Assembly (NCBI RefSeq): GCF_019468465.1
Contig: NZ_CP080519.1
Location: forward strand, 4,789,001 to 4,853,000
Length of the DNA: 64,000 nucleotides
Direction of reading: 5' to 3'
From: Amycolatopsis sp. DSM 110486
GTDB taxonomy: Bacteria; Actinomycetota; Actinomycetes; Mycobacteriales; Pseudonocardiaceae
Shown: positions 1 to 64,000 of the stretch, one piece after another
Position numbering within the stretch: position 1 is the first letter of the stretch
Layout of the letters: each line of letters begins with the position of its first letter
The notes under the pieces: model-generated
The model's database searches: none
Seen by the model: only the letters and a program-made list of their open reading frames with translations
Told to the model about the DNA's origin: nothing
Translations under genes and position numbers: made by a program

Positions 1-36
1 CAGGCACGGTCACGATGGTTTCACGGGTGTTCGCCG

Positions 37-42
37 TAAGGT
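37..42 (+). promoter_or_regulatory. -10 hexamer of leaderless promoter for the response regulator
   Basis: TAAGGT fits the actinobacterial TANNNT -10 pattern and ends 7 bases before the GTG at 50. Transcription would therefore begin at or next to the start codon. No Shine-Dalgarno sequence is present. Inferred from spacing only. Confidence 0.45.
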
Positions 43-49
43 TGGCGAG

Positions 50-757
50 GTGAGCATGGTCCTACTTGCCGAAGACGATCCCACCATCGCCGAGCCGCTG
101 TCCCGGGCGCTGCAGCGAGAGGGGTACGAGGTCGAGGTCGTCACCGATGGACCGGCGGTGCTCGGCGCCACCTCCGCCCACCGCGTCGACCTGCTCGTGC
201 TCGATCTGGGCCTGCCGGGCATGGACGGGCTGGAGGTGTGCCGCAGACTGCGCGCCGGCGGCACCGAGCTGCCGGTGCTGATGCTCACCGCCCGCACCGA
301 CGAGGTCGACTTCGTCGTCGGGCTCGACGCGGGGGCCGACGACTACGTGGCCAAGCCGTTCCGCCTGGCGGAGCTGCTGGCCCGCATCCGCGCGCTGCTG
401 CGCCGCCGGGTGCCGGAGGTGCTCGAGTCCGGGGGCGTCCGCATGGACCTCGGGGCGCGGCTCGTCACCGTCGACCTGCACGAGGTGCAGCTGGCGAACA
501 AGGAGTTCGAGCTCCTGCGCGTGCTGATGACGCGCGCGGGCCAGGTCGTGAGCCGCGACGAGATCCTCGCCGAGGTGTGGAACGAGCTGGAGTCGAAGAC
601 TTCGAAAACGCTCGACATGCACATGTCCTGGCTGCGGCGCAAGCTCGCCGTCGCGGCCGACGAGGCGGCCGGGCGCCCCGCCAAGTCCACGCACTCCGAC
701 GGCGAACGGCGCATCGCGACCGTCCGCGGTGTCGGCTTCCGCTTCAACGTCGAATAG
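50..757 (+). CDS. OmpR/PhoB-family response regulator
   Basis: Cytoplasmic transcription factor, 235 aa, the usual length for the family. The receiver domain (about 3-115) has the acidic pair at 9-10, the phospho-acceptor Asp52 in VLDLGLPGMDG and the conserved Lys102 in AKPF. The winged-helix DNA-binding domain (about 130-235) carries NKEFELLRVLM and the SKTLDMHMSWLRRKL recognition region, ending in RGVGFRF. The GTG at 50 follows a TAAGGT hexamer by 7 bases. An ATG at 56 is an alternative start. The sensor kinase begins 9 bases after the stop, so the pair forms one operon. The stimulus is not evident from sequence. Confidence 0.95.
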   Translation: MSMVLLAEDDPTIAEPLSRALQREGYEVEVVTDGPAVLGATSAHRVDLLVLDLGLPGMDGLEVCRRLRAGGTELPVLMLTARTDEVDFVVGLDAGADDYVAKPFRLAELLARIRALLRRRVPEVLESGGVRMDLGARLVTVDLHEVQLANKEFELLRVLMTRAGQVVSRDEILAEVWNELESKTSKTLDMHMSWLRRKLAVAADEAAGRPAKSTHSDGERRIATVRGVGFRFNVE

Positions 758-766
758 CGTCGCGCG

Positions 767-2056
767 ATGAGCATGCGCCGCCGCATCCTGATGGCGATCC
801 TGCTGGCCGTGCTCGTGACCGCGGCCGTGCTCGGGATCCCGCTCGGCGTCACGGCCTGGCGGCTGGTGGAGAACCTCAACCGCGAGAGCCTGGCCGAACG
901 CGCGCGGGTGATCGCCGCGACCGTCGACACACAGGTCGCCAACGGCGACGACATCGACATCCAGCAGTTCCGCGTGGGCGTGCCGCACGGCGGGTTCCTG
1001 GAGGTCCGCGGCGACGGGCTGATCGAGAAGCACCTCGGCGTGAACCCCGGGCCCGACCCGGTCGTGGAGATCGTGCCGACGGCACGCCACGGTGAGGTGG
1101 TCCTGTCGATCCCCAGGGGTCCCGTCCGCACGAAGCAGACGCAGGTGACGCTGCTCGTGGTGCTGCTGGTGGTGCTGTCCGTCGGCACCGGCGCGGTGGT
1201 GGCGACGGTGACCGCGCGCCGGCTGGCGAAACCGTTGCGGCACGTCGCGGACCGCGCGTCGCGCCTCGGCGGCGGTGACTTCCGGCCCGACCCGGGCCGC
1301 TACCGCGTGGCCGAGCTGGACATGGTCGCGGAGGCGCTGGACACGTCGGCCTCGGCGCTGGCGCAGCTCGTGCAGCGGGAGCGGCAGCTCGTCGGCGACG
1401 TCTCGCACCAGCTGCGCAGCCGGCTCACCGCGTTGCAGCTGCGGCTGGAACCGCTGACGGTGCACGGCGACCCCGACGTCGTCGAGGAGTCGCGGGCCGC
1501 GCAGGAGCAGGCCGACCGCCTGGCCGAAGCCCTCGACGAGCTGCTCGCCGCCGCCCGCGCGGCTCGCGAGGTGGACGCCGAGCCCGTCGACCTGCACGCG
1601 ACGCTGCCGCAAGTCGCGGAGGAGTGGCGCCAGCTGCTGCGCGTCGAGGGCCGCAACCTGCGCCTGAAGATCGCCGACGGCCTCATGGCCCGCGCGACCC
1701 CCGGCCGCCTGCGCGAGGTCATCGGAGTCCTACTGGACAACGCTCTGCGCCACGGTGCCGGCACCGTCACTCTCGCCGCGCGCCGTGGCGAGTCCGACGC
1801 CACCGTCGTCATCGAGGTCGGCGACACCGGCTCCGGCGTGCCCGACGAGCTCGCCCCGCACATCTTCGAACGCGGCTTCTCCGGCGGTGGCTCCACCGGT
1901 GTCGGCCTCGCCCTGGCCCGCGCCCTCGTCGAAGCCGACGGCGGCCGCCTCGAACTGTCGAACAAGCGTCCGGCGATCTTCAGCCTGTTCCTGAAGGTGC
2001 CCCGCCCGGACGATGTCGGCGAGGTCCGCTGGCCGGCGGAGCCGGTGCCGCGCTAG
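767..2056 (+). CDS. Two-component sensor histidine kinase
   Basis: Membrane kinase of 429 aa that should phosphorylate the regulator encoded just upstream. It has an N-terminal membrane segment (about 9-31), a short extracytoplasmic loop of about 95 residues and a second membrane segment (about 128-150). A HAMP linker follows, then a dimerisation domain with phospho-acceptor His214 in DVSHQLRSRL. The ATPase domain has the N box around Asn325 (LLDNALRHG), the DTGSGVP G1 box and GVGLALARALVE. The sensor loop is too small for a recognised ligand domain. The stop codon shares CTAG with the convergent gene downstream. Confidence 0.94.
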   Translation: MSMRRRILMAILLAVLVTAAVLGIPLGVTAWRLVENLNRESLAERARVIAATVDTQVANGDDIDIQQFRVGVPHGGFLEVRGDGLIEKHLGVNPGPDPVVEIVPTARHGEVVLSIPRGPVRTKQTQVTLLVVLLVVLSVGTGAVVATVTARRLAKPLRHVADRASRLGGGDFRPDPGRYRVAELDMVAEALDTSASALAQLVQRERQLVGDVSHQLRSRLTALQLRLEPLTVHGDPDVVEESRAAQEQADRLAEALDELLAAARAAREVDAEPVDLHATLPQVAEEWRQLLRVEGRNLRLKIADGLMARATPGRLREVIGVLLDNALRHGAGTVTLAARRGESDATVVIEVGDTGSGVPDELAPHIFERGFSGGGSTGVGLALARALVEADGGRLELSNKRPAIFSLFLKVPRPDDVGEVRWPAEPVPR

Positions 2057-2715
2057 GCCGAGCGGCGCGGGTACCGACCGAGGTGGACTGCGAGCTTCGC
2101 CCGTTCGAGCAGCAATGAGCAGTTCTCGACCAGACCCGCGACGACGATCCGCGCGCCGTCGCGGAGTTCGAGCTTGCCGACGGCGGTCCAGCGCGTGCCG
2201 CCGGTCCGCTGGTGCACATAGGCGACGTCGGCCCACTTGACTGTCCGCGTGCCGTGGCGGTCGGTGTGGACGAAGCCGCCTTCGTGCAGGCGGAACTCCT
2301 CGTCGCCGTGCCGCACCTCGCGCACGCCGACGCTGATGCCGCTCGCCAGCACGGCGAACGCGAGCCCGGCCAGCGCCGCGAAGCCCCCGATCGGCACCAC
2401 GTGGTCGCCTGAGTCGTCGCCGAGCGCAGTGAAGTCGATCCAGAGCACGGCCGTTAGCCCGACGAACCCGATCAGCGTGGCCCGCAGCGCGACCCGGCGC
2501 CGCCGGTGTCGGCCCTCCGAGCGGTGGACCGACACCAGCGCACCCAGCTCGGCGGGACCCGGCTTCGTTTCCCTGATCCCGGCGATCTGAAGCACCTGCT
2601 GGCGGCGAAACGTCCTGGACGAGCGGATCTTCGCGATGGTGTACCAGGTCATGCCCACCAGCCAGACCGCGCCGATGACGACCACGACCTCGGGCACCGC
2701 CGGTTCCTGGTCCAC
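2053..2715 (-). CDS. Membrane protein of unknown function
   Basis: 220 aa. A hydrophobic segment lies near the N terminus (about 9-27, VVVVIGAVWLVGMTWY). A basic loop follows, then two more segments (about 77-95 and 107-127). The C-terminal half is soluble, with a beta-rich stretch containing WADVAYVHQRTGGTRW that resembles PH-like domains of small actinobacterial membrane proteins. Its stop overlaps the kinase stop by 4 bases (CTAG) in convergent orientation. No function can be assigned. A G/C hairpin at 2721-2737 lies just upstream of its start. Confidence 0.7.
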   Translation of the reverse strand: MDQEPAVPEVVVVIGAVWLVGMTWYTIAKIRSSRTFRRQQVLQIAGIRETKPGPAELGALVSVHRSEGRHRRRRVALRATLIGFVGLTAVLWIDFTALGDDSGDHVVPIGGFAALAGLAFAVLASGISVGVREVRHGDEEFRLHEGGFVHTDRHGTRTVKWADVAYVHQRTGGTRWTAVGKLELRDGARIVVAGLVENCSLLLERAKLAVHLGRYPRRSA

Positions 2716-2720
2716 CTCGC

Positions 2721-2737
2721 GCCCCCCTTTCGGGGGC
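2721..2737 (-). terminator. Possible U-less hairpin terminator after the NmrA-type gene
   Basis: GCCCCC and GGGGGC form a perfect 6-bp stem around a 5-base loop (CTTTC), 40 bases past the stop of the minus-strand reductase. There is no T-tract. It also lies in the leader of the next minus-strand gene, so it could attenuate instead of terminate. Confidence 0.35.
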
Positions 2738-2777
2738 CGAGGCTAGAGCTGCGGCCGGGGACCGGTCCCCTGCTTGG

Positions 2778-3611
2778 TCATCCGGCGACTTCCCTGGCCC
2801 AGTCGGCGAACGTCAGCGGCTTGCGGCCCAGCAGCCGTTCCACCGTGTCGAACACGACGTCCTCCCGGCCGGCCGACTGGCGCTTGAGCTCGAACGCGCC
2901 GTCGATCGCCTGGGCCGGCCAGCCCAGGGCGAGCATGCGCGCGCGGGCGGCGGGTTCAGGCTCTTCGACATAGCGGACCGGCCGGCCGAGCGCGTCGGCG
3001 AGGATGGCGACCTGCTGGGCGGGTGTGAGGGCTTCGCCGCCGGTGAGCTCGTAGGTGGCGCCCTCGTGGCCGGGGGTGGTGAGCACGAGCGTGGCGACGG
3101 CCGCGACGTCGCGGACGTGCACCAGGGCCGACGCGGGGTCGCCTTCGGGGACGTACACGGCGCCGTCCGTGCGGGCGGAGTGGAGCCAGAATCGGCGGTT
3201 GTCCATGAACGCGCCGGGGCGCAGGATCGTCCACGCCGGACCGGCTTCGCGGATCGCCTGCTCCGCACGGGCGTGCGCGAGGGTGATCGGGTCCGTCTGT
3301 CCGAAGTGGACGCCGGTGGTGGACAGCTTCACGAGGTGGGTGACGCCGGCCCGGGCGGCGGCGCCGGCGAGCGCGGTCTCCTGCGCAGCCGAGTCGCCAC
3401 CGTGGCCGGAGGTCAACACGAACACCCGGGAGACGCCGTCCAGTGGCACGGAACCGACGTCGTCGAGGTTGCCGCGCACCACTTCGGCACGGGGGTCGAT
3501 GCGGGCGCGGCCCGGGTCGCGCGTGAGGGCGCGGACTGAGGCACCGGCGTCCAGCAGAGCGGGAACGAGGGCGCGGCCGACCTTGCCGGTGGCGCCGAGA
3601 ACGAGGATCAC
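2778..3611 (-). CDS. NmrA/SDR-type NAD(P)-binding protein
   Basis: 277 aa. Atypical short-chain dehydrogenase fold starting VILVLGATGKVG, a GxxGxxG dinucleotide-binding motif directly at the N terminus. Later motifs include VRGNLDDVGSV, TILRPGAFMDN and HVRDVAAVA, typical of NmrA-like quinone reductases or redox sensors. I chose the GTG at 3611 because AAGGAG (3625-3620) sits 8 bases upstream. The open frame extends further upstream but without protein-like sequence. The catalytic Tyr-x-x-x-Lys of classical SDRs is not evident, so it may be a redox sensor, not a dehydrogenase. Confidence 0.88.
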   Translation of the reverse strand: MILVLGATGKVGRALVPALLDAGASVRALTRDPGRARIDPRAEVVRGNLDDVGSVPLDGVSRVFVLTSGHGGDSAAQETALAGAAARAGVTHLVKLSTTGVHFGQTDPITLAHARAEQAIREAGPAWTILRPGAFMDNRRFWLHSARTDGAVYVPEGDPASALVHVRDVAAVATLVLTTPGHEGATYELTGGEALTPAQQVAILADALGRPVRYVEEPEPAARARMLALGWPAQAIDGAFELKRQSAGREDVVFDTVERLLGRKPLTFADWAREVAG

Positions 3612-3831
3612 GAAAAGAACTCCTTGAGACAGAACGAAAACCGCACGAGGGCATGCGAGGGCACGAGACGGGAAAAGGTTCCAACCGTCACCCGTGAACG
3701 GGTGCGGTCCTCTTCGCGCTCGGCGACCACCTCGGATTCGTCCCACCGGCCCGGTCGACTCCGGGCGGCGTCTCAAGAAGCAACAACAACAAACATGACG
3801 TTAGACAAGTGCATGTCGACGAGCAACCAAT
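3612..3831. other. Intergenic region with an AT-richer stretch
   Basis: 220 bases between the gtrA stop and the reductase start. Only the SD of the reductase (3620-3625) is clear. The 3772-3835 part is much more AT-rich than its surroundings, including a CAA-repeat tract at 3781-3794 and the inverted GACA/TGTC pair near 3806-3819. It probably holds the reductase promoter and perhaps an operator. Confidence 0.4.
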
Positions 3832-4356
3832 TTACCGCGGCAGCCGCGTGACCTGCTCGCGCCGGCGTTCGCCCAGCTCGGCCGGGAAGACCCACTTCTT
3901 GAAGCCCCAGTACCTGAACACCATCGCCAGCAGCATGCCGATGATCGAGCCGCTCGCGAAGTCGGCGAACTCCTGCATGAACCTCGACACGAACGGCTCT
4001 TCGAGGTGCAGCACGTACCGCGAGGCGTACAGCGGGATCAGGTTCACCACCACCGCCACGCCACTGATTACGAAGAACAACGCGGCCTCGTGGGTCCGCT
4101 CGCGGCCGCCGCGGGTGCGGAAGGACCACTCGCGGTTGAGCACGTACGACACGATCGTGGCCACGATGATGGCGATGGCCTTCGCGGTCGTCGGCTTCGA
4201 CTCGAGGACGCTGAGCTTGAGCAGGTACCAGACGCCGTTGTCGACCACGAAAGTCGTCCCGCCGACGATCGCGAACTTCAGCATCTCCCGGTGCTTGATG
4301 AGCACCGAGCGCAGTGGCTCCGGCGTGCGGGCCAGCACGGTCTCGACAACGGTCAC
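3832..4356 (-). CDS. GtrA-family membrane protein (copy 2)
   Basis: 174 aa with four predicted membrane helices typical of GtrA (PF04138), small proteins thought to help flip or recruit polyprenyl-linked sugars for envelope glycosylation. The family core KFAIVGGTTFVVDNGVWY is at about 27-44, and NREWSFRTRGG lies in the central loop. The start is taken as GTG 4356, which begins the conserved part; the frame stays open upstream through the spacer and into the preceding gene. It is closely related to the gene at 4394-4897 (shared NREWSFRTRGGRERTHEAAL block), so the two arose by tandem duplication. Confidence 0.85.
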   Translation of the reverse strand: MTVVETVLARTPEPLRSVLIKHREMLKFAIVGGTTFVVDNGVWYLLKLSVLESKPTTAKAIAIIVATIVSYVLNREWSFRTRGGRERTHEAALFFVISGVAVVVNLIPLYASRYVLHLEEPFVSRFMQEFADFASGSIIGMLLAMVFRYWGFKKWVFPAELGERRREQVTRLPR

Positions 4357-4393
4357 GCCGCCCAGTTTAGAGAACCCGAGGTCACCGCGGGTC

Positions 4394-4897
4394 TCAGGCG
4401 GCCTTCCTGCCGGGAATGTCCGCATCGTCCGATGACCTGATCGCACGCAGGCGGGCACCCTCCGTGGGGAACACCCACTTCTTGAACGCCCACCAGCGGA
4501 ACAGCGTGCCCAGCAGCGTGCCGATGATCATGCCGCTCACGAAGTCGGCGACTTCCTGCCCGAGCAGCGTGAGGTGCGGCTGCTGCAGGTCGAGCACGTA
4601 GCGCGAGATCCACTGCGGCAACGCGTTGAGCCCCAGCGCGATGCCGCTGATGAGGAAGAACAGCGCGGCCTCGTGCGTGCGCTCGCGGCCGCCGCGCGTG
4701 CGGAACGACCACTCGCGGTTGGCGACGTAGGAGAAGATCGTGGCGATCAGCACGCCGATGATGAGCGCCGTGACCGGGTTTTGCCGGAGCACGGTGAACT
4801 TCAGGACGTAGGTGATCGCCGTGGTGATCAGGAAGCTGATCCCGCCGACCACGGCGAACCGCAGCAGTTCGCGGTGCTTCGCCAGGAACCCTCGCAC
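4394..4897 (-). CDS. GtrA-family membrane protein (copy 1)
   Basis: 167 aa, four membrane helices, same fold as its downstream neighbour. The family core is RFAVVGGISFLITTAITY (about 13-30), with the shared NREWSFRTRGGRERTHEAAL loop and a C-terminal WWAFKKWVFP. It begins at GTG 4897, 10 bases after the stop of the membrane sigma factor, and lies in the same minus-strand run. A role in translocating lipid-linked sugars is inferred from the family. The actual substrate is unknown. The GT87 genes at 8.3-10.9 kb are nearby candidates for users of such lipid-linked sugars. Confidence 0.88.
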   Translation of the reverse strand: MRGFLAKHRELLRFAVVGGISFLITTAITYVLKFTVLRQNPVTALIIGVLIATIFSYVANREWSFRTRGGRERTHEAALFFLISGIALGLNALPQWISRYVLDLQQPHLTLLGQEVADFVSGMIIGTLLGTLFRWWAFKKWVFPTEGARLRAIRSSDDADIPGRKAA

Positions 4898-4907
4898 CTG
4901 GGCGACG

Positions 4908-7160
4908 CTACCCCCTCAGCCAGTCGAAAAAGCCGCGGGGCTCGATCGACGGCGGGGTCTCGCCGGGTTTGCCGGAGTTGCCGCTTCCCGGGGTCGGGGG
5001 CGCGCTCGTGGTGGTCGACGGCGTGCTCGGCGGGGTGGTGGTGACCGGGTCCGTCGGCTTCGCCGGAGGGGTGCTCGACGGCGTCGGCTTCCGGTGCGGC
5101 GGCTTCTTCGACGAGCTGGACGATTCGGAGGTCTCCGGGGTCGTCGTCGAGGAAGTAGACGGCGTCGGCGGGACTCCGGTCGTCGGGTACGGCACGTCGC
5201 AGATCTCGAGCCAGCAGCCGAACGACACCTTGGCCTGCTGCGCCGCCTTGCCGAGTGTCGCGTTCACGGTCACGGCCGCGTTGTGCGCCGGGCGGCCCTT
5301 GAGCCGCACCCACAGGTTCACGTGCTGGCCGGGTGCGAGCGCACCGCGCGTGGTGCACGTGGCGCCCGTGTCCGTGGAGTGGCACGGGAAGCCGCTGAGG
5401 CTCCACGACTGGTACAGCGCGTGGTCGAACGTGACCGTGACCGGCTTCGTGGTGTCACCGGTGTTGCGGACGCGGACGTAGACGAGCGGGTTGCGCGTCC
5501 ACGGGAACGCCGAGAGCCCGTCGGTGTCGGCCTGCAGCGCGAGCAGGTCGGGCGGGGACTTCACGGTGACCTTCACGCTCACGGCGACCTTGATCGTCGC
5601 GCCCGCCGTGACCGAACCCGTGACGGTGCCGCCCTGCGCGGAGTCGTCGGCCTGCAGACGGAACGTGAGCACGGCCGTCTGGCCGGGCTGCAGGCCGGAG
5701 CCCGTTTTGCACGTCACGGTGCCGGTGCCGCCGGGGCAGTCGACGCTCAGCTGGGTCGTCGCCGGCGTTTCGGCCTGGCGCGAGAAGCCGCTCACGGCAC
5801 CGCCACCGCCACCCGCTGGCACGGCGGACACCCCGGGCGGCAGGTTCAACGCGACCTGCACGGGGTCGGACGGGCTGCCACCGTCGTTGCGGACTGTGAT
5901 CGGCAGGTTCACCGGTCCGGCGCCGGGCTGGAGTTCGAGATCACCGGAAGGAGTGGTTGCCGACATCTTCGCCGCCGCGGGTGTCGCCGGGGGCGGCGGT
6001 GCCGCGGGCGGCGCGGCAGGCGGCTGGACGGGCGGGGGCGCGGGGACCGCGGGCGGCGGCGCCTGCGGCGGTGCGGGCGGGGCCGGGGGCGCGGGAGGCG
6101 CGGGCTTGGCCGGCGGCACCGCGGGCGCGGCGGCAGGCGGCGGGACTTGCGCGGCCACGGGGATCTCCTGCGGCGAGCCGGCCGCGGCCAGCGCGACCGC
6201 CACCGTCGCCACGATGGCGGCGCCCGAAGCCGCGACGCCCGCGAACTGGCGGGGCGCGGAAGCGGCGGCTGCGGCACCGGCCTTGGCACCACCCGCCGCG
6301 GCGGCGCCGGCACCCACGGCGGCACCCGCCGTGGCCGCGCTCGCCTTGGCGGCGCCGATCGTCGCGAGGTAACCCAGCGCGGCGCCGCCCAGCACGATCG
6401 GAGCGATGATCGCGCGCAGGCCGCCGTTCACGTCGGCCAGTTCGGCCGCCAGTCCGCGGCAGTCCTCGCACTCGTCGAGGTGGTTCTCCACTTGGGAGCG
6501 TTCGCGTTTGGACAGCCCGTCGCGCGTCCACGCGCCGAGCCGCTCGGCCGTGGCGTGGCAGCGTTCGGCGGCGGTTTCCTGCAGGTGGACTTGCAGGTAC
6601 GCCTGGCGCAGACCCTCGCGGGCGCGGTAGGCGAGCGCGGACACGCCGTTCGCGGTCAGGCCCAGCAGCGGCGCGACCTCGGCCGGGCTCTGCTGCTCGA
6701 TCTCGGTGTGCCAGAGCACGGCCTGCCAGCGTTCCGGCAGCCGCGCGAACGCTTTCGCTGCCAGCGTGCGCTCGAGCCCGGCCACGGCGGTGTCGGAAAA
6801 CGGCACGGTGAGCGCCTCGCCGATGGCCCCGCCGACGTCGCTCATGTCCTCGTTGAGGTCGACGCGGCGGTCGCGGCGGGTCTTGTCGTACGCGGTGTGG
6901 CGCAGGGCGGTGAGGAGGTAGGCGCGGAACGCGGTGTCCGGACCTTTGCCGCCGCGCAGCGTCTCGAGGACCTTCGAGAAGGCTTCGGACACCAGGTCGT
7001 CGGCCTCGGAGCTCGAACGCGCGAGCTGGCGGGCGAGGTTGTGGGCGGCGCGGCTGTGGCGTTCGTAAAGGGGCCCGTAGCTGGCGATGTTCCCTGAGCG
7101 GACCTCGGCGATCAGCTCGGTGTCGCTCTTACCGGACAGATCGGCGGGAACGGTGGACAC
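4908..7160 (-). CDS. ECF-like sigma factor fused to zinc finger, membrane segment and extracytoplasmic domains
   Basis: 750 aa, several times the usual length of an ECF sigma factor. Residues about 1-190 are sigma region 2 (SSEADDLVSEAFSKVLETL) and region 4 (LPERWQAVLWHTEIEQQSP, then LGLTANGVSALAYRAREGL). Next is an anti-sigma-like zinc motif HLDECEDC (HX3CX2C). Hydrophobic Ala/Gly-rich segments follow (about 248-268 and 305-330), then a Pro-rich linker. Two beta-sandwich, DUF11-like domains with paired cysteines come next, and a Ser/Thr/Pro-rich tail ending GFFDWLRG. I infer a self-inhibited, membrane-tethered sigma factor whose release may need proteolysis. GTG 7160 has GAAGGAG 5 bases upstream. 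Confidence 0.85.
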   Translation of the reverse strand: MSTVPADLSGKSDTELIAEVRSGNIASYGPLYERHSRAAHNLARQLARSSSEADDLVSEAFSKVLETLRGGKGPDTAFRAYLLTALRHTAYDKTRRDRRVDLNEDMSDVGGAIGEALTVPFSDTAVAGLERTLAAKAFARLPERWQAVLWHTEIEQQSPAEVAPLLGLTANGVSALAYRAREGLRQAYLQVHLQETAAERCHATAERLGAWTRDGLSKRERSQVENHLDECEDCRGLAAELADVNGGLRAIIAPIVLGGAALGYLATIGAAKASAATAGAAVGAGAAAAGGAKAGAAAAASAPRQFAGVAASGAAIVATVAVALAAAGSPQEIPVAAQVPPPAAAPAVPPAKPAPPAPPAPPAPPQAPPPAVPAPPPVQPPAAPPAAPPPPATPAAAKMSATTPSGDLELQPGAGPVNLPITVRNDGGSPSDPVQVALNLPPGVSAVPAGGGGGAVSGFSRQAETPATTQLSVDCPGGTGTVTCKTGSGLQPGQTAVLTFRLQADDSAQGGTVTGSVTAGATIKVAVSVKVTVKSPPDLLALQADTDGLSAFPWTRNPLVYVRVRNTGDTTKPVTVTFDHALYQSWSLSGFPCHSTDTGATCTTRGALAPGQHVNLWVRLKGRPAHNAAVTVNATLGKAAQQAKVSFGCWLEICDVPYPTTGVPPTPSTSSTTTPETSESSSSSKKPPHRKPTPSSTPPAKPTDPVTTTPPSTPSTTTSAPPTPGSGNSGKPGETPPSIEPRGFFDWLRG

Positions 7161-7426
7161 GAGGCTCCTTCATCTGGCGCACGCGGCCTGGCCAGCCACG
7201 ATCTACCTCTGTAACGCGAGCACAAGTGTGACGGACGCGGCGATACGCGTCACCTCGTGGTCGGTGTGTTGACTCCGTCGGCGCAACAAGTTCACCCGGG
7301 TCTGGGGTGTGTCGCTGCGCCCGTCCTGCGAAAAAGACCCCGGAACGCCGTCACGCGGACGGCGGTGTCACGTCCCCTGAGTGGAGCAGGACAAGATCGA
7401 CATCGACCGGGAAGGAGCGGTGGCCA
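7161..7426. other. Divergent promoter region
   Basis: 266 bases between the divergently transcribed membrane sigma factor and the GGDEF-like gene. Only the two ribosome-binding sites are clear: GAAGGAG for the minus gene, and GAAGGAG at 7411-7417 for the plus gene. No convincing -35/-10 pair or operator was recognised. Confidence 0.4.
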
Positions 7427-8269
7427 GTGGATGTACCGGCGACCGGGGCACTGTCCGGTCCCGCCGGCGAGCAGGAGTCCCGCGCCCGGTTCGACCGGGA
7501 TCGGAACCTGCGCGCGCTGCGGGCCAGATGGCGCACCGCCAGTCTCGCCGCGGGGTGGCGCTTCCCGAGCGACTGGGCACTGCCCGAAGTGGACGCCGTG
7601 TGCGCCGCCGTGGTCCGCCACGGCGCGACGGGCGCGGAGACGGCGCTGGCCGGCCTCGGTCGAGCCCGGGCCGCCGCGGGCGCGAACCTCGCGGAGACGC
7701 TGTCCGACCTGGCCGCGCTGCACGCGGTGCTCGCCGACCCGGACGCGGTCGACGGCTTTGTCTCACCGGACGTCGACGCGACACCGGCGCGGTTACTGCG
7801 CGTGACCGCGCTGGCGTGGGCGGACGTGGCGACGGATCAGCTCGTGCACACCGAGGTGACCGATCCGTTGACCGGGTTGCCTTCTGCCGCGTACCTGCGG
7901 ACGCGGCTGGCGGAGGTCTACCGGGCGAGTGCGGCCGACGAGCACGTGCTGCTGGTGGTGGCGATGGACCTGACCGCGGTGTCCGGCTGGCCCCGGCTGA
8001 CGGGGATGATCTTGGTGGCCGACGCGATGCGCGCGGTCTTCGACACCGGCGAGAGCCACGCGACGTTGGGGCCGTCGGTGGTCGCGGTGCTGTGCCGCCG
8101 GGACGGCCGGCTGGCTTCGCGGGGAGTGGCTTTGCGCCGGGCCCTGAACGACCGGCTGTCGGTCGACGCGCAGCTTCGGGAGGTCAACCGGCCGCGCGTC
8201 TCGGCGGTCCGCCTGCCTGCTTCGCACGACCGTGCGTGCGACTTGCTGGCGGACCTCGCCCGGGGCTGA
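7427..8269 (+). CDS. Degenerate GGDEF-domain protein
   Basis: 280 aa, cytoplasmic. The C-terminal part (about 133-280) begins with DPLTGLPSAAYLRTRL, the signature opening of diguanylate cyclase domains, but the GG(D/E)EF active-site loop is absent. The region where it should lie reads VVAVLCRRDGRL. Cyclic-di-GMP synthesis is therefore unlikely, and a nucleotide-binding or structural role is possible. The N-terminal half is helical and unassigned. GTG 7427 is preceded by GAAGGAG at 9 bases spacing. An open frame upstream of it lacks plausible sequence. Confidence 0.75.
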   Translation: MDVPATGALSGPAGEQESRARFDRDRNLRALRARWRTASLAAGWRFPSDWALPEVDAVCAAVVRHGATGAETALAGLGRARAAAGANLAETLSDLAALHAVLADPDAVDGFVSPDVDATPARLLRVTALAWADVATDQLVHTEVTDPLTGLPSAAYLRTRLAEVYRASAADEHVLLVVAMDLTAVSGWPRLTGMILVADAMRAVFDTGESHATLGPSVVAVLCRRDGRLASRGVALRRALNDRLSVDAQLREVNRPRVSAVRLPASHDRACDLLADLARG

Positions 8270-8326
8270 CGCTCGGCCCCGGCCCGACCCATCGGGCCTG
8301 CTCCGGCGCGTTCATGATTTCCTGGT

Positions 8327-9742
8327 GTGGTGACCAGGACCGTACCCTCCGCCGTCGACGGCGAAGTTCCGGCGAGCGCTGCCCAGCCTCGTCTGGCCCT
8401 GCGCAAGTCACTCGCCAGACTGTCGATGCGGCCGCGGTCGATCCTGATCTTGTCGGTGATCCCGCTGGTCGCGATCGGTGTCGGGATCTGGGGCTGGACG
8501 CACGAGTGGGGGCTGGGGGTCGACAGCGCGGTCTACCGCGGCGGCGCGCTCACGCTGCTGCACGGAGACTCGCTCTACGACACCAACACCCTGTCCACCG
8601 AACCGTGGTGGGCGCTGCTGCCGTTCACGTACCCGCCGACGGCCGCGTTGTTCTTCGTGCCGCTGGCGCTCGTGCCGACGCAGGTGGCGTGGGGGTTCCT
8701 GACGGCCGTCTCGCTGGGCGCGCTCGCGCTGTCCGTGCGGATCTCGATCGGCGCGCTGCCGAGGCCGGAGGAGGACGGGCCGCGGTGGTGGGCCTCGCCC
8801 GCGCGGTCGACGATCGTGTTCTTCGTGGTCTTCCTCGGCCTGGAACCGGTGTGGCGCACGATCTTCCTGGGTCAGATCAACCTGATCCTGATGGCCATGA
8901 TCCTGCTGGACATGCTCGTGCTCGGCGCGCGCGGCAGCCGGTGGGGCGGCGTGCTGGTGGGCGTCGCGGCGGCGATCAAGCTCACGCCGCTGGTGTTCCT
9001 TGGCCATTTGTTCATCACCGGCCGCCGCAAGGACGCATTGCGCGGGCTGGCGACGTTCGTGGTGCTGCAGGGCCTGATGTTCCTGATCAACTCCCACGAC
9101 GCGTGGCGCTACTGGACCGCGACGCTGCCCGACACCGGCCGCATCGGGCCCGTGCACTGGGCTGGCAACCAGTCGCTCAACGCGCTGATGAACCGCGCCA
9201 CCGACCTCGCGCCGTGGGCGTCGAAGGCGGCGATGGGCATCGGGCTGCTGCTGGCGATCCCGGCGCTGTGGCTGCTGATCCGCTTCCACCGCAAGGGCCA
9301 GGCGCTGGCCGCACTGCTCGTCACGGCGTTCTGGACGCTGCTGATGTCGCCGATCTCGTGGTCGCACCACTGGGTGTGGGTGGCGCCGCTGATCGTGCTG
9401 CTCGTGTCGCGCCTGCCGAAGACGACGCCCGCCACGGCGTGGAAACGCTGGCTGGGCACGGGGCTGGTGGCGTTCGTGTTCGTCAGCTGCGTGCTGCTGA
9501 TCCTGCCGAACGGCCGCAACGTCGAGCTGCACTGGAAGGTGTGGCAGAACGTCCTCGGTGACGCGTACATCCTGATGCCGGTGGTGCTGGGGGTTGCCTT
9601 GATCCTGCGGTGGGGGCTGCAGCGGCGGGCGCGTAATCGCGGTTCGGGCCCAGGCCCGGATTCGGGGCCGGATTCCGGTTCTGGATCGGGTTCGGGCTCA
9701 GGGGAGGCCGCGGACCGTGCCGACGCCACGCCGGCTCACTGA
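8327..9742 (+). CDS. GT87-type polyprenol-phosphate-mannose-dependent glycosyltransferase
   Basis: 471 aa integral membrane protein with about ten hydrophobic helices, of the DUF2029/GT87 family that includes mycobacterial alpha-1,2-mannosyltransferases such as PimE. Diagnostic features are the early VDSAVYRGGALTLLHG loop with its acidic residue, YPPTAALFFVPLA, LGQINLILM and SWSHHWVW. GT87 enzymes use polyprenyl-phosphate sugars on the outer face of the membrane. The C terminus is a low-complexity Gly/Pro/Asp/Ser tail. The last 26 bases overlap the next paralogous gene. Sugar and acceptor cannot be read from sequence. Confidence 0.88.
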   Translation: MVTRTVPSAVDGEVPASAAQPRLALRKSLARLSMRPRSILILSVIPLVAIGVGIWGWTHEWGLGVDSAVYRGGALTLLHGDSLYDTNTLSTEPWWALLPFTYPPTAALFFVPLALVPTQVAWGFLTAVSLGALALSVRISIGALPRPEEDGPRWWASPARSTIVFFVVFLGLEPVWRTIFLGQINLILMAMILLDMLVLGARGSRWGGVLVGVAAAIKLTPLVFLGHLFITGRRKDALRGLATFVVLQGLMFLINSHDAWRYWTATLPDTGRIGPVHWAGNQSLNALMNRATDLAPWASKAAMGIGLLLAIPALWLLIRFHRKGQALAALLVTAFWTLLMSPISWSHHWVWVAPLIVLLVSRLPKTTPATAWKRWLGTGLVAFVFVSCVLLILPNGRNVELHWKVWQNVLGDAYILMPVVLGVALILRWGLQRRARNRGSGPGPDSGPDSGSGSGSGSGEAADRADATPAH

Positions 9743-10880
9743 CCCGCGCCTGCTGGCGCTGCCGTTCCTCGCACTCGTCCTCGGAGCCGCCGTCTGGCTC
9801 ACCCACCGGCACCTCGGCGCCGACAGCGCCGTCTACCGCGGCGGCGCGCTGACCCTGCTCAAAGGCGAGCCGCTCTACACCACCGGCGATCTCACGACCC
9901 TGCCCGACTGGGTCCGGCTGCCGTTCACCTACACCCCCGCCGCGGCCGCGCTGTTCCTCCCGCTCGCCCTCGTGCCGGCCGGGCTGGTGTGGGGCGTGGT
10001 GACGGTGTTGTCGGTGGTGTCACTGACCGTGGTGATCGCGGTCGTCGCGCGCCCCTCGCGCTGGTGGCTCCTCGGCGGCACCGCGTTGGCCCTGGCGCTG
10101 GAACCGGTGTGGAAAACGCTGTTCCTGGGCCAGATCAACCTGATCCTGATGGCGTTCGTGGTCGTCGACGTCCTGGTGCTTTCGCTGCGCGGCTCACGCC
10201 GGGCGGGCATGCTGGTCGGCGTCGCCGCGGCCATCAAGCTGACGCCCCTGATCTTCGTGCCGCACCTGTTCTTCACCGGCCGCTGGAAAGACGGCCTGCG
10301 CGCACTGGCCACCTTCGTCGGCCTCGAGGCCGTCATGTTCGCCGTCATCCCGCACGACGCGTGGTTCTTCTGGACGAAGTCCGCCACCGACCCCAGCCGC
10401 GTCGGCTCGGTCACGTGGATCTTCAACCAGTCGCTCAACGGCCTCGTCAACCGCGCCTCCGCCCTCGCCCCGTGGTCGCTCACGGTGGCCGTCGCCGTCG
10501 GCGCGGTCCTCGCCGTGCCCGCCGTGTGGCTCGTGATCCGGCTGCACCGCAGGGGCGAACCGAAGGCCGCCCTGCTGGTGACGGCGTTTTACGGACTGCT
10601 GCTTTCGCCCGTTTCCTGGTCGCACCACTGGGTGTGGGCCGTGCCGTTGATCGCCCTGCTCGTCACCACGGGTCGCCGCTGGTGGGCCCTCGCGGCCACC
10701 GCCCTGTTCGCCTCGGAAGTCGTCATGCTCGTCCCGAACGGCGCCGACGTCGAGTTCACGTGGGGCCTGGGCTGGTCGATCCTCGGCAACGCCTACGTCG
10801 TCGCGGCGGCCTGCACGATCGTCGGCCTGGCGGTGCGCGAGCTCCGGCTGAGCTCTCCCGTGGCGAGGCTGGCGAAATAG
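9717..10880 (+). CDS. GT87-type membrane glycosyltransferase (paralogue)
   Basis: 387 aa, multi-pass membrane enzyme sharing almost every motif with its upstream neighbour: ADSAVYRGGALTLLKG, FLGQINLILM, AAIKLTPLIF and SWSHHWVW. It lacks the low-complexity tail. It starts at GTG 9717 inside the upstream gene, so the two are translationally coupled. Adjacent duplication followed by divergence suggests two successive or alternative mannosyl transfers. A sugar-phosphate donor (polyprenol-linked) is known for the family. The product here is inferred only to be an envelope glycolipid or glycan. Confidence 0.88.
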   Translation: MPTPRRLTDPRLLALPFLALVLGAAVWLTHRHLGADSAVYRGGALTLLKGEPLYTTGDLTTLPDWVRLPFTYTPAAAALFLPLALVPAGLVWGVVTVLSVVSLTVVIAVVARPSRWWLLGGTALALALEPVWKTLFLGQINLILMAFVVVDVLVLSLRGSRRAGMLVGVAAAIKLTPLIFVPHLFFTGRWKDGLRALATFVGLEAVMFAVIPHDAWFFWTKSATDPSRVGSVTWIFNQSLNGLVNRASALAPWSLTVAVAVGAVLAVPAVWLVIRLHRRGEPKAALLVTAFYGLLLSPVSWSHHWVWAVPLIALLVTTGRRWWALAATALFASEVVMLVPNGADVEFTWGLGWSILGNAYVVAAACTIVGLAVRELRLSSPVARLAK

Positions 10881-10939
10881 CATCGCCGCTCCCCAGCGTC
10901 GAATCCGCGTCGTACAGTGGAACGACTGCCGGGAGGTGC

Positions 10940-12550
10940 ATGGCGGTGGTGAACGGCGAGACGGCCGAGCGGGCCTTCGCCGGACAGGCGTGGCGGGAGG
11001 TGTACACACGGCTCACCGGAGGCCGTGCGTCGCTCACCGCGGAAGATCTCGTGCGCCTTTCGACGGCGGCATATCTGCTCGGGCACGACGACGAAAGTTT
11101 CGAATCACGGGAGCGCGCGTATCTCGAGTACGTGCGGGATGGTGGGCCGGCCGAGGCTGCCCGATGCGCGTTTTTCCTGGCCCTGCCACTGCTGCTGCGG
11201 GGTGAGCCGGCTCGTGCGAACGGCTGGCTGGCGCGGGCGCGGCGGCTGCTCGACGAGCACGGCCTGGACTGCGTCGAGCGGGGTTACCTCCTCGTCCCGG
11301 TCGGCCTGCAGCGCATCCAGGGCGGTGACACCCGGGGCGCGCACGACGCGTTCACCGCCGCTGTGCAGATCGCTTCCCGCTTCGGCGACACGGACCTGCT
11401 GGCGCTGGGCCGGCACGCGCAGGGCCGGGCCCTGATCAAGCTGCACCGCACCGCCGAAGGACTGGCCCTGCTCGACGAGGCGATGGTCTCGGTGACCTCG
11501 GGCGAGGTGTCGCCGATCCCCGCCGGAGTGGTCTACTGCAGCGCGATCGAAGGCTGCCACGAGGTTTTCGACGTCATCCGGGCGCAGGAGTGGACGGCGT
11601 CGCTGAGCGCGTGGTGCGCGGCGCAGCCGGACCTGGTGCTGTTCCGCGGCCAGTGCCTGGTGCACCGTTCGCAGGTGCTGCAGGCGCTCGGCGCGTGGCC
11701 GGAAGCCCTGGTGGAGGCCCGCCGCGCCGGTGAGCGGCTCTCCGGCCTGCGCCGTCAGCCGGCGCTCGGCATGGCGCTGTACCAGGAGGCCGAGCTGCGG
11801 CGGCTGCGCGGCGAGCTCACCGCGGCCGACGACGGTTACCGGAAAGCCGGCGAGTACGGCCATCCCACCCAGCCCGGCTGCGCGTTGCTGCGCCTGGCCC
11901 AGGGCCGGACGGCAGCGGCTGTCTCGGCGATCGGCCACGCCGTGGCCGAGGCGGCGGACGACCACCTCGTGCGCGCCCGGATGCTCGCGGCGCAGGTGGA
12001 GATCGTGCTGGCCGCCGGAGAACCGGGTGCCGCCCGCGGCGCGGCCGACGAGCTGACGGCGATCGCCGCCGAGATCGGGATGCCGCTGCTGCGGGCGACG
12101 GCCGCGCACGCGCGGGGCTCGGTCCTGCTGGCGGAGGGCGATCCGTCGGCCGCGCTGGCCGAGCTGCGCACCGCGTGCGAGGGGTGGGCCGAGCTGGACG
12201 CGCCGTACGACGGAGCCCGCTCGCGCCTGCTCATCGGCCGGGCCCGGCAGCTGACGGGTGATGACGACGCGGCCGAGGTGGACTTCGCCACCGCGCGCGA
12301 GGTCCTGCACCGGCTCGGCGCCGGCACGAGCGTTCCGCCGATTCTGCCGACGCCGCCCACCTCGCTGACCGAGCGGGAACTGCAGGTGCTGGCGCTGGTG
12401 GCCGAGGGGCTGTCGAACCGGCAGATCGCGGCGCGGCTGGTGATCAGCGAACACACCGTGCGCCGGCATCTGCAGAACGTGTTCGCCAAGCTCGGCGTGC
12501 CCTCGCGCGCCGCCGCGGCCACCCACGCGGTGCAGCACCACCTCATCTGA
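10940..12550 (+). CDS. LuxR-family regulator with TPR-like sensor region
   Basis: 536 aa. Residues about 1-460 are helical repeats of TPR type (AEGLALLDEAM, ALVEARRAGERL, ALAELRTACEGW). No Walker motif was seen, so it is not a full LAL/MalT protein. The C terminus (about 473-535) is a LuxR HTH: LTERELQVLALVAEGLSNRQIAARLVISEHTVRRHLQNVF. GGGAGG at 10931-10936 lies only 3 bases before this ATG, so GTG 10946 in the same frame (9 bases spacing) may be the true start. It probably controls the downstream monooxygenase, whose promoter carries two direct repeats. Confidence 0.87.
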   Translation: MAVVNGETAERAFAGQAWREVYTRLTGGRASLTAEDLVRLSTAAYLLGHDDESFESRERAYLEYVRDGGPAEAARCAFFLALPLLLRGEPARANGWLARARRLLDEHGLDCVERGYLLVPVGLQRIQGGDTRGAHDAFTAAVQIASRFGDTDLLALGRHAQGRALIKLHRTAEGLALLDEAMVSVTSGEVSPIPAGVVYCSAIEGCHEVFDVIRAQEWTASLSAWCAAQPDLVLFRGQCLVHRSQVLQALGAWPEALVEARRAGERLSGLRRQPALGMALYQEAELRRLRGELTAADDGYRKAGEYGHPTQPGCALLRLAQGRTAAAVSAIGHAVAEAADDHLVRARMLAAQVEIVLAAGEPGAARGAADELTAIAAEIGMPLLRATAAHARGSVLLAEGDPSAALAELRTACEGWAELDAPYDGARSRLLIGRARQLTGDDDAAEVDFATAREVLHRLGAGTSVPPILPTPPTSLTERELQVLALVAEGLSNRQIAARLVISEHTVRRHLQNVFAKLGVPSRAAAATHAVQHHLI

Positions 12551-12552
12551 GC

Positions 12553-12596
12553 AGTGGTACGGACGGACCATCCCGCCCCGGACCGAAGTGGTACGG
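12553..12596 (+). promoter_or_regulatory. Paired direct repeats, possible LuxR activator site
   Basis: AGTGGTACGG occurs exactly at 12553-12562 and again at 12587-12596, 34 bases apart (about three helical turns). A TAACGT -10-like hexamer at 12627-12632 would put them near -82 and -48, the usual place for an activator. The adjacent LuxR-family protein is the obvious candidate. Binding is inferred. Confidence 0.5.
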
Positions 12597-12653
12597 CTGT
12601 TCGATGCCGGCCGCGCGGGCGGCTCCTAACGTGCTGGTCAGGAGGTGTCACTG

Positions 12654-13799
12654 ATGAACGAGCACGAGCGCACCGAGACCGTGATCATCGGGGCGGGGCA
12701 AGCGGGCCTGTCAGCCGGCCACTACCTCGCGCGGCGGGGGCGCGACTTCGTGGTCCTCGACGGCAACGACCGGATCGGGGACAACTGGCGCTGCCACTGG
12801 GACACGCTGCGGTTGTTCACCCCGGCCCTGGCGGCAGGGCTGCCCGGCATGGCCTACCCGGGTCCGCCGATGCACTACCCGACCAAGGACGAGATGGCGG
12901 ACTACCTCGAGACCTACGCTCGCCGGTTCTCGCTGCCCGTGAGGGGTGGGCAGCGCGTGGAGAGCGTGAGGCGAACCGAGGCCGGTTACGAGGTGACCAC
13001 CGGGACCACGACGTTCACCTGCGACAACGTGGTGGTCGCGACAGGTACCTTCGGCCGTGCGCCGCGGGTCCCGGAGTTCGCCGGGGGGCTCGACCCCGGG
13101 ATCCGGCAGCTGCACTCCAGCGAGTACCACAACCCGGCGCAGCTGAAGCCCGGGCCGGTGCTGGTCGTCGGCGCTTCGCACTCGGGCGGCGACATCGCGT
13201 ACGAGGCCGCTCGGGCGGGTCATCCGACGGTGCTCAGCGGGCCGATCCGCGGTGAGTTCCCGTTCGACATCAACCGGCGCCCGGCCCGGGTCATCTTCCC
13301 GGTGCTGTTCTTCGCGGCCAAACACGTGATGACCCTGCGGACGCCGCTCGGCCGTGCAATGCGGTCCGAGATCCGGGCGCACGGCGGACCGTTGATCCGG
13401 GTGAAGCGCGCCGATCTGACCCGCGAGGGCGTCGAGCTCGTCGCCGACCGCACGACCGGCGTCCGCGGTGGTGCGCCCGTCCTCGGCGACGGCCGAGCGC
13501 TCGACGTCGCCAATATCGTGTGGTGCACCGGGTTCCGCCAGGACTTCTCCTGGATCGACCCACCCGTCACGGACGACTCCGGCTGGCCGCGTGAGGAGCG
13601 CGGCGTGGCGACCACGGCACCGGGCCTGTACTTCGTGGGGCTGTCGTTCCAGTGGGCGTTCTCGTCGATGCTCGTCGGTGGCGCCGGCCGCGATGCCGAG
13701 TACGTCGTGAAGCACTTGACCGCGCGCACCAAGGCGGCGGCCGGGGAGCGGAACGGACGCGCGCGGCTGGCCGCGGGTGCGGGTGGCGCGGCTCACTGA
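12654..13799 (+). CDS. Flavin-containing monooxygenase-like FAD/NAD(P) oxidoreductase
   Basis: 381 aa. The FAD-binding Rossmann motif IIGAGQAGLSAGHYLA is near residue 11, and DRIGDNWRCHWDTLRLFTP follows the family pattern. A second nucleotide-binding motif VVGASHSGGDIAYEA (about 169) should bind NADPH. GTG 12645 is also in frame, but GGAGG at 12641-12645 lies 8 bases before ATG 12654, so ATG is preferred. The protein is likely soluble and oxidises a small molecule or assists potassium/redox functions as in CzcO-like relatives. The substrate is unknown. Expression is probably controlled by the upstream LuxR gene. Confidence 0.87.
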   Translation: MNEHERTETVIIGAGQAGLSAGHYLARRGRDFVVLDGNDRIGDNWRCHWDTLRLFTPALAAGLPGMAYPGPPMHYPTKDEMADYLETYARRFSLPVRGGQRVESVRRTEAGYEVTTGTTTFTCDNVVVATGTFGRAPRVPEFAGGLDPGIRQLHSSEYHNPAQLKPGPVLVVGASHSGGDIAYEAARAGHPTVLSGPIRGEFPFDINRRPARVIFPVLFFAAKHVMTLRTPLGRAMRSEIRAHGGPLIRVKRADLTREGVELVADRTTGVRGGAPVLGDGRALDVANIVWCTGFRQDFSWIDPPVTDDSGWPREERGVATTAPGLYFVGLSFQWAFSSMLVGGAGRDAEYVVKHLTARTKAAAGERNGRARLAAGAGGAAH

Positions 13800-13849
13800 G
13801 CCGGTACCCGCAGCTCCGCCAGGTCTCGCCAAGTAACCTGAGCGGCGCT

Positions 13850-15034
13850 ATGGACAAACGAACCGGTCTTCCCGTGGTGGGCATGGTGGGTGGCGGGCAG
13901 CTGGCCCGCATGACGCACCAGGCGGCGATCTCCCTAGGTCAGTCGTTGAGGGTCCTGTCGGCGAGTGCGGACGATTCGGCCGCGCTCGTGGCGTCCGATG
14001 TCGTCATCGGGCACCACACGGACCTCGAGGCGCTGCGGAAGTTCGCGCAGGGTGTCGATGTGCTCACGTTCGACCACGAGCACGTGCCGGGTGAGCACCT
14101 GCTGACGCTCGTGATGGAGGGCGTCGTGGTGCGGCCGGCGCCATCGGCGCTCGGGTTCGCGCAGAACAAGCTCGTGATGCGCGAGATGATGGCCGGCATG
14201 GAGGTGCCCGGCCCCGCGTTCGCCGAGGTGTCCACTGTGGACGACGTGATCAGCTTCGGCGCGGCGCACCGTTGGCCGGTGGTCCTCAAGGCCGCTCGCG
14301 GCGGCTACGACGGGCGCGGCGTCTGGATGCTCGACACGGCGCGGCACGCGCGCGAGGTGGTGCCGCGCCTGCTCGACGCGAGCACGGCGCTGCTGGTCGA
14401 GGAGAAGGTCGAGATGAAGCGCGAGCTGGCGGCGCTGGTCGCCCGCTCGCCGTTCGGCCAGGGAGCCGCGTACCCGGTGGTCGAGACGGTGCAGACCGGC
14501 GGCATCAACACCGAGGTCCTCGCCCCCGCGCCCGGCTTGTCCGAGGAGCGCGTGCACGAAGCGCAGGACCTCGCGTTGCGCATCGCGTCGATGCTGGACG
14601 TCACGGGGCTGCTGGCCGTCGAGCTGTTCGAGACGGAGAAGGGCCTGCTCGTGAACGAGCTGGCCATGCGCCCCCACAACTCCGGCCACTGGACGATGGA
14701 CGGCGCTCGCACGTCGCAGTTCGAGCAGCACCTGCGCGGCGTGCTCGACTACCCGCTGGGCCGCACCGACCTCGTCGCGCCCGCGTGCGTGATGGCCAAC
14801 GTGCTCGGTGCCGACGTCACGCCGCAGATGAGCCCGGACGAGCGCGTGCACCACCTGTTCGCGCGCTACCCCGACGTGAAGATCCACCTCTACGGCAAGC
14901 AGGACCGCCCCGGCCGCAAGCTCGGCCACGTCAACTTCGTCGGCGACGACATGGACGACCTGCGCAACCGCGCGCTGCTGTCGGCCCACTGGCTGTCCCA
15001 CGCCGTCTGGCTCGACGGCTACGAGATCCACTGA
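13850..15034 (+). CDS. purK: N5-carboxyaminoimidazole ribonucleotide synthase
   Basis: 394 aa ATP-grasp enzyme that converts AIR, bicarbonate and ATP to N5-CAIR in purine synthesis. [13 protein letters not shown] opens the preATP-grasp domain. [16 protein letters not shown] and [16 protein letters not shown] are the ATP-binding strands. The substrate/metal segment [18 protein letters not shown] is diagnostic of PurK. The frame is open upstream, but homology starts at ATG 13850. TAACCT at 13834-13839 could be the -10, leaving a leader of only about 3 bases. purE follows 19 bases after the stop. Confidence 0.96.
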
Positions 15035-15053
15035 TCCACTGAAGGGAACACAT

Positions 15054-15551
15054 ATGGCGCCGCAGGTGGGCGTGATCATGGGCAGCGACTCCGACTGGCC
15101 CGTCATGGAGGCCGCCGGCCAGGCCCTGGCGGAGTTCGGCGTGGAGTACGAGGTCGGCGTCTACTCCGCCCACCGCACCCCGCAGCGCATGCTGGACTAC
15201 GCCACGTCCGCCGCCTCCCGCGGCCTGCGCGCCATCATCGCCGGCGCCGGCGGTGCCGCCCACCTGCCCGGCATGGTCGCCTCCGCCACCGTGCTGCCCG
15301 TCATCGGCGTGCCGGTCCCGCTGAAGTACCTCGACGGCCTCGACTCGCTGCTCTCCATCGTCCAGATGCCCGCCGGCATCCCCGTCGCCACAGTCTCCGT
15401 CGGCGGCGCGCGCAACGCCGGCCTCCTCGCCGTGCGCATCCTGGCGGCTTCGGACCTGCAGCTGCAGTCGAAGCTGGCGGAATTCCAGTCGAGCCTGGAG
15501 GCGCTGGTGCTGGAGAAGGACGCGGCGCTGCGGGAGAAGGCCGGCCAGTAG
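15054..15551 (+). CDS. purE: N5-CAIR mutase
   Basis: 165 aa, class I PurE length. It moves the carboxylate of N5-CAIR to C4, giving CAIR, and works directly after PurK. Signature residues are [14 protein letters not shown] at the N terminus, the SAHRTP active-site loop with its catalytic His, and [11 protein letters not shown]. Start ATG 15054 follows GAAGGGA. The stop lies one base from the end of the convergent acyl-CoA ligase gene. The purK-purE pair next to a FadE25-like gene matches the order known in mycobacteria. Confidence 0.97.
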
Positions 15552-15552
15552 G

Positions 15553-17217
15553 TCAGGGCAGCTGCTTCCGAAGCTCCCGCTTCAGCACCTTCCCCGCCGC
15601 CGACACCGGGATCTCGTCGACGAAGTACAGCTCCCGGATCCGCTTGTACGGCACCACCTTCTCGTTCACGGCGGCGATCAGCCCTTCGGCGTTCAGGTCC
15701 GCATCCGGCTGCCCCACGACGAACGCGACGGGCAGCTCGCCGACGTCGGCCTGCGGGCGGCCGACCACGGCGGCTGTCGCGACGCCCGGCAGTGCGATGA
15801 GCAGCTCCTCCAGCTCGCGCGGGAAGACGTTGTATCCCTTGTACAACAGCATGTCCTTCTTGCGGTCCACAATGGATAGATAGCCGTCCTCGTCGAGCAC
15901 GCCGATGTCGCCCGTGTGCAGCCAGCCGTCAACGAGCGCCGCGGCCGTTTCGTCCGGCCGGTTGCGGTAGCCGCGCATCATCTGTGGCCCGCGCAGGCAG
16001 ACTTCGCCCTCAACGCCGGCGGGCAGCGGGTCCTCGTCGAGGCCGACGATCTTCACCTCCGTGTCGAAGATCGGCCCGCCGACGGAGCCCACCTTGCGCA
16101 CGCCTGAGCGGTTCGACGGCGAGATCACCGCGCCCATCGTCATCTCGGTGAGGCCGTAGCCCTCGGCGATCACGATGCCGGGGAAGCGCTCGTGGAGCGC
16201 GCGGATCATCTCGTGGTTCATCGGCGCCGCGCCGGAGCCGATGCTGCGCACGGACGACAGGTCGGCCGTGTGGAACGCGGGCGTCGCCAGCAGCGCGGCG
16301 AACAATGCGGGCGCGCCGCCGAGGGACGTGACGCGCAGGCGTTCGGCGTCGGAGACGTACGCGGCCGGGTCGAAGCGCGCGTGCAGCACGGTCTGGGAAC
16401 CGCTGAGCAGCGCGGCGTTGAGGCCGGCGATTACGCCCATCGCGTGGAACCAGGGCGTCAGGTTGATCGCGACGCCGGTGCCGAGGCGTCCGACCCACTC
16501 GTCCGCGCTGCCGATCTGGTCGAGGATCACGTCACCGTGGGTATCCAGCGCCGGGATGGAGCCGCTGCTCCAGCACGCGCTCTGCAGCGTGTTCGCCACG
16601 ATGTTGCGGTGCGTGAGCTCCACGCCCTTCGACCGGCCGGTCGTGCCGCCGGTGTAGGCGAGGTGGGCGAGGTCGTGGTGGACGTCGATGGCCACGTCGG
16701 GCCGGGTGGCCGGCGCTTCGGCGAAGAACTGCTTGAACTCGACGACGGCGTCGGACCAAGCCGGCGCACTCGGCGCGACCACGATCGTCAGCCGCGCCGG
16801 GATCCGGTCCGCGACGGCCGCGACGGTGCCCGCGACCGGCCCGAACGTGACCACCGCGGCGGCCTCGCAGTCGGTGAGCTGGAAGGCCAGGTCGTCGGGC
16901 GGGAGCAGCGGGTTCGTCGGGCTGAAGGTGGCGCCGGCGAGCAGGGTGCCGTAGTAGGCGACGGGATAGGCGAGGCAGTTGGGCAGGTGGATCGCGACCA
17001 CGTCGCCGTGGCCGATGCCGCGGGCGAGCAGCGCGTTGGCGAACTTGCACGCGCCTGCGTACGTTTCGGTGAAGGTGAGGCTGTCGTCGCCCATCGCGAA
17101 CGCGGTGCGATCACCGAAGCGGGCGGCGGCACCGGCGAGTATCGAACCCACCGGAACATCGGGGTAAGTGAGGGAAGCGGGCAATCCGGGCGGCGGCGTC
17201 GACGCGGTGATGGCCAT
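15553..17217 (-). CDS. Acyl-CoA ligase, 4-coumarate-CoA-ligase type
   Basis: 554 aa ANL-superfamily enzyme that adenylates a carboxylic acid and transfers it to CoA. The P-loop-like motif YTGGTTGRSKGVELTH is at about 192-207. GYGLTEM (about 350), the hinge-region aspartate in LHTGDIGVLDEDGYLSIVDRKKD (about 431-453) and the C-terminal catalytic lysine in SAAGKVLKRELR are present. ATG 17217 is preferred over the adjacent GTG 17220 because AAGG lies at good spacing. It is divergent from the acyl-CoA dehydrogenase. Pairing suggests activation and oxidation of an aromatic or fatty acid. The substrate is unknown. Confidence 0.93.
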   Translation of the reverse strand: MAITASTPPPGLPASLTYPDVPVGSILAGAAARFGDRTAFAMGDDSLTFTETYAGACKFANALLARGIGHGDVVAIHLPNCLAYPVAYYGTLLAGATFSPTNPLLPPDDLAFQLTDCEAAAVVTFGPVAGTVAAVADRIPARLTIVVAPSAPAWSDAVVEFKQFFAEAPATRPDVAIDVHHDLAHLAYTGGTTGRSKGVELTHRNIVANTLQSACWSSGSIPALDTHGDVILDQIGSADEWVGRLGTGVAINLTPWFHAMGVIAGLNAALLSGSQTVLHARFDPAAYVSDAERLRVTSLGGAPALFAALLATPAFHTADLSSVRSIGSGAAPMNHEMIRALHERFPGIVIAEGYGLTEMTMGAVISPSNRSGVRKVGSVGGPIFDTEVKIVGLDEDPLPAGVEGEVCLRGPQMMRGYRNRPDETAAALVDGWLHTGDIGVLDEDGYLSIVDRKKDMLLYKGYNVFPRELEELLIALPGVATAAVVGRPQADVGELPVAFVVGQPDADLNAEGLIAAVNEKVVPYKRIRELYFVDEIPVSAAGKVLKRELRKQLP

Positions 17218-17331
17218 CACCCGACCTTACGAAGAGTGCGGCCAAGGACACAAGAACGAGCGGAGCGCCCGGCGTGAACGAGCGCTAACATCGACAGAAC
17301 TCTCCCCATTGCTGCAGAGAAGGTGACGGAA

Positions 17332-18489
17332 GTGGCCGAGGGCCTGTACCAGCTTGCCGAGGAGCACGAGGAGCTGCGGGCCGCGGTCCGGGCTCTCGCC
17401 GAGAAGGAGATCGCGCCGTACGCGGCCGAGGTCGACGAGAACGAGCGGTTCCCGACCGAGGCGCTGGAGGCGCTGACCAAGTCGGGCTTCAACGCCGTGC
17501 ACATCGGCGAGGAGTACGACGGCCAGGGTGCCGACGCCGTGGGCGCCTGCATCGTGATCGAGGAGGTCGCGCGGGTCGACGCGTCGGCGTCGCTGATCCC
17601 GGCGGTGAACAAGCTCGGCACGCAGCCGATCATCCTGTCGGCCTCGGAAGAGCTGAAGAAGATCGTGCTGCCCTCGATTGCGCGGGGCGAGGCGATGGCG
17701 TCGTACGCGCTGTCGGAGCGCGAAGCCGGCTCGGACACCGCGTCGATGCGCGCACGGGCGAAGCTCGACGGTGATCACTGGGTGCTCAACGGCACCAAGG
17801 CGTGGATCACCAACGCGGGTGAATCTTCGTGGTACACGGTGATGGTCGTGACCGATCCGGACGCGGAGAAGAAGTCCAACGGCATTTCCGCGTTCGTCGT
17901 GCACAAGGACGACCCGGGCTTCTCCGTGGGGCCGAAGGAGCGCAAGCTCGGCATCAAGGGTTCGCCGACGCGCGAGATCTACTTCGAGAACTGCACGATC
18001 CCGGCCGAGCGCATCATCGGCGAGCCGGGCACGGGCCTCAAGACCGCGCTGAAGACGCTCGACCACACGCGCCCGACCATCGGCGCGCAGGCGCTGGGCA
18101 TCGCCCAGGGTGCTCTGGACGCCGCGATCGCGTACGTCAAGGACCGCAAGCAGTTCGGCAAGGCGATCGGCGATTTCCAGGGCGTGCAGTTCATGATCGC
18201 CGACATGGGTACGAAGATCGAGGCCGCCCGCCACCTCGTCTACGCCTCCGCCGCCGCCTCCGAGCGCGGCGACAAGCGCGCGGGCTTCATGGCGTCGGCC
18301 GCGAAGGCCTACGCGTCCGACATCGCGATGTCCGTGACCACCGATGCCGTCCAGCTCTTCGGCGGCGCCGGCTACACCCGCGACTTCCCGGTCGAGCGCA
18401 TGATGCGCGACGCGAAGATCACGCAGATCTACGAAGGCACGAACCAGATCCAGCGCATGGTGATGGCCCGGGCTCTGCTCAAGGGCTGA
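17332..18489 (+). CDS. fadE25: Acyl-CoA dehydrogenase, FadE25-like
   Basis: 385 aa flavoenzyme that introduces a trans-2 double bond into acyl-CoA, passing electrons to ETF. Motifs include YALSEREAGSDTASM and WITNAGESSWYTVM around the flavin, RKQFGKAIGDFQ, and VQLFGGAGYTRDFPVERMMRDAKITQIYEGTNQIQ. The last contains the catalytic glutamate region. GTG 17332 has AGAAGG 8 bases upstream; GTG 17323 is in frame but overlaps that ribosome site. The symbol follows the mycobacterial gene in the same purE-fadE25 neighbourhood. A strong intrinsic terminator follows. Confidence 0.92.
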   Translation: MAEGLYQLAEEHEELRAAVRALAEKEIAPYAAEVDENERFPTEALEALTKSGFNAVHIGEEYDGQGADAVGACIVIEEVARVDASASLIPAVNKLGTQPIILSASEELKKIVLPSIARGEAMASYALSEREAGSDTASMRARAKLDGDHWVLNGTKAWITNAGESSWYTVMVVTDPDAEKKSNGISAFVVHKDDPGFSVGPKERKLGIKGSPTREIYFENCTIPAERIIGEPGTGLKTALKTLDHTRPTIGAQALGIAQGALDAAIAYVKDRKQFGKAIGDFQGVQFMIADMGTKIEAARHLVYASAAASERGDKRAGFMASAAKAYASDIAMSVTTDAVQLFGGAGYTRDFPVERMMRDAKITQIYEGTNQIQRMVMARALLKG

Positions 18490-18504
18490 GGCTCTTGTTG
18501 TTCG

Positions 18505-18540
18505 GCCCGCGCACCTTTTCCGGGTGCGCGGGCTTTTTTT
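18505..18540 (+). terminator. Intrinsic terminator of the acyl-CoA dehydrogenase gene
   Basis: A perfect 11-bp stem, GCCCGCGCACC (18505-18515) pairing with GGTGCGCGGGC (18523-18533), encloses a 7-base loop. Seven T residues (18534-18540) follow. This is the clearest rho-independent terminator in the window. Its T-tract overlaps the stop of the convergent XRE gene. Confidence 0.92.
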
Positions 18541-19213
18541 ATTGCCGTCGCCACCCGGCGCGGATCTTGGCGGCGTCTTCGATGCGGTAGAGGACGTCGA
18601 GGCAGATCAGTTCTTTTTCCTCCAGTTGCAGCAGCCTTGACTCGGTTTCGGGATCGGTCGCGTCGGCGTTCTTCGCCAGGTTGATCCGCTGCTGTTTGAA
18701 CGAATCCCGCTGCTCGCTCCAGGTGCCGGCCAGGCGGTGCAGGTCTCGCGCGGTGTAGCGCAGGATCTCTTGCAGGCTGGGGACTTCGCGTTCGACGAAG
18801 CGGCTTTGCAGCGTGCGGACTTTTTCCTCGGCGTCGTCGCGGTGGCGATTGGCTGTGTCGGCGGCGTCGGTTGCGGATTCCAGTTCTTCTGCCGCGTGGG
18901 ACAGTTGTTCGAACAGGCTCGAGCGCGCGGGCAGGACCATGTTCGCGAGCGAAGTGTTGAGCACCTTCGCGATGGCGACGGCTTCGCTGAGGCGAATTGT
19001 CCGCCCGGTGGTGCCGTCGGCGTGTTTTTCGATGCGGGTGATGGCTGTGCTGTCGAGTTGGATTCCTACCCGTTCCAGCTTCTTCGCGAGGCCCGCTTGG
19101 GACACGCCCAGCTCTTCTCGTAGCGCGCGCATGTTCAGGGCGAAGGTGCGCTCGGCTTGGGCGCCGATGGCGTCGCCGGGAGCTTCGCGCGGTGGTTCCG
19201 GGTGATCCTGCAC
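18539..19213 (-). CDS. XRE-family transcriptional regulator with coiled-coil C terminus
   Basis: 224 aa. The Cro/C1-type HTH is at about 25-85: NMRALREELGVSQAGLAKKL, then ITRIEKHADGTTGRTIRLSEA. The rest is highly charged and helical, consistent with a coiled coil (about 100-205), and not a known ligand-binding domain. A much longer open frame runs upstream, but this part alone looks like protein. GTG 19213 is taken as the start; it has no ribosome site and lies inside the repeat-rich operator region. Divergent to a small protein gene, it probably represses itself and that gene. Confidence 0.82.
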   Translation of the reverse strand: MQDHPEPPREAPGDAIGAQAERTFALNMRALREELGVSQAGLAKKLERVGIQLDSTAITRIEKHADGTTGRTIRLSEAVAIAKVLNTSLANMVLPARSSLFEQLSHAAEELESATDAADTANRHRDDAEEKVRTLQSRFVEREVPSLQEILRYTARDLHRLAGTWSEQRDSFKQQRINLAKNADATDPETESRLLQLEEKELICLDVLYRIEDAAKIRAGWRRQ

Positions 19214-19305
19214 GAGGAGCAGTGTAGTGCTTGACGTGCAGCACCGTTTGAGGCACTCTGGGTGACGGGCGGTGCTGATGGAGCACCGTGCTGCACGAGG
19301 AGCAC
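19209..19305. promoter_or_regulatory. Cluster of GTGCT...AGCAC inverted repeats (probable XRE operator)
   Basis: Three palindromes with GTGCT and AGCAC (or GTGC/GCAC) arms occur here: GTGCTTGACGTGCAGCAC (19227-19244), GTGCTGATGGAGCAC (19272-19286) and GTGCTGCACGAGGAGCAC (19288-19305). A fourth related element, TGCACGAGGAGCAGTG, lies at 19209-19224. The last palindrome overlaps the ribosome site of the small gene. The first and fourth elements bracket the start of the divergent XRE gene. Binding by that protein is inferred. Confidence 0.65.
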
Positions 19306-19308
19306 TGG

Positions 19309-19647
19309 GTGAGGAATGGTGATGACGAAGACCTGGTCGGTAGGGGATGGGCGGCTCGGCCGTATCGGCACGCGGAGTGGTGCCGGTACCAGGACGAGGA
19401 GCGGCAAGCGTGTGATGCAGGTGCGCCGGACGTGCGCGGGATGGTGTCCGACATCGCCGAGCCGCCGATCGTCTCCGCGACGGCCTGGCGGACCGAGACC
19501 ACCGAGCGGCAGACGGTGCTGGTGCACGTCGAGAACCGGGACTGCTGGGCCGATGTCGAGGTCGACGGGGCCGGGGCGCGCGAGCTTGCCGCGCAGCTGG
19601 TTGCTGCGGCGGAGTTGATCGAGGTGCCGTTGCGGGAAGCGGCGTGA
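19309..19647 (+). CDS. Small protein of unknown function next to an XRE regulator
   Basis: 112 aa. The C-terminal half has HVENRDCWADVEVDGAG and ELAAQLVAAAELIEV, a beta-strand/helix pattern seen in short actinobacterial proteins that accompany XRE regulators. A shorter alternative frame on the same strand (from ATG 19316) gives an Arg/Ser/Thr-rich product unlike a protein. GTG 19309 has AGGAG six bases upstream, inside a palindromic operator element. It sits between the XRE gene and a TPR protein gene. Function unknown. Confidence 0.65.
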   Translation: MRNGDDEDLVGRGWAARPYRHAEWCRYQDEERQACDAGAPDVRGMVSDIAEPPIVSATAWRTETTERQTVLVHVENRDCWADVEVDGAGARELAAQLVAAAELIEVPLREAA

Positions 19648-19693
19648 CGAGGGAGCGTTCGGTGCGTCGGTCGCTGGGTCGGAAGGGAGTGGG

Positions 19694-20383
19694 ATGTCGT
19701 TTGCGGAACAGGCGTTCGCTGCGTTTCGGCGAGGGGAGACCGACGCTGTCGAGCGGTTGAGTCGCGCGGAGCTCGGGCGGGCGAAGGCCGAGGGCGACGC
19801 TGCCGGCGAGGTTGATGCGCTGTGCATGTTGGCCAGGGTTGCCGTGCGGGGTGGGGACTTGTCCGGGTGCTGGGAGTTGGCCATGGAGGCGCTCGAGGTC
19901 GCGCGCCGGAGCGGTGACTCGGCGTTGGAGCGGGGGCCGGTGCATGTGCTGGCGGCCGTCGCGCGGATGAGGGGCGAGCTGGCGGAAGCGCGGGAGTTGT
20001 TCGCGCGGAGCATCGCGTTGCGGGAGGAGGTGGGGCTGGCTGATCTCGTGGTCTGGGAGCAGATGAACCTCGGGTACGTCGAGCTGGAGTCCGGCGCCGC
20101 CGGGCGGGCTCGGGAGTTGTTCGAGGGAGTTCGGCGGTACGCGAGGGAGCACGGCGTCGGTGACCTGGTGCCGTACGGCGAACTCGCGAGTGCCGTGCTG
20201 GCGGAGAGGGATGGAGACGCCGCGGGGGCCGTCCGGTTGCTGGCGGAAGTGGAGAGGGCGTTGCGGGAGCGGGGTCAGGTGCTCGATCCCGATGACGCCG
20301 AGGTGCGGGAGGCGTTGCGGGCGCGTCTTGTCACAGCACTGGGAGAGGAGGGGTTCAAGGACGAACACTCGAGCGAAAGCTAA
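19694..20383 (+). CDS. TPR-like repeat protein
   Basis: 229 aa, all-helical. Repeats include CMLARVAVRGGDLSGCWELA, VLAAVARMRGELAEARELFA and MNLGYVELESGAAGRARELF, each matching a TPR-type helix pair. No enzymatic or DNA-binding domain is visible, so a protein-interaction or ligand-sensing role is likely. ATG 19694 follows GGAAGGGAG. It lies 46 bases after the small protein gene, probably in the same transcript. Its stop overlaps that of the convergent XRE gene by 4 bases. Confidence 0.75.
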   Translation: MSFAEQAFAAFRRGETDAVERLSRAELGRAKAEGDAAGEVDALCMLARVAVRGGDLSGCWELAMEALEVARRSGDSALERGPVHVLAAVARMRGELAEARELFARSIALREEVGLADLVVWEQMNLGYVELESGAAGRARELFEGVRRYAREHGVGDLVPYGELASAVLAERDGDAAGAVRLLAEVERALRERGQVLDPDDAEVREALRARLVTALGEEGFKDEHSSES

Positions 20384-21222
20384 CCGTCCACTGTGGCCGG
20401 TGAGGTCCAGCTCGCCAGGAGGCGCAGGCGTTCCTCGGAAGGGGAGCCCGGCTCGACGGTCGTGATGCCGAGGGTTTGTTCGGGGTCGTCGACGGGGGTC
20501 ATGGCTTCGTAGCCCAGCGTCAGCTCGCCGACGAGCGGGTGGTGGTAGTGCTTGACGCCGTGGGTGCGTTCGAAGACGTCGTGGTCGGCCCACCAGCGGC
20601 GGAAGTCCTGGTCGCCAAGGGAGAGTTCGCCGATGAGCTCCGCGAGCGCCGGGTCGTGGGGGTAGCGGCCCGCATACAGGTGGAGGGTGGCGACGACGCC
20701 GCGGGCGGCGCCTTCCCAGTCGGTGTAGAGGCCGCGGACGGTGTCGTCGAGAAAGATGAGCCGGGCCATGTTGCGGGAGCGAGGAGGGAGGGCGCCGAAG
20801 TCGGAGTAGAGGGCGTTGGCGAGGCGGTTGGCGGCGAGCACGTCCATGCGGCGGCCGAGCACGATGGCCGGCACGTGGTGGAGGCTGTCGAGCACGAGCT
20901 GCAGGCCCGGGCGGACGCGCTGGGGCGGCAGGGGCCGCGGCCGTGAGCGCGTGGGCTTGGCGAGGGTGAACAGGTGGGTGCGCTCGAGGTCGTTGAGCTG
21001 CAGGGCTCGGGAGATGGCGTCGAGGACGGACTTGGAGACGTTGAGGTTGCGGCCGCGTTCGAGGCGGACGTAGTAGTCCACGCTCACGCCCGCGAGTTGC
21101 GCGACCTCCTCGCGGCGGAGGCCGGGCACGCGCCGGGGGCCGGGGTGCGGGGTGAGGCCCGCGTCGGCGGGGGTGATCTTCGCTCGGCGCGAGCGCAGGA
21201 AGTCCCGGAGTTGCTCGCTCAT
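20380..21222 (-). CDS. XRE regulator with MmyB-like ligand-binding domain
   Basis: 280 aa. The HTH is at about 10-75 (VPGLRREEVAQLAGVSVDYYVRLERGRN). The C-terminal part contains the PAS-like MmyB pattern: RMDVLAANRLANALYSDFG, NMARLIFLD, YAGRYPHDPALAELIGELS and FRRWWADHDVFERTHGVKHYHH. In actinobacteria such regulators usually sit beside and control a reductase or dehydrogenase, as here with the divergent aldo-keto reductase. TACGCT ends 7 bases before the ATG, indicating a leaderless transcript. A palindrome lies just upstream. Confidence 0.93.
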   Translation of the reverse strand: MSEQLRDFLRSRRAKITPADAGLTPHPGPRRVPGLRREEVAQLAGVSVDYYVRLERGRNLNVSKSVLDAISRALQLNDLERTHLFTLAKPTRSRPRPLPPQRVRPGLQLVLDSLHHVPAIVLGRRMDVLAANRLANALYSDFGALPPRSRNMARLIFLDDTVRGLYTDWEGAARGVVATLHLYAGRYPHDPALAELIGELSLGDQDFRRWWADHDVFERTHGVKHYHHPLVGELTLGYEAMTPVDDPEQTLGITTVEPGSPSEERLRLLASWTSPATVDG

Positions 21223-21229
21223 GCGACCC

Positions 21230-21235
21230 AGCGTA
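21230..21235 (-). promoter_or_regulatory. -10 hexamer of leaderless promoter for the MmyB-type regulator
   Basis: On the minus strand TACGCT is followed by 7 bases and then the ATG at 21222. This fits the TANNNT spacing for transcription starting at the start codon. Confidence 0.5.
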
Positions 21236-21256
21236 AGGCCGATGTCCGCCTCGAGA

Positions 21257-21275
21257 GGGGGTCTGCTGGACCCCC
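21257..21275. promoter_or_regulatory. Palindromic operator candidate between XRE regulator and aldo-keto reductase
   Basis: GGGGGTCtgctgGACCCCC has perfect 7-bp arms around 5 bases. It overlaps the expected -35 of the regulator promoter in the divergent intergenic region. Autoregulation and control of the reductase by the XRE protein are inferred. Confidence 0.55.
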
Positions 21276-21326
21276 GGTAGAGGGAGTCCTCTCACCTCGG
21301 GTGCGAAGGGTGGTTGCGTGGGAACC

Positions 21327-22343
21327 ATGAAACGACGCATTCTCGGCGGCACCGGCATATCCGTGAGCGAGTACGCGCTCGGCACGATGATGTTCGGCGC
21401 CATGGGCAACACCGACCACGACGAGTCGGTCCGCATGATCCACGCGGCGATCGACGCCGGCATCAACTTCCTCGACACGGCCGACGTCTACTCGACCGGG
21501 GAGTCGGAGGAGATCGTCGGCAAGGCGCTCGCGGGTCGGCGCGAGGGCGTGGTGCTGGCGACCAAGTTCGGCCTCCCCATGGGTGAGGACCCGAACCAGC
21601 GCGGCGGCTCACCGCGCTGGGTCAAGCGGGCGCTGGAGAACAGCCTGCGCCGCCTCGGCACCGACTACGTGGACCTGTACCAACTGCACCGGCCCGACCC
21701 GGACACCGACATCGACGAGACGCTCGGCGCGCTGTCGGACCTCGTGCGGGAGGGCAAGGTGCGGGCGATCGGCAGCTCGTTCTTCTCGCCGGAGGAGACC
21801 GTGGAAGCGCAGTGGACGGCCGAACGCCGTGGCCACCAGCGCTTCCGCACCGAGCAGCCGCCGTACTCGATCCTCACGCGTGGCATCGAGCAGCGTGTGT
21901 TGCCGACCGCGCAGCGCTACGGCATGGGCGTGCTCACCTTCGGCCCGCTCAACTCCGGCTGGCTCTCCGGCCGCGCCGACCCGACGGCCGGGCACCGCAA
22001 CGCCGGCCGCGGCGCGCAGATGTTCGACCTCTCGCGGCCGGGCGTCCAGGCGAAGGCCGACGCCGTCGCGGAGCTGACCAAGCTCGCCGCCGACACGGGG
22101 ATCTCCGTGCCGCACCTGGCGATCGCGTTCGTGCGCGCCCATCCGGCCGTCACGTCGGTGCTGATCGGCCCGCGCCGGCCCGAGCACCTCACCGACTTGC
22201 TGGCCGGCGCAGACGTGGAGCTGAGCGACGACGTGCTCGACCGCATCGACGAGATCGTGCCGCCGGGGGTCGACGTGCACTCGGGCGACTTCTACATCAA
22301 CCCCACGCCGGCGATCCTCGACAAGCGCCTGCGCCGGCGCTGA
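21327..22343 (+). CDS. Aldo/keto reductase
   Basis: 338 aa TIM-barrel NADPH-dependent reductase. The catalytic tetrad is visible: Asp50 and Tyr55 in FLDTADVYSTG, Lys80 in VLATKFGLP, and His in YVDLYQLHRPD. The C-terminal HPAVTSVLIGPRRPEHL segment binds the cofactor phosphate in this family. ATG 21327 matches the usual family start (MKRRILGGTGISVS). GTG 21318 is in frame with a fair ribosome site and remains possible. It is divergent from, and likely controlled by, the MmyB-type regulator. Substrate unknown. Confidence 0.93.
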   Translation: MKRRILGGTGISVSEYALGTMMFGAMGNTDHDESVRMIHAAIDAGINFLDTADVYSTGESEEIVGKALAGRREGVVLATKFGLPMGEDPNQRGGSPRWVKRALENSLRRLGTDYVDLYQLHRPDPDTDIDETLGALSDLVREGKVRAIGSSFFSPEETVEAQWTAERRGHQRFRTEQPPYSILTRGIEQRVLPTAQRYGMGVLTFGPLNSGWLSGRADPTAGHRNAGRGAQMFDLSRPGVQAKADAVAELTKLAADTGISVPHLAIAFVRAHPAVTSVLIGPRRPEHLTDLLAGADVELSDDVLDRIDEIVPPGVDVHSGDFYINPTPAILDKRLRRR

Positions 22344-22361
22344 TCACCGAGCCGCGGAAGG

Positions 22362-22907
22362 TCACTTCGCGGTGGCGAGCAGCAGCCCGATGACCTGTAC
22401 GGCGTCGTCGAGCCGCGGCTCGCCCCCGAGGAGCTGGGAGTACATGAACGAGTCGCCGATGCGGATCACGGCCTGCGCGACGGCCGCCGTCGGCGCGTCG
22501 AAGCGCAGGCCGTTGCGGTCGAGCAGCTCGGTGAACAGGCGGGCCGCCCGGGACTCGACCTCGCCGGGTGACATGATCACCTTCGCGAACAGCACGGGGT
22601 CGCGCCGGGCGAGGTCATTCAGCGGCGCGAGCGTGACGACGGTGCGCATGAACCGCTCGACTACCACCAGCGTCCGCGCGAGGCCCGGGGGACCGGTCAC
22701 GCCGGCCTCGATCGCGAGGTAGGTGCGTTCGGTGCTGTCGGCTAGCACGCGCCCGAGCAGCTGCTCGTGGTTGCCGACGCGGCGGTACAGCGTCGCGCGG
22801 CTCAAGCCGAGCTCGGCCGCGAGTGCCGACATGTCGATCGTCCGGCCGCGCAGGTACGCCTCGGTCGCCGCGCGGACGACGTCGTCGGTGGAGGGAGGGC
22901 CGGCCAT
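22362..22907 (-). CDS. TetR-family repressor
   Basis: 181 aa. The N-terminal HTH (about 5-50) includes TIDMSALAAELGLSRATLYRRVGNHEQLL. The remaining helical ligand-binding domain, with QAVIRIGDSFMYSQLLGG, resembles the QsdR-type C-terminal domain. ATG 22907 begins the conserved region; the frame is open further upstream. CATACT lies 6 bases before the ATG on this strand, so the mRNA may be leaderless. A nested palindrome 45-67 bases upstream and divergent hydrolase genes suggest it represses both itself and the hydrolases. Confidence 0.9.
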   Translation of the reverse strand: MAGPPSTDDVVRAATEAYLRGRTIDMSALAAELGLSRATLYRRVGNHEQLLGRVLADSTERTYLAIEAGVTGPPGLARTLVVVERFMRTVVTLAPLNDLARRDPVLFAKVIMSPGEVESRAARLFTELLDRNGLRFDAPTAAVAQAVIRIGDSFMYSQLLGGEPRLDDAVQVIGLLLATAK

Positions 22908-22951
22908 CCGCGCAGTATGGCCGACTCCGCTTGCCAAAACACCCTGAACGT

Positions 22952-22974
22952 GAGACAAAACGTCTGTCTGTCTC
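22952..22974. promoter_or_regulatory. TetR operator candidate (nested GAGACA/TGTCTC palindrome)
   Basis: GAGACA (22952-22957) and TGTCTC (22969-22974) form a 6-bp inverted repeat. Nested inside are GACA/TGTC (22954-22968) and AGAC/GTCT (22953-22965). It lies between the TetR gene and the first hydrolase. The overlapping half-sites suggest binding of two dimers. Inferred from symmetry and position. Confidence 0.6.
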
Positions 22975-22990
22975 AATGCGGAGGTGCGGT

Positions 22991-23785
22991 GTGGCCACGG
23001 TGACCGTGAACGGTGGGCAACAGGTCCACTACGTCGACCACGGTGGCGACGGCCCGGCCGTCGTGCTGCTGCACAGCTTCCTGATGGACGTCGACATGTG
23101 GCTCCCGCAGGTCGAGGCGTTGCGCGGCGACCACCGGCTGATCGCGATCGACGAGCGCGGCCACGGCGAGACCCCGGCCGACGGGCCGTTCGACTACTGG
23201 GACGTCGCCCGCGACGCGCTCGCGGTGCTCGACCACCTCGGCTTCGACCGCGCCGCCGTGATCGGCACCAGCCAGGGCGGGTTCGTCGGCCTGCGCATGG
23301 CTTTGCTCCAGCCCGAGCGTGTGACCGCGCTGGCCGTGCTCGGCACGTCGGCCGCCGCCGAGCCCGACGAGGTCGCCGCCGTCTACCGGCAGCTCGGCGA
23401 CGTGTGGGCGCAGAACGGCCCCGACGGCGTGATCGACGGCGTCGCCGCCATCTGCTTCGGCGACAGCTTCGACGCCGCGGCGTGGAAGGCCAAGTGGCGC
23501 GAGCACTACCAGGGCGAGCAAGCCGGCCTGCTGATCGGCGTCCTCGCCGGCCGCGACAGCCTCCTCGACCGCCTCGGCGAGATCCAGACCCCGGTGCTGG
23601 TCCTGCACGGCACAGCCGATCGCGCCTACCCCGTCGAGAAGGCGGAAGAGCTCGTCAACGGCCTGCCGAACGCGAAGCCGCTGGTCACGATCGCGGACGG
23701 CGCGCACTTCCTCAGCCTCACCCACGCCGCCGACGTCAACCCGCACCTCAAGGGTTTCCTCGCCGCGCACGCCGCCGTGGACTGA
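22991..23785 (+). CDS. Alpha/beta hydrolase (copy 1)
   Basis: 264 aa soluble hydrolase. The oxyanion region is LLHSFLMD, the nucleophile Ser lies in GTSQGGF (about residue 97), the acid is in VLHGTADRAYP and the catalytic His in DGAHFLSL. GTG 22991 has GGAGG six bases upstream. The upstream open frame is not protein-like. Divergent TetR and an operator-like palindrome precede it. A near-identical gene follows 123 bases downstream, so this is a recent tandem duplication. Related enzymes hydrolyse lactones, esters or act as peroxidase-type hydrolases. Substrate unknown. Confidence 0.9.
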   Translation: MATVTVNGGQQVHYVDHGGDGPAVVLLHSFLMDVDMWLPQVEALRGDHRLIAIDERGHGETPADGPFDYWDVARDALAVLDHLGFDRAAVIGTSQGGFVGLRMALLQPERVTALAVLGTSAAAEPDEVAAVYRQLGDVWAQNGPDGVIDGVAAICFGDSFDAAAWKAKWREHYQGEQAGLLIGVLAGRDSLLDRLGEIQTPVLVLHGTADRAYPVEKAEELVNGLPNAKPLVTIADGAHFLSLTHAADVNPHLKGFLAAHAAVD

Positions 23786-23908
23786 CCCGCGCGGCACCGG
23801 CGAAACCGCGGCACCGGCGGGCATTCGGGTGAGGATTTCCCTGCCTGTTGCCCGATCCGGGCGCATGTGAGACATGTGCCATGCTGATCCCCAAGGCGGA
23901 GGTGTCGG

Positions 23909-24697
23909 ATGGCGACGGTGACTGTCAACGGTGGGCAGCAGGTGCATTTCGTCGACTACGGCGGTGATGGCCCCGCTGTCCTGCTGCTGCACAGCTTCCT
24001 GATGGACATCGACATGTGGGAGCCACAGGTCCAGTCCTTCGGCGCGGAATACCGGCTCATCGCGATCGACGAACGCGGCCACGGCGGCACTCCGGCCGAC
24101 GCGGACTTCGACTACTGGGACGTCGCCCGCGACGCCTTCGGCGTGCTGGACCACCTCGGCATCGAGCGGGCCGCCGTGATCGGCACGAGCCAGGGCGGGT
24201 TCATCGCCCTGCGCATGGCTTTGCTCCAGCCCGAGCGCGTGACCGCGATGGCCGTGCTCGGCACGTCCGCCGAGAAGGAAGCCGAAGGCACCGCCACGGT
24301 CTACCGGCACCTGATCGCCGCCTGGCTCGAAGCCGGGCCGGAGCCACTGGTCGATGGCGTTGCCGTCTTCTGCCTCGGCGACTACGAAGCGTCCGCGTGG
24401 AAAACGAAGTGGCTCGAGGTCCCGGGGGAGAAGTTCCAGCGGATCATGGAGACGCTCGTCAGCCGCGACAGCGTGCTCGAACGCGCGGGCGAGATCCAGC
24501 TGCCGGTGCTCGTGCTGCACGGCAGCGGCGACAACGAGTACCCGATGGCCCGCGCCGAGTCGCTCGTGGCCGCGCTGCCCAACGCCGAACCGCTGGTCAC
24601 GATCGTGAGCGGCGCGCACTTCCTCAGCCTCACCCACGCGTCGGACGTGTACCCGCACCTGAAGAAATTCCTCGAAGCCCACGCTGCGGGCAAGTAA
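23909..24697 (+). CDS. Alpha/beta hydrolase (copy 2)
   Basis: 262 aa, with the same order of motifs as copy 1: TVTVNGGQQVHFVDYGGDGP, LLHSFLMDIDMW, nucleophile motif GTSQGGF, HGSGDNEYP and SGAHFLSLTHA. Divergence is concentrated in the cap region (about 125-185), which shapes the substrate pocket, so the copies may act on different substrates. ATG 23909 follows GGAGG. The 123-base spacer before it starts a possible separate promoter, as no terminator was seen. Confidence 0.9.
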   Translation: MATVTVNGGQQVHFVDYGGDGPAVLLLHSFLMDIDMWEPQVQSFGAEYRLIAIDERGHGGTPADADFDYWDVARDAFGVLDHLGIERAAVIGTSQGGFIALRMALLQPERVTAMAVLGTSAEKEAEGTATVYRHLIAAWLEAGPEPLVDGVAVFCLGDYEASAWKTKWLEVPGEKFQRIMETLVSRDSVLERAGEIQLPVLVLHGSGDNEYPMARAESLVAALPNAEPLVTIVSGAHFLSLTHASDVYPHLKKFLEAHAAGK

Positions 24698-24744
24698 CCC
24701 ACTCGGAGGAGTTTCCGTTCCTCTCGCAACGCGTTAACTGATCA

Positions 24745-24760
24745 GGTGACTGGGGTCACC
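24745..24760. promoter_or_regulatory. Palindrome upstream of the secreted lipase
   Basis: GGTGACTGGGGTCACC is a 16-base perfect inverted repeat (6-bp arms, 4-base spacer), 26 bases before the lipase start. It may be an operator near the transcription start. No cognate regulator is adjacent. Confidence 0.4.
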
Positions 24761-24785
24761 ATCGGTTCACAGAGAGGTGGAGCGG

Positions 24786-25718
24786 ATGGGTGTGCGCGCG
24801 TTCGGGCGTCGGGTAGTGGTTCTCGTGGCGGCAGTGGGAGCAGTCGCCCTGAGTACCGGCACCGCGGACGCGGCGGTGAAGGAGCCGACCGGTCCGGTCC
24901 AGCCGAACATCATCTCGGCCGCGCTGTACTCCGTGGTGCAGCCGACGATCGCCCCGCCCGGCGCCAACGACTGGAACTGCAAGCCGTCGGCCGAACACCC
25001 CAATCCGGTGCTGGTGTCCAACGGCACCACGGCCAACGCATACGAGAACTGGGCCAACCTCTCGAAGGTGCTCGCCGACCACGGTTACTGCGTGTTCGCC
25101 GGAAACTTCGGCGGCTCGCCGGGCAGCTTCTTGCAGACCGTCGGCCCGGTCGCGGGCACGGCCGCGCAGCTCGCGGCGTTCGGGGACAAGGTCCTCGCGG
25201 CCACCGGGGCCGCGAAGCTGGACGTCGTCGGGCACTCCCAGGGCGGCATGAACCCGCGTTACTGGATCAAGTACCTCGGCGGCGCCTCGAAGATCGGCAA
25301 GCTCATCGGCCTGTCGCCGTCGAACTACGGCACGAGCTTGTTCGGCCTGCTCAGCACGCTGCAGGCCATCCCGCCGGTGCGCGATCTCGTGGGCCTCGCG
25401 TGCGCGTCGTGCAACGAGCAGTCCACCGGTTCGGCGTTCCTGACCGACCTCAACGCCGGCGGCGACACGGTGCCCGGCATCGACTACACCGTGATTCAGA
25501 CCAAGTACGACGACGTGGTCACGCCCTACACCAACGCGTTCCTCAAGCCGGCTTCGAACGTCAAGAACATCGTGCTGCAGGACGTCTGCTCGGCCGACTT
25601 CACCGACCACCTGGGCATTCCGTACGACCCGATCGCCGAGCGCGAGGTGCTCAACGCGCTCGACCCGGCGCACGCGCAGACCCCGAGGTGCGTGTTCGTG
25701 CCCCCGGTGATCAGCTGA
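24786..25718 (+). CDS. Secreted lipase, class 2 type
   Basis: 310 aa. The Sec signal peptide has a basic start (MGVRAFGRR), a hydrophobic core and a probable cleavage site after ADAA (about residue 31). The mature part matches the EstA/LipB lipase family: NPVLVSNGTTANAYENWANL, nucleophile motif GHSQGG (about residue 152) and YDDVVTPYTNAFL. Cys residues at about 64, 91, 205, 208, 272 and 304 could form disulfides. AGAGAGG lies 8 bases before ATG 24786; GTG 24777 is an alternative. Likely hydrolyses triglycerides or esters outside the cell. Its end overlaps the convergent GNAT gene by 8 bases. Confidence 0.88.
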   Translation: MGVRAFGRRVVVLVAAVGAVALSTGTADAAVKEPTGPVQPNIISAALYSVVQPTIAPPGANDWNCKPSAEHPNPVLVSNGTTANAYENWANLSKVLADHGYCVFAGNFGGSPGSFLQTVGPVAGTAAQLAAFGDKVLAATGAAKLDVVGHSQGGMNPRYWIKYLGGASKIGKLIGLSPSNYGTSLFGLLSTLQAIPPVRDLVGLACASCNEQSTGSAFLTDLNAGGDTVPGIDYTVIQTKYDDVVTPYTNAFLKPASNVKNIVLQDVCSADFTDHLGIPYDPIAEREVLNALDPAHAQTPRCVFVPPVIS

Positions 25719-26202
25719 GCGACTGGTACATCACGTGCAGCCCCACGTACCCGCGCACCGGGTGGTGGAAAGCCCCGGGCACCGTGCCGATCACGGTGAA
25801 GCCGAGTGATTCCCACAGGGCGACCGCGCGGGTGTTGGTTTCGACCACGGCGTTGAACTGCACCCCACGGTAGCCCTCGGCGCGCGCCCACTCCAGCATG
25901 TGTGTGCCGAGCGCGCGGCCGACGCCTCGACCGGCGGAAGCGGGCGCGACCATAAAGCTCGCGGTCGCGATGTGCGAGCCTGGTCCTTCGCGGTTCGGCC
26001 CCATCTTCGCCGAGCCGAGAATGGCGTCGGAATCGTTCCCAGCGACAACGGTGCGGCCGGGCGGGGACATCAGCCAGAGGTCGCGCGCGGCCTGTTCGCC
26101 CAGGTCGCGGGGCAGGGCGTAGGTCTCGCCGGCGGCGGCGATGTCGTGCAGGAACGGCCAGATGGCGGGCCAGTCTCGGCTCGTCGCGTCGCGGATCAGC
26201 AC
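25711..26202 (-). CDS. GNAT-family N-acetyltransferase
   Basis: 163 aa, single GNAT domain. The acetyl-CoA-binding motif is SAGRGVGRALGTHMLEWAR (about 90-110), preceded by the beta strand SFMVAP and followed by VETNTRAVALWESLGFTVIGTVPGAF, the pattern of phosphinothricin/methionine-sulfone acetyltransferases. GTG start at 26202. Acetyl acceptor unknown; small amines or amino acids are usual. It converges with the lipase gene. Confidence 0.88.
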   Translation of the reverse strand: MLIRDATSRDWPAIWPFLHDIAAAGETYALPRDLGEQAARDLWLMSPPGRTVVAGNDSDAILGSAKMGPNREGPGSHIATASFMVAPASAGRGVGRALGTHMLEWARAEGYRGVQFNAVVETNTRAVALWESLGFTVIGTVPGAFHHPVRGYVGLHVMYQSLS

Positions 26203-26302
26203 GTAACGAGGATTCCAGAATTAGGTACAAACGCGAACTCTTTTCGTCCCGTTGTGCCATTCCGGTTGTGCAGGCCTGCGGCCGAGTGTCACAGTCGTCG
26301 AC

Positions 26303-26728
26303 ATGTTCTGGCCGGTCCCTGACACCTGGAAGCCGAGCGACGACGCCGAGCTGGTCGCCGGCTGGCGCCTGTGGCTCGAGCTGAGCGACCGCGCCTGGCC
26401 CACGGCCGCGTGGGACGGCACTCCCGCCGACGCGGTCAACCAGCTGCGCGAACTGCTCGGCGCGTGCGACGACATCGAGACCGTGTACCGCGAGACTTCC
26501 GCCGACCCGTCGGAGGAGTTCGTGCACGTCATCCAGTCGCTGGCGCTGTGCGCGAGCGCCGTGATCGGGCTGTGGTGGGACGATTTCGCGCCACTGGACT
26601 CCGACCGCGCGCCCAAGCTCCACGAAGATCTGCAGCGCTTCGCCGCGCACGCCGAGCAGGTGCTGACACTCCTGGCCACCCACGGCGGCTGGGCCGCGCT
26701 CGACTCGGTGCGCCGCCGCCCGGCCTGA
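26303..26728 (+). CDS. Hypothetical protein
   Basis: 141 aa, acidic and helical, rich in Trp, starting MFWPVPDTWKPSDDAELVAGW. No recognised motif, signal peptide or membrane segment. CACAGT ends 7 bases before ATG 26303, resembling the leaderless promoters elsewhere in the window; there is no ribosome site. The frame is open upstream to 26252, but the extra part is not convincing. Lies alone between GNAT and the DUF1206 gene. Confidence 0.6.
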   Translation: MFWPVPDTWKPSDDAELVAGWRLWLELSDRAWPTAAWDGTPADAVNQLRELLGACDDIETVYRETSADPSEEFVHVIQSLALCASAVIGLWWDDFAPLDSDRAPKLHEDLQRFAAHAEQVLTLLATHGGWAALDSVRRRPA

Positions 26729-26828
26729 GTCCATTCGGGACAGTCCAATTGCGCTGAATGGCCCAATCGGCCCCGGTTTTCGTGTCAGGCGGGTGAAACC
26801 CGGGCACTCCGGCCACGGAGGTGCCCGG

Positions 26829-27653
26829 ATGAACGCAGTCAGAACGAGAATCCCGATCGGCAACACCCGCCGCAGCACGACCGCGCAAGCACTCGGCCGC
26901 GCCGGCATAGCCTGTTACGGGGTGGTGCACCTGATCGTCGCCTACCTCGCGCTGCGCATCGCGTTCGGCGGTGGGAGCGGCGCACCTGCGGACCAGAACG
27001 GTGCGCTGCAGGAGATCGGCTCGAACTCCTTCGGCCTCGTGGTGCTGTGGGTGCTCGCGATCGGGCTGCTCGCGTTCGGGTCGTGGCAGGTGCTCATGGC
27101 CGCGACCGGCTACGAGTGGGTGTCCGGCGGCGAACGGGTGCGCAAACGCCTCGGCGCGGCCGGGCGCGCGATCGTGGTGTTCGCGCTGGGCTACAGCGCG
27201 ATCCGGATCGCCGTGGGCGCCGGTTCGGCCGCGGGCAACCAGCGTCAGCAGGAGGCCACGGCGAAACTCCTCTCGTTGCCGGCCGGACCGGCGATCGTCG
27301 TGGTGGCGGCTTGTTGCGTGGCCGCGGTGGCCGTCGCGGCCGGCGTGAAGGGCGTGCGGAGGTCGTTTATGGAGGATCTCGACACCTTCGAACTGCCGCG
27401 GGCCACCCGGCGCTGGGTGGCCCGCCTCGGCACCGGCGGTTACCTGGCGAAAGGCGTGGTTTTCGCCGTGATCGCCGTCCTGCTGGGGTACGCCGGTCTG
27501 CGGTCGGACGCGCGGGCGGCCGGTGGCCTCGACGCGGCGCTGCGGACGTTGGCAGGCCAGCCGTTCGGCACGGTGCTGCTCACGATCGTCGCATTAGGAC
27601 TCGCGGCGTTCGGCGCGTACTGTTTCGGGGCCTCGTGGGCGCACCGGCGGTGA
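26829..27653 (+). CDS. DUF1206-family membrane protein
   Basis: 274 aa with six hydrophobic helices arranged as three repeated pairs: GRAGIACYGVVHLIVAYLAL, GRAIVVFALGYSAIRI and GTGGYLAKGVVFAVIAVLLG. Each repeat starts with a small-residue-rich Gly/Tyr motif typical of DUF1206. GGAGG precedes ATG 26829 at good spacing. Function of the family is unknown. It converges with the TetM-like GTPase gene, with 3 bases between stops. Confidence 0.88.
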   Translation: MNAVRTRIPIGNTRRSTTAQALGRAGIACYGVVHLIVAYLALRIAFGGGSGAPADQNGALQEIGSNSFGLVVLWVLAIGLLAFGSWQVLMAATGYEWVSGGERVRKRLGAAGRAIVVFALGYSAIRIAVGAGSAAGNQRQQEATAKLLSLPAGPAIVVVAACCVAAVAVAAGVKGVRRSFMEDLDTFELPRATRRWVARLGTGGYLAKGVVFAVIAVLLGYAGLRSDARAAGGLDAALRTLAGQPFGTVLLTIVALGLAAFGAYCFGASWAHRR

Positions 27654-27656
27654 AGC

Positions 27657-29507
27657 TCAGCGCGGCCGGTATTCGGCGAACTCACTGAAGAACACCCCCT
27701 CGCCCTGCGTCAGCGTGGGCAACGCCTGCTCGAACTCGTGCAGGGACGCGGCCGGGATCGTGCCGGTGACGGTGCAGCCGGTGGCCGTGACCGTGGGCTC
27801 GTCGGGCACCGCGCGCAGCTCCACGAGCTTGCGGAGCACGCCGCTCACCGCGTTCGCCGGGGCCTCGACTTCGAAGCTGTGCACGGGTTCGTGCACGCGG
27901 GTGACGGCTGCGCGCAGGGCTTCGGCAAGCACGAGCGCGGTCATGCCCCGGAAGTCGCCGGCCGTGGTGAGCGGCGGGAAGAACGCGGCGTCGGTCAAGG
28001 TCACCACGCAGTCGATCACCGGGCGCGGGCGGTGGCGCAGCTGCTCGTGCACGGTCTCCTCGATGGCCTTGTGGAATGCCAGCGGCAGTGAGCCGAGGTG
28101 CACTCCCCGCCGGTATGCGACGCCAGAGGCGGGCGGGCCGGGTTCCACGCGCAGGCCGACGGTGGCCCAGAAGTACACGCGTTCATCAGGCGCGCGGTGG
28201 CCCACGGCGTGGCCCGCACGGCAGAGGCGTTCGACGAGCAGGATGCGGGACTCCTCGAACTCCGCGGCCAGGCCGAAGTCCTCGGCCAGCGTCGAGCGGA
28301 TCACCTCTTTCTGGACTTCGCCGTAGAGCCGCACGGAGACTTCGTGTTCGTGGCGGCGGACGCTGATCAACGGGTCCTGTTCGGACAGTCGTTCCAGCGC
28401 CGAGTACAGGGCCACGGCGTCGTCCGGGTCGACGGGCCGCACCACCGTCTCCAGGCTGGGCGGGGCGAAAAATCCGGGCTCGGCCAGGGTTCCGGCGAGA
28501 CCCAGGTGGTCGCCGATCCGCACGTCCTTGAGGCCCCACACGCGGGCGACGTCGCCGGTGCACGCCGTGCCGTCGACCGGGATGGCGCCGTGTTCGTAGA
28601 CCCGCACGGCGGACGCGCGGCCGGTCAGCTCGGTGACCGTGCCGTCGGTTTCGCGGCGGTGGAAGGGAAATGGCGTGCGCGGGCTCAGTGAACCCGACCG
28701 CACCCGGACGTACGCGATCTTCTCCCCGGCGCGCCCGCGTTCGATCTTGAACACGGTGGCGGCCAGCTCGCCGGCCTCGGTGCGTTCCCTTGCAGGGAAG
28801 AGCTCCCGCACGCGCGAGACGAGCGCGGCCACGCCCGAGCCGGTGATCGCCGAGCCGAACACCACCGGGTGCACGGCTCCGCGCGCGACCTGGCGGACCA
28901 GGGCCGCGTGATAGTCCGGATCACGTCCCTCCACGTAGGACGCCAAGAACTCGTCGTCGTCCGCCAGCGCCTCGGCCAGCTCGTCGCCGGGTGGCAGCGG
29001 CACGGGTTTCGCCTGCGGTGTCCCGAGTCCGGTCACGGTGTCGAGCGCGACGCAACGCGGGGAAAGCCGCGTGCGCAGGGCGTCGAGCAGGGCGGTTTCC
29101 TGCGCGCCCACGCGGTCGATCTTGTTCACGAACACGAGCACGGGGATGCCGAGGCGCGTGAGGGTCCGCATGAGCACGCGGGTCTGCGCCTGCACCCCGT
29201 CGGCTGCGGACACCACGAGCACGGCGCCGTCGAGCACACCGAGCGCGCGTTCGACCTCCGCGATGAAGTCGGAGTGGCCGGGGGTGTCCACGAGCGTGAG
29301 CCGGTGCTCGCCCGTGGTCACGGCGACCACAGCCGATTTGATGGTGATTCCGCGGCGGCGTTCGAGCTCCAGGGAGTCGGTCTGGGTGTCGCCGGAGTCG
29401 ACGCTGCCGAGGTGGCCGATCACGCCGGTCTCGAAGAGCAGGCGCTCGGTCAGGCTGGTTTTACCGGCGTCGACGTGCGCGAGGATGCCAAGGGTGAGGG
29501 TTTTCAT
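27657..29507 (-). CDS. TetM/OtrA-like translational GTPase (ribosomal protection type)
   Basis: 616 aa EF-G-like GTPase. G1 is GILAHVDAGKTSLTERLL, switch I contains RRRGITIKSA, G3 is DTPGHSDF and G4 is NKID. EF-G-like domains II-V follow, with QDPLISVRRHEHEVSVRLYGEVQKEVI, a stretch typical of TetM, TetO and OtrA. Such proteins expel tetracyclines from the ribosome using GTP. Whether this one confers resistance is not shown by sequence. ATG 29507 has no good ribosome site of its own. A 37-codon ORF overlaps its start in another frame, and complementary segments upstream suggest translational attenuation. Confidence 0.9.
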   Translation of the reverse strand: MKTLTLGILAHVDAGKTSLTERLLFETGVIGHLGSVDSGDTQTDSLELERRRGITIKSAVVAVTTGEHRLTLVDTPGHSDFIAEVERALGVLDGAVLVVSAADGVQAQTRVLMRTLTRLGIPVLVFVNKIDRVGAQETALLDALRTRLSPRCVALDTVTGLGTPQAKPVPLPPGDELAEALADDDEFLASYVEGRDPDYHAALVRQVARGAVHPVVFGSAITGSGVAALVSRVRELFPARERTEAGELAATVFKIERGRAGEKIAYVRVRSGSLSPRTPFPFHRRETDGTVTELTGRASAVRVYEHGAIPVDGTACTGDVARVWGLKDVRIGDHLGLAGTLAEPGFFAPPSLETVVRPVDPDDAVALYSALERLSEQDPLISVRRHEHEVSVRLYGEVQKEVIRSTLAEDFGLAAEFEESRILLVERLCRAGHAVGHRAPDERVYFWATVGLRVEPGPPASGVAYRRGVHLGSLPLAFHKAIEETVHEQLRHRPRPVIDCVVTLTDAAFFPPLTTAGDFRGMTALVLAEALRAAVTRVHEPVHSFEVEAPANAVSGVLRKLVELRAVPDEPTVTATGCTVTGTIPAASLHEFEQALPTLTQGEGVFFSEFAEYRPR

Positions 29508-29574
29508 GAACGGGTGAGGTCCTCATCGATGCGATGGACAGGCCGAACTGGGGTCGGTCGGACTGTCGGCGCAT
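29461..29574 (-). CDS. Putative leader peptide ORF of the TetM-like gene
   Basis: 37-codon ORF starting ATG 29574 (MRRQSDRPQFGLSIASMRTS), with GGTGAGGAG five bases upstream, a far better ribosome site than that of the main gene. It runs across the GTPase start codon and ends 47 bases inside that gene in a different frame. The high Arg content of its end probably reflects overlap only. I infer a regulatory ORF whose translation influences initiation of the GTPase, as in drug-inducible resistance genes. Not seen as a conserved protein. Confidence 0.5.
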   Translation of the reverse strand: MRRQSDRPQFGLSIASMRTSPVHENPHPWHPRARRRR

Positions 29575-29589
29575 CGGGGTCTCCTCACC
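29513..29589 (-). promoter_or_regulatory. Possible translational attenuator upstream of the TetM-like gene
   Basis: Minus-strand GGTGAGG (29589-29583, ribosome site of the leader ORF) is exactly complementary to CCTCACC (29519-29513), which lies 5 bases before the GTPase ATG. TGAGG (29525-29521) can also pair with the CCTCA part of that segment. Mutually exclusive pairings near two start sites are typical of attenuators. A TATCGT -10-like hexamer at 29616-29611 would start the RNA just upstream. Confidence 0.45.
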
Positions 29590-29680
29590 GTCTCGAACAG
29601 GGCGGTCGGCACGATACCGCTCGGTGACGGACGCGTACAGCGAGTATTTTCCGGTGCCTGTCGGTTTCCTGTCGATCACT

Positions 29681-29700
29681 CGCCGAAGCGGGCTTCGGCG
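29681..29700. promoter_or_regulatory. Palindrome in the divergent TetM-like/DoxX region
   Basis: CGCCGAAGCGGGCTTCGGCG has 9-bp perfect arms around GG. It covers the expected -35 position of the DoxX promoter (TACTGT -10-like hexamer at 29714-29719), so it may be an operator. No regulator gene is adjacent. Confidence 0.45.
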
Positions 29701-29758
29701 GCACCCTCCGACCTACTGTGGGCCGGGACAGTGGGAAGATCACCGATCAGGAGTTTTC

Positions 29759-30205
29759 ATGTTCCCTCGAGTCAAGGACGTCGCACTGCTGCTCGGCCGC
29801 ATTGGCGTGGCGGTGGTGTTCTTCGCCCACGGCCTGCAGAAGTGGAACAGCGGGGTCGGCGCCACCGCGGACTTCTTCGGCCAGGTCGGCGTGCCGCTGC
29901 CCACGATCGCGGCAGTCTTCGTGATCGTCCTCGAGGTGCTCGGCTCGATCGCGTTCGTCGCCGGCTTCCTGCTGCCGCTGATCGCCGTCGGCTACGTCGT
30001 GGACATGGCGGGCGCGCTGCTCTCCGTCCACGCGCCCAACGGCCTCACCGGCACGGGCGGCTACGAGCTCGTCCTGGTGCTCGGCCTGGCCGCCCTCGCC
30101 CTCGGCTTCAACGGCGGGCGGCTTTCCCTGGACCACGTTCTGTTCTGGCGCAAGCGCGAGGCCCGTACCCGTACCACCCCTATGGCCGAGCTGGAAACCG
30201 TGTAA
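29759..30205 (+). CDS. DoxX-family membrane protein
   Basis: 148 aa with four membrane helices. The opening LLLGRIGVAVVFFAHGLQKW is the DoxX signature, followed by FVIVLEVLGSIAFVAGFLLP and a fourth helix ELVLVLGLAALALGF. Members of this family sit in the cytoplasmic membrane and are linked to redox or thiosulfate metabolism; their activity is poorly defined. ATG 29759 has AGGAG five bases upstream. It is transcribed away from the TetM-like gene and converges on the phosphotransferase gene. Confidence 0.9.
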   Translation: MFPRVKDVALLLGRIGVAVVFFAHGLQKWNSGVGATADFFGQVGVPLPTIAAVFVIVLEVLGSIAFVAGFLLPLIAVGYVVDMAGALLSVHAPNGLTGTGGYELVLVLGLAALALGFNGGRLSLDHVLFWRKREARTRTTPMAELETV

Positions 30206-30213
30206 CCACAGCG

Positions 30214-31104
30214 TCAGCGGGCTTCGGCCAGCACCGTCCGGATGACGTGCCGGGCGGTGTTCGCCATCGTCGCGTTCGTCTCCCGGTAGTACGGCAGGGC
30301 GACCAGCGCCTGGGAAAGCGTGCGGGCCCGGCCTCGGGCCCAGGTCGCGTCGTCCACGCCGAGCGCCTCGCGGAAGACCTCCCGCGCACCCGCCGGCAGC
30401 AGGTTCCACGCGGGGAACAGATCGCAGGCCGGATCACCCGTCCCCGTGCAGCCGAAGTCGATCACCGAAGTCAGCCGGCCGTTCTCGAGCAGCAGGTTGC
30501 CCGGCATGAGATCGGCGTGCAGCCACACCGGCTCCCCGGTCCAGCCCGGCGCGCGCAGCGCCTGCTCCCACACGGCGAGCGCGGCGTCGCAGTCGATGCC
30601 CTCCTGCGGCAGGCCACGGAGTTCGCCGATCGCGGCCCGCGTCCACGGATCGAGCTCGGTGAGCGGTCCGCCGCGGTGGGCGCGCGGCGCTCGCGGCAAG
30701 GTGATGCTCCGCATCGCCGCCACGAACCCGGCCAAGTCTTCGGCCAGCGCCAGCGGCTTGGCAAGCGCTTCCGCCTCGGGGTGCTCGCCCGTGCGCCAGC
30801 CGTAGACCGACCACGGCCACGGATACCCCTCGGCGGGCTCGCCGGCCCCGACCACCTCCGGAATGGCGGTCGGCAGGCTCGGGGCGAGGCGAGGCAGCCA
30901 CTCCTGTTCCAATGCGACGTCCTTCGCCCCGCTCTCGAGCAGCGGCAGCCGCACGGCCAAGTCCTCGCCGAGCCGGTACACGGCGTTGACCGTGCCGCCC
31001 GAGGGATGGCGCCGCACGGGCAGCGCCGCCCACCGCGGGAACTGCCCGGCGACCAGCCGCCGGACGAGGTCGTCGTCGAGGGGGTGCGGTTGTCCGGGGG
31101 TCAT
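30214..31104 (-). CDS. Aminoglycoside phosphotransferase-like kinase
   Basis: 296 aa, protein-kinase-like fold. SGGTVNAVYRLGEDLAVRLP forms the nucleotide-binding strands with the lysine position replaced by arginine. The catalytic loop is WLHADLMPGNLL (HxDxxxxN, about 194-205) and the metal-binding DFG occurs in SVIDFGCTGTGDPACDLF. The family includes APH(3'') and hygromycin kinases but also kinases of sugars and other small molecules. Resistance therefore cannot be claimed. It lies between DoxX and the TIGR03089 gene, facing away from the latter. Confidence 0.85.
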   Translation of the reverse strand: MTPGQPHPLDDDLVRRLVAGQFPRWAALPVRRHPSGGTVNAVYRLGEDLAVRLPLLESGAKDVALEQEWLPRLAPSLPTAIPEVVGAGEPAEGYPWPWSVYGWRTGEHPEAEALAKPLALAEDLAGFVAAMRSITLPRAPRAHRGGPLTELDPWTRAAIGELRGLPQEGIDCDAALAVWEQALRAPGWTGEPVWLHADLMPGNLLLENGRLTSVIDFGCTGTGDPACDLFPAWNLLPAGAREVFREALGVDDATWARGRARTLSQALVALPYYRETNATMANTARHVIRTVLAEAR

Positions 31105-31163
31105 GGCACGTCATCCGACCCGGGGAAACCGTTGGCCGTCAAGCGGGTTTCCGCCGCTGACGG

Positions 31164-31865
31164 TCAGCCGAGGTCGGTGGTGGTGCGTTCGGCGTCGCGT
31201 TTGCGGTCGAGCTTCGCCGGGTCCGCGTGAGTGACCTGGACGAGGTGGGCGCTCGCGGCCAGGGGCACGAGGAAGCCGTCCAGGACGCCTTCGGGGATAG
31301 TCCAGTCCAAGGTGGACAGGGTGCGGTCGGTGGCGGTCAGACCCAGCTTTTCGGCGCGCGCACGGGCTTCCGCGAGAACCCCGTCCACTGTGGACGATCC
31401 GAGCGCGGGAGTGTCCCCGGGGATGGCGGACATCGGTGTGAACTGGTCGCCCGACATCCGCGCCTCGGTGAGGTAGTCGAGGGCGCCGCCCGCCGGGGGA
31501 GTGGACAGGCCCCGGCCCATCGGGTCGAGGGAGACCACGGCGACGGCCGGTGCGTCGACGGAAGCGTCCGGTCCGATGAACACCACGCGCGCGCCGTTGG
31601 GCTCGGGGACCACGCGTGCGCCGCACCACCAGGCGCCGAGCAGGATGCCGGCGGTCTGCCAGTGGGCGGGCAGCTGCACGGCGACGTCGTCGCCCGGCTC
31701 GACGTCGAACTCGTCGACGAGCCAGTTGGCGGTCTTCGCGGCCCAGTTCAGCGTGGTCGCCACCGACAGCTCGACGCGGCTGCCGAGCTGGTCGTCGTAG
31801 TGCGTGATCAGCGGTTTCGCGGGCGACGCCAGCAGCGGGCGCAGCAGCTGTTCCGTAAGACTCAT
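31164..31865 (-). CDS. TIGR03089-family protein
   Basis: 233 aa, resembling only the N-terminal part of AMP-binding acyl-CoA ligases: TANWLVDEFDVEPGDDVAVQLPAHWQTAGILLGAWWCGARVV. The ATP-binding TSGTTG-type motif and C-terminal lid are missing, so ligase activity is unlikely. This matches the short TIGR03089 proteins found beside LCP and rhamnose genes in mycobacteria and relatives. TAGCCT (31878-31873) ends 7 bases before ATG 31865, so a leaderless mRNA is likely. Function unknown, perhaps envelope-related by context. Confidence 0.85.
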   Translation of the reverse strand: MSLTEQLLRPLLASPAKPLITHYDDQLGSRVELSVATTLNWAAKTANWLVDEFDVEPGDDVAVQLPAHWQTAGILLGAWWCGARVVPEPNGARVVFIGPDASVDAPAVAVVSLDPMGRGLSTPPAGGALDYLTEARMSGDQFTPMSAIPGDTPALGSSTVDGVLAEARARAEKLGLTATDRTLSTLDWTIPEGVLDGFLVPLAASAHLVQVTHADPAKLDRKRDAERTTTDLG

Positions 31866-31887
31866 GCGCCCCAGGCTAGCCGGGGCC

Positions 31888-33231
31888 TCAGTCGACGCAG
31901 GGCACGCCGGGGATGCCCGACTGCAGCTGCGGCGCGGGCGCGCCGGCCGCGGCCCCACCACCGCCGGTGGGCGCGCGTCCGACCAGGCCGGAGACGAACT
32001 TGCGCACCGCCGTCGGGTCGATCTCGACGATGCTCTGCCCGTCGGCGCTGCGGCCGTTGGCCGTGATCACCGGCACGGTCGTGAAGTTCAGGTCGCCGGA
32101 CGCCACGCCTTTCACCTGCTGCGCGAAGTCGAGCACGTCGAGGCCGTCGTCGAGCGTGATCGAGCGGTGCACGGCGTCCATGAGGCTGCTCACCGTCGAC
32201 GGGCTGGTCAGCGTGCCCGCCGACAGCACCTGGTGCAGCGCCGAGGAAAGGAACGCCTGCTGGCGCACGATCCGGTCGAGGTCGCCGTGGGGCAGGTTCT
32301 TGCGCTGGCGCACGAACGACAGCGCCTCGCCGCCCGACACCGTCTGCACGCCGCGGCGGAAGTCCGCACCCGAGTCCTTGTCCGACGTCGAGTGGTTCAG
32401 GCACACCTTCACGCCGCCGAGCGCCTCGGTGAGCAGGTAGAAGCCCAGCAGGTTGATCTCGGCGTAGTGGTCCACCCGGATCTTCGTCAGGTCCTGCACG
32501 GTCTGGACCAGTACACGCCGGCCCTCGCTGTCGGAGTCGCGCTCGATCTTCGCCTGGTCGCGCTCGCCCTTGGCGCGCTCGGCGTCGGCGAACTTGGCCT
32601 TCGCCACGCCGTACGCCGAGTTGATCTTCGCCTGGCCGCGGCCCGGGATGTCGACCCAACTGTCCCGCGGGATCGAGACGCCCGACGGCTTGCTGCCGTC
32701 CTTTGGGAAGCGCAGCAGGATGATCGTGTCGGTGTTGATCCCCGCCTTCTCCTCGGTGCGCAGCGACTTCAGCATGCTCAGCGGCAGCGGGTTGCCCTGC
32801 GCGTCGGTGCGGGCGTCGCTGCCGACGAGGAGGATGTCGGTGGCGCCGTCGTCGGCGGGCGGGGCCGGCGGTTCCCCCGCGCGGGGGGTGAGGACGTCGG
32901 TGGTGGGGACGTTGCTCTGCAGCTGGTCCTTCGTCACGTACGCGTAACCGGTGGCGCCCAGCGCCAGCACCGAGACGAGCCCGAGCGCGATCCGCCGGGT
33001 GATCCGGCCGGCGCGGCCCGGGCGGACACGCGGGGTCCGCACCGTCGGCTGCGGCAGGTCCAACCGGGGGTAGGGCGACGGCTTCCAGTCGGAAGACTGT
33101 GCCGGTTCTTCACTGTCCGTGTCCGAATCCGGCGTCTCGGCAGCTTCAGCCGGCTCGACGGCTTCGTCCGACGACGGCTCTGTCGGCTCCGCGCTCTCGG
33201 CCCGGTCCGGCTTGTCCTCGTTCTCGTCCAC
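31888..33231 (-). CDS. LCP (LytR-CpsA-Psr) family protein 1
   Basis: 447 aa. An acidic, Ser/Glu/Pro-rich cytoplasmic N terminus (about 1-70) is followed by one membrane helix (about 80-98) and an extracytoplasmic LCP domain. The domain shows DILLVGSDARTDAQGNPLP, NTDTIILLRFPKDG, SIPRDSWVDIPGRGQAKINSA and FVRQRKNLPHGDLDRIVRQQ, with the Arg/Asp residues that bind the pyrophosphate of lipid-linked glycans. LCP proteins attach arabinogalactan or teichoic-acid-type polymers to peptidoglycan. GGAGG lies 8 bases before GTG 33231. Its neighbour is a second LCP gene. Confidence 0.95.
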   Translation of the reverse strand: MDENEDKPDRAESAEPTEPSSDEAVEPAEAAETPDSDTDSEEPAQSSDWKPSPYPRLDLPQPTVRTPRVRPGRAGRITRRIALGLVSVLALGATGYAYVTKDQLQSNVPTTDVLTPRAGEPPAPPADDGATDILLVGSDARTDAQGNPLPLSMLKSLRTEEKAGINTDTIILLRFPKDGSKPSGVSIPRDSWVDIPGRGQAKINSAYGVAKAKFADAERAKGERDQAKIERDSDSEGRRVLVQTVQDLTKIRVDHYAEINLLGFYLLTEALGGVKVCLNHSTSDKDSGADFRRGVQTVSGGEALSFVRQRKNLPHGDLDRIVRQQAFLSSALHQVLSAGTLTSPSTVSSLMDAVHRSITLDDGLDVLDFAQQVKGVASGDLNFTTVPVITANGRSADGQSIVEIDPTAVRKFVSGLVGRAPTGGGGAAAGAPAPQLQSGIPGVPCVD

Positions 33232-33295
33232 CCCACGTACCTCCCCATAGCCCAGCCTAGAGGCCGCCCCCGGCCGCCACGCTGAGTGCCCGACT

Positions 33296-34831
33296 CTAGT
33301 TGACGCAGGGCACTCCGCCGGCCGTAATCGGCGGAGCGGGTGGTGCGGCCGGCGCGCTGGGTTTGGTCGGGGTGCTCGTCACGGTCGGGGTCGACCCCGA
33401 TCCGGCGCCCGCTCCGCGACGGTCCTTGCCGAGCAGCACACGCACGTGCCCGGCGGTGACGTCGGAGTCCGGCTCGGCCTCGAGGTCGCCGCCGAGGGCT
33501 TGGCGGACCAGCGCGAGCGCGGCGTCGTCGGCCGGGTTGTAGCGGATCACCGTGCTCGCCCGGGTGGACAGCTTCGTGTCGCCGGCGAGCTGGAAACCCT
33601 TGCCCTGCAACAGGGTGTGGGTCTGCGTGGCGACGTCGGCGCCGCTGCCGTCGAACAGCTCGACCGTCACGGCGCCGGCGCCGGGCAGCGTGGCGGGCGT
33701 CGAGGTGGGGGTGTCGGGTGTGCCGTCGGAGGTGAGCCGGTCGACCTCCGCCTGCACCTGGGCCGGATCGACGCGCAACACGTCGGCGCCGCCGATCACC
33801 GCGTTGCCCTGCGTGGGGATGGTGTGGAACTCGACGTTGCCGCCCGTCAGGCCGCGCATCTGCTCCGCGAACTCGGTGAGGTCCCAGCCCTCGGAAAGCA
33901 CCACGGACTTCTTCACCGCGGCCACGAGTTGCGCGATCTTGCCCGGGTTGGTGAGCACGTCGCCGGAGAGGACCTTGTTGGCCAGCCCCGAGAGGAACGC
34001 CTGCTGGCGCGCGATGCGGTCGAGGTCGCCGTTGGGCAGGCCGTAGCGCTGGCGCACGAACGCGAGTGCCTGCACGCCCGAGATGCTCTGGCGGCCCGCC
34101 GGCAGGTCCACGCCGGACTTCTTCTCCTTCACGGCCTTGTTCAGGCACACGTCCACGCCGTCGATGGCCTTCGTGATCTCGTAGAAGCTCGCGAGGTTCA
34201 CCTCGGCGTAGCGGTCGATCATGCCCGGCTTGCCGATGAACTTCTCCAGCGTGGCCACGAGGTTCTTGCGACCGGCCACCTTGGACTTCTCGTCGACGTC
34301 TTTGAGGTCGGCGTCGCCCTGGTTCTGCAGCGTTTTGAACGTGTCGTTGTAGGCGTACACATACGCGCTGTTGAGCTTGTGCTTGCCGAAGCCGCCGGTG
34401 ATCTCCACCCACGAGTCGCGCGGGAACGAGATGGCGACCGCGTGCTCTCCGTTCTGGGGGATGTGCACCAGGATCATCGTGTCGGTCTGCTTTTCACCGT
34501 CCGCGATGCCGGCGTGGAGCATGTCGAGCACTTCGCGCGGCAGCGGGTTGCCCTGCGCGTCGGTGCGGCTGTCCTGGCCCACGAGAAGGATGTCGATGGC
34601 GCCGTCGAGCGGTTTGGCGTGCGCCTCGGGCTGGTCGAAGATCTGCGTGGTCGTGAACCCGGTCTGCGGGTCGCCGATGAACTGCCAGCCGTACCAGGTC
34701 AGCGCCAGGACCACGATCGAGAACATCGAGAGCACGACCTTGCCACCGCGGCGCAGCACCACGAGTACGCCGCGGCCCTGCGTTGCCGGTACCCGCTGCG
34801 ACGGCAGCGGCGACCCAGGCCACTCGGTCAC
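33296..34831 (-). CDS. LCP family protein 2 with LytR_C domain
   Basis: 511 aa. One membrane helix (about 29-50) is followed by the LCP domain with DILLVGQDSRTDAQGNPLP, SFPRDSWVEITGGFGKHKLNSA and FVRQRYGLPNGDLDRIARQQ. A C-terminal LytR_C domain comes next (about 385-465, VTVELFDGSGADVATQTHTLL), then a Thr/Pro-rich tail ending VPCVN, like the VPCVD end of the neighbouring LCP. GTG 34831 is chosen because GGGGGAGG lies 5 bases upstream; the frame is open to 34864. Expected to transfer a glycopolymer to peptidoglycan outside the membrane. Divergent from rmlB. Confidence 0.94.
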   Translation of the reverse strand: MTEWPGSPLPSQRVPATQGRGVLVVLRRGGKVVLSMFSIVVLALTWYGWQFIGDPQTGFTTTQIFDQPEAHAKPLDGAIDILLVGQDSRTDAQGNPLPREVLDMLHAGIADGEKQTDTMILVHIPQNGEHAVAISFPRDSWVEITGGFGKHKLNSAYVYAYNDTFKTLQNQGDADLKDVDEKSKVAGRKNLVATLEKFIGKPGMIDRYAEVNLASFYEITKAIDGVDVCLNKAVKEKKSGVDLPAGRQSISGVQALAFVRQRYGLPNGDLDRIARQQAFLSGLANKVLSGDVLTNPGKIAQLVAAVKKSVVLSEGWDLTEFAEQMRGLTGGNVEFHTIPTQGNAVIGGADVLRVDPAQVQAEVDRLTSDGTPDTPTSTPATLPGAGAVTVELFDGSGADVATQTHTLLQGKGFQLAGDTKLSTRASTVIRYNPADDAALALVRQALGGDLEAEPDSDVTAGHVRVLLGKDRRGAGAGSGSTPTVTSTPTKPSAPAAPPAPPITAGGVPCVN

Positions 34832-34970
34832 GCGTTCCTCCCCCACCCATGCCCTAGTGGGCACCGGAGTGCCTCCAGGAGACTGTACCGAGTCTCGTGT
34901 GAGTCATCCGTAGTCTGGTGGTCGGATTGCCCGGTCGGGCACGAGAAGCGGGCACGAAGGGTGGAGAAGG

Positions 34971-35963
34971 ATGCGAGTCCTGGTCACGGGCGGTGCAGGG
35001 TTCATCGGATCGCACTACGTCCGGCAGGTGGTTTCGGGTGCCTACCCGACGCTGCGTGACGCCGAGGTCGTGGTGCTGGACAAGCTCACCTACGCCGGCA
35101 ACGAGGCGAACCTCGACCCGGTCGCCGGCAGCCCCCGCCTGCGGTTCGTCCGCGGCGACATCTGCGACGCCCCCCTGGTCTCGGACCTGATGCGCGGCGT
35201 CGACCTGGTGGTGCACTTCGCGGCGGAGTCGCATGTGGACCGTTCGATCCTGGGCTCGGCCGACTTCGTGCTCACCAACGTACTGGGCACCCAGACGCTG
35301 CTGCAGGCCGCGCTGGAGGCGAGCGTCGGCAAGTTCGTCCACGTGTCCACCGACGAGGTCTACGGGTCCATCGCGGACGGTTCGTGGTCGGAAGACCACG
35401 TGCTGGAGCCGAATTCGCCGTACTCGGCCTCGAAGGCGTCGTCGGATCTGATCGCGCGCTCGTTCTTCCGCACCCACGGGCTGCCCGTGTGCGTCACGCG
35501 GTGCTCGAACAACTACGGCCCGTACCAGTTCCCTGAAAAGGTCATCCCGCTCTTCACCACCAACCTCCTCGACGGGCTGAAAGTGCCCCTCTACGGCGAC
35601 GGTCTCAACGTGCGCGACTGGCTCCACGTCGACGACCACTGCCACGGCATCCAGCTCGTCGCCGACGGCGGGCGCGCCGGCGAGATCTACAACATCGGCG
35701 GTGGCACGGAGCTCACCAACCGCGAGCTCACCGGCCGGCTGCTCGACGCGGTGGGCGTCGGCTGGGAGCGGGTGGAGCCCGTGGAGGACCGCAAGGGCCA
35801 CGACCGGCGCTACAGCGTCGACATCACCAAGATCAGCTCCGAGCTCGGTTACGCTCCGCGGGTGTCCTTCGAGGACGGTCTGGCGGGTACGGTGCGCTGG
35901 TACACCGACAACCGCGCGTGGTGGGAGCCGCTGAAGGGCCGCGCCGCGCTCGGCACATCCTGA
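34971..35963 (+). CDS. rmlB: dTDP-glucose 4,6-dehydratase
   Basis: 330 aa extended SDR enzyme, second step of dTDP-L-rhamnose synthesis. The NAD-binding motif is VTGGAGFIGSHYV, the active site has STDEVYGS (Thr-Asp-Glu) and YSASKASSD (YxxxK), and RCSNNYGPYQFPEKVIPL is diagnostic of RmlB. GGAGAAGG just precedes ATG 34971. rmlD follows 44 bases after the stop. rmlA and rmlC are not in the window, so part of the pathway is encoded elsewhere. Divergent to the LCP genes, consistent with rhamnose use in the wall linker. Confidence 0.96.
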   Translation: MRVLVTGGAGFIGSHYVRQVVSGAYPTLRDAEVVVLDKLTYAGNEANLDPVAGSPRLRFVRGDICDAPLVSDLMRGVDLVVHFAAESHVDRSILGSADFVLTNVLGTQTLLQAALEASVGKFVHVSTDEVYGSIADGSWSEDHVLEPNSPYSASKASSDLIARSFFRTHGLPVCVTRCSNNYGPYQFPEKVIPLFTTNLLDGLKVPLYGDGLNVRDWLHVDDHCHGIQLVADGGRAGEIYNIGGGTELTNRELTGRLLDAVGVGWERVEPVEDRKGHDRRYSVDITKISSELGYAPRVSFEDGLAGTVRWYTDNRAWWEPLKGRAALGTS

Positions 35964-36007
35964 ACTTTTTTCGTGCTCGGCGAAGCTTTTCGTGTGGAGG
36001 TAAGACG

Positions 36008-36892
36008 GTGCGGCTCGCTCTGCTCGTCCCCGGCGGTTCCGGCCAGCTCGGCCGCGACCTGGCAGCGCTCGCGGGTCCCGCGGTGGAGGTGGTCGCGCCG
36101 TCTTCGGCGGAGCTGGATCTCCGCTCGGCGGGCGAGGTCGTGAGGGCACTCGACGCCCTGGTTTCCCGCGCCGCCGCCTCGGGTGCGGCCCCGGTGGTCG
36201 TGAACGCGGCGGCCTACACGGCGGTCGACGCGGCCGAGCAGGATGAGGTTCGCGCGTTCGGCGTGAACGCCGACGGGCCGCGGGTGCTCGCCGCGGTGTG
36301 CTCGTCGCGGCGGGTGCCGCTGGTTCACGTGTCCACGGACTACGTGTTCCCGGGCGACGCTTCGCGGCCGTACGAGGTCACGGACGAGCTGGGGCCGAAG
36401 AGCGCATACGGGCGGACCAAGGCGGCCGGCGAGGACGCGGTGCTCGGATCCGGCGCGTCGGCCTGGGTGGTGCGGACGAGCTGGGTCTACGGCAAGAGCG
36501 GGGCCAACTTCGTCAAGACCATCCAGCGGCTGGAGGGCGAGAAGGACCAGCTGACCGTGGTGGACGACCAGGTCGGATCGCCGACGTGGTCCGCGGACCT
36601 GGCCGGTGGGCTGGTGGAGCTGGCAGGGCGGATCGCGGCCGGCGAGGGTCCGTCGTCGCGGGTGCTGCACTGCACCGGCGAGGGCGAGGTGACGTGGTGC
36701 GGGTTCGCGAAGGCGATCTTCGAGGAGATCGGCGCGGATCCCGAGCGGGTGCGGCCGTGCACGACCGAAGAGTTCCCGCGCCCGGCGCCGCGGCCCGCGT
36801 ATTCGGTGCTGTCCAACGCATCCTGGCGCGAGGCGGGGCTGACGCCGTTGCGGCCGTGGCGCGAGGCGCTGGCGGAGTACTTCCGGAGCTGA
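36008..36892 (+). CDS. rmlD: dTDP-4-dehydrorhamnose reductase
   Basis: 294 aa SDR enzyme that makes dTDP-L-rhamnose. It begins with a glycine motif LLVPGGSGQLGRDLA, then VVNAAAYTAVDAAE, VSTDYVFPGD and the YGRTKAAGE active site (YxxxK), followed by RTSWVYGKSGANFVKTI. GTG 36008 has GGAGG (35996-36000) at 7 bases. Upstream open frame overlaps the end of rmlB and is not protein-like. A long hairpin terminator follows the stop directly. Confidence 0.95.
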   Translation: MRLALLVPGGSGQLGRDLAALAGPAVEVVAPSSAELDLRSAGEVVRALDALVSRAAASGAAPVVVNAAAYTAVDAAEQDEVRAFGVNADGPRVLAAVCSSRRVPLVHVSTDYVFPGDASRPYEVTDELGPKSAYGRTKAAGEDAVLGSGASAWVVRTSWVYGKSGANFVKTIQRLEGEKDQLTVVDDQVGSPTWSADLAGGLVELAGRIAAGEGPSSRVLHCTGEGEVTWCGFAKAIFEEIGADPERVRPCTTEEFPRPAPRPAYSVLSNASWREAGLTPLRPWREALAEYFRS

Positions 36893-36939
36893 CTCGTGAG
36901 TGGCGCGCGCCGGTTCCGTCGGCGGGCGCCACTCACGAG
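36893..36939. terminator. Bidirectional hairpin terminator between rmlD and GT4
   Basis: CTCGTGAGTGGCGC (36893-36906) and GCGCCACTCACGAG (36926-36939) pair perfectly over 14 bp, with a 19-base loop. It begins on the base after the rmlD stop and lies just beyond the stop of the convergent glycosyltransferase. No T-tract, as is common for high-GC actinobacteria. Confidence 0.75.
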
Positions 36940-36943
36940 CGGA

Positions 36944-38029
36944 TCAGCGGCCGGCGGCCCGGCGGTAGGCCTCGACGGTCAGCGTCGCGCAGTTGCGCCA
37001 GGTGAAGCCGGCGGCGTGCGTGCGGCGGGCTGTGGACGTGGCCGTCGCGTGCGGATCGAGCACGGCTTGCCGCAACGCCGTCGCCAACCCGTCGACGTCG
37101 TCGTAGGGCACGAGCGTCGCACACGGACCGGCTACTTCCCGCAGCGCCGGAATGTCCGTGCAGACCACGGGAATGTCGGACGCCATGGCCTCCAGCACCG
37201 GCAGTCCGAAGCCCTCGTCGCGTGACGGCAGCACCAGCGCGGCCGCCCCGGCGACGACGGTCCTGAGGTCCACATCGGACAGATAGCCCGTCTGTCCGGA
37301 GCGCGGCAGCCGCGGGAACGGGCCCGGCCCGGCGAATACGAGCGGCGGCAGATCGGGCGCCGACGCGTGCGTGCGGGCCAGCCAGTCGAGGCCCTTGCGC
37401 GGCCCGGCGGCGCCGGCGAACAGCAGGTACTTCTCGGGCAGGCGAAGCTTCGCCCGCTGGCCGTCGTCCGGCGGGCGCGCGGTGAACCACGCCGGGTTCA
37501 CGCCGAGCGGGGTGACGACGATCTTGTCGCGCGAGACGTCCAGGCGCTCGGCCACCGAGTCGGCGACGGCCGAGGTGGGTGTGCAGATCACGTCGGCGCG
37601 GCGGGCGCCGCGGCGCACCAGCTCCGGCAGCGTCCGGTCGGACGGCGCGAGCTCACCGGGTTCGTCGAGGAACGCCAGGTCGTGGATGGTCAGCACGCCG
37701 GCGGCGCGCAGGCGGCCGGGGAGGACGAAGTTGGTGCCGTGGACGACGTCGGTGGGGCCGGCGAACAGCTCGACCGGCGGGAGCTCGGAACGCAGCCACG
37801 CGCGGCGCAACAGCCGCGCGGGCACCGGCATGCCGCGCGCCCGCGCGCCGTGGGGCAGGACGCCGCGCAGCTTTCGCCAGCCGCGCAACGTGAACGCCAC
37901 TGCGCGAGGGTCCACTTCGGACATCGACGCCAGTTCCTCGCTCAACGCCGCCGTGTAGCGGCCGATGCCCGTGCGGGAGCCGAGCAGCGGGGTGCCGTCG
38001 AGCAGCACGCGCAGCGGTCGGTCAGCCAC
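36944..38029 (-). CDS. GT4-family glycosyltransferase
   Basis: 361 aa, GT-B fold. The N-terminal RVLLDGTPLLGSRTGIGRYTAAL binds acceptor. The C-terminal donor-binding part has LLFAGAAGPRKGLDWL, LPSRDEGFGLPVLEAMASDIPVV (the EX7E motif) and a final RTHAAGFTWRNCA. A sugar nucleotide donor and retaining mechanism are known for the family. Acceptor and linkage are unknown. Its GTG start at 38029 overlaps the end of the upstream GT2-GT4 fusion by 8 bases, so they are co-translated. Likely works in the same glycan as the rml genes. Confidence 0.9.
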   Translation of the reverse strand: MADRPLRVLLDGTPLLGSRTGIGRYTAALSEELASMSEVDPRAVAFTLRGWRKLRGVLPHGARARGMPVPARLLRRAWLRSELPPVELFAGPTDVVHGTNFVLPGRLRAAGVLTIHDLAFLDEPGELAPSDRTLPELVRRGARRADVICTPTSAVADSVAERLDVSRDKIVVTPLGVNPAWFTARPPDDGQRAKLRLPEKYLLFAGAAGPRKGLDWLARTHASAPDLPPLVFAGPGPFPRLPRSGQTGYLSDVDLRTVVAGAAALVLPSRDEGFGLPVLEAMASDIPVVCTDIPALREVAGPCATLVPYDDVDGLATALRQAVLDPHATATSTARRTHAAGFTWRNCATLTVEAYRRAAGR

Positions 38030-40535
38030 GGCGCAACCGTTGCCGGGCGACCTTCACGACGCGGCCGCCGACGCGGCGGGCCAGCTCGCTCGCGCCGCCC
38101 TGCGCGAGGTACTCGCGGACGAGGTCGACGTCGCGGCGGACCAGGGCCGTGCCGCGAACCGGGGCGGTGGTCGTGAGGTCCGCGGTGCCCGGCAGCCGGT
38201 CGGCGGCGGGCCGCGGGTTGCGGCAGAACTCCACCAGGGGCTTCAGCGCCTCCGGCCACGCGTAGCGGCGCGCGACCTCGGCGATCCGCTCGACGCAGCC
38301 GGCCGCGAACTCCTTGTCGTACAGCGACTTCTCCAGCGCGGCCGCCAGCGCCTCCGCGTCCTCGGCCGGCACGACGACTCCGAGCCGCTCGGTGCGGACG
38401 AGGTCGGCGAACGCGTCGCCGTCGGTGGTGACGATCGGCAGGCCCGCCCACAGGTAGTCGAGCACGCGCGTGCGGAAGGCGAACGTGGTCTCGACGTGCT
38501 CGTAGTGCGTGGTCACGCCGCAATTGGCGTCGAGCAGCCAGTTCTGGCGCTCGCCGTATGGGACCCACTGCTCGTTGAAGAACACGTGCTTGTCGGTGAG
38601 GCCCAGCGAGTCGGCCAGGCGGATGGTGCGCGCGCCGATGTCCATCTCGGCGACCTCGGGGTTCGGGTGCTTCATACCCAGGAACACGAGCCGCGCGTCG
38701 TCCCGGTTCTGGCAGAGCAGATCCATCGCGCGGATGAGCGTGAGCGGATCGAACCAGCTGTACACGCCGCCGGCCCACAGCACCACACGGTCGGACTCGC
38801 CGAGACCGAGCGACGCGCGCAGGCCGGGGCCGGTGCGCACGGGTTCCTGCGGCGAAAGGCCGAACGGCACCACGGCCAGCAGTGACTGCGTGGTCGGGTC
38901 GGCGTCGTAGAGCCGCGGCGACAGCCGGCCCAGCGCGGCGAGGTGGCCCAGCCAGAAGTGGCGCTGCCGCTCCGACGCGCAGAGGAAGAAGTCGGCGCGC
39001 TCCAGCTGTGCGTCGAGGACCTTCGTGACGCCCGCGAGGTCGAGGGCGCGCTGGTCGTCGGCCACGCCCTTGCCCTGCTCCAGAAGCTCGAGGTGCATGG
39101 GGTCGTAGACGTCGGCGACCACGATCTTGTTCGCGTGCTGCTTCTTCAGCGTCGGCGCGAGTTCCAGGACGTGGCCTTGCAGGATGATCACGTCGGCCCA
39201 CTCGACGGGCGCGTCGAGGTCGCGGAACTTGCCCGAGCTGATCTTGAACGCGGCGGGTGGTGGCGAGAGCAGCGGGTTGGTGGTCATCAGGTGCACTTCG
39301 TGCTCGGCCGCGAGCGTCGAGGCGATGTTCCACGCGCGGATCGCCGGGCCGGCCATGCGCTCGGTGATCGAGTCGCCCGTGAGCACGAGGATCTTGCGGC
39401 GCTGGCCGAACACGGCCTCGATGCCGAAGGCTTCCACGAGGATGTCGTGGGCGCGCAGGTAGTCCGGCAGGGGATACGCGGGCTCCAAAGCCTTGCGCAG
39501 CAAGGGAAGCAGGTCGGCGTCGGTGCGGACGCGGGCGGCCTGCTCCTCGGCGCGCGACTCGGCGAGCGACGGCATCATCTCCACGAACCGGTCGATGGCC
39601 AGCACGCCCGCGACCGTCGTCCGGGGCACCGCGAGGTCGCCCGTCTCGACCGGGCCGACACCCTTTTCGAGGTTGAGCTGCTCGGGGTCCAGCCCGCCGC
39701 GGGCGGTGGCGCGGCGCACGGCCAGCGCGAGCGCCGCGGGCAGGGCCTTGGCCAGCGACTCGTCGGAGAGGTTCTTGTAGAGCGCGGCGAGCGCGTTGCG
39801 TTCCAGCAGGAAGGTCTCGCGGCCGGTCTCGGGTGCGTCGACGGCCGACATCGTGCCGTGGTGGCGGTGATACGCCAGCGATTCCGGCACGTAGCGCACG
39901 CGCCAGCCGCGCAGGTTCAGCCGCCAGCCGAGGTCGACGTCCTCGTAGAACATGAAGAATCGTTCGTCGAAGCCGCCGAGCTCGGCGAACACCGAAGCGC
40001 GCACGAACATCGCCGAGCCGGTGCCGAAGAGGACGTCCTTGGCGACGTCGCGCTCCGCCTCGGGCACGTCGGCCAGCGGGCTGCCCGCGTGACGCTTGTA
40101 GCCCATGCCGAACCAGGTCAGGCCCGCGTCGACGAAGTCGGTGCCGGTGCCGTCCCAGTCGACGACCTTGCTGGCCACCGCCGCGACGGTCGGCTGCGCC
40201 CGCAGCTCCGCGACGGCCGCGGAGACCCACGTGGGCGCCGGGCGGGCGTCGTTGTTGAGGAAGGCGAGGACGGTGCCGCCCGCGTGCTTCGCGCCGAGGT
40301 TGCAGCCCCCGGCGAAGCCGCTGTTCACGGGCGACTCGATCAGCGTCACGTCCGGCACGGCGGCGCGGATGCGCTCGGCGTCGTCGCCCCCGGAGGCGTT
40401 CTCGACGCAGATCAGCTCGACGTGCTCGTAGTCCAGCTCGGCCGACAGCGCGCGAAGGCAGGTGATCGTGTCTTCGGCGCCGCGGTAGTTCACCACGATC
40501 ACCGAGACGAGCGGTTGAGGTTCCCCCAGCGCCAA
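38022..40535 (-). CDS. GT2-GT4 bifunctional glycosyltransferase
   Basis: 837 aa, two catalytic domains in one chain. Residues about 8-290 are a GT2 domain: VSVIVVNYRGAEDTITCLRA, FLNNDARP for the metal-binding Asp-x-Asp region, and FFMFYEDVDLGWRLNLRGW. Residues about 375-790 are a GT4 domain: ILVLTGDSITERMAGPAIRA, VVLWAGGVYSWFDPLTLIRA and VLDYLWAGLPIVTTDGDAFA. The two could add successive sugars to one acceptor. TTG 40535 is taken as start because AGGAG lies 6 bases upstream. The fusion and rare start codon are unusual in this window. Confidence 0.9.
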   Translation of the reverse strand: MALGEPQPLVSVIVVNYRGAEDTITCLRALSAELDYEHVELICVENASGGDDAERIRAAVPDVTLIESPVNSGFAGGCNLGAKHAGGTVLAFLNNDARPAPTWVSAAVAELRAQPTVAAVASKVVDWDGTGTDFVDAGLTWFGMGYKRHAGSPLADVPEAERDVAKDVLFGTGSAMFVRASVFAELGGFDERFFMFYEDVDLGWRLNLRGWRVRYVPESLAYHRHHGTMSAVDAPETGRETFLLERNALAALYKNLSDESLAKALPAALALAVRRATARGGLDPEQLNLEKGVGPVETGDLAVPRTTVAGVLAIDRFVEMMPSLAESRAEEQAARVRTDADLLPLLRKALEPAYPLPDYLRAHDILVEAFGIEAVFGQRRKILVLTGDSITERMAGPAIRAWNIASTLAAEHEVHLMTTNPLLSPPPAAFKISSGKFRDLDAPVEWADVIILQGHVLELAPTLKKQHANKIVVADVYDPMHLELLEQGKGVADDQRALDLAGVTKVLDAQLERADFFLCASERQRHFWLGHLAALGRLSPRLYDADPTTQSLLAVVPFGLSPQEPVRTGPGLRASLGLGESDRVVLWAGGVYSWFDPLTLIRAMDLLCQNRDDARLVFLGMKHPNPEVAEMDIGARTIRLADSLGLTDKHVFFNEQWVPYGERQNWLLDANCGVTTHYEHVETTFAFRTRVLDYLWAGLPIVTTDGDAFADLVRTERLGVVVPAEDAEALAAALEKSLYDKEFAAGCVERIAEVARRYAWPEALKPLVEFCRNPRPAADRLPGTADLTTTAPVRGTALVRRDVDLVREYLAQGGASELARRVGGRVVKVARQRLRRG

Positions 40536-40572
40536 AACGAGCTCCTGTCCGTGGTGTCGGGCCTGACCCAGC

Positions 40573-41502
40573 TTAAAGGCCCGCCCAGGCGTCCCAGATC
40601 GCCCCTCGGCCGAGGGTGGTGATCGCGCCTGTGCGTCTGCGGGAGCGCAGGGTGGCGGGGAGCTTGATCGCGACTTCGGCCAGCACGCGAGCGCGAAGGC
40701 CGACGTGGAAGTTGGCGGCGTCGGGCTTGCTGCGGCGGAGGGGGAGCAGGGCGGTGATCAGGGCGAAGCGCACGATTTCGCGCACGGCGATCGCGGCCGG
40801 AGCGCAGCGCAGGAGCATGAGGAGACGGTTGCGTTCGTTCCAGCGGTGGAACAGGGGTGAGCCGGGTTTCGTGCTCGCGCCGTGGAGGTGGCGGACGCGG
40901 GCCTTCGGGGCCGAGACGACGTGCCACCCGGCCAGGCGCAGGCGCCACGCGGTGTCGGTGTCTTCGTAGTAGCAGAAGAAGCTCGCGGGGACGCCGCCGA
41001 CGGCGCGCACGGCGTCGGCCCGCAGGAGTGCGGCGCCGCCGCAGAAGCCGAAGACCTCGTCGACGGGTTCGGTGAGGTCGGCGCCGTGGCCGTCGGCGGT
41101 GAGGCGGACGCCGGTCGACTGCGTGGTGCCGTCGGCGAGCTCCAAGTGGCTCGTGACGGCGGCGGCGAGCGGCTGTTCGTCGAGGGTGTCTTCGAGCTCG
41201 GCGAGCCAGGTGGGTTCGGGCGCGGCGTCGTCGTTGAGCCAGGCGATGGCCGGGGTTGTCGTGCGGTCGAGGGCCACGGCCATCGCGCCCGCGTAGCCCG
41301 TGTTGCGCCTGAGGCGGATGACCTGCGGTCTCGACGGGTGGGCCGCCAGGAGGGCGGCCGTGCCGTCGTCGGAGGCGTTGTCGATCACGAGCGTCCGATG
41401 TGGACGCGTCTGGGCGGCGAGGGCGTCGAGGCAGGCCTCGACGTGAGCCGCGCCACGCCAGGTGACCACGACGACGGTGCTGCCGGTTTCCGCGCTGGTC
41501 AC
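40573..41502 (-). CDS. GT2-family glycosyltransferase
   Basis: 309 aa, inverting GT-A fold. TVVVVTWRGAAHVEACLDAL begins the fold, IDNASDDGT and WLNDDAAPEP give the nucleotide and metal-binding aspartates, and FFCYYEDTDTAWRLRLAGWHV matches rhamnosyltransferase-like GT2 enzymes. A C-terminal hydrophobic and basic stretch (about 230-290) may touch the membrane. The long open frame upstream is antisense to the next gene. GTG 41502 lies 7 bases after TATTCT, so a leaderless mRNA is likely. It is divergent, by 18 bases, from the next GT4 gene. Confidence 0.88.
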   Translation of the reverse strand: MTSAETGSTVVVVTWRGAAHVEACLDALAAQTRPHRTLVIDNASDDGTAALLAAHPSRPQVIRLRRNTGYAGAMAVALDRTTTPAIAWLNDDAAPEPTWLAELEDTLDEQPLAAAVTSHLELADGTTQSTGVRLTADGHGADLTEPVDEVFGFCGGAALLRADAVRAVGGVPASFFCYYEDTDTAWRLRLAGWHVVSAPKARVRHLHGASTKPGSPLFHRWNERNRLLMLLRCAPAAIAVREIVRFALITALLPLRRSKPDAANFHVGLRARVLAEVAIKLPATLRSRRRTGAITTLGRGAIWDAWAGL

Positions 41503-41509
41503 CTGGGTG

Positions 41510-41515
41510 AGAATA
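41510..41515 (-). promoter_or_regulatory. -10 hexamer of leaderless promoter in an 18-base divergent gap
   Basis: TATTCT on the minus strand is followed by 7 bases and GTG 41502. The divergent gene on the plus strand starts at 41521, only 5 bases beyond this hexamer. Both transcripts must start within this tiny gap or upstream inside the opposite gene. Confidence 0.6.
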
Positions 41516-41520
41516 GCGGC

Positions 41521-42588
41521 GTGCCCGAACTGGTAGTGCTCGCCGAGCAGCTGCTCGCCCCCGTCCCGGGTGGTACGGGCCGGTACACCGCCGAACTGCT
41601 GCCCGCGCTGGCGCGCACCGCGCCGCCGGGTTGGACGGTGTCGAGCGTGGTCGCGCGCCACGCAGACGTATCGCCTGCCGTTGTCGAAGGCGTCGAGGGG
41701 CCGCGCGCGCTCCCGGTTCCGCCGCGCGCCCTGGTCGGCCTGTGGCAGCTCGGCGTGCCCTGGTGGCCGGGCGGCGACGCGGTCCACGCGCCGACGCCCT
41801 TCGCGCCCCCGCGCCCGCCCGCGGGCCGCACGCTCACCGTGACCGTCCACGACACCGTGCCGTGGACCCACCCCGAGACCCTCACCGCCCGCGGCGTGAG
41901 CTGGCACCGGTCGATGATCGCGCGAGCCGCGCGTCGGGCGTCGACCTTGATCGTGCCGACGCGAGCGGCGGCCGACGAGCTGGCCGTGCTGGTGGACGTG
42001 ACCGTGCCGGTGCGCGTCGTGCCCCACGGCGTGACGGTGCCTCAGGGACAGGCGGCGCTGGACCTGCCGTCGAAGTACGTCCTGGCCGTCGGCACGATCG
42101 AGCCGCGCAAGGGCATCGACGTGCTGGTGGACGCCGTCGCCGCGGTGGGCGATGTCGCCTTGGTGCTCGCCGGGCAGCCCGGCTGGGGCGGCATCGATCC
42201 GGTGCAGCTCGCGGCTTCGCGCGGCCTGACGGACGTGCACGTCCTGGGCAAGGTCACGGACGCGGAACTGGCTACGGCCCTGCGCGGCGCGAGCGTCCTG
42301 GCCGTGCCCAGTTTGGCGGAGGGCTTCGGGCTGCCGGTTTTGGAGGCCATGGCTTCCGGAGTGCCGGTGGTGCACACGGACGTGCCGGCGCTGGTGGAGG
42401 TCGCCGGTGGCGCGGGGGTGGTCGTGCCGCGGGGTGATGCGGTGGCGTTGGCGGCCGGGTTGCGTGAGGTGCTCGGGTCGCCTTCGCGGGCGGCGGAACT
42501 GGTGCGGCTCGGCCGCGACCGCGCGCGCGAGTTCACGTGGCGCGCCGCGGCGGAAGCGGTGTGGGCGGCGCATCGGAAGCGAACCTGA
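41521..42588 (+). CDS. GT4-family glycosyltransferase
   Basis: 355 aa GT-B enzyme. The N terminus VVLAEQLLAPVPGGTGRYTAELLPAL has the G-x-G-R-Y acceptor loop. The donor half shows VLAVGTIEPRKGIDVLVDAV, VLAGQPGWGG and VPSLAEGFGLPVLEAMASGVPVV (EX7E). It ends RDRAREFTWRAAAEAVW. Resembles mannosyl- or rhamnosyltransferases encoded in polysaccharide clusters. GTG 41521 has no ribosome site. Close relative of the next gene (42670-43818), with which it shares nearly all motifs, suggesting a tandem duplication. Confidence 0.88.
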   Translation: MPELVVLAEQLLAPVPGGTGRYTAELLPALARTAPPGWTVSSVVARHADVSPAVVEGVEGPRALPVPPRALVGLWQLGVPWWPGGDAVHAPTPFAPPRPPAGRTLTVTVHDTVPWTHPETLTARGVSWHRSMIARAARRASTLIVPTRAAADELAVLVDVTVPVRVVPHGVTVPQGQAALDLPSKYVLAVGTIEPRKGIDVLVDAVAAVGDVALVLAGQPGWGGIDPVQLAASRGLTDVHVLGKVTDAELATALRGASVLAVPSLAEGFGLPVLEAMASGVPVVHTDVPALVEVAGGAGVVVPRGDAVALAAGLREVLGSPSRAAELVRLGRDRAREFTWRAAAEAVWAAHRKRT

Positions 42589-42657
42589 GTCACCTGCGAG
42601 ATCGGGTCACGCACTGTCAGTTCGTCGGTTCCTTACTTGCTCGCTGGGTGATCGCCG

Positions 42658-42663
42658 TACTCT
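42658..42663 (+). promoter_or_regulatory. -10 hexamer of leaderless promoter for GT4 gene
   Basis: TACTCT is followed by 6 bases and GTG 42670. No ribosome site is present, consistent with a leaderless mRNA. Confidence 0.5.
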
Positions 42664-42669
42664 GCTCAC

Positions 42670-43818
42670 GTGACCGGTGATCCCCGTGTGTTGATCGACG
42701 CGACCGCGGTGCCCGCGGATCGGGGTGGCGTCGGCCGGTACGTGGACTCGCTCGTCGCGGCGTTGGACCAGGACGGCGCGCGGCTGACGGTCGTGTGCCA
42801 GCCCCGTGACCTGTCGCTGTACGACCGGCTCGCCCCCGGCGCGCGCGTGGTGCCCGCGTCGCCCGCGACCTCCACCCGCACGGCCCGTCTGACCTGGGAA
42901 CAGGCGACGTTGCCGCGGCTCGTGCGCCGGCTGGCGGCCGACGTCGTCCACTCGCCGCACTACACGATGCCCCTCGCGAGCGGCGCGGCTTCGGTCGTGA
43001 CGCTGCACGACGCGACGTTCTTCACCGACCCCGTGCTGCACTCGTCGGTGAAGGCGCGGTTCTTCCGCGCGTGGACCGTGGCCGCGCTGCGCCGCGCGAC
43101 GCTGTGCGTCGTTCCGAGCCAGGCGACGGCGCTGGAGCTGGGCCGCGTGACCCCCGTCCGGCACGCGGAACTGGAAATCATCCACCACGGCGTGGACACG
43201 GAACGCTTTCACCCGCCGTCCCCCGAGGAGATCGCCGCGGCTCGCGCGGCCGTCGGCATCGGGCGGACGCCGTACATCGCCTTCCTCGGGGCGCTCGAGC
43301 CGCGCAAGAACGTGCCGGCGCTGATCCGCGGCTACGCCCGGGCGATGTCGGGCGAGCGCGACGCCCCCGCACTGGTGCTCGCCGGCCAGCCGGGCTGGGA
43401 CACACAGGTCGAACGCGCACTCGACGCCGTGCCCCACCGCCTGCGCGTGATCCGCGCCGGGTACCTGCCCTTCGGGACTCTCGCGGGCTTCCTGGGCGGC
43501 GCCGAACTGGTCGCCTACCCGTCCCTGGGCGAGGGCTTCGGCCTGCCCGTGCTCGAAGCCATGGCCTGCGGCGCCGCTGTCCTCACCACCCGCCGCTTGT
43601 CGCTACCGGAAGTCGGCGGCGACGCCGTGGCCTACTGCGGCGTCGGCGCGGGCGACGTGGCCGCCGCGATCACCGAACTCCTCGCCGACCCGTCCCACCG
43701 CGCCTTCCTCTCGGCGGCCGCCCAGCAACGCGCCAAGGACTTCTCCTGGGCGACGACGGCGGAGCGTCATCGGGAGGCGTATGGGAAGGCTTGGGATCGG
43801 CACCGCCGAATGCACTGA
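42670..43818 (+). CDS. GT4-family glycosyltransferase
   Basis: 382 aa. VLIDATAVPADRGGVGRYVDSLVAAL opens the fold, VVHSPHYTMPL and VTLHDATFFTDP follow. The donor domain has IAFLGALEPRKNVPALIRGYA, LVLAGQPGWD and YPSLGEGFGLPVLEAMACGAAVL (EX7E). It ends with KDFSWATTAERHREAY. Family members use GDP- or dTDP-activated sugars made by genes in this region. The acceptor is unknown. TACTCT 6 bases before the GTG suggests separate transcription from the preceding paralogue. Confidence 0.9.
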   Translation: MTGDPRVLIDATAVPADRGGVGRYVDSLVAALDQDGARLTVVCQPRDLSLYDRLAPGARVVPASPATSTRTARLTWEQATLPRLVRRLAADVVHSPHYTMPLASGAASVVTLHDATFFTDPVLHSSVKARFFRAWTVAALRRATLCVVPSQATALELGRVTPVRHAELEIIHHGVDTERFHPPSPEEIAAARAAVGIGRTPYIAFLGALEPRKNVPALIRGYARAMSGERDAPALVLAGQPGWDTQVERALDAVPHRLRVIRAGYLPFGTLAGFLGGAELVAYPSLGEGFGLPVLEAMACGAAVLTTRRLSLPEVGGDAVAYCGVGAGDVAAAITELLADPSHRAFLSAAAQQRAKDFSWATTAERHREAYGKAWDRHRRMH

Positions 43819-43973
43819 CCGGCGCGGTTGAACGCTGCGCGGGTGCTCGCCGAAATCGGCGGCAGGGCGAACGGCGTCGTGTCCCGAAGACCGCCCGGCC
43901 CGCCCCGCATCACCCTCGGTGACGGGGTCGATGCGTGCCCGTAGCCGTGTGTGAGCAGGGGACAATGGGTGCC

Positions 43974-44831
43974 GTGACTGAGCAGCGCAGCTACGGCGAC
44001 AATCTGGCCGTCGTGACCGTGACCTACTTTCCCGGCGACATGCTCGAGAAGTTCCTCGACACGCTGGAAAAGGCGACCGACCGTGAGGTCCGTGTGGTGG
44101 TCGCGGACAACGCGTCCACGGATGGCGGGCCCGAGAAGGCGGCGGAGCGCGAGAACGTCCGGCTGGTCAGCATCGGCGAGAACGTCGGGTACGGCACGGC
44201 CGCCAACCGCGGCGTGGCGGCGCTCGACGACAGCTATGGGTGGGTCGTCGTGGTCAACCCGGACCTGGAGTGGGAGCGGGGGTCGCTGGACGCGCTCCTC
44301 GAGGTCGCGAAGCGGTGGCCGCGTGGGGGTGCGTTCGGGCCGTTGATCCATGACCTCGACGGGACCGTCTACCCGTCCGCTCGTCTTCTGCCGTCGTTCG
44401 GGCGGGGGATCGGGCACGCCGTCTTCGCGAAGGTCTGGCCGGGCAACCCGTGGACGCGCCAGTACCGCCAGGAGAACGCCACGCCGCAGGAGCGCACGTC
44501 CGAGTGGCTGAGCGGTTCGTGCCAGCTGTTCCGGCGCGAGGCGTTCGACTCGGTCGGCGGCTTCGACACGCGCTACTTCATGTACTTCGAAGACGTCGAC
44601 CTCGGCGACCGCCTGGCGAAGGCCGGCTGGCTGAACGTCTACGCGCCCTCGTCGAGCGTGATGCACATCGGTGGCGTGTCCACGGCGCGCGTGTCGAAGA
44701 AGATGCTGCGCGCGCACCACGCCAGCGCCTACCGCTACCTCGCCGACCGGCACCAGGGCGTGCTGTGGAAGCCCGTGCTGGCGGCGGTGAAGCTCGGGCT
44801 GGCCGTTCGCGTCAAGCTCGAGGGCGCGTGA
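43974..44831 (+). CDS. wbbL: WbbL-type rhamnosyltransferase
   Basis: 285 aa GT2 enzyme. The order VVTVTYFPGDMLEKFLDTL, VVADNASTDGGPE, GENVGYGTAANRGVAAL, VVVNPDLEW and YFMYFEDVDLGDRLAKAGW matches mycobacterial WbbL, which transfers rhamnose to decaprenyl-diphosphate-GlcNAc to form the arabinogalactan linkage unit. Adjacent rml and LCP genes support this. GTG 43974 lies 7 bases after GACAAT (leaderless); ATG 43965 is an in-frame alternative. Mechanism and substrate are by family. Confidence 0.88.
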   Translation: MTEQRSYGDNLAVVTVTYFPGDMLEKFLDTLEKATDREVRVVVADNASTDGGPEKAAERENVRLVSIGENVGYGTAANRGVAALDDSYGWVVVVNPDLEWERGSLDALLEVAKRWPRGGAFGPLIHDLDGTVYPSARLLPSFGRGIGHAVFAKVWPGNPWTRQYRQENATPQERTSEWLSGSCQLFRREAFDSVGGFDTRYFMYFEDVDLGDRLAKAGWLNVYAPSSSVMHIGGVSTARVSKKMLRAHHASAYRYLADRHQGVLWKPVLAAVKLGLAVRVKLEGA

Positions 44832-45239
44832 TCACAGCCCGTCGAGACGCCGCGAAAGGTTCGACCGGCCGCTGCTCTGCTTGATCGTCGGCACCAGCCC
44901 GGTCAGCTCTTCCTCGGCAGGCTCCCGCAGGGGACTCGGCACGGGCGCGGCCTGCGGGCGCGCCACCAGCGGCGTGGTCACCTGCGCGGCCGGCACCTCC
45001 AGCGGCGTGGTCGTGCTCGCCTTCGCCAGCGGATGCTCGTCGTTCTCCTCGATCAACGACGCCGGCAGCTGCGTCGTCGTGTCGGGATCCTGCTGGTCGA
45101 GCTCCGAGACCACGGATCTCGGGATTTGCTGCGTGTTGGAGGCGTCCATCGGCGATGTCATGTTGTCCGGCGTCACCACAAAGGCGCCGCGGGAACGTGC
45201 GCGTGCGAGCAAAGCGTCCGCGCGATCGCGGGGGTCCAT
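44832..45239 (-). CDS. Conserved hypothetical protein
   Basis: 135 aa, no signal or membrane segment. The N-terminal part MDPRDRADALLARARSRGAF looks structured, with VVTPDNMTSPMDASNTQQIP following. The remainder is Thr/Pro/Glu-rich and probably disordered. GGGAGG lies 7 bases before ATG 45239. Its stop is directly adjacent to that of convergent wbbL. Small proteins with this N-terminal motif appear to be typical of Pseudonocardiaceae (from memory, not checked). Function unknown. Confidence 0.75.
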   Translation of the reverse strand: MDPRDRADALLARARSRGAFVVTPDNMTSPMDASNTQQIPRSVVSELDQQDPDTTTQLPASLIEENDEHPLAKASTTTPLEVPAAQVTTPLVARPQAAPVPSPLREPAEEELTGLVPTIKQSSGRSNLSRRLDGL

Positions 45240-45379
45240 CCCCTCGGCCTCCCGACTGACCCGGGGCCTCTGGGGAAAGGCCCACCTGTTTCCTGTCTAG
45301 GGTAGGCCCTCTGGGGCGCAGCCGTCAGCGTTTCCCGCGGCTTGTCGCTCAGCGGTGCGTGATACAAGAGGAGTTTTCT

Positions 45380-46459
45380 GTGACGTCCGAGCTCGAGGTC
45401 GACGCCGTCGTGCTGGTCGGGGGCAAGGGCACCCGCCTGCGGCCGCTCACCCTGTCCGCGCCGAAGCCGATGTTGCCGACGGCAGGCACCCCCTACTTGA
45501 GTCACCTGTTCTCGCGAATTCGCGCGGCCGGGATCCGCCACGTCGTGCTCGGCACGTCCTACCGTGCCGAGGTCTTCGAGGAGTACTTCGGCGACGGGGC
45601 GGCCCTCGGCCTCGAGCTCGAGTATGTGGTCGAGGACGAGCCGCTCGACACCGGAGGCGCGATCCGCAACGTGTACGACAGGTTGCGCGCGGACCACGCG
45701 ATCATTTTCAACGGCGACATCCTCTCCGGCGCCGACCTGCGCCACCAGCTCCAGACCCATGTGGACACCGGCGCCGACGTCACCCTCCACCTCCAGCGCG
45801 TGCCCGACCCGAGCCGCTTCGGCTCCGTCCCCACGGACGAGCACGGCCGCGTGCAGGCGTTCCTCGAGAAGACGCCCAACCCGCCGACGGACCAGATCAA
45901 CGCCGGCTGCTACGTCTTCCGCCGCTCGGTGGTCGAGACCATCCCGGCGGGCCGGCGCGTGTCGGTGGAGCGCGAGACGTTCCCCGGACTCCTCGAAGCC
46001 GGCGCGCACCTGCACGGCTTTGTGGACTCCTCGTACTGGCTCGACGTCGGCACGCCCGAGGCGTTCGTCCGCGGCAGTGCGGACCTCGTGCGCGGCATCG
46101 CGCCGACGTCCGCGTTGGCGGGCCCGACCGGCGAGTCGCTGGTGCTCGACGGTGCTTCCGTGGCTTCGTCGGCTCAGCTGACGGGCGGGACGACGGTCGG
46201 CGAGAAGGCCGTGATCGGCGACGGTGCGACCGTCGACGGTTCGGTCGTGTTCGACGAAGCCGTGGTCGAGGCCGGGGCCACTGTGGAGCGTTCGGTGCTG
46301 GGCCGCGGCGCGTTCGTCGGGGCGGGTGCCGTGCTGCGTGGCGTGGTCCTGGGCGACGGCGCGTCCGTCGGCGCGGGCTGCGAACTCCTCGACGGCGCCC
46401 GCGTCTGGCCCGGCGTCACCCTGCCCGACGGCGGCATCCGGTTCTCGAGCGACGCATGA
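45380..46459 (+). CDS. manB: Mannose-1-phosphate guanylyltransferase-like nucleotidyltransferase
   Basis: 359 aa. The nucleotidyltransferase domain (about 8-235) has VVLVGGKGTRLRPLTLSAPKPMLP, FNGDIL for the metal-binding Asp, INAGCYVF and DSSYWLDVGTPEAFVRG. A left-handed beta-helix domain follows (about 250-355) with hexapeptide-like repeats VGEKAVIGDGATVDGSVVF. It makes GDP-mannose in mycobacteria, where the equivalent gene next to wbbL is called manB; the donor could instead be another hexose-1-phosphate. GTG 45380 has AGAGGAG 6 bases upstream. It overlaps the glycosylase start by 4 bases. Confidence 0.88.
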   Translation: MTSELEVDAVVLVGGKGTRLRPLTLSAPKPMLPTAGTPYLSHLFSRIRAAGIRHVVLGTSYRAEVFEEYFGDGAALGLELEYVVEDEPLDTGGAIRNVYDRLRADHAIIFNGDILSGADLRHQLQTHVDTGADVTLHLQRVPDPSRFGSVPTDEHGRVQAFLEKTPNPPTDQINAGCYVFRRSVVETIPAGRRVSVERETFPGLLEAGAHLHGFVDSSYWLDVGTPEAFVRGSADLVRGIAPTSALAGPTGESLVLDGASVASSAQLTGGTTVGEKAVIGDGATVDGSVVFDEAVVEAGATVERSVLGRGAFVGAGAVLRGVVLGDGASVGAGCELLDGARVWPGVTLPDGGIRFSSDA

Positions 46460-47352
46460 TCGAGTGGCGACCGCCCTTCCCGCTGGACCTGGCCGCGGTG
46501 CTGGGCCCGCTCAGCCGTGGGCGCGGTTCGCTGAACTTCCGCGGTGACCGCGGCGTCTGGTGGCTGGCCGCCAACACGCCGTCCGGCAAGGGCACGCTGG
46601 CTCTGCTGCGCCGGCCCGACGGCGTCGTCGAGGCCGACGCGTGGGGCCCGGGCGCGGAGTTCCTGCTCGACGGCGTGCCGGCGTTGCTGGGCGCCGAGGA
46701 CGACGACACCGGCTTCGTCGCGCACCACCCCGTGGTCGCCCGCGCGCGCCACGACGCCCCCGGCCTGCGCCTCGGCTCGACGCGGCGCGTGTGGGACTCG
46801 CTCGTGCTGGCGGTGCTGGAGCAGAAGGTCTCGGGCAAGGAGGCGATCCGGTCGTGGGCCGAGATGTGCCGCTGGTTCGGCACGCCCGCGCCCGGCCCGG
46901 GGCCTGCTTCGCTGCGCGTGCCGCCGTCGCCGGTCGCAATCCGGTCCATTGTGGACTGGAACTGGCACCGCATCGGCGTGGACCTCAAACGCCGGACGGC
47001 GCTGATCAACGCCGCGCGCGTGGCTCCACGGCTGGAGGAAGCCGTGGCGCTAAGGGGTTCCGAGGGCCGGGCCCTGCTGCGCAAGGTCTCGGGCATCGGC
47101 GTGTGGACCGCCGCCGAAATCGCCCAACGCGCCTGGGGCGACCCGGACGCCGTCAGCTTCGGCGACTACAACATCCCCTCGATGGTCGGCCACACGCTCC
47201 TCGGCCGCCGCATCGACGACGAGGCCATGGCGGAACTCCTCGCGCCCTACGCCCCGCAACGCCAGCGCGCGATCCGGTACCTGGAGGTCGGCGGGGCCCG
47301 TGCGCCACGCTTCGGGCCCCGCATCGAACTCCGCGACTACCGCGCGATGTGA
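46456..47352 (+). CDS. AlkA/HhH-GPD-type DNA glycosylase
   Basis: 298 aa. The N-terminal half (AlkA_N-like) is followed by an HhH-GPD domain: WDSLVLAVLEQKVSGKEAIRSW, then the helix-hairpin-helix LLRKVSGIGVWTAAEIAQRAWG and the catalytic Asp in DAVSFGDYNIPSMVG. Such enzymes excise alkylated bases to begin base-excision repair. ATG 46456 overlaps the stop of the preceding gene as ATGA, so translation is coupled although the functions seem unrelated. Length agrees with 3-methyladenine glycosylase II. Confidence 0.9.
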   Translation: MIEWRPPFPLDLAAVLGPLSRGRGSLNFRGDRGVWWLAANTPSGKGTLALLRRPDGVVEADAWGPGAEFLLDGVPALLGAEDDDTGFVAHHPVVARARHDAPGLRLGSTRRVWDSLVLAVLEQKVSGKEAIRSWAEMCRWFGTPAPGPGPASLRVPPSPVAIRSIVDWNWHRIGVDLKRRTALINAARVAPRLEEAVALRGSEGRALLRKVSGIGVWTAAEIAQRAWGDPDAVSFGDYNIPSMVGHTLLGRRIDDEAMAELLAPYAPQRQRAIRYLEVGGARAPRFGPRIELRDYRAM

Positions 47353-47353
47353 C

Positions 47354-47728
47354 CTACTGCGGCGGCTGCTGACCCTGGCCCGGCTGTTGGTTCGGCTGTT
47401 GCTGACCAGGCTGACCCGGCTGACCTGGCTGCTGCGGTGAGGGGTAGGGCTGCCAGTTCTGCACGGCCTGCTGGTTCGGCTGACCTTGCTGCTGCGCGGG
47501 ATATCCCTGCTGCGGATACGGTCCTGGCTGTTGCCCGGGGTATCCCGGCTGCGGGTACTGCCCCGGCTGCATCGGCTGCTGCTGCGCGAACTGCTGCGGC
47601 GGATACTGCTGCTGCGGCGGGTACTGCGGACCAGGCTGCTGCTTCGGCTTCCGCCCGACGGTGAACTTCAGCACGAGGATGACCACCAGCACGATGATCA
47701 GCAGCGCTGGGAGTGCGAAACGCAACAC
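47354..47728 (-). CDS. Small single-pass membrane protein with Pro/Gln-rich tail
   Basis: 124 aa. One N-terminal membrane helix (about 4-24, FALPALLIIVLVVILVLKF), a short basic stretch, then about 95 residues made almost only of Gln, Pro, Tyr and Gly in PQQ/PGQ/YPP repeats. No enzyme motif. The tail should be disordered and cytoplasmic if the helix is a signal anchor in N-out orientation; orientation is uncertain. Tandem with a similar gene 18 bases upstream. Function unknown. Confidence 0.7.
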   Translation of the reverse strand: MLRFALPALLIIVLVVILVLKFTVGRKPKQQPGPQYPPQQQYPPQQFAQQQPMQPGQYPQPGYPGQQPGPYPQQGYPAQQQGQPNQQAVQNWQPYPSPQQPGQPGQPGQQQPNQQPGQGQQPPQ

Positions 47729-47746
47729 GGCGGCTGAATCTCCTTT

Positions 47747-48055
47747 TCAGTTCCCGAATCCGGACGGCGGTTGTTGACCTGGCGGGTACGGCTGCGGCGG
47801 CGGGTATCGGCCGGGCGGCGCCGGAGGCTGCTGTCCCGGATAGCCCCCGTACGGCTGGCCCGGCGGATACCCCGGCTGCTGCGGATATCCAGGTTGCTGC
47901 CCCGGCGGATATCCCGGAGACTGCATTCCTTGCCACGGCGGGGGAATCGGCGGCTGCCGCCGCTTCTTCGAAGCCTGCACACCCACCACGATCGCCACGA
48001 CGATGCCCGCCAGCAGCAACAAGATGATGAGATGCCAAGGCTGAATGGCGTTCAC
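47747..48055 (-). CDS. Small single-pass membrane protein with Pro/Gly/Gln/Tyr-rich tail
   Basis: 102 aa. One membrane helix (about 8-27, HLIILLLLAGIVVAIVVGV), a basic stop KKRRQ, then GYPPGQQPGYPQQPGYPPGQ-type repeats to the end. Same architecture as the adjacent gene, so the two are likely paralogues with rapidly changing tails. The basic residues after the helix predict a cytoplasmic tail. Such tails can scaffold protein complexes, but no partner is evident. Lies upstream of the neighbour in one minus-strand unit. Confidence 0.7.
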   Translation of the reverse strand: MNAIQPWHLIILLLLAGIVVAIVVGVQASKKRRQPPIPPPWQGMQSPGYPPGQQPGYPQQPGYPPGQPYGGYPGQQPPAPPGRYPPPQPYPPGQQPPSGFGN

Positions 48056-48136
48056 GACACAATCCCCTCTCCCCGGCCACAGGCCATCGCCATCGTAGGG
48101 CGACCGGCCGTCAGGGGCCGGGCGAAACCGAAACGG

Positions 48137-48490
48137 TCAGCGCAGCGCGGCCGTCACGATGGCCAGCGCCTCGTCCGTCGACAGCCCCAGCTGCCGCGTC
48201 ACCGCTGCGTAATCCGCGGCCGCCGCCAGAGCCCGCGAACGCGACTCATCCCCCGAAGCACCCACGAAACTCCCTGCCCGGCCGCGCGTTTCGATGAGGC
48301 CGGCTTCCTCGAGTTCCCGGTAGGCGCGCGCCACCGTGTTCGGGGCGACGCCCAGGTCCGAGGCCAGTGCGCGCACGGTGGGGAGCTTGGCGCCGACGGC
48401 GAGGGTGCCGTCGTTGATCTGCGCGGCGATCGACGAGCGCACCTGCTCGAACGGCGGCACCGAAGAGGCGCTGTCGTAGCTCACGGTCAC
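48137..48490 (-). CDS. GntR-family regulator, YtrA type
   Basis: 117 aa. The winged HTH is at about 10-75: PPFEQVRSSIAAQINDGTLAVGAKLPTVRALASDLGVAPNTVARAYRELEEAGLIETR. The short C-terminal tail (about 80-117) is typical of the YtrA subfamily, which controls membrane or transporter genes. GTG 48490 has GGGAGG 7 bases upstream and follows the small membrane protein by 12 bases, at the end of the fbi-containing operon. It may regulate the operon; no operator was recognised. Confidence 0.9.
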   Translation of the reverse strand: MTVSYDSASSVPPFEQVRSSIAAQINDGTLAVGAKLPTVRALASDLGVAPNTVARAYRELEEAGLIETRGRAGSFVGASGDESRSRALAAAADYAAVTRQLGLSTDEALAIVTAALR

Positions 48491-48502
48491 CGCGGAACCT
48501 CC

Positions 48503-48658
48503 CTAACGCCGGCGCTTCCTGCGCAGGCTGACGATCACACCCACCACGACCAGCACGATCGCCACCCCGAACCCCACGGCCACGACCCAGCCGCTCACGA
48601 AACCACCGTCGCCGGTGTGGATGTGCGGGTTGGCGGGCACCAGGGGCATGCCCGCCAT
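48503..48658 (-). CDS. Small membrane protein (51 aa)
   Basis: ATG 48658 to TAG 48503 encodes 51 residues. Residues about 22-44 form one membrane helix (GWVVAVGFGVAIVLVVVGVIV) preceded by a His-containing segment PANPHIHTGDGGF and followed by a basic end SLRRKRRR, giving an N-out, C-in prediction. The ATG starts one base after the NUDIX stop codon, so translation is coupled. It lies between the NUDIX and GntR genes. No family recognised. Confidence 0.65.
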   Translation of the reverse strand: MAGMPLVPANPHIHTGDGGFVSGWVVAVGFGVAIVLVVVGVIVSLRRKRRR

Positions 48659-48659
48659 G

Positions 48660-49196
48660 CTAACGGGACGAAACGGCCGCGTTCACGAGTTCGGCCAAGT
48701 CCTCCGACCCCGCGGGCAGGGCGCCGACCGGCCACCAGCGCAGGTCGTCGGACTCGTCGCTGCGGACGGGCAAGGCCCCCGCCGGCGCGCGGACCGCGTA
48801 GCGCACGTCGAAGTGCCGCGTCGGCACGCCGAGGGAGCACGTGATCGGGTGCACGTCGAGGTGCACCGGCTCGGCGCCGATCGTCAGGCCGGCCATGCCC
48901 GACTCCTCCGTCGCCTCGCGCAGAGCGGCCTCGGCGACCGACGCGTCAGAAGGCTCGCAATGCCCGCCCAGCTGCAGCCAGCGGCCCACGCGCGGGTGCA
49001 GCGTCAGCAGCACCTGCGTACCCGTCGAGTCCAGGACCACGGCCGACGCCGTGAGGTGCCCTGCCTCGCACGAGCGCTGCACGGTGTCGTCCCGCGTCGC
49101 CAGGAAACCCAGAAACGCCTGGCGCAAAGATTCCTGCGAGCCCAGAGAAGGGGTCCACGTCGAAAGGACCGTCACGGCGTCCGAATGCAAGTTCAC
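48660..49196 (-). CDS. NUDIX hydrolase
   Basis: 178 aa. The NUDIX box is [24 protein letters not shown] (GX5EX7REUXEEXGU type), at about residues 78-101, which binds the metal. Preceding [12 protein letters not shown] is typical. The N-terminal [12 protein letters not shown] region is helical. GTG 49196 overlaps the fbiB stop as GTGA. Substrate is a nucleoside diphosphate derivative of unknown identity. Location in the F420 operon hints at a role in cofactor-related housecleaning, which is inference only. Confidence 0.88.
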
Positions 49197-50554
49197 AGCT
49201 CCACCAGACCTTCGCCCGGCTCGCCCAGTGAACGCACGGGCGGCGTCTCCAGCGGATGCCCGATCGCGACGGCGCCCAGCGGCTCCCAGCGCGAATCCAG
49301 GCCCAGCGTCGACCGCACGAGGTCGGCCGCGAAGATCGTCGACCCGATCCAGCACGAGCCCAGGTCCTCCGCCGCCAACGCGACCAGCAGACCCTGTACC
49401 GCGGCGCCGGCGGCGACCGTGAACATCGTGTGTTCGCAGTCGTTGCGCCGCTGGTCGCGGTAGGTGTGTGCGCCCTCGGGCACGAGGAACGGGATCACGA
49501 CCTCGGGCGCGCGATACAGAATGTCCCCGCGCGACAAGCGTTTCTCGACCTGCGACGGTGTGAAGTCGTCTTTCGAAAGGTCCGCGCGCCACGATTCGCG
49601 CATGGCGTCCAGCAGCTTCGCGCGCAACCCGGCGTCGCGCAGCCACACGAACCGCACGGGGTGCGTGTGGTGCGGCGCGGGCGCGGTCAACGCCGCCGCG
49701 ACCGCCCGCCGAACCACCGATGGATCCACCGGCGCGTCGGAGAACGTGCGCACGGAACGCCGGTGCGGCACGGCTTCGCGCCGCCCCTGTGCCAGAGCTT
49801 CGTTGGTACCCAAGCGGAACAGGTCCTCGTCGACGGGCCGGATCAGGTTCCGCGCGGTGGAGCCGTCGTCGGTGAGCTGCAGGCCGCGCACGACCGCCAC
49901 CGGCAGGCCGCCCAGCTTGCCCTTGACCAGGTCTGCGGCGGAGGCGAGCTCGTCGGCCACCGCGATCTCCGTGACGGCCAGCTCGTTGCCCTGCGAGTCG
50001 ACCTGCCCTGCGTACGCGTGCAGCACGCGCAGGCCCGAAGCACCGATCGCGGCGTCGGTCTGCCCGACGCGCCACGCGCGGCCCATCGTGTCCGTGACGA
50101 CCACGGCGACCTCGACACCCAGCCGTTCCCGCAGCCCGCCGCGCAGCGCGTGCGCCGATGCGTCCGGGTCCGCGGGCAGCAGTGCGACTTCGTCGCCCTG
50201 CACGTTCGACGCGTCGATCCCCGAAGCCGCCTGCACGATCCCCAGCGGGTTCTCCGTGATCACCGTGCGCGCGACGCGCGCGACGACCCGCACCGTCTCC
50301 TGGTCGATCAGCTCGCGCCGCGCCGCGTCGCGGGCCTCGGGGTCGCTCGGCACGCGCACGAGCCGGCCCTCGACCTTCGAGAACACCTTGCTCGTCACCA
50401 CCACCACGTCGCCGGACCGCAGCCACGGCGCGGCCGCGACGAGGGCGCCGGTGAGGTCATCGCCCGGACGGAACTCGGGCAGCCCGGTCACGGGCAGGAT
50501 CTCGACCTTGGCCGAGGCGTGATCGCTGAACTCAGGCTTGGCCGAATCAGACAC
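49193..50554 (-). CDS. fbiB: Coenzyme F420:L-glutamate ligase / FMN-binding bifunctional protein
   Basis: 453 aa, the full two-domain length found in actinobacteria. The N-terminal CofE-like domain (about 15-240) has [23 protein letters not shown]-like [17 protein letters not shown] and [21 protein letters not shown]. It adds glutamates to F420-0. The C-terminal nitroreductase-like domain (about 260-453) has [15 protein letters not shown] and binds FMN to complete the dehydro-F420 reduction. GGGAG lies 6 bases before GTG 50554. It overlaps fbiA by 8 bases. Cytoplasmic. Confidence 0.96.
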
Positions 50555-51545
50555 CGGAAACTCCCGCAACGTCGAAGGCCGCCCGCACCATCGCGGCGGT
50601 CGCGTCCACATCGGACATCAGCAGCGGCACCGCGCGCACGGCCACGCCCGGCACCGTCACATCGTGGTCCTCCTCGGCGACGAGCCAGCCGTCCAGCACC
50701 CCGCCGTCGGAGCGAGCGCCGTAGTGCAGGCCGACGGCCTCGGCGGAGGTCTCCACGCCGATCGCCGTGAGGCACGCGTCGGCCATGCCGCGCAGCGCCT
50801 TGCCACCGATGATCGGCGAGATGCCCACGACCTTGGCCTTCGACTTGCGCAGCGCTTCGCGCACGCCCGGCACCCCGAGCGTCGTGCCGACGCTCACCAC
50901 CGGGTTCGACGGCGCGAACAGGATCAGGTCGGCCTCGCCCAGCGCCTCGAGCACCCCCGGCCCGGGCTTGGCCTCCTCGGCGCCGACCGAAACGATCGAG
51001 TGCGCCGGCCGGTCGGCCCGGTAGCGCACCCACCACTCCTGGAAGTGGATCGCCTTCTGCTGCTCCGGCTGGTCGGGGTCGTCGATCACGACGTGGGTCT
51101 CCACGCGGTCGTCCGACATCGGCAGCAGCCGCACGCCCGGGCGCCAGCGGTCGCACAGCGCGTCGGTGACGGCCGAGAGCGGGTAGCCCGCGCGCAGCAT
51201 CCGCGAGCGGATCAAGTGCGTCGCGATGTCCTTGTCGCCCAGCCCGAACCACGTCGGCTCCGCGCCGTACGCGGCGAGTTCCTCCTTGACGACCCACGTC
51301 TCGCCCGCGTGGCCCCAGCCGCGTTCGGTGTCGATGCCACCGCCGAGGGTGTACATGCAGGTGTCGAGGTCGGGGCAGATGCGCAGGCCGTGCATCCACA
51401 CGTCGTCGCCGGTGTTCACCAGCGCCGTGACCTCGTGCGGTGACGGGCTCTCCGGCTCGCCGATCGCGGGCATCCCGAGTGCGGTCTTCACGCCGAGCAG
51501 GAAGCGCGCGCCACCGACTCCACCGACCAGTACGACGATCTTCAC
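50547..51545 (-). CDS. fbiA: 2-phospho-L-lactate (phosphoenolpyruvate) transferase
   Basis: 332 aa CofD-family enzyme that joins the phospho-lactyl or phosphoenolpyruvyl unit to Fo, making F420-0. Features: [58 protein letters not shown] and [19 protein letters not shown] 51545 overlaps the upstream GNAT stop by 4 bases (GTGA). Gene order fbiA-fbiB matches mycobacteria. No fbiC or fbiD is visible in this window. Confidence 0.96.
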
Positions 51546-52291
51546 GACTGCGGATCCTCGCACGCGGAGGCACCGGGGCCCCAGTAGCGGTACCTGTGGT
51601 GCTCCGTACAGCCGAGCGCGGAATACAGCTTCAACGCGCCTTCGTTGCCCACGGCCACCTGCAACACCCACCTCTCCGCACCGTGCGCGCGGCCCCAGCC
51701 GGCCAGCGCGAACATGAGCGCCGACGCGAGCCCACGCCGGCGGAACTCCGGCCGCACGGCCAGCCGCGACACGTGCAGCCACCCGTCCACGATGGCACCG
51801 CGCACAGCTCCGGCGGTGACGCCGTCCACGTCAACCACGCCATAACCCACCTTGCCCGTGCTCAGCACGTGGCGTTCGGCCGTGCCCGGTGACGGGTTGT
51901 CCGCGGCCAGCTCCCACCACGCCGGCGTCGGCTCGTCGAGGACCTCGGCGTCCTGCGCGGGCCCGGCCGGCAGCGGCCCGACGAGCACCGACACCTGGTA
52001 GCCCGCGGCGTGCTTGGTCCACTCGCGCCAGCCGGCGGCCGCCACCTCACGCTCGGTGCCGCTGTCCTGGATCACCTGGACGACCGGTGGGATCCCCCGA
52101 TCGTGGGCGAAGTCACAGACGGCCTTCAACGCGACGGCCACGCTCCGGCCGGGGTTGCCCACGGCGAGTGCGCTGTTGGCGCGCCCGGTGAAGCCGCCGG
52201 CCCAGCGCAGGCGCCAGTCGCCGAGGGGTTCGTCGACCACCGGCTGCCAGGCCTGCGCACACACGAGTTCGAGCTTTTCCGAGTCGTTCAC
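51542..52291 (-). CDS. GNAT-family acetyltransferase, Rv0428c/CG3035-like
   Basis: 249 aa. An N-terminal domain contains WRLRWAGGFTGRANSALAVGNP, a pattern seen in the Rv0428c/CG3035-like GNAT group. The C-terminal GNAT domain has LHVSRLAVRPEFRRRGLASALMFAL for acetyl-CoA and VGNEGALKLYSALGC. GTG 52291 begins after a GACAAT-like hexamer at 6 bases (leaderless). It is the first gene of the fbiA-fbiB operon by overlap. The acetyl acceptor is unknown. Confidence 0.85.
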   Translation of the reverse strand: MNDSEKLELVCAQAWQPVVDEPLGDWRLRWAGGFTGRANSALAVGNPGRSVAVALKAVCDFAHDRGIPPVVQVIQDSGTEREVAAAGWREWTKHAAGYQVSVLVGPLPAGPAQDAEVLDEPTPAWWELAADNPSPGTAERHVLSTGKVGYGVVDVDGVTAGAVRGAIVDGWLHVSRLAVRPEFRRRGLASALMFALAGWGRAHGAERWVLQVAVGNEGALKLYSALGCTEHHRYRYWGPGASACEDPQS

Positions 52292-52338
52292 GGTTAGATT
52301 GTCCTTGAGGCGGCACCCCATGTTCTCAGGGAGAACCG

Positions 52339-52515
52339 ATGAGCTACGTGCGCAGGGACGACAAGCACAACGACGACCTGGTCGACGAGATCGCCGACGG
52401 TTTCGAACGCACCCTCAAAGAGAAGCGCGAGGGCGACACCAAGCCCGCCGGCCCGGGGTTCACCATCACCGGCGACGCGCGCAACGCCCCGAAGCCCCGC
52501 CGCCGGGACCGCTGA
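52339..52515 (+). CDS. Small charged protein (58 aa)
   Basis: ATG 52339, with AGGGAG upstream, encodes a 58-residue, highly charged soluble protein beginning MSYVRRDDKHNDDLVDEIAD and ending PKPRRRDR. The first half is probably helical (LVDEIADGFERTLKEKREG), the remainder extended. It lies alone between the divergent GNAT gene and ferredoxin. Codon bias (GC at third positions) supports coding. Function unknown. Confidence 0.7.
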   Translation: MSYVRRDDKHNDDLVDEIADGFERTLKEKREGDTKPAGPGFTITGDARNAPKPRRRDR

Positions 52516-52634
52516 GCGGGACATTCGGCCCCATACCAGGGGTATGGCTAAGGGTTGCCTAAGCACTACCGGTGCCTCGGGAAGCGCGTAATGTCCGCAG
52601 GGACTGGCTAAGCAGAGAAAAGCAGGAGTACGCA

Positions 52635-52955
52635 GTGACCTACGTGATCGCCGAGCCCTGCGTCGACGTGCTCGACAAGGCGTGTATCGACGAGTGCCCC
52701 GTGGACTGCATCTACGAGGGCGAGCGGATGCTGTACATCCACCCCGACGAGTGCGTCGACTGCGGCGCCTGCGAACCGGTCTGCCCGGTCGAGGCGATCT
52801 ACTACGAGGACGACGTCCCCGACAACTGGTCCGACTACACCAAGGCCAACGTCGACTTCTTCGACACGCTGGGCTCGCCCGGCGGTGCCTCCAAGGTCGG
52901 CAAGACCAGCCACGACCCCGCCTTCATCAAGGCGCTGCCCCCGCAGGGCGAATGA
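52635..52955 (+). CDS. fdxA: Seven-iron ferredoxin
   Basis: 106 aa, the normal length for 3Fe-4S/4Fe-4S ferredoxins of actinobacteria. The cysteine pattern is Cys9, Cys17, Cys21 for the first cluster and Cys40-x2-Cys43-x2-Cys46-x3-Cys50 for the second (ECVDCGACEPVCPVEAIYYE). The C-terminal tail is typical of the family. It carries electrons to cytosolic oxidoreductases. AGGAG lies 6 bases before GTG 52635. Its stop overlaps the dapC start as ATGA, an order also found in mycobacteria. Confidence 0.95.
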   Translation: MTYVIAEPCVDVLDKACIDECPVDCIYEGERMLYIHPDECVDCGACEPVCPVEAIYYEDDVPDNWSDYTKANVDFFDTLGSPGGASKVGKTSHDPAFIKALPPQGE

Positions 52956-54043
52956 CGACCCGCCCCCTGCCCGACTTCCCCTGGGATTCGCTCGCCGAGG
53001 TCAAGGCCCGCGCGCAGGCGCATCCCGGTGGGATCGTCGACCTCTCCGTCGGCACGCCCGTGGACCCGGTTCCGGCCGGGATCCGCGACGCGCTTGCGTC
53101 GGTCTCGGAGATCCCGGGCTACCCGGCCACCCACGGCACGCCCGCGCTGCGGACCACCGCGGTGGAGGCGCTGGGCCGGCGCTACGGCGTGGAGGGTCTG
53201 GAGCCCGACGCGGTGCTGCCGACGATCGGGTCGAAGGAAGCCGTGGCCTGGCTGCCGCGGCTGCTCGGCCTCGGTCAGGGCGACACCGTCGTGATCCCCG
53301 AGCTGGCGTACCCGACCTACGAGGTGGGTGCGCTGCTGGCGGGCGCCGACGTCATCCGCGCGGACGGGCTCACGCAGCTCGGTCCTCAGCGTCCGGCCAT
53401 GATCTGGCTCAACTCGCCGTCGAACCCGACCGGCAAGGTGCTCGGGGTCGAGCACCTGCGCAAGGTTGTGGAGTGGGCGCGTGAGCGCGACGTGATCGTG
53501 GCGTCGGACGAGTGCTACCTCTCGCTCGGCTGGGACGCCGAGCCCGTGTCGGTGCTGCACCCGTCCGTCCACGGTGGACGGCTCGACGGGCTGCTGGCCG
53601 TGCACTCGCTGTCGAAGTCGGCGAACCTCGCGAGCTACCGCGCGGGCTTCATCGCCGGCGATCCCCGGCTGGTCAAGCAGCTGCTGGAGATCCGCAAGCA
53701 TGCCGGGATGATCGTGCCGCGTCCGGTGCAGGAGGCCATGGTGGCCGGCCTGACCGACGACGAGGCCGTCGCCGCGCAGCGCGAGCGTTACCTGCGCCGT
53801 CGGCTCGTGTTGCGGAAAGCGTTGCAGGACAACGGTTTCGAGATCTCCCACTCCGAAGCCGGGCTGTATCTCTGGTCCACGCGCGGGGAACCGGCGCTGG
53901 ACACCGTCGCGTGGCTGGCCGAGCGCGGCATCCTCGTGGCGCCGGGCACGTTCTACGGCCCGGCCGGCGGCAACCACGTGCGCGTGGCGCTGACCGCCAC
54001 CGACGAGCGCATCGACACCGCCGCGGAGCGGTTGAACTCCTGA
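52952..54043 (+). CDS. dapC: Succinyldiaminopimelate transaminase
   Basis: 363 aa PLP-dependent fold-type I aminotransferase. Key sites: PGYPATHGTPALR, WLNSPSNPTGKVL, ASDECYLSLGW and the PLP lysine in VHSLSKSANLASYRAGF. The final part carries the substrate arginine region NHVRVALTA. In actinobacteria next to the ferredoxin gene it acts as DapC, the aminotransferase of the lysine/meso-DAP pathway; dapD and dapE are 3-5 kb away. ATG 52952 overlaps the ferredoxin stop, so the pair is co-translated. A hairpin terminator follows the stop. Confidence 0.92.
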   Translation: MTTRPLPDFPWDSLAEVKARAQAHPGGIVDLSVGTPVDPVPAGIRDALASVSEIPGYPATHGTPALRTTAVEALGRRYGVEGLEPDAVLPTIGSKEAVAWLPRLLGLGQGDTVVIPELAYPTYEVGALLAGADVIRADGLTQLGPQRPAMIWLNSPSNPTGKVLGVEHLRKVVEWARERDVIVASDECYLSLGWDAEPVSVLHPSVHGGRLDGLLAVHSLSKSANLASYRAGFIAGDPRLVKQLLEIRKHAGMIVPRPVQEAMVAGLTDDEAVAAQRERYLRRRLVLRKALQDNGFEISHSEAGLYLWSTRGEPALDTVAWLAERGILVAPGTFYGPAGGNHVRVALTATDERIDTAAERLNS

Positions 54044-54048
54044 TTCCC

Positions 54049-54076
54049 GAGCGGGCGCGCTTCGGTGCGCCCGCTC
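54049..54076. terminator. Bidirectional hairpin terminator between dapC and TetR
   Basis: GAGCGGGCGC (54049-54058) pairs with GCGCCCGCTC (54067-54076) over 10 bp, and the loop can close further around a TTCG tetraloop. It serves dapC on the plus strand and overlaps the TetR stop on the minus strand. No T-tract. Confidence 0.75.
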
Positions 54077-54695
54077 AGAAATCGCGTCCCGTGAAGCCCC
54101 GGTAGACGAACCTCGTGAGCGCCTCGACGGCCTCGTCGTCGCTCGGCGCCGTCCAGCCCGTGGGTTCCGGGGCGGTGAGCCACATCTGCGCGAAGTTGTC
54201 GATCAGCTGGTACATCATCACGATGCTCAGCTGCGTCGACGCGGGCAGCTCGTAACCGGCGGCTGTGACGCGCTCGAGGTGTCCCGTGAGGTCGGCCGCT
54301 TGTGTGACGCCGAAGCTCGCGAGGGTGCTCGCGAACCCGTCGTGGACCATCGACGCCTGGCGCAGCGCCTGCATCGTGGCCGCGTTGGCCTTGTAGAAGT
54401 CCCAGTACTGGCGCACGTGCCAGCGCACGGCCTCGGGGTCGCTGAAGTCCGACAGGTGGCCCTCCGCGGCCGCCTCCTCGTCGCCCGCCGCGGCCAGGTC
54501 GCCCAGGAGTGCTTCGAGCAGCTCCTCCTTGCCGGCGAAGTGGTTGTAGAACGAGCCCGCCGCGCGGCCGGCTTCCGCCGTGATGTCGGTGATCTTCGTG
54601 TTCAGGTAGCCCTTGCGCGCGAACACGCGCTTGGCCGCCTCCTTCAACGCGGTTTCCGTCTCGGCGGCCTTCCCCTTGCGGCTCGTCGCCGTCAT
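54075..54695 (-). CDS. TetR-family repressor
   Basis: 206 aa. The N-terminal HTH is at about 12-60: ALKEAAKRVFARKGYLNTKITDITAEAGRAAGSFYNHFAGKEELL. The C-terminal ligand domain is helical, with QALRQASMVHDGFA and MMYQLIDNFAQMWL. The open frame extends far upstream, antisense to the monooxygenase, but ATG 54695 has GGGAGG 7 bases upstream. Two perfect or near-perfect palindromes lie in the short divergent region to the FAD monooxygenase, so it very likely represses that gene and itself. Confidence 0.92.
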   Translation of the reverse strand: MTATSRKGKAAETETALKEAAKRVFARKGYLNTKITDITAEAGRAAGSFYNHFAGKEELLEALLGDLAAAGDEEAAAEGHLSDFSDPEAVRWHVRQYWDFYKANAATMQALRQASMVHDGFASTLASFGVTQAADLTGHLERVTAAGYELPASTQLSIVMMYQLIDNFAQMWLTAPEPTGWTAPSDDEAVEALTRFVYRGFTGRDF

Positions 54696-54736
54696 CTCGG
54701 CACCTCCCTTGACACGAACGCTAGCAGCGCGCATGC

Positions 54737-54765
54737 TGAATCCAGATTCATTGAATCCTAATTCA
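54737..54765. promoter_or_regulatory. Twin palindromic TetR operators
   Basis: TGAATCCAGATTCA (54737-54750) is a perfect palindrome around CA. TGAATCCTAATTCA (54752-54765) has the same half-sites with one mismatch. They are 15 bases apart, centre to centre, and 11 bases before the monooxygenase ATG. Their AT-richness stands out in this genome. Binding by the divergent TetR protein is inferred. Confidence 0.8.
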
Positions 54766-54776
54766 CTGGAGGGGAC

Positions 54777-56204
54777 ATGGACACCACAGTGCTGATCGCG
54801 GGAGCGGGCCCGACCGGCCTGACGCTGGCCATCGAACTGGCCCGGCGCGACGTCGCGGTCCGGCTCATCGACAAGGCGTCGGCGTTCTTCAACGGCTCCC
54901 GCGGCGACGGCCTGCAGCCCCGCACGCTGGAGGTTTTCGAGGACCTGGGTGTGCTCGACGCGGTGCTGGCCGCGGGCTCGCCGCAGTACCCGATGAAGGT
55001 CTACCTGGACGGCGAGTTCGTGCAGGAGCGCTGGATGAGCGACACCGTCGAGCCGACGCCCGCGGTGCCGTACCCGAACATCTGGTTCCTGGGGCAGTCG
55101 CAGACAGAGGGGATCCTGCGGGAGCGGCTGTCGTCGTTCGGGGTGCAGGTGGAGCTCGGGGTGGGGCTGGAGGGCTTCACGCAGTCTTCTTCGGGTGTGA
55201 CGGCTTCGCTGTCGACGGGGGAGACGGTGGAGGCGGCGTACTTGGTCGGCGCCGACGGCGGCAAGAGCTTTGTGCGCAAGGCACTGGGGATTCCGTTCGA
55301 GGGCACAACTGATGAGTCGATCCGGATGTTGCTGGGGGACGTCCAGGCTTCGGGGCTTTCGCACGACTCGTCGTACTGGTTCGCGCCGGCTTCGTCGCCG
55401 ATGAGCGGGGTGGCGTTCACGCCGCTGGCCGGTACCCCGCACTTCCAGTTCGGGGCGCCACTGGGGGATGGGGATCTGGCGGTGGAGACTTCGCTGCCGG
55501 CGTTGCAGGCGCGGCTGGACTCCGTGTCGGGCGGGGGGATTCAGCTGTTCGACCTGGCCTGGTCGACCGTGTGGCGGCCGAACATCCGCCTGGCTGCTTC
55601 CTTCCGCGTCGGGCGCGTGTTCTTGGCGGGCGACGCCGCGCACGTGCACCCGCCGACGGGCGGGCAGGGTCTGAACACCGGGGTCCAGGACGCGTACAAC
55701 CTGGGATGGAAGCTGGCCTCCGGGTCCGCCGACTTGCTGGACAGCTACGAGCCCGAGCGGCGCGCGGTCGCGGCGCGGGTGCTGGGGATTTCGACGGCTT
55801 TGATGGAGAAATACACCGACGGGGATGAGGACGCGCATCGGCGGGGGTCGGAGACGCAGCAGCTGGATGTCGGGTACCGAGGTGGGCCGTTGGCTGGTGC
55901 TGGTGCCGGCTCGCTTCGGGCGGGGGACCGGGCTCCGGATGCACCGCTGGTGGATGCGAACGGCAAGTCGATGCGGCTGTTCGAGCTGTTCCGGGGGCCG
56001 CACGCTGCGGAGCTGGTTTTCGGTTCGGGTGTGGTGGGTTCGTCGGAGGTTCCGGGGTACCGGATCTTGCCCGCCGGGTCGGTGGCTTCGGGCCCGGACC
56101 TGGTGGACGCGGGCGGCCACGCTTACGCGGCTTACGAGGCCGCGGCGGGCCGCCGGGTGCTGGTTCGGCCGGACGGCTACGTCTGGTCGATCACGGCTTG
56201 GTGA
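54777..56204 (+). CDS. FAD-dependent aromatic monooxygenase
   Basis: 475 aa group A flavoprotein hydroxylase. FAD motifs are VLIAGAGPTGLTLAIELARRDV (about 5-26), YLVGADGGKSFVRKALGI (DG motif) and FLAGDAAHVHPPTGGQGLNTGVQDAYNLGWKL (GD motif). The C-terminal thioredoxin-like domain (about 370-475) is present. The family includes polyketide hydroxylases and TetX-type or rifampicin monooxygenases. The specific substrate is unknown. ATG 54777 has GGAGG upstream. Its control by the TetR operators suggests induction by a small aromatic compound. Confidence 0.9.
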   Translation: MDTTVLIAGAGPTGLTLAIELARRDVAVRLIDKASAFFNGSRGDGLQPRTLEVFEDLGVLDAVLAAGSPQYPMKVYLDGEFVQERWMSDTVEPTPAVPYPNIWFLGQSQTEGILRERLSSFGVQVELGVGLEGFTQSSSGVTASLSTGETVEAAYLVGADGGKSFVRKALGIPFEGTTDESIRMLLGDVQASGLSHDSSYWFAPASSPMSGVAFTPLAGTPHFQFGAPLGDGDLAVETSLPALQARLDSVSGGGIQLFDLAWSTVWRPNIRLAASFRVGRVFLAGDAAHVHPPTGGQGLNTGVQDAYNLGWKLASGSADLLDSYEPERRAVAARVLGISTALMEKYTDGDEDAHRRGSETQQLDVGYRGGPLAGAGAGSLRAGDRAPDAPLVDANGKSMRLFELFRGPHAAELVFGSGVVGSSEVPGYRILPAGSVASGPDLVDAGGHAYAAYEAAAGRRVLVRPDGYVWSITAW

Positions 56205-56219
56205 CTGGGGTTGAGTGGG

Positions 56220-56249
56220 TTGTCCACAGCTCCGTCGAGTTGTGGACGA
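56220..56249. promoter_or_regulatory. DnaA-box-like inverted pair
   Basis: TTGTCCACA (56220-56228) equals the high-GC actinobacterial DnaA box as I recall it. TGTGGACGA (56241-56249) is the same sequence inverted with one mismatch. The two can also form a hairpin between converging genes. Function as DnaA sites is speculative. Confidence 0.35.
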
Positions 56250-56357
56250 CTCGGTCCCCAACCGGCTTGACCACCGGTTTTGTCGGAGGTGGCCGATAGA
56301 ATGGACATGGGGACGCCCCCTGGGGAGGGCGGGGGCTGTCTGTCGGCGGGTGTTCGG

Positions 56358-57326
56358 TCAGAGAGCCGCGTGAGCCGCCTTGTCGATCCGGGCCCACACC
56401 GCCGGCCAAGCCGCCCGGGCCTCGGTGCGCTTCAGCAGTTCGTGTTCCGCAATCCGGCCCGCGATGAAGCCGACCTCGCTGTCGGCGCCGGGCAGGACGG
56501 AGCGCACCTTCTCGGCCGCGATCACCGCGTCCTGGTGGTCGCCGAGGACGGTTTGGAGTTTGCGGGTCGCCTTGACCAGGTCGGTGAGGGCGGCGGCCTG
56601 CTTCTTCTTCGCCGACGAGCAGGCCAGCTCGGCGGTGTAGCGCAGCTTCTTGCTGTAGATGCGCAGGGCGTGCAGGTCGTCGTCCGGCGGGTCGGACGGC
56701 AGGGCGCGCACGGCCTTGAGAAGGCGGCGGTAGGGCTTGCGGACGTCGGTGGCGAGGCTGCCCGACCCGAGCGGCGTGGGGTCGAGCTCGTGGTCCGGCG
56801 TGCGCGTGAGCTGGGCGATGCGCTGCAACAGCGTGGCGTAGCGGGCGCTCGACAGGGCGCGCGCCAGCCGCCGGCGGGCGGCGCCGCGTTCGGTGACGAA
56901 CTTCGAGACCAGGCGACGGCCCGCGGGTTGGTCGCGGACCTCGAAGGTGGCGATCACCTCGCGCAGGTGGCCGATCAGCACGTCGTAGTCGCGGACCTCG
57001 CCGAGGGACTGGCCGAGCCAGCCCAGCTCGACGCGCACGGGCTCGGCGGAGCCGCCGATGAGCGCTCCGGAGGTCTTCAGCACACTGCGCATCCGCCGGA
57101 GGGCGACGCGCATCTGGTGCAGGTCTTCGGGATCCGCGCCGCTGCGGGTGCCGGGCTCGCGGGCCAGCAGCTCGCGCAGCTCGTGGTCCAGCTTGGCCCG
57201 GATGTGGGTGGCCGCCGGGTCCCGGGGGCCGGCTTTCGCGGGCTCGTCGGGCAGGCCGAGCTCGGCCGGGGTCGTCGGCTCAGGTGCGCGGCGGCGGGTC
57301 GAGGAGGGCAACGATTCGGTGGTCAC
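56358..57326 (-). CDS. CHAD-domain protein
   Basis: 322 aa. The CHAD domain (about 35-320) is helical with conserved histidines and many Arg/Lys: DPEDLHQMRVALRRMRSVLK, LGEVRDYDVLIGHLR, LHALRIYSKKLRYTAEL and LQTVLGDHQDAVIAAE. CHAD domains bind polyphosphate. No CYTH triphosphatase partner is encoded nearby, so this is a standalone CHAD protein. TACCAT (57339-57334) ends 7 bases before GTG 57326, consistent with a leaderless mRNA. The upstream frame is antisense to dapD. Role probably in polyphosphate granules. Confidence 0.9.
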   Translation of the reverse strand: MTTESLPSSTRRRAPEPTTPAELGLPDEPAKAGPRDPAATHIRAKLDHELRELLAREPGTRSGADPEDLHQMRVALRRMRSVLKTSGALIGGSAEPVRVELGWLGQSLGEVRDYDVLIGHLREVIATFEVRDQPAGRRLVSKFVTERGAARRRLARALSSARYATLLQRIAQLTRTPDHELDPTPLGSGSLATDVRKPYRRLLKAVRALPSDPPDDDLHALRIYSKKLRYTAELACSSAKKKQAAALTDLVKATRKLQTVLGDHQDAVIAAEKVRSVLPGADSEVGFIAGRIAEHELLKRTEARAAWPAVWARIDKAAHAAL

Positions 57327-57333
57327 AACATGA

Positions 57334-57339
57334 ATGGTA
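57334..57339 (-). promoter_or_regulatory. -10 hexamer of leaderless promoter for the CHAD gene
   Basis: Minus-strand TACCAT is followed by 7 bases and the GTG at 57326. No ribosome site is visible. Confidence 0.5.
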
Positions 57340-57376
57340 GGTGAACCCGCAGGCAGAGTGGACGTGACGTGTGACG

Positions 57377-57407
57377 AAAAAGGGCGCGCCCCTGGTGGAG
57401 CGCGCCC
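57377..57407 (-). terminator. Intrinsic terminator of dapD
   Basis: On the minus strand GGGCGCGC (57407-57400) and GCGCGCCC (57389-57382) form a perfect 8-bp stem with a 10-base loop, followed by five T residues (57381-57377). It begins 15 bases after the dapD stop. Confidence 0.85.
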
Positions 57408-57421
57408 CGTTTCGTAAAGGA

Positions 57422-58402
57422 TCAGTTCGCGTGCAGCGCTTCGTTCAGCTCGATCCCGACGCCGGTGCGCGACACGACCTCCACCGCACCCGTCGCCGAG
57501 TTCCGCCGGAAGAGCGCACCCGAAATACCCGAGATCTCCCGGGCCTTCACGGTCTTGCCGTCGACGACGACCTTCGTGCCGGCCGTGATGTAGAGCCCGG
57601 CCTCGATCACGGAGTCGTCGCCGAGGGAGATCCCCACGCCGCCGTTGGCGCCGATCAGGCAGCGCTCGCCGATCCCGATGACCTCCTTGCCGCCGCCCGA
57701 GAGCGTGCCCATGATCGACGCCCCGCCGCCGACATCGCTGCCGTCGCCCACGACCACGCCCGCCGAGATGCGGCCCTCGACCATGGACGCGCCGAGCGTG
57801 CCGGCGTTGAAGTTCACGAAGCCCTCGTGCATCACGGTCGTGCCGGACGCGAGGTGCGCGCCCAAGCGCACGCGGTCGGCGTCGGCGATGCGCACGCCCG
57901 TGGGCAGCACGTAGTCGACCATCCGCGGGAACTTGTCCACGCCGTACACGGTCACCGCGCCACGGCTGCGCAGCCGCAGCCGGGTCTGCTCGAAGCCCTC
58001 GACGGGGCACGGGCCGTGGTTCGTCCACACGACGTTGGCCAGCTTGCCGAAGATGCCGTCGAGGTTCTGCCCGTGGGGCTGCACGAGCCGGTGCGACAGC
58101 AGGTGCAGCCGCAGGTAGGCGTCGTACGCGTCGGCCGGGGCCGTGGCCAGGCTGTCGATCGTCACGCGCACCGCGACGACCTCGACACCGCGGTCGGTGT
58201 CGGGCCCGAGCAGCGCTGCCGCGGCGTCGCCGAGCAGCTCGGTGGTCTCGGCGGCCGACAGCCGCTCGGTGCCACTGGCGCTGGTGCCGGTCAGTTTCGG
58301 GTGCGGGTACCAGGTGTCCAGCACCGTCCCGTCGGACGCGACGGTGGCCAGCCCGACGCCGACGGCGCCGGTCGTTTCGGGGTCAGGGGTCTGCTCGCTC
58401 AC
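57422..58402 (-). CDS. dapD: Tetrahydrodipicolinate N-succinyltransferase
   Basis: 326 aa. It succinylates tetrahydrodipicolinate in the lysine/meso-DAP pathway. [51 protein letters not shown] and the left-handed beta-helix stretch [39 protein letters not shown] match mycobacterial DapD closely, ending [11 protein letters not shown] 58402 lies 7 bases after TACCGT (58415-58410), so a leaderless start is preferred; GTG 58411 is in frame. It acts just before DapC and DapE, all encoded in this stretch. Confidence 0.96.
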
Positions 58403-58430
58403 GCCGGTCACGGTAGTCGAGTGACGCGCC

Positions 58431-58877
58431 TCAACCCGTGGTGGCCTGCTGGTTCACGAGCTTCTTCACCGACGTGAGCGCGCCCGAGATGGTGATCAGC
58501 GCCTGCGTGCACGCGCCACCCGGGCTCGGCACGGTCGTGCACCCCGCCCCGCGGAACGCGCTCACGCCCTGGTCGAGCGCGGCCGCCGCGTGGTCGAGCG
58601 CCACGTCGACGGTCTTGCCGGCCGCTGCGCGCTCGTGCACCGACGCGGCCGTGCCGCCGACCTCCGTGACGAACTTCTCGCAGCCCTTCGGCAGCTGCGT
58701 CTGCGGGCTCGTGTAGCAGGCGTCGGCGGACAGCGCGTCGAGCTTGATCGGCAGGGCGTCCGGGCCCGGCGAGCCGGGGTTCGGGCCGGGCGTGGGGCCC
58801 GCCTCGGAGCCGCAGCCGGTCAGGACCAGGGTCAGGAGGACGCCGCCGAGAGCGACCAGGGAGCTTCGCGTGCGCAC
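58431..58877 (-). CDS. Putative lipoprotein of unknown function
   Basis: 148 aa. N-terminal lipoprotein signal: basic VRTRSS, hydrophobic [14 protein letters not shown] and lipobox LTGC with Cys22. A Pro/Gly spacer follows, then a helical domain with paired cysteines ([17 protein letters not shown] and [17 protein letters not shown]). Expected on the outer face of the membrane. GTG 58877 lies 7 bases after TACGGT (58890-58885); GTG 58886 with GAGGG upstream is an alternative. Divergent from dapE by 43 bases. Confidence 0.78.
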
Positions 58878-58884
58878 GTCCCTC

Positions 58885-58914
58885 ACCGTAGCCCTCGCAC
58901 CGGGTCGGTACGGT
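58885..58914. promoter_or_regulatory. Back-to-back leaderless promoters of lipoprotein gene and dapE
   Basis: Minus-strand TACGGT (58890-58885) ends 7 bases before GTG 58877. Plus-strand TACGGT (58909-58914) ends 6 bases before ATG 58921. The identical hexamers are arranged divergently, 18 bases apart, so the -35 regions of each promoter overlap the other. Confidence 0.6.
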
Positions 58915-58920
58915 GCCGGT

Positions 58921-59994
58921 ATGACCTCGTTGGACCTGCGCGCCGACCCCGCCGACCTCACCGCCACCCTCGTCGACGCGTTCAGCGTCTCCGGCGAGGA
59001 GGGCCGGCTCGCCGACGCCGTGCAGGCCGCGCTCACCGAGCAGGCGCCGCACCTCGAGGTCGTCCGCAACGGCGACGCGGTGCTCGCGCGCACGAACCTC
59101 GGCCGCGGCTCGCGCGTGATCCTCGCCGGGCACCTCGACACCGTGCCGGAGAACGCCAACCTCCCGTCGCACCGCACCGGATCCGGCGACGAGGAGCTGC
59201 TCCACGGCCTCGGCTCCGTCGACATGAAGGGCGGCGACGCGGTGTTCCTGCACCTCGCCGCCACGCTGCCCGAACCGAAGCACGACATCACCTTCGTCTT
59301 CTACGACAACGAAGAGGTCGAAGCGGTCAAGAACGGCCTCGGCCGCATCGAGCGCGAGCTGCCCGAGTGGCTGGCCGGCGACCTGGCCGTGGTCGGCGAG
59401 CCCTCCAACGGCACGATCGAGGCCGGCTGCCAGGGCACGCTGCGCGTCGAGATCCGCACGAGCGGGACCCGCGCGCACACCGCCCGCGCGTGGATGGGCG
59501 AGAACGCGATCCACGCCTTGGCCGAGCCCCTGCGCCGGCTCGCCGAGTACGCGCCGCGCGTGGTCGACATCGACGGCCTCACCTACCGCGAGGGCCTGCA
59601 GGCCACGAAGATCTCCGGCGGCGTGGCCGGCAACGTCGTGCCCGACGCCGCCGTGCTCACGGTCAACTTCCGCTTCGCCCCGGACCGCAACCCCACGCAG
59701 GCGGAAGCCCACGTGCGTGAGGTCTTCCACGGCTACGACGCCACGCTCACGGACCTCTCGCCGGGCGCGTTGCCTGGTCTTTCGGCCCCGGCGGCCGCCG
59801 AGCTCGTGGCCGCCGCCGGTGGCCGCGCGGCCGCCAAGCTCGGCTGGACCGACGTCGCGCGCTTCGCGGCGCTGGGCATGCCGGCCGTCAACTTCGGCCC
59901 CGGCAACCCGAGCCTCGCGCACACGCAGCAGGAACACGTGCACGTGGCGGAGATCCGCCAGGTGGCCGACATCCTGCGCAAGTTCTTGAGCTGA
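58921..59994 (+). CDS. dapE: Succinyl-diaminopimelate desuccinylase
   Basis: 357 aa metallopeptidase of the M20 family. It hydrolyses N-succinyl-L,L-DAP to L,L-DAP. The metal ligands are in [13 protein letters not shown] (His, Asp), [10 protein letters not shown] and [10 protein letters not shown] (Glu pair); [22 protein letters not shown] leads into the dimerisation domain. The final His is in [15 protein letters not shown] 58921 follows TACGGT by 6 bases. Divergent from the lipoprotein, convergent with YceI, and next to dapD as in mycobacteria. Confidence 0.95.
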
Positions 59995-60033
59995 CGGCCG
60001 GCCGCCGCGCCCTGCTCACCCACCCCCAATGTG

Positions 60034-60105
60034 GCATTGGGTGCGCTGAACGCACCGAACGCCGCATCGGGTGCGTTGGGCGCACCGAACGCGGCATTGG
60101 GGTGC
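60034..60105. repeat. 30-base tandem repeat with internal hairpins
   Basis: Two full 30-base units (60034-60063 and 60064-60093) and a partial third (60094-60105). Each starts GCATTGGG or GCATCGGG and ends CGCACCGAACGC. Within each, GGTGCG and CGCACC form a hairpin. It fills the gap between the convergent dapE and YceI genes. On the minus strand it would read as Asn-Ala-rich repeats, but no start or ribosome site supports translation. It could terminate transcription. Confidence 0.7.
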
Positions 60106-60145
60106 TTGCCGCAACCCGGCGGCCGGGGGTGAGTGGCGAGGACGG

Positions 60146-60997
60146 CTAAGCGCGAACGGCCTGGATGTCGAGCTTGATCTCGATCGTCGAGCCGACCATG
60201 ACCAGGCCTTTGGCCAGCGTCTGCTGCCAGTTGATCGTGAAGTCCTCGCGGTGCAGCTCGGTCGTGGCGATGGCGCCGAGCCGGTCGCCGTTCCACGTCC
60301 GCAGGCCCAGGTAGCCGGCGTCCAGCCGCACGCCGCGGCTGGCTCCGTGCAGGTTGAGCGTGCCGTCGATGCTCCAGCGGTCGCCGGGCGCGCGGCGGAA
60401 CCGGTGCCCGTGGAAGCGGATCTGCGGGAAGCGGCGCACGTCGAGGAAGTCCGGGGACCGCAGGTGGTCGTCGCGCTTCTCGGCCGAAGTGTCGATGCTC
60501 GCGGCGTCGATCACGACCTCGACGGTGGAGTCCTCGATCTGCTTGCCGACGACGATGCTGCCCTGGAAGCTGCGGAACCGGCCGTGGACCTCGCACAGCC
60601 CGATGTGCCGCGCGATGAACCGGATGGCCGTGTGGTCGGGGTCGAGCACCCATTCGCCCGGGTCGGGGAGCTGGCGGTTGTCGTCCGGCACGAGCCGCAG
60701 GTCCGCGAGCGAGGTGTGGTCGCCGCTCACGACCTCGACGGTGCTGTTTTGTGCCTGGTAGCCGCTCGCGCTCACGGACACCGCGTATGTCCCGGCCGAC
60801 AAGGTGCTCACTGCCAGGCCGAACTCGTCCGCGACGGCCTTCGTCTGACGCTGGCTGCGCTTGTGCAGCATCACCATCTGCGTGCCCGGGAGCGGGTGGC
60901 CGTTCTCGTCACCGACCCGCACACTCAGGAGTCCGGCATCGGCGTTGAACGTCACGGGCCCGCCACGCTGTCCGTTGCTTCGCTTGCGCCCGAACAC
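60146..60997 (-). CDS. YceI-family protein with N-terminal carboxypeptidase-regulatory-like domain
   Basis: 283 aa. Residues about 15-105 form a beta-sandwich like Cna-B/CarboxypepD-regulatory domains (LLSVRVGDENGHPLPGTQMV ... LSAGTYAVSVSASGYQ). Residues about 115-283 are a YceI domain (WVLDPDHTAIRFIARHIGLCEVHGRF, then DDHLRSPDFLDVRRFPQIRF), a lipocalin-like fold that binds isoprenoid lipids. There is no signal peptide, so it may be cytoplasmic. GGAG precedes GTG 60997. Two domains in one chain suggest a scaffold for lipid binding. Function unknown. Confidence 0.88.
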   Translation of the reverse strand: MFGRKRSNGQRGGPVTFNADAGLLSVRVGDENGHPLPGTQMVMLHKRSQRQTKAVADEFGLAVSTLSAGTYAVSVSASGYQAQNSTVEVVSGDHTSLADLRLVPDDNRQLPDPGEWVLDPDHTAIRFIARHIGLCEVHGRFRSFQGSIVVGKQIEDSTVEVVIDAASIDTSAEKRDDHLRSPDFLDVRRFPQIRFHGHRFRRAPGDRWSIDGTLNLHGASRGVRLDAGYLGLRTWNGDRLGAIATTELHREDFTINWQQTLAKGLVMVGSTIEIKLDIQAVRA

Positions 60998-61110
60998 GTC
61001 GTCTCCTCTGCTTGACTTTGTCGGGGCACGTTATCAGCGACGTCAACGGAAGCCGGACCTGTTGAGCCGTAGTGAAGTCCGGCAGCGGGATCCCGGGCAG
61101 CGGTTCCGGG

Positions 61111-61138
61111 GCCGGGGCCTGGTGTTTCAGGCCCCGGC
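61111..61138 (-). terminator. U-less hairpin terminator after the chitinase
   Basis: GCCGGGGCCTG (61111-61121) and CAGGCCCCGGC (61128-61138) pair perfectly over 11 bp around a 6-base loop. It begins 7 bases past the chitinase stop on the minus strand. No T-tract. Confidence 0.65.
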
Positions 61139-61145
61139 GCCGGGT

Positions 61146-62201
61146 TCAGCGGCCTTCGAGCGAGCGGACGTTGTCGCCGAACGTCCAGTTCTTCGAGCCG
61201 TCCCAGTTGATGGACCAGGTCATCAGGCCCTTTACGCCTGAAACGGCACGATAGGCCTGCGAGACGAGGTTCGGCGCCATGTACCCACCGCCCGCGCCGG
61301 ACTGCGCCGGTAGCCCGGGCACCTGCTTGTCGAGCGGCACCTTCACCGTCGTGCCCTGCACGACCAGGCCGTTGGCGAGGCAGTTGGTCTGCGTGGTGAA
61401 GCCCTGCACGGTGCCGGCCTCGTAGGAGTCACCGGAGCAGCCGTACATGGAGCCGTTGTAGTACTGCATGTTCAGCCACCACAGGCGGCCGTTGTCGGCG
61501 TACTTCTTGATGATCGGCAGGTACGAGCCCCAGATCGAGCCGTAGGTGACGCTGCCGCCGGTCACGTAAGCGGTTTCGGGCGCCATCGTGAGGCCGAAGT
61601 TCGACGGCATCTGCGCGAGCACGCCGTCGATGATGCGGATGAGGTTCGACTGCGAAGCGGAGAGCGAGTTGATGTTCCCGCTGCCGGTCAGACCAGTCTC
61701 GATGTCGATGTCGATTCCGTCGAAGTTGTACTTCTTGAGGATCGGCACGATCGTGCTCACGAACTTGTCCGCCACCGTCGACGACGACAGGTCGATGCCC
61801 GCCGCCGCGCCGCCGATGGACATCAGGATCGTGGCGCCCGAGGCCTTGGCGGCGCACATGTCGGCCGGGGTCGCCACCTTCACGCCGGCGTCCATGCCGT
61901 CTTCCCACAGCACCGTGCCGTCGGACCGGATGACGGGGAAGGCCGCGTTGATCACGTTGTAGCCGTGGGACTTGATGCGGGCGTCGGTGATCGGGACCCA
62001 GCCGAGGCCCGGGTGCACGCCGTTGGCTGCGCCGTCCCAGTTCTCCCAGTAGCCCTGCAGCACCTTCCCGGCGGGCTTCGACTTCGCCGCGCACGTGTCG
62101 GCCTGCACCGACGCCCCGGCGGTTCCCGTGAGCCCCGCCAGCGGCAGGGCGAGCGCAGCGGCCACCACCGCGCCGAAGATCCGTGACTTGCGACCGAACA
62201 T
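61146..62201 (-). CDS. Secreted GH18 chitinase
   Basis: 351 aa. Signal peptide: basic FGRKSR, hydrophobic core and cleavage near AGASVQA (about residue 30). The catalytic TIM barrel has SIGG (128-131) and DGIDIDIE (161-168), with Glu168 as the proton donor, and WSINWD near the end. It should hydrolyse chitin oligomers or polymer outside the cell. No chitin-binding module is present. ATG 62201 begins the signal peptide; the frame stays open to 62237. DasR-like direct repeats 94-122 bases upstream suggest repression relieved by amino sugars. Confidence 0.93.
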   Translation of the reverse strand: MFGRKSRIFGAVVAAALALPLAGLTGTAGASVQADTCAAKSKPAGKVLQGYWENWDGAANGVHPGLGWVPITDARIKSHGYNVINAAFPVIRSDGTVLWEDGMDAGVKVATPADMCAAKASGATILMSIGGAAAGIDLSSSTVADKFVSTIVPILKKYNFDGIDIDIETGLTGSGNINSLSASQSNLIRIIDGVLAQMPSNFGLTMAPETAYVTGGSVTYGSIWGSYLPIIKKYADNGRLWWLNMQYYNGSMYGCSGDSYEAGTVQGFTTQTNCLANGLVVQGTTVKVPLDKQVPGLPAQSGAGGGYMAPNLVSQAYRAVSGVKGLMTWSINWDGSKNWTFGDNVRSLEGR

Positions 62202-62294
62202 ACCGGCTCCCGTCTCGCGGCAACGCTGTCCCAGCACGCGGCGTTCCGGGGAACGGTAAGCGGCGAACGGAGCAGTTGACTACCTACGAACGAG

Positions 62295-62323
62295 TGGTCT
62301 AGACAAATGAGTGGTCTGGACAA
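62295..62323. promoter_or_regulatory. Direct-repeat DasR-like sites (chitinase promoter)
   Basis: TGGTCTAGACAA (62295-62306) and TGGTCTGGACAA (62312-62323) are two 12-base repeats, 17 bases apart, preceding the divergent-facing chitinase gene. TGGTCTAGACCA-type direct repeats are the known operator of streptomycete chitinase genes and match the DasR consensus. Binding by a DasR homologue is inferred; none is in this window. Confidence 0.75.
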
Positions 62324-62395
62324 GTAGATCGGGTTGGAGGAAGGAGATTCCAGCGATCACCCTCAAAGCAATCTTTGCCACTGGAGGGCTGAACA

Positions 62396-62590
62396 ACTCG
62401 ACGACCAACAGCTACGACTCGCTCAACAACCTGATCGGCCTGCCAGCTACACCTACGACTCGCTCTCCCGAGGTTGCCACGGTCACCGACGGACGCGGGG
62501 TCCGGCTGAACCACGGCTACGGCTAGCTCGACCGCGTGGTCTCGGTGACCAAGCACAGCAACGCTGTCGTGCTGCAGAGCGCGGCATCGG
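62396..62590 (+). pseudogene. Remnant of an RHS/YD-repeat protein gene
   Basis: In frame 1, TNSYDSLNNLIG (62407-62442) is followed after a frameshift by ASYTYDSLSR, then in the first frame again VATVTDGRGVRLNHGYG, a stop at 62524-62526, and LDRVVSVTKHSNAVV. These are YD repeats typical of RHS toxins or wall-associated proteins, broken by at least one frameshift and one stop. The rest of the parent gene is missing. No neighbouring immunity gene is seen. Confidence 0.65.
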
Positions 62591-62773
62591 CCTCCCCTTG
62601 CCGGCGGTGTGATACATCGAGGATTCGCTCACGCGCGGCCAGGCGGTGGAGTTGACCTCGACCGTCGAGGTGCCGCCCGCACTGCCGGTTGGCTGGGGCC
62701 CCCTTGCGCGCACGCGCCAGGTGCATCCGGCCGCGACGGCCTGGCGCGAACCCCGCGCCAGGCCGCCTCTGGC

Positions 62774-64000
62774 TCACGCCGCCCGCGACGTTTGCTCCAC
62801 GCCGGCGGCAGGGGCGCGCTTTCTGCTCCCTCGCGCGTGGTTGAACAACACGTTCAGCACGAACGCGCACAGCGCTGTGCTGGTGATGGCGCTGCCGAAG
62901 ACGATCTGCAGGCCCTGTGGTAGGTGCGTGTAGATGGACGGCGCCACCACCGGCACCATGCCGACCGCGATCGACAGGGCGACCACCAGCAGGTTGTGGT
63001 TGTCGGCGTAGTCGACTTTCTTGAGCACCCTGATCCCGACCGCGGACACCATCGCGAACATCACCAGCCCCGCCGCGCCCACCACCGGGTCCGGCAGCGA
63101 CGCCACCACCGCCCCGAGCTTGGGCACGCAGCCCAGCACGATCAGCATGGCGCCGGTCGCCGCCGTGATCCACCGGCTGCGGATGCGGGTGATCTCGACC
63201 AGGCCGACGTTCTCGGCGTAGGCGGTGTCGATGAACGAGTTCATGATTCCGGCGAGCACTCCGGAGAGCCCGTCCGCGGCCAGGCCGCGGGCGAGGTCGC
63301 CTCTGCTGAGCGGCTTGCCGACCATCTCCGAGACCGCCAGCATGTCGGCCGTGGACTCGGTGAACGTCACCAGCATGACCACGCACATCGAGAGCACGGC
63401 GGCGATCGGGAAGTGCGGGGCGCCGAACTGGAACGGCATCGGGAACCCGAACCACGGGGCGCCGGCCACCCCGGCCAGGTTCACGAAACCGAGTGGTACC
63501 GCCACCGCGGTGCCCAGCACGAGCCCGATCAGCACCGCGGCCTGGCCGAGGATTCCCTTGAACAGCCGCATGAACGCGACGATGACCAGGATCACCCCGG
63601 CCGCCAGCGCCAGCCGCGGCACCGACGCGTAGCCCGGCGCGGTGCTGTCGCTCCCGGCGACCAGCTGCACGCCGACCCCGATCAGGGACAGCCCGATCAC
63701 CGTGATCACCGTGCCGCTGACGATCGCCGGGAAGTACCGCACCACCCGCGCGAACAGCGGCGCGATGACGAGCCCGAAGATCCCCGCGAGCAGCATCGAG
63801 CCGTACACCGCTTGTAGCCCGTAGCCCTTGGTGATCAGGATCATGGGGGTGATCAGGGTGAACGTGGCGCCCGCCACGATGGGCAGCCGGACCCCGAGGA
63901 TCCGGCCCACCCCTGCGCTCTGGATCAGCGTGATGACCCCGGACACGAGCAGGTCGGCGTCGACCAGCAGCGCGATCGTGTCGTGCGACAGGCCGGCGGC
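62774..64000 (-). CDS. NCS2-family nucleobase (xanthine/uracil) permease, 5' end outside the window
   Basis: 408 residues are present and the frame continues through base 64000, so the N terminus is missing. At least ten hydrophobic helices. Signature features: LSHDTIALLVDADLLVSGVITLIQ at the visible start, FTESTADMLAVSEMVGKPLS (the substrate-binding segment of NCS2 proteins) and a second part MNSFIDTAYAENVGLVEITRI. It imports xanthine, uric acid or uracil with protons. The substrate is not determined by sequence. The gene is a partial copy only because of the window edge. Confidence 0.9.
   Translation of the reverse strand, partial: AAGLSHDTIALLVDADLLVSGVITLIQSAGVGRILGVRLPIVAGATFTLITPMILITKGYGLQAVYGSMLLAGIFGLVIAPLFARVVRYFPAIVSGTVITVIGLSLIGVGVQLVAGSDSTAPGYASVPRLALAAGVILVIVAFMRLFKGILGQAAVLIGLVLGTAVAVPLGFVNLAGVAGAPWFGFPMPFQFGAPHFPIAAVLSMCVVMLVTFTESTADMLAVSEMVGKPLSRGDLARGLAADGLSGVLAGIMNSFIDTAYAENVGLVEITRIRSRWITAATGAMLIVLGCVPKLGAVVASLPDPVVGAAGLVMFAMVSAVGIRVLKKVDYADNHNLLVVALSIAVGMVPVVAPSIYTHLPQGLQIVFGSAITSTALCAFVLNVLFNHARGSRKRAPAAGVEQTSRAA

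Follow-up and report, generated by a model that had tools for sequence, protein, structure and literature searches.

Fused ECF/anti-sigma proteins are described as widespread in actinobacteria, and three actinobacterial groups, ECF48, ECF52 and ECF53, are characterized as ECF sigma factors continued by a zinc finger, one to two transmembrane (TM) helices and an extension, for which proteolytic activation is expected (PMC8999054). SCO4117 is named there as the best understood of these proteins, its control being still called unclear (PMC8999054). In this ECF52 representative a proline-rich region is accompanied by a carbohydrate-binding module, and according to the same work S. coelicolor carrying the SCO4117 sigma domain alone still shows delayed development, less so than the knockout, together with raised SCO4117 expression (PMC5826349). 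Zinc binding by class I anti-sigma domains was proposed to be possibly structural rather than sensory (PMC7406223). A further mode of sigma factor control is reported for RmdB: its GGDEF domain is a binding partner of sigma WhiG and acts against the anti-sigma factor RsiG, and the GGDEF motif itself is dispensable (PMC13232838).

Here, we address a fused ECF protein encoded in the 11-Mb genome (two contigs) of Amycolatopsis sp. DSM 110486, namely in a stretch of 64,000 nucleotides (NZ_CP080519.1, positions 4,789,001 to 4,853,000) that was analysed as a whole and is called the window below. With a probability of roughly 0.55, we read it as an ECF sigma factor of the broad ECF48/52/53 kind, tethered to the membrane and self-inhibited, that constitutes its own lineage, would sense the envelope, be released by proteolysis and be served by a GGDEF-like partner in the cytosol. 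The layout and proteolytic release are already known or proposed for ECF48/52/53; the new element is the conserved degenerate-GGDEF neighbour.

Domain organization of the sigma protein

A sequence-only reading of this DNA had placed sigma regions 2 and 4, a zinc finger and hydrophobic segments in one 750-residue chain, and Pfam, NCBIfam and alignment all agree with it. The gene (ORF call and translation) starts with GTG preceded by AGGAG, and the GGA at this position is kept in at least 90% of 81 aligned sigma-gene upstream regions. Sigma regions 2 and 4, zf-HC2, two hydrophobic segments and a Pro/Ala linker follow each other in a single chain, the C-terminal half of which is built of two beta-sandwich domains, a Pro/Thr/Ser tail and a hydrophobic/aromatic cap:

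4908..7160, minus strand: CDS, ECF sigma factor fused to zinc-finger, membrane and ectodomain parts, 750 aa
6864..7070, minus strand: sigma region 2 (residues 31-99), Pfam PF04542
6615..6755, minus strand: sigma region 4 (residues 136-182), Pfam PF08281 under cut-off, NCBIfam sigma70-ECF at 31-187
6456..6560, minus strand: zf-HC2 anti-sigma-like zinc finger (residues 201-235), Pfam, three Cys in 121/121 rows
6351..6419, minus strand: hydrophobic segment 1 (about residues 248-270), membrane-associated or spanning, conserved P254/L257/G258/Y264
6177..6245, minus strand: hydrophobic segment 2 (about residues 306-328), after the invariant PRQ 303-305, most likely a spanning helix
5976..6167, minus strand: Ala/Pro-rich linker (residues 332-395), by composition
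5556..5969, minus strand: putative ectodomain 1 (residues 398-535), beta-sandwich, Cys475/Cys484, AlphaFold2 and alignment
5211..5549, minus strand: putative ectodomain 2 (residues 538-650), beta-sandwich, Cys593/Cys602, with Cys649/Cys654 at its end
4941..5183, minus strand: Pro/Thr/Ser-rich tail (residues 660-740), by composition
4911..4943, minus strand: hydrophobic/aromatic C-terminal cap (residues 740-750), alignment and composition

Membership in the ECF family follows from regions 2 and 4: Sigma70_r2 is matched at residues 31-99 with E 2.7e-13, Sigma70_r4_2 at 136-182 with E 1.5e-4 (under Pfam's cut-off), and NCBIfam sigma70-ECF (TIGR02937) covers residues 31-187 with E 2.2e-19. In total, 86 Sigma70_r2 matches are found in the genome of the window, where L152 and L153 are two further relatives of its sigma and zinc-finger part. 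The zf-HC2 match (residues 201-235, E 2.7e-8) contains the anticipated HX3CX2C motif as H227-C231-C234, which together with the upstream C201 gives the pattern of a fused class I zinc-finger anti-sigma domain; all three Cys are kept in 121/121 aligned proteins. The AlphaFold2 model is weak in this part (pLDDT 60-73, residues 201-250). Here and below, the 121 alignment rows are related proteins and counts over them are not independent.

Search with the sigma protein gave 2994 matches among 7993 scored candidates, and the best 120 of these 2994 range from 665 to 826 aa and each contain zf-HC2 and Sigma70_r2, so that shared length and domain content exclude a chance assembly. The nearest named homologues among the matches listed belong to Amycolatopsis, and the other named genera among the best 120 of 2994 are ones that we take to be Pseudonocardiaceae; at the level of sequence, the architecture is conserved in this family.

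Structure prediction with AlphaFold2, a step that the sequence-only reading had proposed, modelled two beta-sandwich domains with confidence, at about 398-535 and 538-650, apart from a weak loop near 452-463. The claim of two DUF11-like domains in this region is essentially correct: of the 25 proteins in alignment A1, 12 match DUF11 weakly (best E 3.2e-4), and the window protein, itself a member of A1, is not among the 12 and has no Pfam match to DUF11. Conservation of the Cys475/Cys484 pair in 121/121 rows, of Cys593/Cys602 in 120/121 and of Cys649/Cys654 in 110/121 suggests that the domains are probably disulfide-bearing. The tail, recognized earlier as PTS-rich, consists of P, T and S by 72% over residues 660-740. 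The cap, on which, like on the degenerate-GGDEF neighbour, the sequence-only reading was silent, stands out by composition: the last 12 residues average 40% F/W/Y/L/I/V/M versus 4% in the preceding 60 (121 rows), this share exceeds that of every 12-residue segment of those 60 in 115/121 rows, and an aromatic residue lies within the last 12 positions in 111/121. Among 40 relatives from other genomes with inspected ends, most have no cap, and L129, L131 and L140 have hydrophobic/aromatic ends. That the cap is a handle for protease or membrane is a conjecture.

Relation to known fused ECF groups

The sequence-only reading rightly stated that actinobacterial ECFs with fused membrane and zinc domains are known, these being ECF48, ECF52 and ECF53 (PMC8999054). 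Its view of the large ectodomain as unusual did not hold, for these groups carry extensions, and single relatives of the window protein terminate in an NPCBM domain, in Ig and ricin domains or in a DUF3344-like domain. Thus, the outer part of L141 (L141:9103-11808, plus strand; family label f21) consists of consecutive Ig I-set domains and a ricin-type lectin, that of L120 (f29) is DUF3344-like with a weaker DUF3344-like match in L119 (f22), and L136 (f20) has a C-terminal NPCBM (E 2.5e-27).

With SCO4117 the window protein shares the ECF sigma domain, zf-HC2, a hydrophobic segment, a proline-rich linker, a C-terminal domain of external type and the actinobacterial origin (PMC5826349), and, as in ECF52, its ECF domain is continued by a zinc finger, a TM region and a proline-rich extension. 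SCO4117-type relatives, in contrast, end in NPCBM, whereas the window protein has two other beta-sandwiches, the P/T/S tail and the aromatic cap: NPCBM is absent among its Pfam matches (E up to 1), and the 25 proteins of A1, which together match 10 families (E up to 0.1), do not match it either. Neighbours differ as well, since a TetR gene and an NDH2 gene adjoin L147 (f20), unlike the degenerate-GGDEF and GtrA genes of the window. NPCBM occurs in all 120 listed homologues of L147, the named ones being from Streptomyces; by the neighbours of this one locus and these Streptomyces homologues, rather than by the SCO4117 sequence, the f20 clade is taken as the SCO4117 type.

The tree comprised 59 rows, namely the window protein together with 8 of the 80 loci from Pseudonocardiaceae and relatives found in other genomes; the long rows L153 and L156 were left out. 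Six SCO4117-type (f20) rows form their own branch (98/96), eight of ten further f20 matches are far off (100/100), and the remaining two, L192 and L197, sit on a very long branch with a weakly supported place. The window protein does not cluster with the SCO4117 type and groups with Pseudonocardiaceae, which carry the partner (100/99). Assignment to ECF52 was therefore rejected, given the absence of an NPCBM domain and the separate branch of the SCO4117-type clade.

ECF48 and ECF53 likewise combine ECF, fused zinc finger and one to two TM helices with expected proteolysis, their extensions being up to 400 residues versus about 560 in the window protein, a comparison by description only (PMC8999054). 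IutY of Pseudomonas putida (ECF243) also unites sigma and anti-sigma parts in a single chain and undergoes stepwise proteolysis (PMC8999054), differing as a pseudomonad siderophore sensor with other anti-sigma and external parts. Judged by domains and tree, the architecture is of a known kind and the window protein belongs to a distinct lineage, ECF48/ECF53 having been compared by description only.

Gene neighbourhood and the degenerate-GGDEF candidate partner

The sigma gene is surrounded by the following elements:

4394..4897, minus strand: GtrA-family gene, 10 nt past the sigma stop codon
3832..4458, minus strand: second GtrA-family gene
7226..7253, minus strand: promoter-like GTGAC-N16-GTCACAC upstream of the sigma gene
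7427..8269, plus strand: divergently transcribed partner gene, product of 280 aa predicted to be soluble, with a degenerate GGDEF domain at about residues 142-280
8327..9742, plus strand: GT87 mannosyltransferase-like gene after the partner gene
9717..10880, plus strand: second GT87 gene

Both GtrA assignments of the sequence-only reading for the next two minus-strand genes proved correct. Where the flank is long enough, 67 of 69 loci have a GtrA match within 1.5 kb downstream on the strand of the sigma gene; upstream, on the other side of this gene, 66 of 78 loci have a GT87 match. In another set of 40 loci, BLAST found neither. GtrA and GT87 families are linked to polyprenyl-phosphate sugars, and because of this link the status of wall or lipid-linked glycans suggests itself as the signal. 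The promoter-like element is kept with strict spacing in 64/81 sigma-gene upstream regions (67/81 with 16 or 17 nt); in the genome it is matched exactly at a single site, and a regulon is therefore not apparent. At the edge of the window, a histidine kinase gene with a DraK-type N-terminal domain (767-2056, plus strand) lies beside a response regulator (50-757); kinase matches were obtained in 52 of 110 loci searched, 30 of them being short stretches.

The product of 7427-8269 is predicted to adopt the GGDEF fold of diguanylate cyclases and has no GG(D/E)EF active-site motif, its hairpin reading LGPSV. The motif is absent at the hairpin from all 13 partner rows inspected there. A loose GGDEF regex over whole partner sequences matched 3/51 rows, of which P0137 has no motif at the hairpin, and P0187 and P0233 are outside the 13 inspected rows. 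The partner is adjacent and divergent to the sigma gene in 79/80 loci. L060:7001-7927 (Amycolatopsis vastitatis) is the sole locus of 80 with a sigma gene and none of the usual neighbours, and it is perhaps a second copy in that genome.

Applied to 197 genomes from the class Actinomycetes, with up to 12 candidates scored in each, the partner profile (283 positions) gave 58 matches (E 1e-5 or better) that are distributed over 53 genomes. All 21 matches that span at least 160 of the 283 positions adjoin a sigma relative, with 106-508 bp between the matched parts of the two, 14 being divergent and 7 directly upstream on the same strand; they spread over seven family labels (f1, f14, f18, f21, f22, f28 and f29). 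The remaining 37 are shorter (144 positions or fewer) and correspond mainly to the GGDEF core; the contigs of the three best of them (G108, G171 and G110) have no sigma match. In a phylum sample of 246 genomes, the partner appeared at E 1e-12 in two, both within the class. No partner was found by the profile in stretches around f20 and f38 relatives, around six f18 (L123, L130, L133, L134, L144 and L145) and three f14 relatives (L150, L151 and L202), or around L152 and L153 of the same genome. Among the three f28 paralogues L154-L156, a marginal divergent match (L154:8064-8786, minus strand, E 0.33) lies beside the distant sigma relative L154 and may be a diverged partner. Since several related clades have no detected partner, the sigma architecture can apparently work without it; and because rows with and without partner are intermixed in the tree outside the Pseudonocardiaceae branch, losses or missed partners must be assumed. 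In the open-licence PMC literature, we recognized no report of this sigma/GGDEF-like pair and no cytosolic partner noted for fused ECF/anti-sigma proteins.

Topology and alternative explanations

With two membrane spans, one by each hydrophobic segment, the beta-sandwich domains would be cytoplasmic and the protein would be no ectodomain sensor, a consequence that the sequence-only reading did not raise. The two segments it had noted lie at about 248-270 and 306-328, and a 19-residue KD of 1.6 is reached by segment 2 in 121/121 rows and by segment 1 in 118/121; the position of the latter is hydrophobic in most of 49 alignment rows inspected, and one to two TM helices are ascribed to such groups (PMC8999054), which speaks for two spans. 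The loop 269-305, which would then be outside, is nevertheless net basic in 121/121 rows, relative L136 terminates in NPCBM and relative L141 in a ricin-lectin domain, and beyond the zinc finger conserved Cys occur only C-terminal of segment 2, in pairs (121 rows), residues 1-199 being free of Cys in 119/121. The stretch C-terminal of segment 2 is net acidic in 96/121 rows and net basic in 2. Both the conserved Cys pairs and the bias of charges flanking segment 2 make an outside location of the ectodomain probable, and a single span is the likely topology as far as sequence features tell, while the two-span arrangement seems improbable.

Two further objections concern the control of such a tethered sigma factor. 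Its zinc finger could be structural instead of inhibitory, as zinc may be in class I anti-sigma domains (PMC7406223), and the protein would then be constitutively active from the membrane. We consider this very improbable, as the module matches an anti-sigma-type zinc-finger family directly after region 4 and truncation of SCO4117 raises the expression of its own gene (PMC5826349). More weight, though on balance it is unlikely, belongs to the idea that the GGDEF-like neighbour is a mere target gene or cluster member exerting no control of sigma: divergent layout is common for a regulator and its target, the pairing comes from gene context, which by itself is no proof of partner-sigma contact, and several related clades yielded no partner. 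Still, each of the 21 long partner matches adjoins a sigma relative across seven family labels and in two orientations, in contrast to the GtrA/GT87 neighbours, which BLAST did not find in 40 loci.

Proposed mechanism and implications

From the domain order, conservation and gene neighbourhood described above, we infer the following function for the tethered sigma protein and its partner. A self-inhibited, membrane-tethered ECF freed by proteolysis is plausible: the fused zinc-finger module would restrain sigma regions 2 and 4 in an inactive state, the single membrane crossing would be made by segment 2 (306-328), and the linker, two beta-sandwich domains, P/T/S tail and cap would be outside, sensing the state of cell-wall glycopolymers. 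The signal would trigger proteolysis outside and then in membrane and cytoplasm, setting the sigma domain free. The milder delay and raised SCO4117 expression of the S. coelicolor strain with the sigma domain alone offer a precedent for this model, and the delay that persists in that strain counts against it (PMC5826349). Polyprenyl-phosphate-sugar chemistry, to which the GtrA/GT87 neighbours point, may be the monitored process. The cytosolic degenerate-GGDEF protein would be a dedicated partner touching the sigma/zinc-finger part, and it could counter the fused zinc finger as RmdB does RsiG. The motif-dispensable GGDEF domain of RmdB in Streptomyces venezuelae binds sigma and opposes the anti-sigma factor (PMC13232838), a likeness that for the window partner would extend to binding. 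Unlike the small, predicted soluble GGDEF-like partner, RmdB is a membrane phosphodiesterase of GGDEF-EAL type; the anti-sigma factor of sigma WhiG is a protein of its own, whereas the zinc finger of the window protein is fused.

A more elaborate version, which we regard as tentative and rather doubtful, is a two-input switch where an external wall sensor and a catalytically dead cytosolic GGDEF protein jointly control one tethered sigma. The partner would bind sigma or the fused zinc finger, a nucleotide possibly serving as its ligand, and the aromatic cap would be gripped by a PDZ-type protease or attach to the membrane or wall surface.

The conserved degenerate-GGDEF neighbour predicts a testable contact with the sigma protein, and this GGDEF-like companion may be a second control input for a tethered sigma factor. 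If true, the newly reported RmdB-sigma WhiG principle would extend to ECF sigma factors in many families.
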